Shown here one piece after another: positions 1 through 13,969 of a stretch of DNA of 13,969 bases. A program made the translations under genes and the position numbers. Where the stretch lies: assembly GCA_021769025.1 (NCBI GenBank), contig JAETTS010000025.1:1-13969 (forward strand). Reading direction: 5' to 3'. The notes beneath the pieces were generated by a model. The model did not search any database. It saw only the letters and a list, made by a program, of their open reading frames with translations, and was not told the origin of the DNA. This stretch comes from Enterocloster bolteae. GTDB lineage: Bacteria > Bacillota_A > Clostridia > Lachnospirales > Lachnospiraceae. The number at the start of each line of letters is the position of its first letter. Positions within the stretch are counted from its first letter, which is position 1.

Positions 1-901
1 AGTGCACAATATGCCTTCTTCGCTTTGGCTTCCATTTGCGGGCACAGAATACAAAATGTCCCAGACGAGTCTCAAACAACATGCTGTAGGGATAGCTTGT
101 GGCGAAATCCGAACGGAATTCATCACTGGTTAAAAGTTCTCTTCTGTGACATGTATATATGGTCTCAGAGTTAAACAGGCTGCCCATGTGGTGGAGGAAC
201 TGCTCAAAGATTTGCAGGGCGACTTCATGAACCATATCTGTGTCCTGCATGGTATGAAGGCCATAGATCAGGCCTACTCCTCGGCGGATCAGCCGATCCT
301 CCGCCCCTAAGAGAAGCAGAACCTTTCCGCCGTCGTCAAGGTCAAAGCCCAGACGGCAGAAAAACCCCATCCCCATATTGGAGCCATGATAATGATCATC
401 CACAAGAACCGTGTCTAAATGAAACATGTCCTCCATGGCACGGCTGACAGCCTGGGCGGCAACCGATATCCGGGTTGAATTATCGTACAGATACGTCTTG
501 AATCCTTCCCCTGCGATCTCCTGATCCTCTGTCATGATGTGGCCGGTGAGCCAGCCAAGCATGGTATTCAAGAAACGTTGTACTGCCGCCGAAGAATAAT
601 CAGACAACTCCAGTGATTTTTTTAAGGAAACAAGGGTCTGATCCCTGAAGGTATCGTGGATTTCCTTGTGGCTTGCATATCCACGATATCGGATGGAGCG
701 CATGTAGGCTTCCTCTTCTGCAAAGTGCTTTATGGAATAGTCTTCCAGATATTTTATACCCTCCCTGCAGGCATTCTGATAATTGGAATCTTTTTGTACA
801 AGCTCGATCAGCCTACCCACAATCCGGAAAAGATTGGCGTGAGCATCGTCTATCAGCTTAACTCCAATGTTTAGCTGTTCATTCCACAATAGCTTTTCCA
901 C
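1..901 (-). CDS. Bacteriohemerythrin-like protein with extra C-terminal region (partial, runs off left edge)
   Basis: Translated from the complement, the first ~130 residues are a hemerythrin four-helix bundle that binds a non-heme di-iron centre and usually carries or senses O2. The full ligand set is visible: H21, H59 and E63 (HxxxE), H78 and H82 (HxxxH), H121 and D126 (HxxxxD). Residues ~130-300 form a second region that I do not recognise with certainty; its alternating pattern recalls a CheX-like fold, a guess only. No stop occurs before the window edge, so the C-terminus is missing. Start chosen as GTG at 899-901 because a purine-rich AGGGGGAGG site lies about 10 nt upstream and the hemerythrin alignment begins at once; no in-frame ATG is better placed. 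Probably cytoplasmic: no signal peptide or membrane segment. It is divergent from the SIMPL lipoprotein gene and has a good promoter. Confidence 0.85.
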   Translation of the reverse strand, partial: MEKLLWNEQLNIGVKLIDDAHANLFRIVGRLIELVQKDSNYQNACREGIKYLEDYSIKHFAEEEAYMRSIRYRGYASHKEIHDTFRDQTLVSLKKSLELSDYSSAAVQRFLNTMLGWLTGHIMTEDQEIAGEGFKTYLYDNSTRISVAAQAVSRAMEDMFHLDTVLVDDHYHGSNMGMGFFCRLGFDLDDGGKVLLLLGAEDRLIRRGVGLIYGLHTMQDTDMVHEVALQIFEQFLHHMGSLFNSETIYTCHRRELLTSDEFRSDFATSYPYSMLFETRLGHFVFCARKWKPKRRRHIVH

Positions 902-953
902 AACAGATCTTCCTCCCCCTAACTTTATAATATGCCGTATTTTTTCGCTCTTT

Positions 954-982
954 ATTATAGCAGCCATATGTCTATTTGTCTA
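954..982 (-). promoter_or_regulatory. Sigma-A-type promoter for the hemerythrin gene
   Basis: On the minus strand TAGACA (982-977), a 17-bp spacer and a perfect TATAAT (959-954) lie about 55 nt upstream of the GTG start. Close match to the vegetative consensus. Confidence 0.7.
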
Positions 983-1073
983 TTTGCGAAAGTCCCAAAT
1001 TATGTCAGAAAAAATTCCGAAAAATGGAAGAAATTCGTTACGAAACATTAAGAGAAATGATAAGGCAAACTAA

Positions 1074-1108
1074 GAGTTCTCTGGTATACTTGCTCTATCA
1101 GAGAACTC
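1074..1108 (+). promoter_or_regulatory. Perfect 10-bp inverted repeat flanking a -10 box upstream of the SIMPL gene
   Basis: GAGTTCTCTG (1074-1083) and CAGAGAACTC (1099-1108) are perfect reverse complements separated by 15 nt. The spacer holds TATACT (1085-1090), a 5/6 match to a -10 box; the -35 region 17 bp upstream is poor. The arrangement suggests an operator covering the promoter of the lipoprotein gene, or alternatively a hairpin in its 5' leader. A second short palindrome, TTCGT-T-ACGAA (1034-1044), lies further upstream in the same divergent region. Confidence 0.45.
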
Positions 1109-1144
1109 CCAATGGATATCAGGGAGAAAGAGAGGAGCGTAATT

Positions 1145-1927
1145 ATGAAAAAAATGTATGGCTTGGTTATGGGATGTGTGGGAGTGGCAGCGATTCTTTC
1201 GGCCTGTACTCCTCAGATGACAACGAATGTACCCAATGTGCTCCGGGTTGAGAATGTGGATGTGGGAGACGAGGGCAAGGTCACTGTCAACAGCAGTGAG
1301 AGTGTAGAGATAACGCCGGATATGGCGGAGATTGTCTATGGAATCACCAGTGAGGATGAAGATGCGTCTGCGTGCCAGCAGAAAAATACGGAAACCCTGA
1401 ATCAGGTTCTGGCATTTTTAAAGGAACAGGGATATGAGGATGAATCCATAAAAACCACAGGATTTTCTTTGGAGCCAAGGTATGACTGGAGCGGCAATAC
1501 CCAGAAACTTGTGGGTTATTCCATGTATACCCAGGTGACAGTTACAGACGTGCCTATGGAAGCGGTAGGCGGCCTGCTGTCCAAGACTGTGGAAAGTGGA
1601 GCCAACGAGATTCAGAATGTCACATATTTTTCCAGCACCTATGACCAGGCTTACAAGGAGGCGCTGGAAAAGGCGGTGGAGTTGGCAAGAGGAAAGGCAC
1701 AGGCCATTGCAGAGGCCGATGGAAGGCAGTTGGGAAAAGTGCTTCGTGTGGAAGAGTACAATGACGCACAGTACGGGAGATACGTCTCATCCGGGATCAG
1801 CGGGCAGTCCAACAAGATGATGGAAATGGCAGTAGCGGAAGCAGGAGGAGCGGCCGATATGGGCGTAATGCCAGGGCAGATGAAGGTGACAGCCAATATC
1901 TGTGTGGACTTTGAGTTGCTGCCGTAA
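1145..1927 (+). CDS. SIMPL-domain (DUF541) lipoprotein
   Basis: 260-residue predicted surface lipoprotein. The N-terminus has positively charged MKK, a hydrophobic stretch (residues 5-20) and a lipobox L18-S19-A20-C21, so it should be lipidated at C21 and anchored outside the membrane. Residues ~45-258 match the SIMPL/DUF541 family pattern: an early SVEITPDMAEI strand, paired KNTETLNQVL helix, YDWSGNTQKLVGY and the alanine-rich helix with ELARGKAQAIAEADGRQLGKV. The molecular role of this family in Firmicutes is not settled. Start: ATG 1145 has AGGAG at 1133-1137 with 7-nt spacing and opens directly into the signal peptide; an in-frame ATG at 1112 would add 11 charged residues before the signal and has no good binding site. 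Stands as a probable single gene behind its own promoter/inverted repeat. Confidence 0.9.
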   Translation: MKKMYGLVMGCVGVAAILSACTPQMTTNVPNVLRVENVDVGDEGKVTVNSSESVEITPDMAEIVYGITSEDEDASACQQKNTETLNQVLAFLKEQGYEDESIKTTGFSLEPRYDWSGNTQKLVGYSMYTQVTVTDVPMEAVGGLLSKTVESGANEIQNVTYFSSTYDQAYKEALEKAVELARGKAQAIAEADGRQLGKVLRVEEYNDAQYGRYVSSGISGQSNKMMEMAVAEAGGAADMGVMPGQMKVTANICVDFELLP

Positions 1928-2084
1928 ATGATTTAAGTTAGAGGCAGGGCTTTTCCGGCTATTCCAAAACGGTTACTGGCCCTGCTCCTCAGTATCTTTA
2001 GGATACAGAAAACAGTAGACAACCTCCCAACCTTTTGATAGAATACGTTTGAAAGAATATGAAAAAGTAAAGGAGATTTTCGAA

Positions 2085-2603
2085 ATGAAAAATCCAGTGG
2101 TTACCATCGAAATGATGAATGGAGATAAGATCCTGGTGGAGTTGTATCCTGAGACGGCGCCCAATACAGTAAATAACTTTTTAAGCCTGGTAAAGGACGG
2201 CTTCTATGATGGCCTTATTTTCCACCGTGTGATCAACGGCTTCATGATACAGGGCGGATGTCCGGACGGAACCGGCATGGGAGGTCCTGGATATTCCATC
2301 AAAGGGGAGTTTTCTCAGAATGGTTTTGCCAACGACTTGAAGCATACGGAAGGTGTGCTTTCCATGGCGAGAGCTATGGATCCGGATTCTGCTGGTTCCC
2401 AGTTTTTTATTATGCACAAGGATGCACCTCATTTAGATGGCGCCTACGCGGCATTCGGAAAGGTTATAGAGGGCATGGAAATTGTGAATAAAATTGCCGA
2501 TGTAAGGACAGATTACAGCGACCGTCCGATGAAGGAACAGAAGATTAAGGCTGTGACCGCAGAGACCTTTGACCAGGAATACCCGGAGCCAGAGAAGTGC
2601 TAA
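2085..2603 (+). CDS. Cyclophilin-type peptidyl-prolyl cis-trans isomerase
   Basis: 172-residue single-domain cyclophilin, catalysing cis-trans isomerisation of X-Pro bonds in protein folding. Visible signatures: FHRVINGFMIQGG with catalytic R48 plus F53, M54 and Q56; GSQFFIMHKDAPHLDG with Q106 and F108 lining the pocket; and AAFGKVIEGMEIVNKI near the end. Length and lack of a signal peptide fit the short cytoplasmic bacterial form. Start: ATG 2085 with AAAGGAG at 2069-2075 upstream; an in-frame TTG at 2049 would add 12 residues over the binding site and is disfavoured. No terminator is visible before the next gene 134 bp downstream, so read-through into the acetyltransferase is possible. Confidence 0.93.
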   Translation: MKNPVVTIEMMNGDKILVELYPETAPNTVNNFLSLVKDGFYDGLIFHRVINGFMIQGGCPDGTGMGGPGYSIKGEFSQNGFANDLKHTEGVLSMARAMDPDSAGSQFFIMHKDAPHLDGAYAAFGKVIEGMEIVNKIADVRTDYSDRPMKEQKIKAVTAETFDQEYPEPEKC

Positions 2604-2737
2604 AGGGGGATTGGCAGAATGGCGAATCTGGAGACAGGATATCATGTTTGGAAGAATGGCAGATTGACAGAATGCAGGCGGAAAGGGATCCGGAGGGAAC
2701 ATAAAAGGGACATGAACATAAAGGCGGGATTTTGTCT

Positions 2738-3571
2738 ATGACGGAAGAACGAGAGATTGTGATAGAAGGAACCGTCTACAAGATTGTGATATCAGATGAG
2801 AAGGAGGCTCTTCTGGCTGCGAAAGCAGCCGGGAGGGCCTTGATTGGGTTATGGAACGGGGGAAGTGGAGATCTGTGGCCTGCCTCCTATGTGGTGGAGC
2901 ACAAGGAGGATTTGGATTCCCGGTATCTGGAACAGGTGGTGCGAAGAACCTACGGCATGCCGTGGAAGATCGGAGAGACAGAGCGGCTGTTGATTCGTGA
3001 GTTCCAGGAAGTGGACGCAAGGAAGGTCCCCAGAGAAGAGACTGATACGGAGGAAGACCGTATATTTTATACGCCAGAGCAGCTTTCCCAGTATATCCGT
3101 TGTCAATATGGATTCTATGAATACGGCCTTTGGGCCTTAGAGGACAAAAAAACCGGGGAACTTGTGGGCAAAGCAGGCATCACATATGGAAGTTATGGGG
3201 AAAGGCCCTGGAAAAGCCAAAGGAAGAGATCCTGGGAAAGCCAATGGGAGAGGCCCAGAGAAAGCCAAGGAGAGAAATCCTGTGGAAATTGGAGGGAAAC
3301 ATTCTTGGAAAATGAGGCCATGCTGTATCTGGAAATGGGATATCACGTGTTTTCACCCTACCGCCACAGGGGGTACGCCAGGGAGGCATGCCGGAAAATC
3401 GTGGAGCTGGTGACCCGGGCGGCACAGAGCCCATGCTGCATATATGCAAAAATCGATGCCTCCAACAAGGCATCGATCCGTGTAGCTGAGTCCTGCGGCC
3501 TGTCCCTCAGGGCTCAAAAATATACCGAAGAAGGGCGATGGCTGTGTCTCTATTCTGGCTGTTGGAGATAA
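2738..3571 (+). CDS. GNAT-family N-acetyltransferase with repetitive insertion
   Basis: 277-residue protein. Residues ~1-85 form an N-terminal module I do not recognise, ending in TERLLIREF, the usual first strand of a GNAT domain. The GNAT core follows: YGLWALEDKKTGELVGKAGI, then LEMGYHVFSPYRHRGYAREAC (the RHRGYA segment is the acetyl-CoA pyrophosphate loop, motif A), and IDASNKASIRVAESCGL (motif B). The substrate cannot be told. Between the central strands and motif A sits an unusual 8-residue tandem repeat (residues 154-193) that most family members lack. Start: ATG 2738 (AAGGCGGG about 10 nt upstream); a TTG at 2732 is an alternative. The 3' end overlaps the opposing broken gene by 65 bp. 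Confidence 0.85.
   Translation: MTEEREIVIEGTVYKIVISDEKEALLAAKAAGRALIGLWNGGSGDLWPASYVVEHKEDLDSRYLEQVVRRTYGMPWKIGETERLLIREFQEVDARKVPREETDTEEDRIFYTPEQLSQYIRCQYGFYEYGLWALEDKKTGELVGKAGITYGSYGERPWKSQRKRSWESQWERPRESQGEKSCGNWRETFLENEAMLYLEMGYHVFSPYRHRGYAREACRKIVELVTRAAQSPCCIYAKIDASNKASIRVAESCGLSLRAQKYTEEGRWLCLYSGCWR
3197..3316 (+). repeat. 24-bp in-frame tandem repeat inside the GNAT gene
   Basis: Consecutive 24-bp units at 3197-3220, 3221-3244, 3245-3268 and 3269-3292, with a decayed fifth at 3293-3316. They encode GERPWKSQ, RKRSWESQ, WERPRESQ, GEKSCGNW and RETFLENE. The core GAAAGCCAA-type end of each unit is well kept in units 1-3. The period is a multiple of three, so unit number can change without breaking the frame. 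Highly charged and Trp-rich, placed where a GNAT loop before motif A would be. Confidence 0.75.
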
Positions 3572-4187
3572 ATCCACAGTACGCCGGCTGTAAGGAGATT
3601 CCCATTCTGGAAGTAAATTCTGTCCCGCTGATATCAACAGCAAAGGCGGCGGTTCGTCCGTCGTCCGTAGTACCGTAGCAGAGGCGGTCTTCTAGCACGC
3701 TGTATCAGTCTTCCGGAAGGGCCTGCTCCACATCCGCCAGGCCTTCCATGGAGGACTAGCGCTCACTGTTTTCCTCATCCGTGATCAGAATATCCAGTTC
3801 CTTGCTGGCAATCATAGCGGAGATCTTGGCCATAGAGGCGTAGCTGAACTCTGATACCACATCGCTGTAGGTGATGTATATGGATTCAGCGTGAACCTCC
3901 TGCTTCTTCCCGAATCCCATATGGTCATGGAATTCCTGGGTAAGAACATCGTAATTGAGTTCCCCGTTGGACTGGTTGTTGATGATGATGCAATAGAGGG
4001 AATTTTCAATGGTACTGTTGTAAATAGAGGTTCCAATGATGCAGAGGACAAAGACTATGCCGACCACAACTGCAATATGAAACTTGTAATATTCCCCGAT
4101 ATACCAGATTTTGTCCTGCAGGGACATAGCTTTCAATTTTTGCCTCTCCGTGGCAGCTTCTTTTCTGATTTCTTCTTTTAGCGACAT
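3507..4187 (-). pseudogene. Membrane-anchored protein of unknown function, interrupted by two in-frame stops
   Basis: A single reading frame of 226 codons plus a TGA terminator, broken by TAG at codon 144 (complement of 3756-3758) and TGA at codon 161 (complement of 3705-3707). The frame is otherwise coherent on both sides: residues 1-143 have a charged amphipathic N-terminus, one membrane helix at ~36-55 (FHIAVVVGIVFVLCIIG) and an extracytoplasmic-looking region ending LDILITDEENSER; codons 162-226 continue with LEDRLCYGTTDDGRTAAF and end IALLRYIFEP. I recognise the layout as that of uncharacterised Lachnospiraceae membrane proteins, but no function is known to me. ATG 4187 has GGAG about 10 nt upstream. 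The first 143 residues could still be made as a truncated product. It is divergent from the YesL gene and overlaps the GNAT gene at its 3' end. Nonsense mutation, sequence error and recoding all remain possible. Confidence 0.7.
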
Positions 4188-4334
4188 GTAAATTCTCCAT
4201 TCTTATATTTGTACTCTGTATGCATCCGTCGCTGAGGAGGATGCCTGGATAAGGAACGGTGTCTGAACCAAACTTGAGCCAGTTGAGCCGCCTGCATACG
4301 GTATGCCAGAGGTGGCTGGGAGGCATATAAGCGC

Positions 4335-4363
4335 ATTCTATCACATTCAGAGGCAGTTTTCAA
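4335..4363 (-). promoter_or_regulatory. Promoter for the interrupted membrane-protein gene
   Basis: On the minus strand TTGAAA (4363-4358), 17-bp spacer, TAGAAT (4340-4335). The transcript would have a leader of about 140 nt that contains a perfect odd palindrome GCATAC-G-GTATGC (4294-4306), two TTGAGCC direct repeats (plus strand 4274-4280 and 4283-4289) and a GCATCC/GGATGC stem (4221-4226/4238-4243). Confidence 0.6.
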
Positions 4364-4404
4364 TTTTTTATATTATTAATTTTCTATGAAATCCACAGGA
4401 TAAA

Positions 4405-4440
4405 TTGATTTTTTACGTTACTTTCGATATAATAAGTAAC
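4405..4440 (+). promoter_or_regulatory. Promoter of the YesL-family gene with overlapping inverted repeat
   Basis: TTGATT (4405-4410), 17-bp spacer and perfect TATAAT (4428-4433). A perfect 7-bp inverted repeat GTTACTT (4417-4423)/AAGTAAC (4434-4440) brackets the -10 box with a 10-bp spacer, the placement expected of a repressor operator. The regulator is not identifiable. Confidence 0.65.
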
Positions 4441-4498
4441 AATACCAAAAGGCATGAAAGTTTCAGGCATGCTTAAACTTAAGAAAAGAGGTTTTTCT

Positions 4499-5302
4499 AT
4501 GCTTTCAGGCTTATTTAACTATGACAATCCGATATGGCGGTTCATCGGCAAGTTCTGGGATCTGTTAATCGTACATATCCTGTGGTTTGTATGCTGCATT
4601 CCCATTGTGACAGCGGGAGCGTCCACTACAGCGTTGTACTATGTGACATTGAGGCTTGTCCGGGATGATGATGGGTACACCATCCGGTCTTTCTTCAAGT
4701 CGTTTAAGGAGAACTTCAAGCAGGCGACGGCGATCTGGATGATTTTCCTGGTCATCGGCTTGATTCTGGGATTTGACCTGTATTTTATGGCGACGGTCTT
4801 TACGACTCCGTCCATGTGGCGGACAGCCCTGGTCACTATTTTCTTAGCCATGCTGGTTATCTGGACGGCTATGATCACCTATGTGTTTCCACTGCAGAGC
4901 CGGTTCTATAACACGGTGAAGAAAACCATCTTTAATGCGTTTTTTATGTCCATCCGTCATATTTTTCATACGATCGGCATGGTGGTCATCGATGCAGCTC
5001 TGGTTTTTATTACCCTGACCTTGGTTCCCCAGCTGCTGCTGTTCGGATATTCCTTGATTGCGTTTATCAATTCCTATTTTCTGGAGGCGGTGTTCAAGAA
5101 ATATATCCCCAAGGACGACCGCGAAGATGACGGCGAACTGAGGCCCCTGTTTGAAGACGATGATGCAGGAAGTTTCGGACAGATCGGAACGGAAAATTCT
5201 GTGTGGAGTACCAGCAGATCTGCGGGGAAAGCAGAGAAGGAAGAGGCTGCCAACACCTCCGGGGAGGAGAACAAGCTGGAGAGCCAGCCTCCGGTGTCTT
5301 AA
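4499..5302 (+). CDS. YesL-family (DUF624) membrane protein
   Basis: 267-residue integral membrane protein. The opening MLSGLFNYDNPIWRFIGKF and the following hydrophobic helices (approximately residues 18-45, 85-107, 112-136, 158-190) with the CCIPIVTAGASTTALYYV segment are typical of the YesL/DUF624 family, often found near carbohydrate-uptake genes in Firmicutes; its biochemical role is not established. The last ~65 residues form an acidic, low-complexity cytoplasmic-type tail (rich in D, E, S), longer than I would expect for the family. Start: ATG 4499 with AGAGG at 4487-4491, 7-nt spacing; an upstream in-frame ATG at 4454 would add 15 residues and lacks a good site. Own promoter upstream, strong hairpin downstream. 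Confidence 0.9.
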   Translation: MLSGLFNYDNPIWRFIGKFWDLLIVHILWFVCCIPIVTAGASTTALYYVTLRLVRDDDGYTIRSFFKSFKENFKQATAIWMIFLVIGLILGFDLYFMATVFTTPSMWRTALVTIFLAMLVIWTAMITYVFPLQSRFYNTVKKTIFNAFFMSIRHIFHTIGMVVIDAALVFITLTLVPQLLLFGYSLIAFINSYFLEAVFKKYIPKDDREDDGELRPLFEDDDAGSFGQIGTENSVWSTSRSAGKAEKEEAANTSGEENKLESQPPVS

Positions 5303-5316
5303 GGTTCAATAACATG

Positions 5317-5354
5317 CAACGGCCTTGAAACCGTGTCCGGTTTTAAGGCCGTTG
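5317..5354. terminator. Bidirectional hairpin between convergent YesL and TrhA genes
   Basis: 17-bp stem, CAACGGCCTTGAAACCG (5317-5333) against CGGTTTTAAGGCCGTTG (5338-5354) with one G-U pair and a 4-nt loop TGTC. It lies between two convergent stop codons. Neither side has a long uridine run, so termination strength is uncertain. Confidence 0.7.
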
Positions 5355-5371
5355 TCTGTTGTACCTGATTT

Positions 5372-6031
5372 TTACGCAACAAACTGATACATCATGATAT
5401 AGTGGCATAAGCTTCCGCCCATGACAAACAGATGGAAAATCTCGTGAGAACCGAAATTCTGGTGCCTGGAATTGAAAATCGGAAGTTTAAGTGCATAGAT
5501 AATACCTCCAACCGTATAGATGATGCCTCCTGCCAGAAGCCACCCGAATGCAGTGGGCGGAAGGGCTTTCACAATCTTGGTAAATGCCAGGACACATACC
5601 CATCCCATGGCAATATAGAGAACAGAGGAAAACCATTTGGGGCATGTGATCCAGCAGATTTTGATGGCAATTCCCACTACGGCGATGGACCATACCAGCG
5701 CCAGCAGCATCCATCCAGTCCGGTCTCCCAGAACCACCATGCAGACGGGTGTATAGGTTCCGGCAATCAGGATAAAGATCATCATATGGTCGATTTTGCG
5801 GAGAATCTTATTGACCTTTGGCGAGATATCCAGGGTGTGGTAGGTGGTGCTGGCCGCATACAATAAGATCATGCTGGCAATGAAGATCCCTAAGGACAGG
5901 GAGGTAAGCGAAAAATCTCCGGTGTCCCGGTAGGACTTAAACAGCAGCGGAGTAGCCGCCAGAGCAGATAGAACCATGCCGATAAAGTGGGTAATGGCAC
6001 TGCCAGGATCTTTAATATGAAGTTTTGTCAT
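5372..6031 (-). CDS. trhA: Hemolysin III / TrhA (PAQR superfamily) membrane protein
   Basis: 219-residue seven-helix membrane protein of the YqfA/hemolysin III branch of the PAQR superfamily. The conserved metal-site pattern is complete: S61 and H65 in AASTTYHTL, D81-H82 in RKIDHMMIF, and H196 and H200 in GSHEIFHLF. Bacterial members are linked to membrane-fluidity homeostasis; the haemolysin name is historical. Start: ATG 6031 sits 8-9 nt after AAAGGAGG; the longer in-frame ATG at 6094 adds 21 residues and has no binding site. Divergent from the pseudouridine synthase gene. Nothing truncated. Confidence 0.92.
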   Translation of the reverse strand: MTKLHIKDPGSAITHFIGMVLSALAATPLLFKSYRDTGDFSLTSLSLGIFIASMILLYAASTTYHTLDISPKVNKILRKIDHMMIFILIAGTYTPVCMVVLGDRTGWMLLALVWSIAVVGIAIKICWITCPKWFSSVLYIAMGWVCVLAFTKIVKALPPTAFGWLLAGGIIYTVGGIIYALKLPIFNSRHQNFGSHEIFHLFVMGGSLCHYIMMYQFVA

Positions 6032-6053
6032 AGAATCATCCTCCTTTATATAG

Positions 6054-6087
6054 ATATCAATAATTTGATATGTAGTTTTAAAAACTA
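6054..6087. promoter_or_regulatory. Two adjacent inverted repeats in the trhA leader
   Basis: ATATCAA-taat-TTGATAT (6054-6071) is a perfect 7-bp inverted repeat with 4-bp spacer, immediately followed by the odd palindrome TAGTTTTAAAAACTA (6073-6087). Both lie between the trhA promoter and its ribosome binding site, so either operators or short RNA hairpins are possible. AT-rich sequence makes chance occurrence more likely. Confidence 0.4.
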
Positions 6088-6105
6088 TATGCAATCTTTA
6101 TGTAT

Positions 6106-6134
6106 ACTATACACCAGCAACGAAAAAAATGCAA
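6106..6134 (-). promoter_or_regulatory. Promoter for trhA
   Basis: On the minus strand TTGCAT (6134-6129), 17-bp spacer, TATAGT (6111-6106). A plus-strand TATACT (6103-6108) overlaps it and could be the -10 box of the divergent pseudouridine synthase gene, though its -35 is weak. Confidence 0.55.
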
Positions 6135-6166
6135 GTAAATTAAAAAAATAAATGCAGGAGAGCCAT

Positions 6167-6883
6167 ATGCTTGAAATTTTTTATGAAGACAGGGAGATCA
6201 TCATTGTGAAAAAACCGGTGGGCATGGAGTCTCAGGCGGTTCGTTCTTTTGCCCCGGATCTGGTCAGCGAGATACAAAACCATATAAACAGGTTATCAAC
6301 AGAAAGAAAGGAGCCTTATGTGGGAGTTATCCACAGGCTGGACAAGCCGGTAGGCGGGATCATGGTTTTTGCAAAGACGAAACAGGCGGCAGCGGCTCTC
6401 AGCGCCCAGGTTCAGAGCCATGAGATGCAGAAAATGTATATGGCCGTCGTATGCGGAAGACCTGTGGATAATGTGGATAACTTTGTGGATTATTTGTTGA
6501 AAGACCGTGGAGAAAATGTGTCGAGAATTGTGGATAAGGGGATAAAAGGGGCGAAACGGGCCGAATTATGCTATGAGGTGATAAAGACCCTGGAGAAACC
6601 AGGGGAGGAGGTGCTTACGTTGGTGAAGATCCATCTCTTAACCGGACGGCACCACCAGATCCGTGTTCAGTTTGCAGGCCACGGCCTTCCCCTGTGGGGA
6701 GACAACCGGTATCATCCTGGGTTTGCAGCCAGAAGCGCTGGGAGGCCGGCCATGCCCGGGCATCCGCGTCCTTCCATCGCGCTGTCAGCCTGTGAGCTTA
6801 CCCTGACCCATCCGTCTACGAAAAAGCAGATCCATGTCCAGATGGAGCCAGAGGGGGAGATCTTCCGGCGGTTTACTGATTAG
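6167..6883 (+). CDS. RluA-family pseudouridine synthase
   Basis: 238-residue enzyme converting specific uridines in RNA (rRNA or tRNA) to pseudouridine. The family signature GVIHRLDKPVGGIMVFAKT is present with catalytic D59, followed by LLTGRHHQIRVQFAGHGLPLWGDNRY, the second conserved motif that contacts the flipped base. There is no N-terminal S4 domain, so it is the short RluA type rather than RluB/RluD; the target uridine cannot be read from the sequence. Start: ATG 6167 with AGGAG at 6156-6160, 6-nt spacing; the ATG at 6152 would overlap that site. Ends in TAG followed by unrelated sequence. The next gene lies 242 bp downstream; that gap contains two CCGTGGAA copies 40 bp apart and a weak GCAGC/GCTGC hairpin before six T's, but no clear promoter. 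Confidence 0.92.
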   Translation: MLEIFYEDREIIIVKKPVGMESQAVRSFAPDLVSEIQNHINRLSTERKEPYVGVIHRLDKPVGGIMVFAKTKQAAAALSAQVQSHEMQKMYMAVVCGRPVDNVDNFVDYLLKDRGENVSRIVDKGIKGAKRAELCYEVIKTLEKPGEEVLTLVKIHLLTGRHHQIRVQFAGHGLPLWGDNRYHPGFAARSAGRPAMPGHPRPSIALSACELTLTHPSTKKQIHVQMEPEGEIFRRFTD

Positions 6884-7125
6884 CGCGGTGCCGTGGAACG
6901 CTTTGGGAACCCACATCAAAAGGTGCTTTGCCGTGGAAAGCAGCGCCTGCAGCTGCCAGATGAATTTTTTGCAGATAGTGATTAAAGCGTTTTGATTCTG
7001 GGAATAGTTAAGAATAAGAGAAATGCATGCGCAGGAAGCGGCAAAACAGGCAAAACGGCCAGTAAATGAAGAACAGCAAAAAGATGGGCAGCAGGCACGC
7101 TGGCAGCCGGAAAGGAGGCAAGAAT

Positions 7126-7380
7126 ATGGACAACATGAAAAACTCTGCAAACAGACAGGATATTTTGCTAAAGAATCAGCATGATATTGTGAATTTTGTA
7201 AATAAAATGGAAAAATACCCATTCCATGCAGATCTATACTGTGGAAGCTGTGTGGTAGATGCCAAGTCCCTTCTTGGCGTAATGGGATTCGGCATGGGAA
7301 AGGTGATGACCCTTCAAATATATGGAGAGGAAGACATCCGCACCCTTCCGGGAATCTCGGAGTATGTGATTACACGATAA
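7126..7380 (+). CDS. Crh-like HPr-domain protein lacking the catalytic histidine
   Basis: 84-residue HPr-like protein. Aligning the conserved FV and AKS(I/L)xGVM blocks to HPr without gaps places N17 at the phosphorylatable His15 position, H19 at Arg17 and D20 at Pro18, so PTS phosphotransfer through His15 is not expected. S48 sits in DAKSLLGVM at the Ser46 position targeted by HPr kinase/phosphorylase. This combination is that of Crh (catabolite repression HPr) in Bacillus, a CcpA co-effector; the functional assignment here is inference. Start: ATG 7126 after AAAGGAGG; an in-frame start at 7066 would add 20 basic residues over the binding site. It precedes a clear terminator and lies near the alpha-galactoside operon. 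Confidence 0.8.
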   Translation: MDNMKNSANRQDILLKNQHDIVNFVNKMEKYPFHADLYCGSCVVDAKSLLGVMGFGMGKVMTLQIYGEEDIRTLPGISEYVITR

Positions 7381-7427
7381 AACGTAAGGGATTTCAGAGA
7401 AGAATAAAATCTAAAAAACCGCACATA

Positions 7428-7465
7428 CTGTTTACTGTACAAAGGAAGTACGAAGCAGGAAACAG
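7428..7465 (+). other. Imperfect hairpin in the 3' UTR of the Crh-like gene
   Basis: CTGTTTACTG (7428-7437) pairs with CAGGAAACAG (7456-7465) with one mismatch, and an inner GTAC/GTAC pair (7437-7440/7448-7451) caps it with a small bulge. It lies between the stop codon and the terminator. It could be a transcript-stabilising fold or nothing. Confidence 0.3.
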
Positions 7466-7515
7466 GTAAGTCCTAGGTTTGGCTGTGTAAGGAACTGAAG
7501 ATAGAATCAAATGTC

Positions 7516-7538
7516 GGGGGCCTTTCGGCCCCCTTCTT
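7516..7538 (+). terminator. Rho-independent terminator after the Crh-like gene
   Basis: GGGGGCC-TTTC-GGCCCCC, a perfect 7-bp GC stem with a tetraloop (7516-7533), followed by TTCTT. It also sits just beyond the 3' end of the convergent AraC-type gene and may serve both. Confidence 0.85.
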
Positions 7539-7552
7539 AAATTTAGAACGAT

Positions 7553-8404
7553 TTAAGATAGAATCTTATTTTCCGTCCGCCAGAGTCTTGGCGGGATCCC
7601 GTAGACATTCTTAAAAGCTCTGGAGAAATGAAGCTGGCTGGGATATCCCACTGCATTGCTTATATCTCCCACCGACAGCTCCGTAAGCTTTAAAAGCTCT
7701 GCGGCTTTTGTCATGCGATAATGAATGAGAAATTCCTGAGGATTCTTTCCCACAGAATCCTTGAAAATCTTGCCAAAATAGCTGCGGTTTAAATTGCAGA
7801 AGGCAGCGATATCTTCCACGGAGATATCGTTCTGGAAGTTTTGCTCAATGAAGGATAAGGCTTCCCTCACATAGAAATCCTGAAGTTTCCCTGTCTGCAT
7901 TCGCTTCTGGCAGGAGGAAGAACGGGTCAGATAGTCTAAAAACAGATACAGATGGCCGATGAGGTGCAGGGGGGGAAGATCCGAATGATTGGTGATATAA
8001 AGCATCTCATTCTTCAACTCCTGGCTTAAATCCCTGGAATTGGTATGGTAGACAGGTGAAGAGGTTGTAAGCCCGGCCAGCTCCAGAGCCTCCTTTACCC
8101 TGAGACCGTCAAATTCCACCCAGGTATATTCCCATGGGTGCTTCTCATCAGCAGCATATGTGGCTACCTGCTTGGGAAAGATCATAAAGCCTTCACCGCT
8201 TTTTAAGCGGTATGTGTGGTTCTGTCCGCTTGAATCCATGGAAACCAGGGTTCCCGTTCCTGAAATGATGTAGTGAAACAGATAATGATTCCTGACATAT
8301 GGTCCGTAGGAATGGAGAGGTGCACATTGCTCCCACCCATATTGATATAATCCTAGGTCAACGAACCGTTCGTTAGGAAAGACTGAAAACAGCACATTGC
8401 TCAT
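7553..8404 (-). CDS. AraC-family regulator, MsmR-like
   Basis: 283-residue transcription factor. The N-terminal half (residues ~15-95) is a cupin-type AraC ligand-binding domain with HYIISGTGTL and FMIFPKQVATYAADEKHPWEYTWVEFDG. The C-terminal ~100 residues hold the paired helix-turn-helix DNA-binding domain: DISVEDIAAFCNLNRSYFGKIFK, then LSVGDISNAVGYPSQLHFSRAFKNVYGIPPRLWR. The family usually activates a divergent sugar operon in response to the sugar, and here the divergent operon is an alpha-galactoside ABC system plus alpha-galactosidase, as in the msm loci of streptococci. Start: ATG 8404 with AAGGAG about 10 nt upstream, and the family typically begins SNVLFSVFPNERF; ATG 8449 lacks a site. 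Confidence 0.92.
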   Translation of the reverse strand: MSNVLFSVFPNERFVDLGLYQYGWEQCAPLHSYGPYVRNHYLFHYIISGTGTLVSMDSSGQNHTYRLKSGEGFMIFPKQVATYAADEKHPWEYTWVEFDGLRVKEALELAGLTTSSPVYHTNSRDLSQELKNEMLYITNHSDLPPLHLIGHLYLFLDYLTRSSSCQKRMQTGKLQDFYVREALSFIEQNFQNDISVEDIAAFCNLNRSYFGKIFKDSVGKNPQEFLIHYRMTKAAELLKLTELSVGDISNAVGYPSQLHFSRAFKNVYGIPPRLWRTENKILS

Positions 8405-8500
8405 AAAATACAAGCTCCTTCCGTAAGTTTGTTGAAAAATCTGGGGCATATCAAATTAATTTCCGTTAAATTCCACATGTAGCAAGAGTATCTGCTGTCT

Positions 8501-8530
8501 ATTATATACCAAAATGGGACTCGATTTCAA
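8501..8530 (-). promoter_or_regulatory. Promoter for the AraC-type regulator
   Basis: On the minus strand TTGAAA (8530-8525), 18-bp spacer, perfect TATAAT (8506-8501), giving a leader of about 90 nt before the ATG at 8404. Confidence 0.65.
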
Positions 8531-8562
8531 GATAAGATTAAAAATCTAGCATATTGGTATAT
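8504..8562. promoter_or_regulatory. Spaced 9-bp inverted repeat overlapping the regulator promoter
   Basis: ATATACCAA (8504-8512) and TTGGTATAT (8554-8562) are perfect reverse complements with centres 50 bp apart. The left arm overlaps the -10 region of the regulator promoter. About five helical turns between arms suits two regulator dimers and looping, so autoregulation by the AraC-type protein is a reasonable inference. Confidence 0.4.
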
Positions 8563-8581
8563 GATTCCTAAAATCGTTGTA

Positions 8582-8610
8582 TTTACGACGCCGTTTCCAG
8601 GTGTTATCAT
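8582..8610 (+). promoter_or_regulatory. Candidate promoter for the alpha-galactoside operon
   Basis: TTTACG (8582-8587), 17-bp spacer, TATCAT (8605-8610): 4/6 and 5/6 matches, as expected of an activator-dependent promoter. Transcription would begin near 8617, giving a 5' leader of about 295 nt. No better rightward promoter is seen nearer the ATG; a TTGTAA (8820) with a poor -10 is weaker. Confidence 0.4.
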
Positions 8611-8621
8611 TTAGTGCGAAA

Positions 8622-8890
8622 GGAAAGTAAACCTGCATGCTAAACCCCCATGCCGCTTTCCCGGCACCACCATGAATGAAAGGGGGTTTACTATGAACCC
8701 TCCGGGGGATGCACACAAAATGCCAAAAGCGGGCATTTTGGCGCTGTACGGTCAGCGCAGCAGGTGCGCAGACCTACCATGAGGGTTCGAGACTTTCATA
8801 GTAATATAAGCCGCGGCGATTGTAACATGCAGTAACAGGGAGTACATAGGAACTGTTACAACAGGCAGGATCAGCCGGCCGCTGATTCTG
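8622..8890 (+). ncRNA. Heavily structured leader RNA or dispersed structured repeat upstream of the binding-protein gene
   Basis: Perfect pairings fill most of this stretch. (1) TAAACCCCC 8641-8649 with GGGGGTTTA 8682-8690, enclosing TGCCG/CGGCA (8651-8655/8662-8666). (2) A closing stem GAACCCTC 8695-8702 with GAGGGTTC 8781-8788, extended by ACTAT/ATAGT (8690-8694/8798-8802), around three hairpins: CAAAATGCC/GGCATTTTG (8716-8724/8732-8740), GCGCTG/CAGCGC (8741-8746/8753-8758) and AGGT/ACCT (8762-8765/8772-8775). (3) GTAACAG/CTGTTAC (8832-8838/8853-8859). (4) CAGGATCAGC/GCTGATTCTG (8866-8875/8881-8890). Competing pairings exist: AGTAAACC 8626-8633 can take GGTTTACT 8685-8692, and the hairpin loop CTTTCC 8656-8661 can pair with GGAAAG 8622-8627 (pseudoknot). 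I do not recognise a known riboswitch class. A genomic repeat family that happens to be structured is the main alternative. Confidence 0.45.
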
Positions 8891-8911
8891 TAAAAAAACA
8901 GGAGGTAAATT

Positions 8912-10213
8912 ATGCGAAAAACAATGAAAAAGGGAATTGCCTTAGGGTTATCCCTGGGATTGGCAGTTGCTTCCTTAAGCGGATGCCAGGGATCCGGCAG
9001 GACGGCAGACGGAAAGGTAAAACTGTCATTCCAGATTTGGGATAACGCACAGAGGGCAGGTATGCAGTCTATCGTTGATGCCTACATGGCCCAGAATCCA
9101 AATGTATCAATCGAAGTGCAGGTAACTAGCTGGGATGAGTACTGGACCAAGCTGGATGCGGCAGCGGAGTCCAATCAGCTTCCGGATATTTTCTGGATGC
9201 ACACCAACCAGATCTTAAAGTATGCGGATTATGGTATGCTGGCGGATGTAACCAACCTTTACGATGACGTGGACCCTAATTTCTACACGGAGCACTTTTC
9301 TGAGGTTTCCTTAGACAACGCAAAGGGAAGCAACGGAAAGATGTATGGAGTACCAAAGGATAAGGATACGGTCTGTCTGGTATATAATAAAGAAATGTTT
9401 GACGCAGCAGGCGTGGCTTATCCGGACGAAACTTGGACCTGGGATACCTTATGCGACGCTTCCGCTCAGATTTATGAGAAAACCGGAAAATATGGATATA
9501 TGGCCTATGGTGATGACCAGCTTGGCTACTGGAACTTTGTATACCAGGCAGGGGGGCACATTTTAAACGAGGATAAAACAAAAGCAGGCTTTTTGGATCC
9601 GGCGACCAAAAAAGGAATGGAGTTTTATATCAATCTGCAGAAGGAAGCCTGGTGTCCGGATCAGAATTACTTTGCAGAGACCAACCCAGGAACTGCTTTT
9701 ATTTCCGAACAGGGAGCGATGTACCTGGAAGGTAACTGGAACCTGATGTCCATGAGAGAGAACAATCAGGAGTTGGAAGGAAAATGGGATGTTGCGGTTC
9801 TGCCTATGTGCCCGGATCCGGTAAATGGTGACGGAAGAGCCACCATATCCAACGGCCTCTGCTAGTCTACAGGAGCCAGGGGAAAGAATTTAGAGTATGC
9901 TCTTGATTTCCTGAAATTTGCAGGTTCTGAGGAGGGACAGCGGATTCAGGGACAGTCAGGTGCGGCAATTCCGGCGTACAATGGTTTGGAGGATACCTGG
10001 ATCGGCGCATTTGATAAGTTCGATTATGATATGAACATTGAAAAATGTGTGGAAATGTTCCCATATGGCGTGCAGAGTGTCAACAATGCAAGCAGGCCTA
10101 ACTGGAAGACTCAGGTCAATGATCTCTTGTTAAAGATTTATAGCGGAGAACTGACCCTGGATCAGGGCCTGGAAGCAATGCAGAAGCAGGTTGACGAAGC
10201 GAAAGCACCGTAA
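8912..10213 (+). pseudogene. Sugar ABC transporter solute-binding lipoprotein (CUT1, MsmE-like) interrupted by an amber codon
   Basis: A 433-codon frame with one internal TAG at codon 318 (9863-9865). The N-terminus is a lipoprotein signal with lipobox L22-S23-G24-C25. The body is a family 1 extracellular solute-binding protein: LSFQIWDNAQRAGMQSIVDAY, PDIFWMHTNQILKYADYGML, YGVPKDKDTVCLVYNKEMFD and GAMYLEGNWNLM. After the TAG the same frame continues with family-typical sequence (EYALDFLKFAGSEEGQR, SGAAIPAY, GELTLDQGLEAM) to a TAA at 10211-10213, so only one codon is wrong. The aligned position usually carries an aromatic or small polar residue after GLG/GLC. Without read-through the product lacks 116 residues of the C-terminal lobe and should not bind sugar normally. 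AGGAGG at 8900-8905 precedes ATG 8912. First gene of the transporter operon; the downstream permeases are intact. Confidence 0.85.
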
Positions 10214-10230
10214 TGGAGAAGGAGGGCAAA

Positions 10231-11112
10231 ATGGGAAAGAAAAATTGGTTAACAGAAGATGCCAAGTGGGGCTATTTAATGGTAGCGCCTACGATCATCG
10301 GACTTATTGTATTGAATGTGTGGCCCTTTATTCAAACAGTAATTCTAAGTTTTTCCACCACACATCCATTTGGATACTTTGAACTTTCAGGAATCGGTAA
10401 CTACACCCAGATGTTTGGCAACAAAGAATTCTGGAAAGCAACCTGGAACTCCATCTATTTCTGTATTCTGACGGTACCGCTGGGAATCTTTCTATCCCTT
10501 CTTACGGCAGTGCTTTTAAATGCTAAGATTACAGGAAAGACCGCATACCGTGCCATCTACTTCCTGCCAATGGTTGTGGCTCCGGCAGCAATCGCAATGG
10601 TTTGGAAGTGGATCTTCAATGCAGAGTATGGTATCATCAACCAGATCATCGGTTCCAAGGTAAACTGGCTGACTAACACAGCGTTGGTGCTTCCGGCATG
10701 TGCAGTTGTGGCTATCTGGAGTGCGGTTGGTTACGATGCAGTGCTTTTGTTATCCGGAATCCAGAATATTTCCAAGAGTTACTATGAGGCTGCCAGCTTA
10801 GACGGCGCTACCAAGATCCAGCAGTTTTTCCACATCACGCTGCCTATGGTGTCTCCTACCTTGTTTGTAGTTATGATTATGCGTCTCATGGCTTCTCTCA
10901 AAGTGTATGACTTAATCTACATGATGATCGATACTGCCAACCCGGCCATCACCAGCGCCCAGTCCCTTATGTATCTGTACTACCGCGAGGCGTTTGTGGC
11001 AGGCAACAGAGGATATGCATCTGCTATCGTTGTATGGACCGTGCTCCTCATCGGTATCGTAACTGCCTTCCAGTTCTGGGGACAGAAGAAGTGGGTTAAC
11101 TACGAAGTATAA
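10231..11112 (+). CDS. Sugar ABC transporter permease, MsmF/MalF type
   Basis: 293-residue inner-membrane permease, one half of the CUT1 translocation pore. About six membrane helices are visible, starting with WGYLMVAPTIIGLIVLNVWPF near residue 13. The cytoplasmic EAA loop that docks the ATPase is EAASLDGATKIQQFFHITLP beginning at residue 186. FxxxxYFLPMVVAPAAIAMVWKWIFN precedes it as in UgpA-type permeases. Start: ATG 10231 with AAGGAGG at 10219-10225; an in-frame ATG at 10213 overlaps the TAA of the binding-protein gene (TAATG) but lies before the binding site. Tight spacing indicates one operon. Confidence 0.93.
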   Translation: MGKKNWLTEDAKWGYLMVAPTIIGLIVLNVWPFIQTVILSFSTTHPFGYFELSGIGNYTQMFGNKEFWKATWNSIYFCILTVPLGIFLSLLTAVLLNAKITGKTAYRAIYFLPMVVAPAAIAMVWKWIFNAEYGIINQIIGSKVNWLTNTALVLPACAVVAIWSAVGYDAVLLLSGIQNISKSYYEAASLDGATKIQQFFHITLPMVSPTLFVVMIMRLMASLKVYDLIYMMIDTANPAITSAQSLMYLYYREAFVAGNRGYASAIVVWTVLLIGIVTAFQFWGQKKWVNYEV

Positions 11113-11131
11113 GGGAAAAGGAGGTAAATTC

Positions 11132-11965
11132 ATGGATTCTTTAGAGAAGAACTATAGAAGAAATAAGATATTAGTTTATGTGTTTCTTACCGCCGGTGCA
11201 GTGCTGATGATTTTCCCGTTTTTGTGGATGGTGCTGACCAGTTTCAAGTCTGCTGGTGAGAGTGTTCAGATCCCGCCGACGATTCTGCCGAAGAACTGGC
11301 TGGTTGATAACTACAAGAATGCCCTTACAAGCCTTCCGTTTATCAATCTGTATGTCAACACTACGCTGCTTATCATCTTCCGTGTGTTGTGTGCAGTGGC
11401 ATTCTCTTCCGCAGCCGGATTTGCATTCTCCAAGCTGGAGTTCAAGGGCAAGAACGCATTGTTTACCATCGTTCTGGTACAGATGATGCTGCCGTCCCAG
11501 ATTTTCGTCATTCCCCAGTATCAGATGTTAGCAAAGGTTGGTTTGACCAACACCATGTTTGCTCTGGTATTTCCTGGTGTGGTAAGCGCTTTCGGAACCT
11601 TCTTCCTGCGCCAGTCCTACATGGGAATTCCAGATGAGGTAGGGGAGGCCGCTTACCTGGATGGGTGTAACAAGTGGCAGACCTTTACCAAGGTTATGAT
11701 GCCTCTTACCAAGTCTTCTATGGCTGCCCTTACCATCTTTACGGCGGTGTTCGCATACGCAGACCTGATGTGGCCGTTGATTGCCAATACGGATCTGAAG
11801 AAAATGACGTTATCTGCAGGGCTTTCTACTTTGAGAGGTCAGTTTACTACCAATTATCCGGTGTTGATGGCTGGTTCTGTGCTGGCTATGGTGCCTATGG
11901 TGATTCTGTATCTGGTGTTCCAGAAGCAGTTTATTGAAGGAATTGCTATGACAGGTGGTAAATAA
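11132..11965 (+). CDS. Sugar ABC transporter permease, MsmG/MalG type
   Basis: 277-residue partner permease. Helices start with ILVYVFLTAGAVLMIFPFLWMVLTSFKS (residues ~11-38), the standard MalG-type N-terminus, and the EAA loop is EAAYLDGCNKWQTFTKVMMP from residue 172. The C-terminus ends QFIEGIAMTGGK, the usual carrier-permease ending for this group. AAGGAGG at 11118-11124 with 7-nt spacing; gap to the previous gene is 19 bp, so co-transcribed. The ATPase subunit is not encoded in the window; a shared MsmK/MsmX-type ATPase elsewhere is the common solution. Confidence 0.93.
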   Translation: MDSLEKNYRRNKILVYVFLTAGAVLMIFPFLWMVLTSFKSAGESVQIPPTILPKNWLVDNYKNALTSLPFINLYVNTTLLIIFRVLCAVAFSSAAGFAFSKLEFKGKNALFTIVLVQMMLPSQIFVIPQYQMLAKVGLTNTMFALVFPGVVSAFGTFFLRQSYMGIPDEVGEAAYLDGCNKWQTFTKVMMPLTKSSMAALTIFTAVFAYADLMWPLIANTDLKKMTLSAGLSTLRGQFTTNYPVLMAGSVLAMVPMVILYLVFQKQFIEGIAMTGGK

Positions 11966-12005
11966 GATTTGCAAAGAGATGTACTATAATGACTCCAAAG
12001 CTACG

Positions 12006-12042
12006 TTGATGGCATGGTTATAGTTATATAGTATATAGTTAT
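12006..12042 (+). promoter_or_regulatory. Possible internal promoter with direct repeats before the alpha-galactosidase gene
   Basis: TTGATG (12006-12011), 17-bp spacer, TAGTAT (12029-12034). Two identical TATAGTTAT copies (12019-12027 and 12034-12042) with 15-bp period flank the -10. The 182-bp gap between permease and alpha-galactosidase is longer than other gaps in the operon, and no terminator hairpin is seen in it. Confidence 0.35.
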
Positions 12043-12147
12043 GCATTAGGTAAAAATAACGAAAATGAAAAGAAATGAAATAAAGGATTGAAGTGTGGGG
12101 AAAAGTGTGCTATTAAATTAAGATAGTTTTGGTTGGAGGAAATGGTT

Positions 12148-13969
12148 ATGGCAGTACAATTTGAAAAACTATCCCGAATGTTTACGTTGGAAACGGAAAA
12201 TAGCATGTATCAGATGAAAGTGGATCCGTATGGTTTTCTTCTCCATTTGTATTATGGAAGGAAGACAGCAGGGAGTATGGAGTATCTTTTGACTTACTAT
12301 GACAGGGGATTTTCAGGAAATCCTTATGATGTGGACAGAGATAGGACATATTCGATGGATGCACTGCCGCAGGAATATCCAATATGGGGGAACGGTGATT
12401 ATCGTTCCCCTTGTTTGGAAGTAAGGATGGCGGATGGTAGTTTTGGCAGTGACTTAAGATATCAGGGATATGAGATTGAGGACGGGAAATACGGTATTCC
12501 CGGCCTGCCGGCGGTATATGAGGATGCAAGTCAGGCACAGACGCTGAAAGTCTATATGGCTGACGAGAAAAGCGGCCTTCAGGTAGTACTGTATTACGGC
12601 GTTATGCCGGAGCATGATGTGATCACCCGCACGGTAAAGATAGAAAACAGAGGGCAGGAGACCGTTAGACTGGAGAAAGTGTACAGCGCGTGTCTGGATT
12701 TTCTGTCAGGAGAGTATGATTGGATTTCATTTTATGGGCGCCATGCCATGGAACGGACGGTTCAGAGAACCCCGGTAGTTCATGGCTCCCAGGTGGTGGG
12801 AAGCCGCAGAGGGACTTCCAGCCATCAGTATAACCCGTTTTTGATTCTGGCGGCTCAGGAAGCCACAGAGAATTATGGAGACTGTTACGGTCTTTCTCTG
12901 GTTTACAGCGGAAGCTTCAAGGGGGAAGTGGAGAAGGACCAGTATAATCAGACACGGATCTCCATGGGAATTCAGAATGAGCAGTTTTGCTATGAGTTAA
13001 AGCCAGGACAAGCATTTTATGCACCGGAGGCCGTGATAGCTTTCAGCGGCCAGGGGCTTGGAGCCTTGTCCCGCCGTTATCATAAATTGTACCGGTATCA
13101 TCTGTGCCGGGGGAAATATCGGGATATTCCAAGACCGGTGCTGATCAATAACTGGGAAGCAACCTATTTTGACTTTACCGGAGACAAGATCTATGAGATT
13201 GCCAGACAGGCAAAGGAACTGGGCGTGGAAATGTTGGTTCTGGATGACGGCTGGTTTGGCAAGCGTGATACCGATTATTCGGGGCTTGGCGACTGGGAGA
13301 CCAACGAGAAGAAGCTGGGAGGAACCTTAAAGTCCCTGGTGGATCGGATCAATGGCCTGGGTATGAAGTTTGGAATCTGGGTGGAGCCAGAGATGGTCTC
13401 TGAGGACAGTGAACTGTACAGAACCCATCCGGACTGGGCATTTGCCATACCAGGGAGAAAGCCAGTGAGAGGACGTTCCCAGCTGGTTTTGGATTTTTCC
13501 AGGCCAGAGGTGGTGGATTTTATCTACAACCAGATATCAGCCGTTTTGGATAGTGCCAATATTGAGTACATGAAGTGGGATATGAACCGGAGCATCTCAG
13601 ACGTTTATTCTGCGATGACCACATCGGACAGACAGGGGGAGGTTCTGTACCGGTACGTGCTGGGGCTGTATGATTTTTTGGAGCGGCTCCATATAAATTA
13701 TCCCGATCTTTTAGTGGAGGGTTGCAGCGGCGGCGGCGGACGCTTCGACGCAGGCATGCTGTATTATTGCCCCCAGATCTGGTGCAGCGACAATACCGAT
13801 GCCATTGACCGGATCTCCATTCAGTATGGGACTTCCTTTGGATATCCCATCTCAACAGTAGGATCCCACGTGTCCACCGCGCCTAACCATCAGAACGGCC
13901 GGATGACACCGCTTAAGACCAGAGGCGCAGTAGCCATGGCCGGAAGCTTTGGGTATGAACTAGACCTGT
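12148..13969 (+). CDS. aga: Alpha-galactosidase, glycoside hydrolase family 36 (partial, runs off right edge)
   Basis: 607 codons are visible without interruption; family members are about 720-740 residues, so roughly the last 120 are missing. It removes terminal alpha-1,6-galactose from melibiose, raffinose and related sugars by a retaining mechanism. The N-terminal ~300 residues are the beta-supersandwich domain. The TIM barrel follows with NNWEATYFDF, VLDDGWFGKR (D366-D367), WVEPEMVSEDSELY, the nucleophile D478 in YMKWDMNRS, the CSGGGGRFD substrate loop (from C526) and the acid/base D548 in WCSDNTDAIDR. All catalytic residues are present. No signal peptide, so it acts inside the cell on imported sugar. 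Start: ATG 12148 with GGAGGA at 12135-12140, 7-nt spacing; an ATG 6 nt earlier is too close to the site. Confidence 0.95.
   Translation, partial: MAVQFEKLSRMFTLETENSMYQMKVDPYGFLLHLYYGRKTAGSMEYLLTYYDRGFSGNPYDVDRDRTYSMDALPQEYPIWGNGDYRSPCLEVRMADGSFGSDLRYQGYEIEDGKYGIPGLPAVYEDASQAQTLKVYMADEKSGLQVVLYYGVMPEHDVITRTVKIENRGQETVRLEKVYSACLDFLSGEYDWISFYGRHAMERTVQRTPVVHGSQVVGSRRGTSSHQYNPFLILAAQEATENYGDCYGLSLVYSGSFKGEVEKDQYNQTRISMGIQNEQFCYELKPGQAFYAPEAVIAFSGQGLGALSRRYHKLYRYHLCRGKYRDIPRPVLINNWEATYFDFTGDKIYEIARQAKELGVEMLVLDDGWFGKRDTDYSGLGDWETNEKKLGGTLKSLVDRINGLGMKFGIWVEPEMVSEDSELYRTHPDWAFAIPGRKPVRGRSQLVLDFSRPEVVDFIYNQISAVLDSANIEYMKWDMNRSISDVYSAMTTSDRQGEVLYRYVLGLYDFLERLHINYPDLLVEGCSGGGGRFDAGMLYYCPQIWCSDNTDAIDRISIQYGTSFGYPISTVGSHVSTAPNHQNGRMTPLKTRGAVAMAGSFGYELDL

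Follow-up and report, generated by a model that had tools for sequence, protein, structure and literature searches.

The segment at positions 8641–8804 (plus strand) of a 13,969-nucleotide stretch of Enterocloster bolteae DNA (hereafter the window) is very probably a non-coding, non-autonomous mobile repeat of a Lachnospiraceae family, carried as a passenger in the leader of an operon. The unit is about 164 bp long and runs from TAAACCCCCATGCC to ACTTTCATAGTAA; its best copies elsewhere are 93–94% identical. We call it type B. A second kind of unit, type A, has in common with it a mismatched hairpin (hairpin B). The initial annotation had described the region as a switch-like RNA fold, possibly a new cis-regulatory RNA, and had named as the other possibility a mobile or dispersed structured repeat that landed between divergent promoters. 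It is this other possibility that is borne out, by the many sites at which the unit occurs, its tandem units, empty sites and its absence from 16 orthologous loci.

The window copy lies between two divergent genes. An AraC-family regulator (PF02311 and HTH_AraC) occupies 7553–8449 on the minus strand, and the sugar-binding protein (SBP) gene of an alpha-galactoside ABC operon occupies 8912–10210 on the plus strand (PF01547 on 8912–9862). The SBP frame, from 8912, is broken by an in-frame TAG at 9863–9865 and is then open again as far as about 10210, which may reflect inactivation of the gene or a miscalled base. Between the divergent genes and outside the insert, an inverted-repeat region (8505–8562; TATACC..AAATG and TAGCAT..GGTATA) aligns with two orthologous loci (L286 and L287) and is kept in both of those intergenic regions. 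We presume from its sequence that this is the operator of the AraC-type regulator, which would bind there. A sequence at 8832–8859, GTAACAGGGAGTACATAGGAACTGTTAC, lies between the element and the SBP gene and is like a minimal type-A end pair; no target duplication was seen around it by eye.

The initial annotation placed a plausible promoter upstream of the fold, and its case is mixed. The candidate comprises a −10-like region (TATCAT, 8605–8610) and a presumed start of the SBP operon transcript at about 8617 (8602–8617, plus strand). The match to consensus is weak and no commoner than chance: three such matches occur in 2 kb where 3.6 are expected, so the match ending at 8610 carries little weight alone. 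The −10-like region does align with the two orthologous operons, and this alignment supports a putative start near 8617. Both the operator pair and the −10 region are conserved in the three-way comparison, and the element is present in the window only.

The segment folds strongly, as had been claimed. The minimum free energy (MFE) of 8617–8810 is −72.4 kcal/mol, against −55.0 ± 4.3 kcal/mol for dinucleotide shuffles (z −4.07; 1 of 200 shuffles as good). The opposite strand is just as stable (z −3.78, matched by 0 of 200 shuffles), so folding picks no strand, and this is as expected of DNA palindromes. Among 143 194-nt tiles covering the window, three fold better than 8617–8810; the raw stability of the segment is therefore high but not unique. 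The sequence elements of the supposed switch are where they had been placed: the C5 run at 8645–8649, the two G5 runs at 8682–8686 and 8704–8708, and AGTAAACC at 8626–8633. The MFE structure, in which the C5 run finds its partner in the second G5 run, differs from the hairpin and closed three-hairpin junction that had been drawn. The window has no match at the gathering threshold in Rfam 15, and a search of 8550–8911 at E values up to 10 returned only implausible weak matches (best SCARNA16, E 0.7). At the gathering threshold, 12 loci gave one tRNA and nothing else.

Covariation among the copies, the check that had been recommended for this fold, backs two inner hairpins and neither of the longer-range stems. 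Inner hairpin A (CAAAATGCC/GGCATTTTG, 8716–8740, plus strand) and inner hairpin B (GGTC-A-GCGCA/TGCGC-A-GACC, 8750–8774, plus strand), the latter being the module common to type-A units, both covary. Across 30 type-B copies (29 chosen by hand among 44 rows, plus that of the window), 97.6% of the cells in the two hairpins are paired, with 13 both-side changes versus 2.6 in shuffled alignments; here and below the shuffles ignore the relatedness of copies, so that such counts are not probabilities. Both-side changes occur at two pairs of hairpin A (AU to GC in 4 and 5 of the 30). The A·A mismatch of hairpin B is present in 30 of 30 copies, and is kept in the four in which GGTC/GACC has become GGAC/GTCC; a copy outside this set, at L202, has GGGC/GCCC. 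On the minus strand, from 8777 downward, hairpin B reads as a GTAG followed by an imperfect palindrome, which is REP-like, and 21 of the 30 copies have the GTAG tag. Covariation cannot tell RNA from single-stranded DNA.

The switching stem of the initial annotation (AAACCCCC/GGGGGTTT, 8642–8689, plus strand) exists in the sequence and is unsupported as conserved structure. Over 20 copies (the window and 19 of 22 full rows, the other three being the same places fetched twice), 76.8% of its cells are paired versus 77.7% after shuffling, and it has no both-side changes. The junction-closing stem (ACTAT + GAACCCTC with GAGGGTTC + ATAGT; 8690–8802, plus strand) fares no better in the same 20 copies: 83.4% of cells are paired versus 83.1% after shuffling, and its single both-side cell is reached by 112 of 500 shuffles.

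Type-B units are dispersed. BLASTN of 8617–8811 was run against 12 genomes chosen for holding hairpin B; all 12 matched, and near-full-length type-B copies came from three of them (G001, G002 and G003). G001 gave 46 matches on many contigs, its near-full units being 81–94% identical. Many copies at unrelated loci is the outcome that had been named in advance for a repeat family. The copies we inspected lie on many contigs with differing neighbours. Several are in tandem (two full units at L168, a near-full pair at L173, a full and a cut unit at L169), and some adjoin another unit, X, which has similar ends and lacks hairpin B. In the window, the 14 bp at 8626–8639 (AGTAAACCTGCATG, plus strand) resemble the start common to the X units of L170 and L175 and to other left ends. 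They are presumably what is left of a second, largely deleted unit of the same array, the rest of X being gone. BLASTN of the segment found no match in plasmids. In a phage collection only the 3′ hairpin was matched, weakly and three times (best E 0.05), on human-gut contigs that share the hairpin and differ in its surroundings. Twelve loci from a pattern scan of IMG/VR (L004–L015) were excluded as unrelated after inspection of their flanks. Many loci in one genome, together with empty sites in relatives, mark type B as a dispersed non-autonomous repeat. The inverted ends and long target duplication of a MITE in the strict sense are found in type A and are both absent from type B, the ends of which (GTAAACC..CATG and TTTCATAGTAA) are not an inverted pair. 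We found no earlier description of the repeat family in Rfam scans or in the titles and abstract openings of the literature searched.

Comparison with relatives shows what the loci look like when empty. A close relative of the window's SBP gene is present in 16 of 397 genomes of the family, in 13 of them with araC in the window's arrangement, and BLASTN at E ≤ 1e-3 gives the type-B element at none of the 16 loci, nor is its hairpin present at any of them with up to 2 changes allowed. In G001 a type-B unit sits at the rplL stop codon, and the locus reads AAAGTAA-insert-GTAATTT; the sister genome G428, 95% identical to G001 there, is empty and reads AAAGTAATTT. GTAA flanks the insert on both sides and occurs once in the empty site, and nothing longer is common to both sides. 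The unit is absent from all 22 readable rplL loci among 23 other matching genomes, one locus ending at a contig edge. A second array of G001, consisting of X and B, is absent from G428; the left end of this array is decayed. At a third locus G002 is empty, and the unit in G428 is another, degenerate one that shares the left end. GTAA on both sides is cleanly defined at one empty site only, that at rplL. Right ends have GTAA in 21 of the 30 aligned copies. Anchored left ends were obtained at 20 of 39 loci; GTAA precedes 11 of these and is absent in 9, and type-B ends may have come to lack it by decay or otherwise. No 8-bp duplication is present at two type-B empty sites.

Hairpin B is also part of type A. 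An exact scan for ACGGTCAGCGCAN{2,8}TGCGCAGACC in GTDB genome contigs returned at least 120 stretches. Most of the titles listed are of Lachnospiraceae or genera placed there, with several genomes recurring; the others read Clostridiaceae, Clostridium, Eubacterium, Eubacteriales, Clostridiales or simply 'bacterium'. The exact pattern occurs in 7 of 397 sampled genomes of G001's family, up to 21 times each (0 for the reversed control), so the family is dispersed but patchy. Type A forms the majority of the listed stretches. It is about 133 bp long, with ends GTAAC[AT]GTTCAG..CTGAAC[AT]GTTAC, and a perfect 8-bp target duplication (TSD) accompanies it in 54 cases among 258 strand-wise hairpin matches, which correspond to about 129 sites because this near-palindromic hairpin usually matches on both strands. 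We collected 63 distinct TSD-flanked type-A elements of 40–420 bp, 48 of which contain the exact hairpin. The copies at L262, L255 and L254, of 40, 50 and 61 bp, have little beyond the ends and still have TSDs, so the type-A ends seem to be enough for movement. In a subfamily of about 159 bp (L250–L253, L258 and L260), the loop of hairpin B holds an extra hairpin.

The likely source of type-A movement is an IS66-family transposon. At L269 (3296–5182) lies a single-ORF transposon with a 520-codon frame containing DDE_Tnp_IS66, ends of the type-A kind and the target repeat CTAATTGGA. Directly beside it is a 105-bp element with the same ends and the same repeat. The L269 element thereby links type A to the IS66 family; its ends contain no hairpin B. 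GTAA ends with 8-bp duplications are a trait of that family, and L267 holds an ordinary IS66 with GTAA ends and an 8-bp TSD; the family includes an ISBst12-like group with a single ORF. Both elements emerged from a wider end search on eight regions, an initial search round IS66 and Y1 genes having given no TSD-flanked pair. Unequal flanks led us to drop two long end pairs, found in G011 and G008.

The hairpins of type A covary strongly. In an alignment of 51 elements (two more were left out, their orientation being ambiguous), both-side changes affect every one of the 9 outer pairs of the middle hairpin and 4 of its 6 inner pairs. The middle hairpin and hairpin B together have 97 both-side cells versus 19.3 in shuffled alignments and at most 26 in slid controls. 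Because most type-A loci were retrieved through the hairpin-B pattern, the constancy of hairpin B in this set is biased; that of the middle hairpin is not. In two of the 51 rows (L043:7443–7576 and L127:6247–6380) a perfect 10-bp stem, GGTGTCAGCA/TGCTGACACC, stands in place of hairpin B; it has no mismatch, and the loop and flanks are unchanged.

Type-A copies are also strongly oriented with respect to their neighbours, as judged from codon-scored gene calls. Of 123 rows, 28 were dropped for lacking type-A ends and 13 for lacking a neighbour. The remaining 82 copies between called genes (among L016–L135) comprise 54 whose two neighbours both run antisense to the hairpin, 9 with both sense, 16 divergent and 3 convergent. 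The imbalance of 54 to 9 has a binomial p of 6e-9, for copies that share genomes and are not fully independent. In eight of the 54 antisense copies the upstream gene call extends 4 nt into the element and stops there, at the element's GTAAC end. Type B gives 16 copies with both neighbours sense, 7 with both antisense, 8 divergent and 4 convergent, in a set of 35 that comes mostly from one genome (tandems merged by hand; three contig-edge copies, two inside called genes and second tandem copies dropped). The two types lean opposite ways, which argues against one shared RNA role of hairpin B, but the type-A bias is large.

A cognate transposase with the same ends was found for type A, at L269, and not for type B. 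The 12 carrier genomes contain 23 Y1 matches, spread over eight genomes and missing from the other four. Hairpin B is present at 0 of the 23 Y1 loci, and the seven with inspected flanks have ends that differ from those of type B. IS66 is likewise present in 8 of the 12; the two sets of genomes differ, so neither enzyme alone explains all copies. A right-end pattern allowing three mismatches matched 39 places in G001 (3 for the reversed control). Thirty loci were given for these, and the five inspected for new neighbours revealed no autonomous element.

We propose that the type-B unit inserted at a GTAA in the 5′ leader of the AraC-controlled alpha-galactoside ABC operon, a few nucleotides past the presumed start. 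Type-B units may transpose as hairpins of single-stranded DNA, joining 3′ of TTAC on the minus strand, in the manner of IS200/IS605 or REP elements, with the conserved mismatched hairpin serving as the signal recognized by a protein. Each unit itself ends in TTAC, so further units could land alongside and build up arrays. The operon copy would be transcribed within the leader simply because of where it landed, and any influence on expression would be incidental. That the window copy is such a leader passenger is probable. The single-strand route is a more tentative proposal, to which we give somewhat less than an even chance; it is suggested by three features that recall IS608 insertion and REP recognition, namely the site at GTAA/TTAC, a subterminal hairpin with a mismatch, and a GTAG tag.

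Three other accounts of the window unit have to be weighed. We consider it extremely unlikely that the segment is a new cis-regulatory RNA, a riboswitch or attenuator of the alpha-galactoside operon whose C5 run switches between two G5 runs. Such an RNA would suit the stable fold, the position in the leader and the alternative pairings visible in the sequence, but not the empty orthologous loci, the recurrence of the unit at many other places, the switching and junction stems that do not covary, or the Rfam results. The unit might instead be a diverged member of a MITE family mobilized by an IS66 (DDE) transposase, like type A. The common hairpin B points that way, as do the 8-bp duplications of type A and the match of its ends to the L269 transposon; yet the type-B ends are different and not inverted with respect to each other, the two empty sites inspected lack an 8-bp duplication, and we find this account quite improbable.

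The hairpins might also be domesticated RNA elements that process, stabilize or insulate mRNAs when transcribed, with mobility belonging to the past only. The single prevailing orientation of type-A copies, mostly between co-directional genes, and the covariation of their hairpins favour this, but the type-B bias is weak and reversed relative to hairpin B, the exact hairpin is patchy in the family, and the 40–61-bp type-A copies have 8-bp duplications without full hairpins. We regard domestication as unlikely, and continue to favour a mobile passenger for the window unit. A wider conjecture, which we think doubtful, is that hairpin B would be a portable REP-like single-strand signal of Firmicutes used by two unrelated kinds of unit, IS66-type MITEs and TTAC-targeting tandem units, with RNA-level selection in the IS66-type MITEs inside operons. 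If true, that selection would explain both the 54-to-9 bias and the strongly covarying hairpins.

The closest known kinds are MITEs and REPs. Bacterial MITEs are short, non-coding, intergenic and present in many copies, and their transcripts have stable stem-loops (PMC10969869). Type A is like them in its terminal inverted repeats, 8-bp duplications and matching autonomous transposon, whereas type B differs in having no inverted terminal repeats, landing at GTAA and forming tandem arrays. A word search of that review gave no occurrence of IS66, Clostridi, Lachnospir or Firmicutes. Hairpin B is like the GTAG palindromes of TnpA_REP systems in its GTAG (21 of 30 copies), its imperfect palindrome and its conserved internal mismatch, as in E. 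coli REPs (PMC3733652, PMC8266576), where recognition by TnpA_REP requires an internal bulge (PMC8266576). It differs in being embedded in units of about 164 or 133 bp, with no accompanying Y1 gene found nearby. GTAG repeats are listed for Proteobacteria, Cyanobacteria, Chloroflexi and the PVC group (PMC3733652), and the text of that source contains neither Firmicutes nor Clostridi in a word search.

IS608, of the IS200/IS605 group, inserts next to TTAC (PMC5934647). Type B resembles it in adjoining, in many copies, a TTAC that is kept in the flank and in having subterminal imperfect hairpins, but has TTAC on both sides, and the IS200-like element of G001 (L208) has ends unlike those of type B. 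The subterminal imperfect hairpin, GTAG tag and mismatch of IS200/IS605- and REP-type elements are present in type B; a Y1 gene flanked by the repeat was not found. As for the IS66 family, type A agrees in its ends and duplications with the 520-codon DDE_Tnp_IS66 element, whereas that element lacks hairpin B and its ends are not those of type B.

These findings raise the question of why one mismatched hairpin is common to elements that apparently insert in two ways. Stable, covarying, leader-like folds in gut Lachnospiraceae may pass for riboswitches among annotators and hunters of RNA motifs. Moreover, some carrier genomes offer dozens of natural insertions for measuring the effect of a mobile hairpin on operon expression. 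In the trp region of Blautia parvula (L023, 6488–7147), a truncated type-A element, by eye, supplies the C-terminus and stop codon of a putative trpF.
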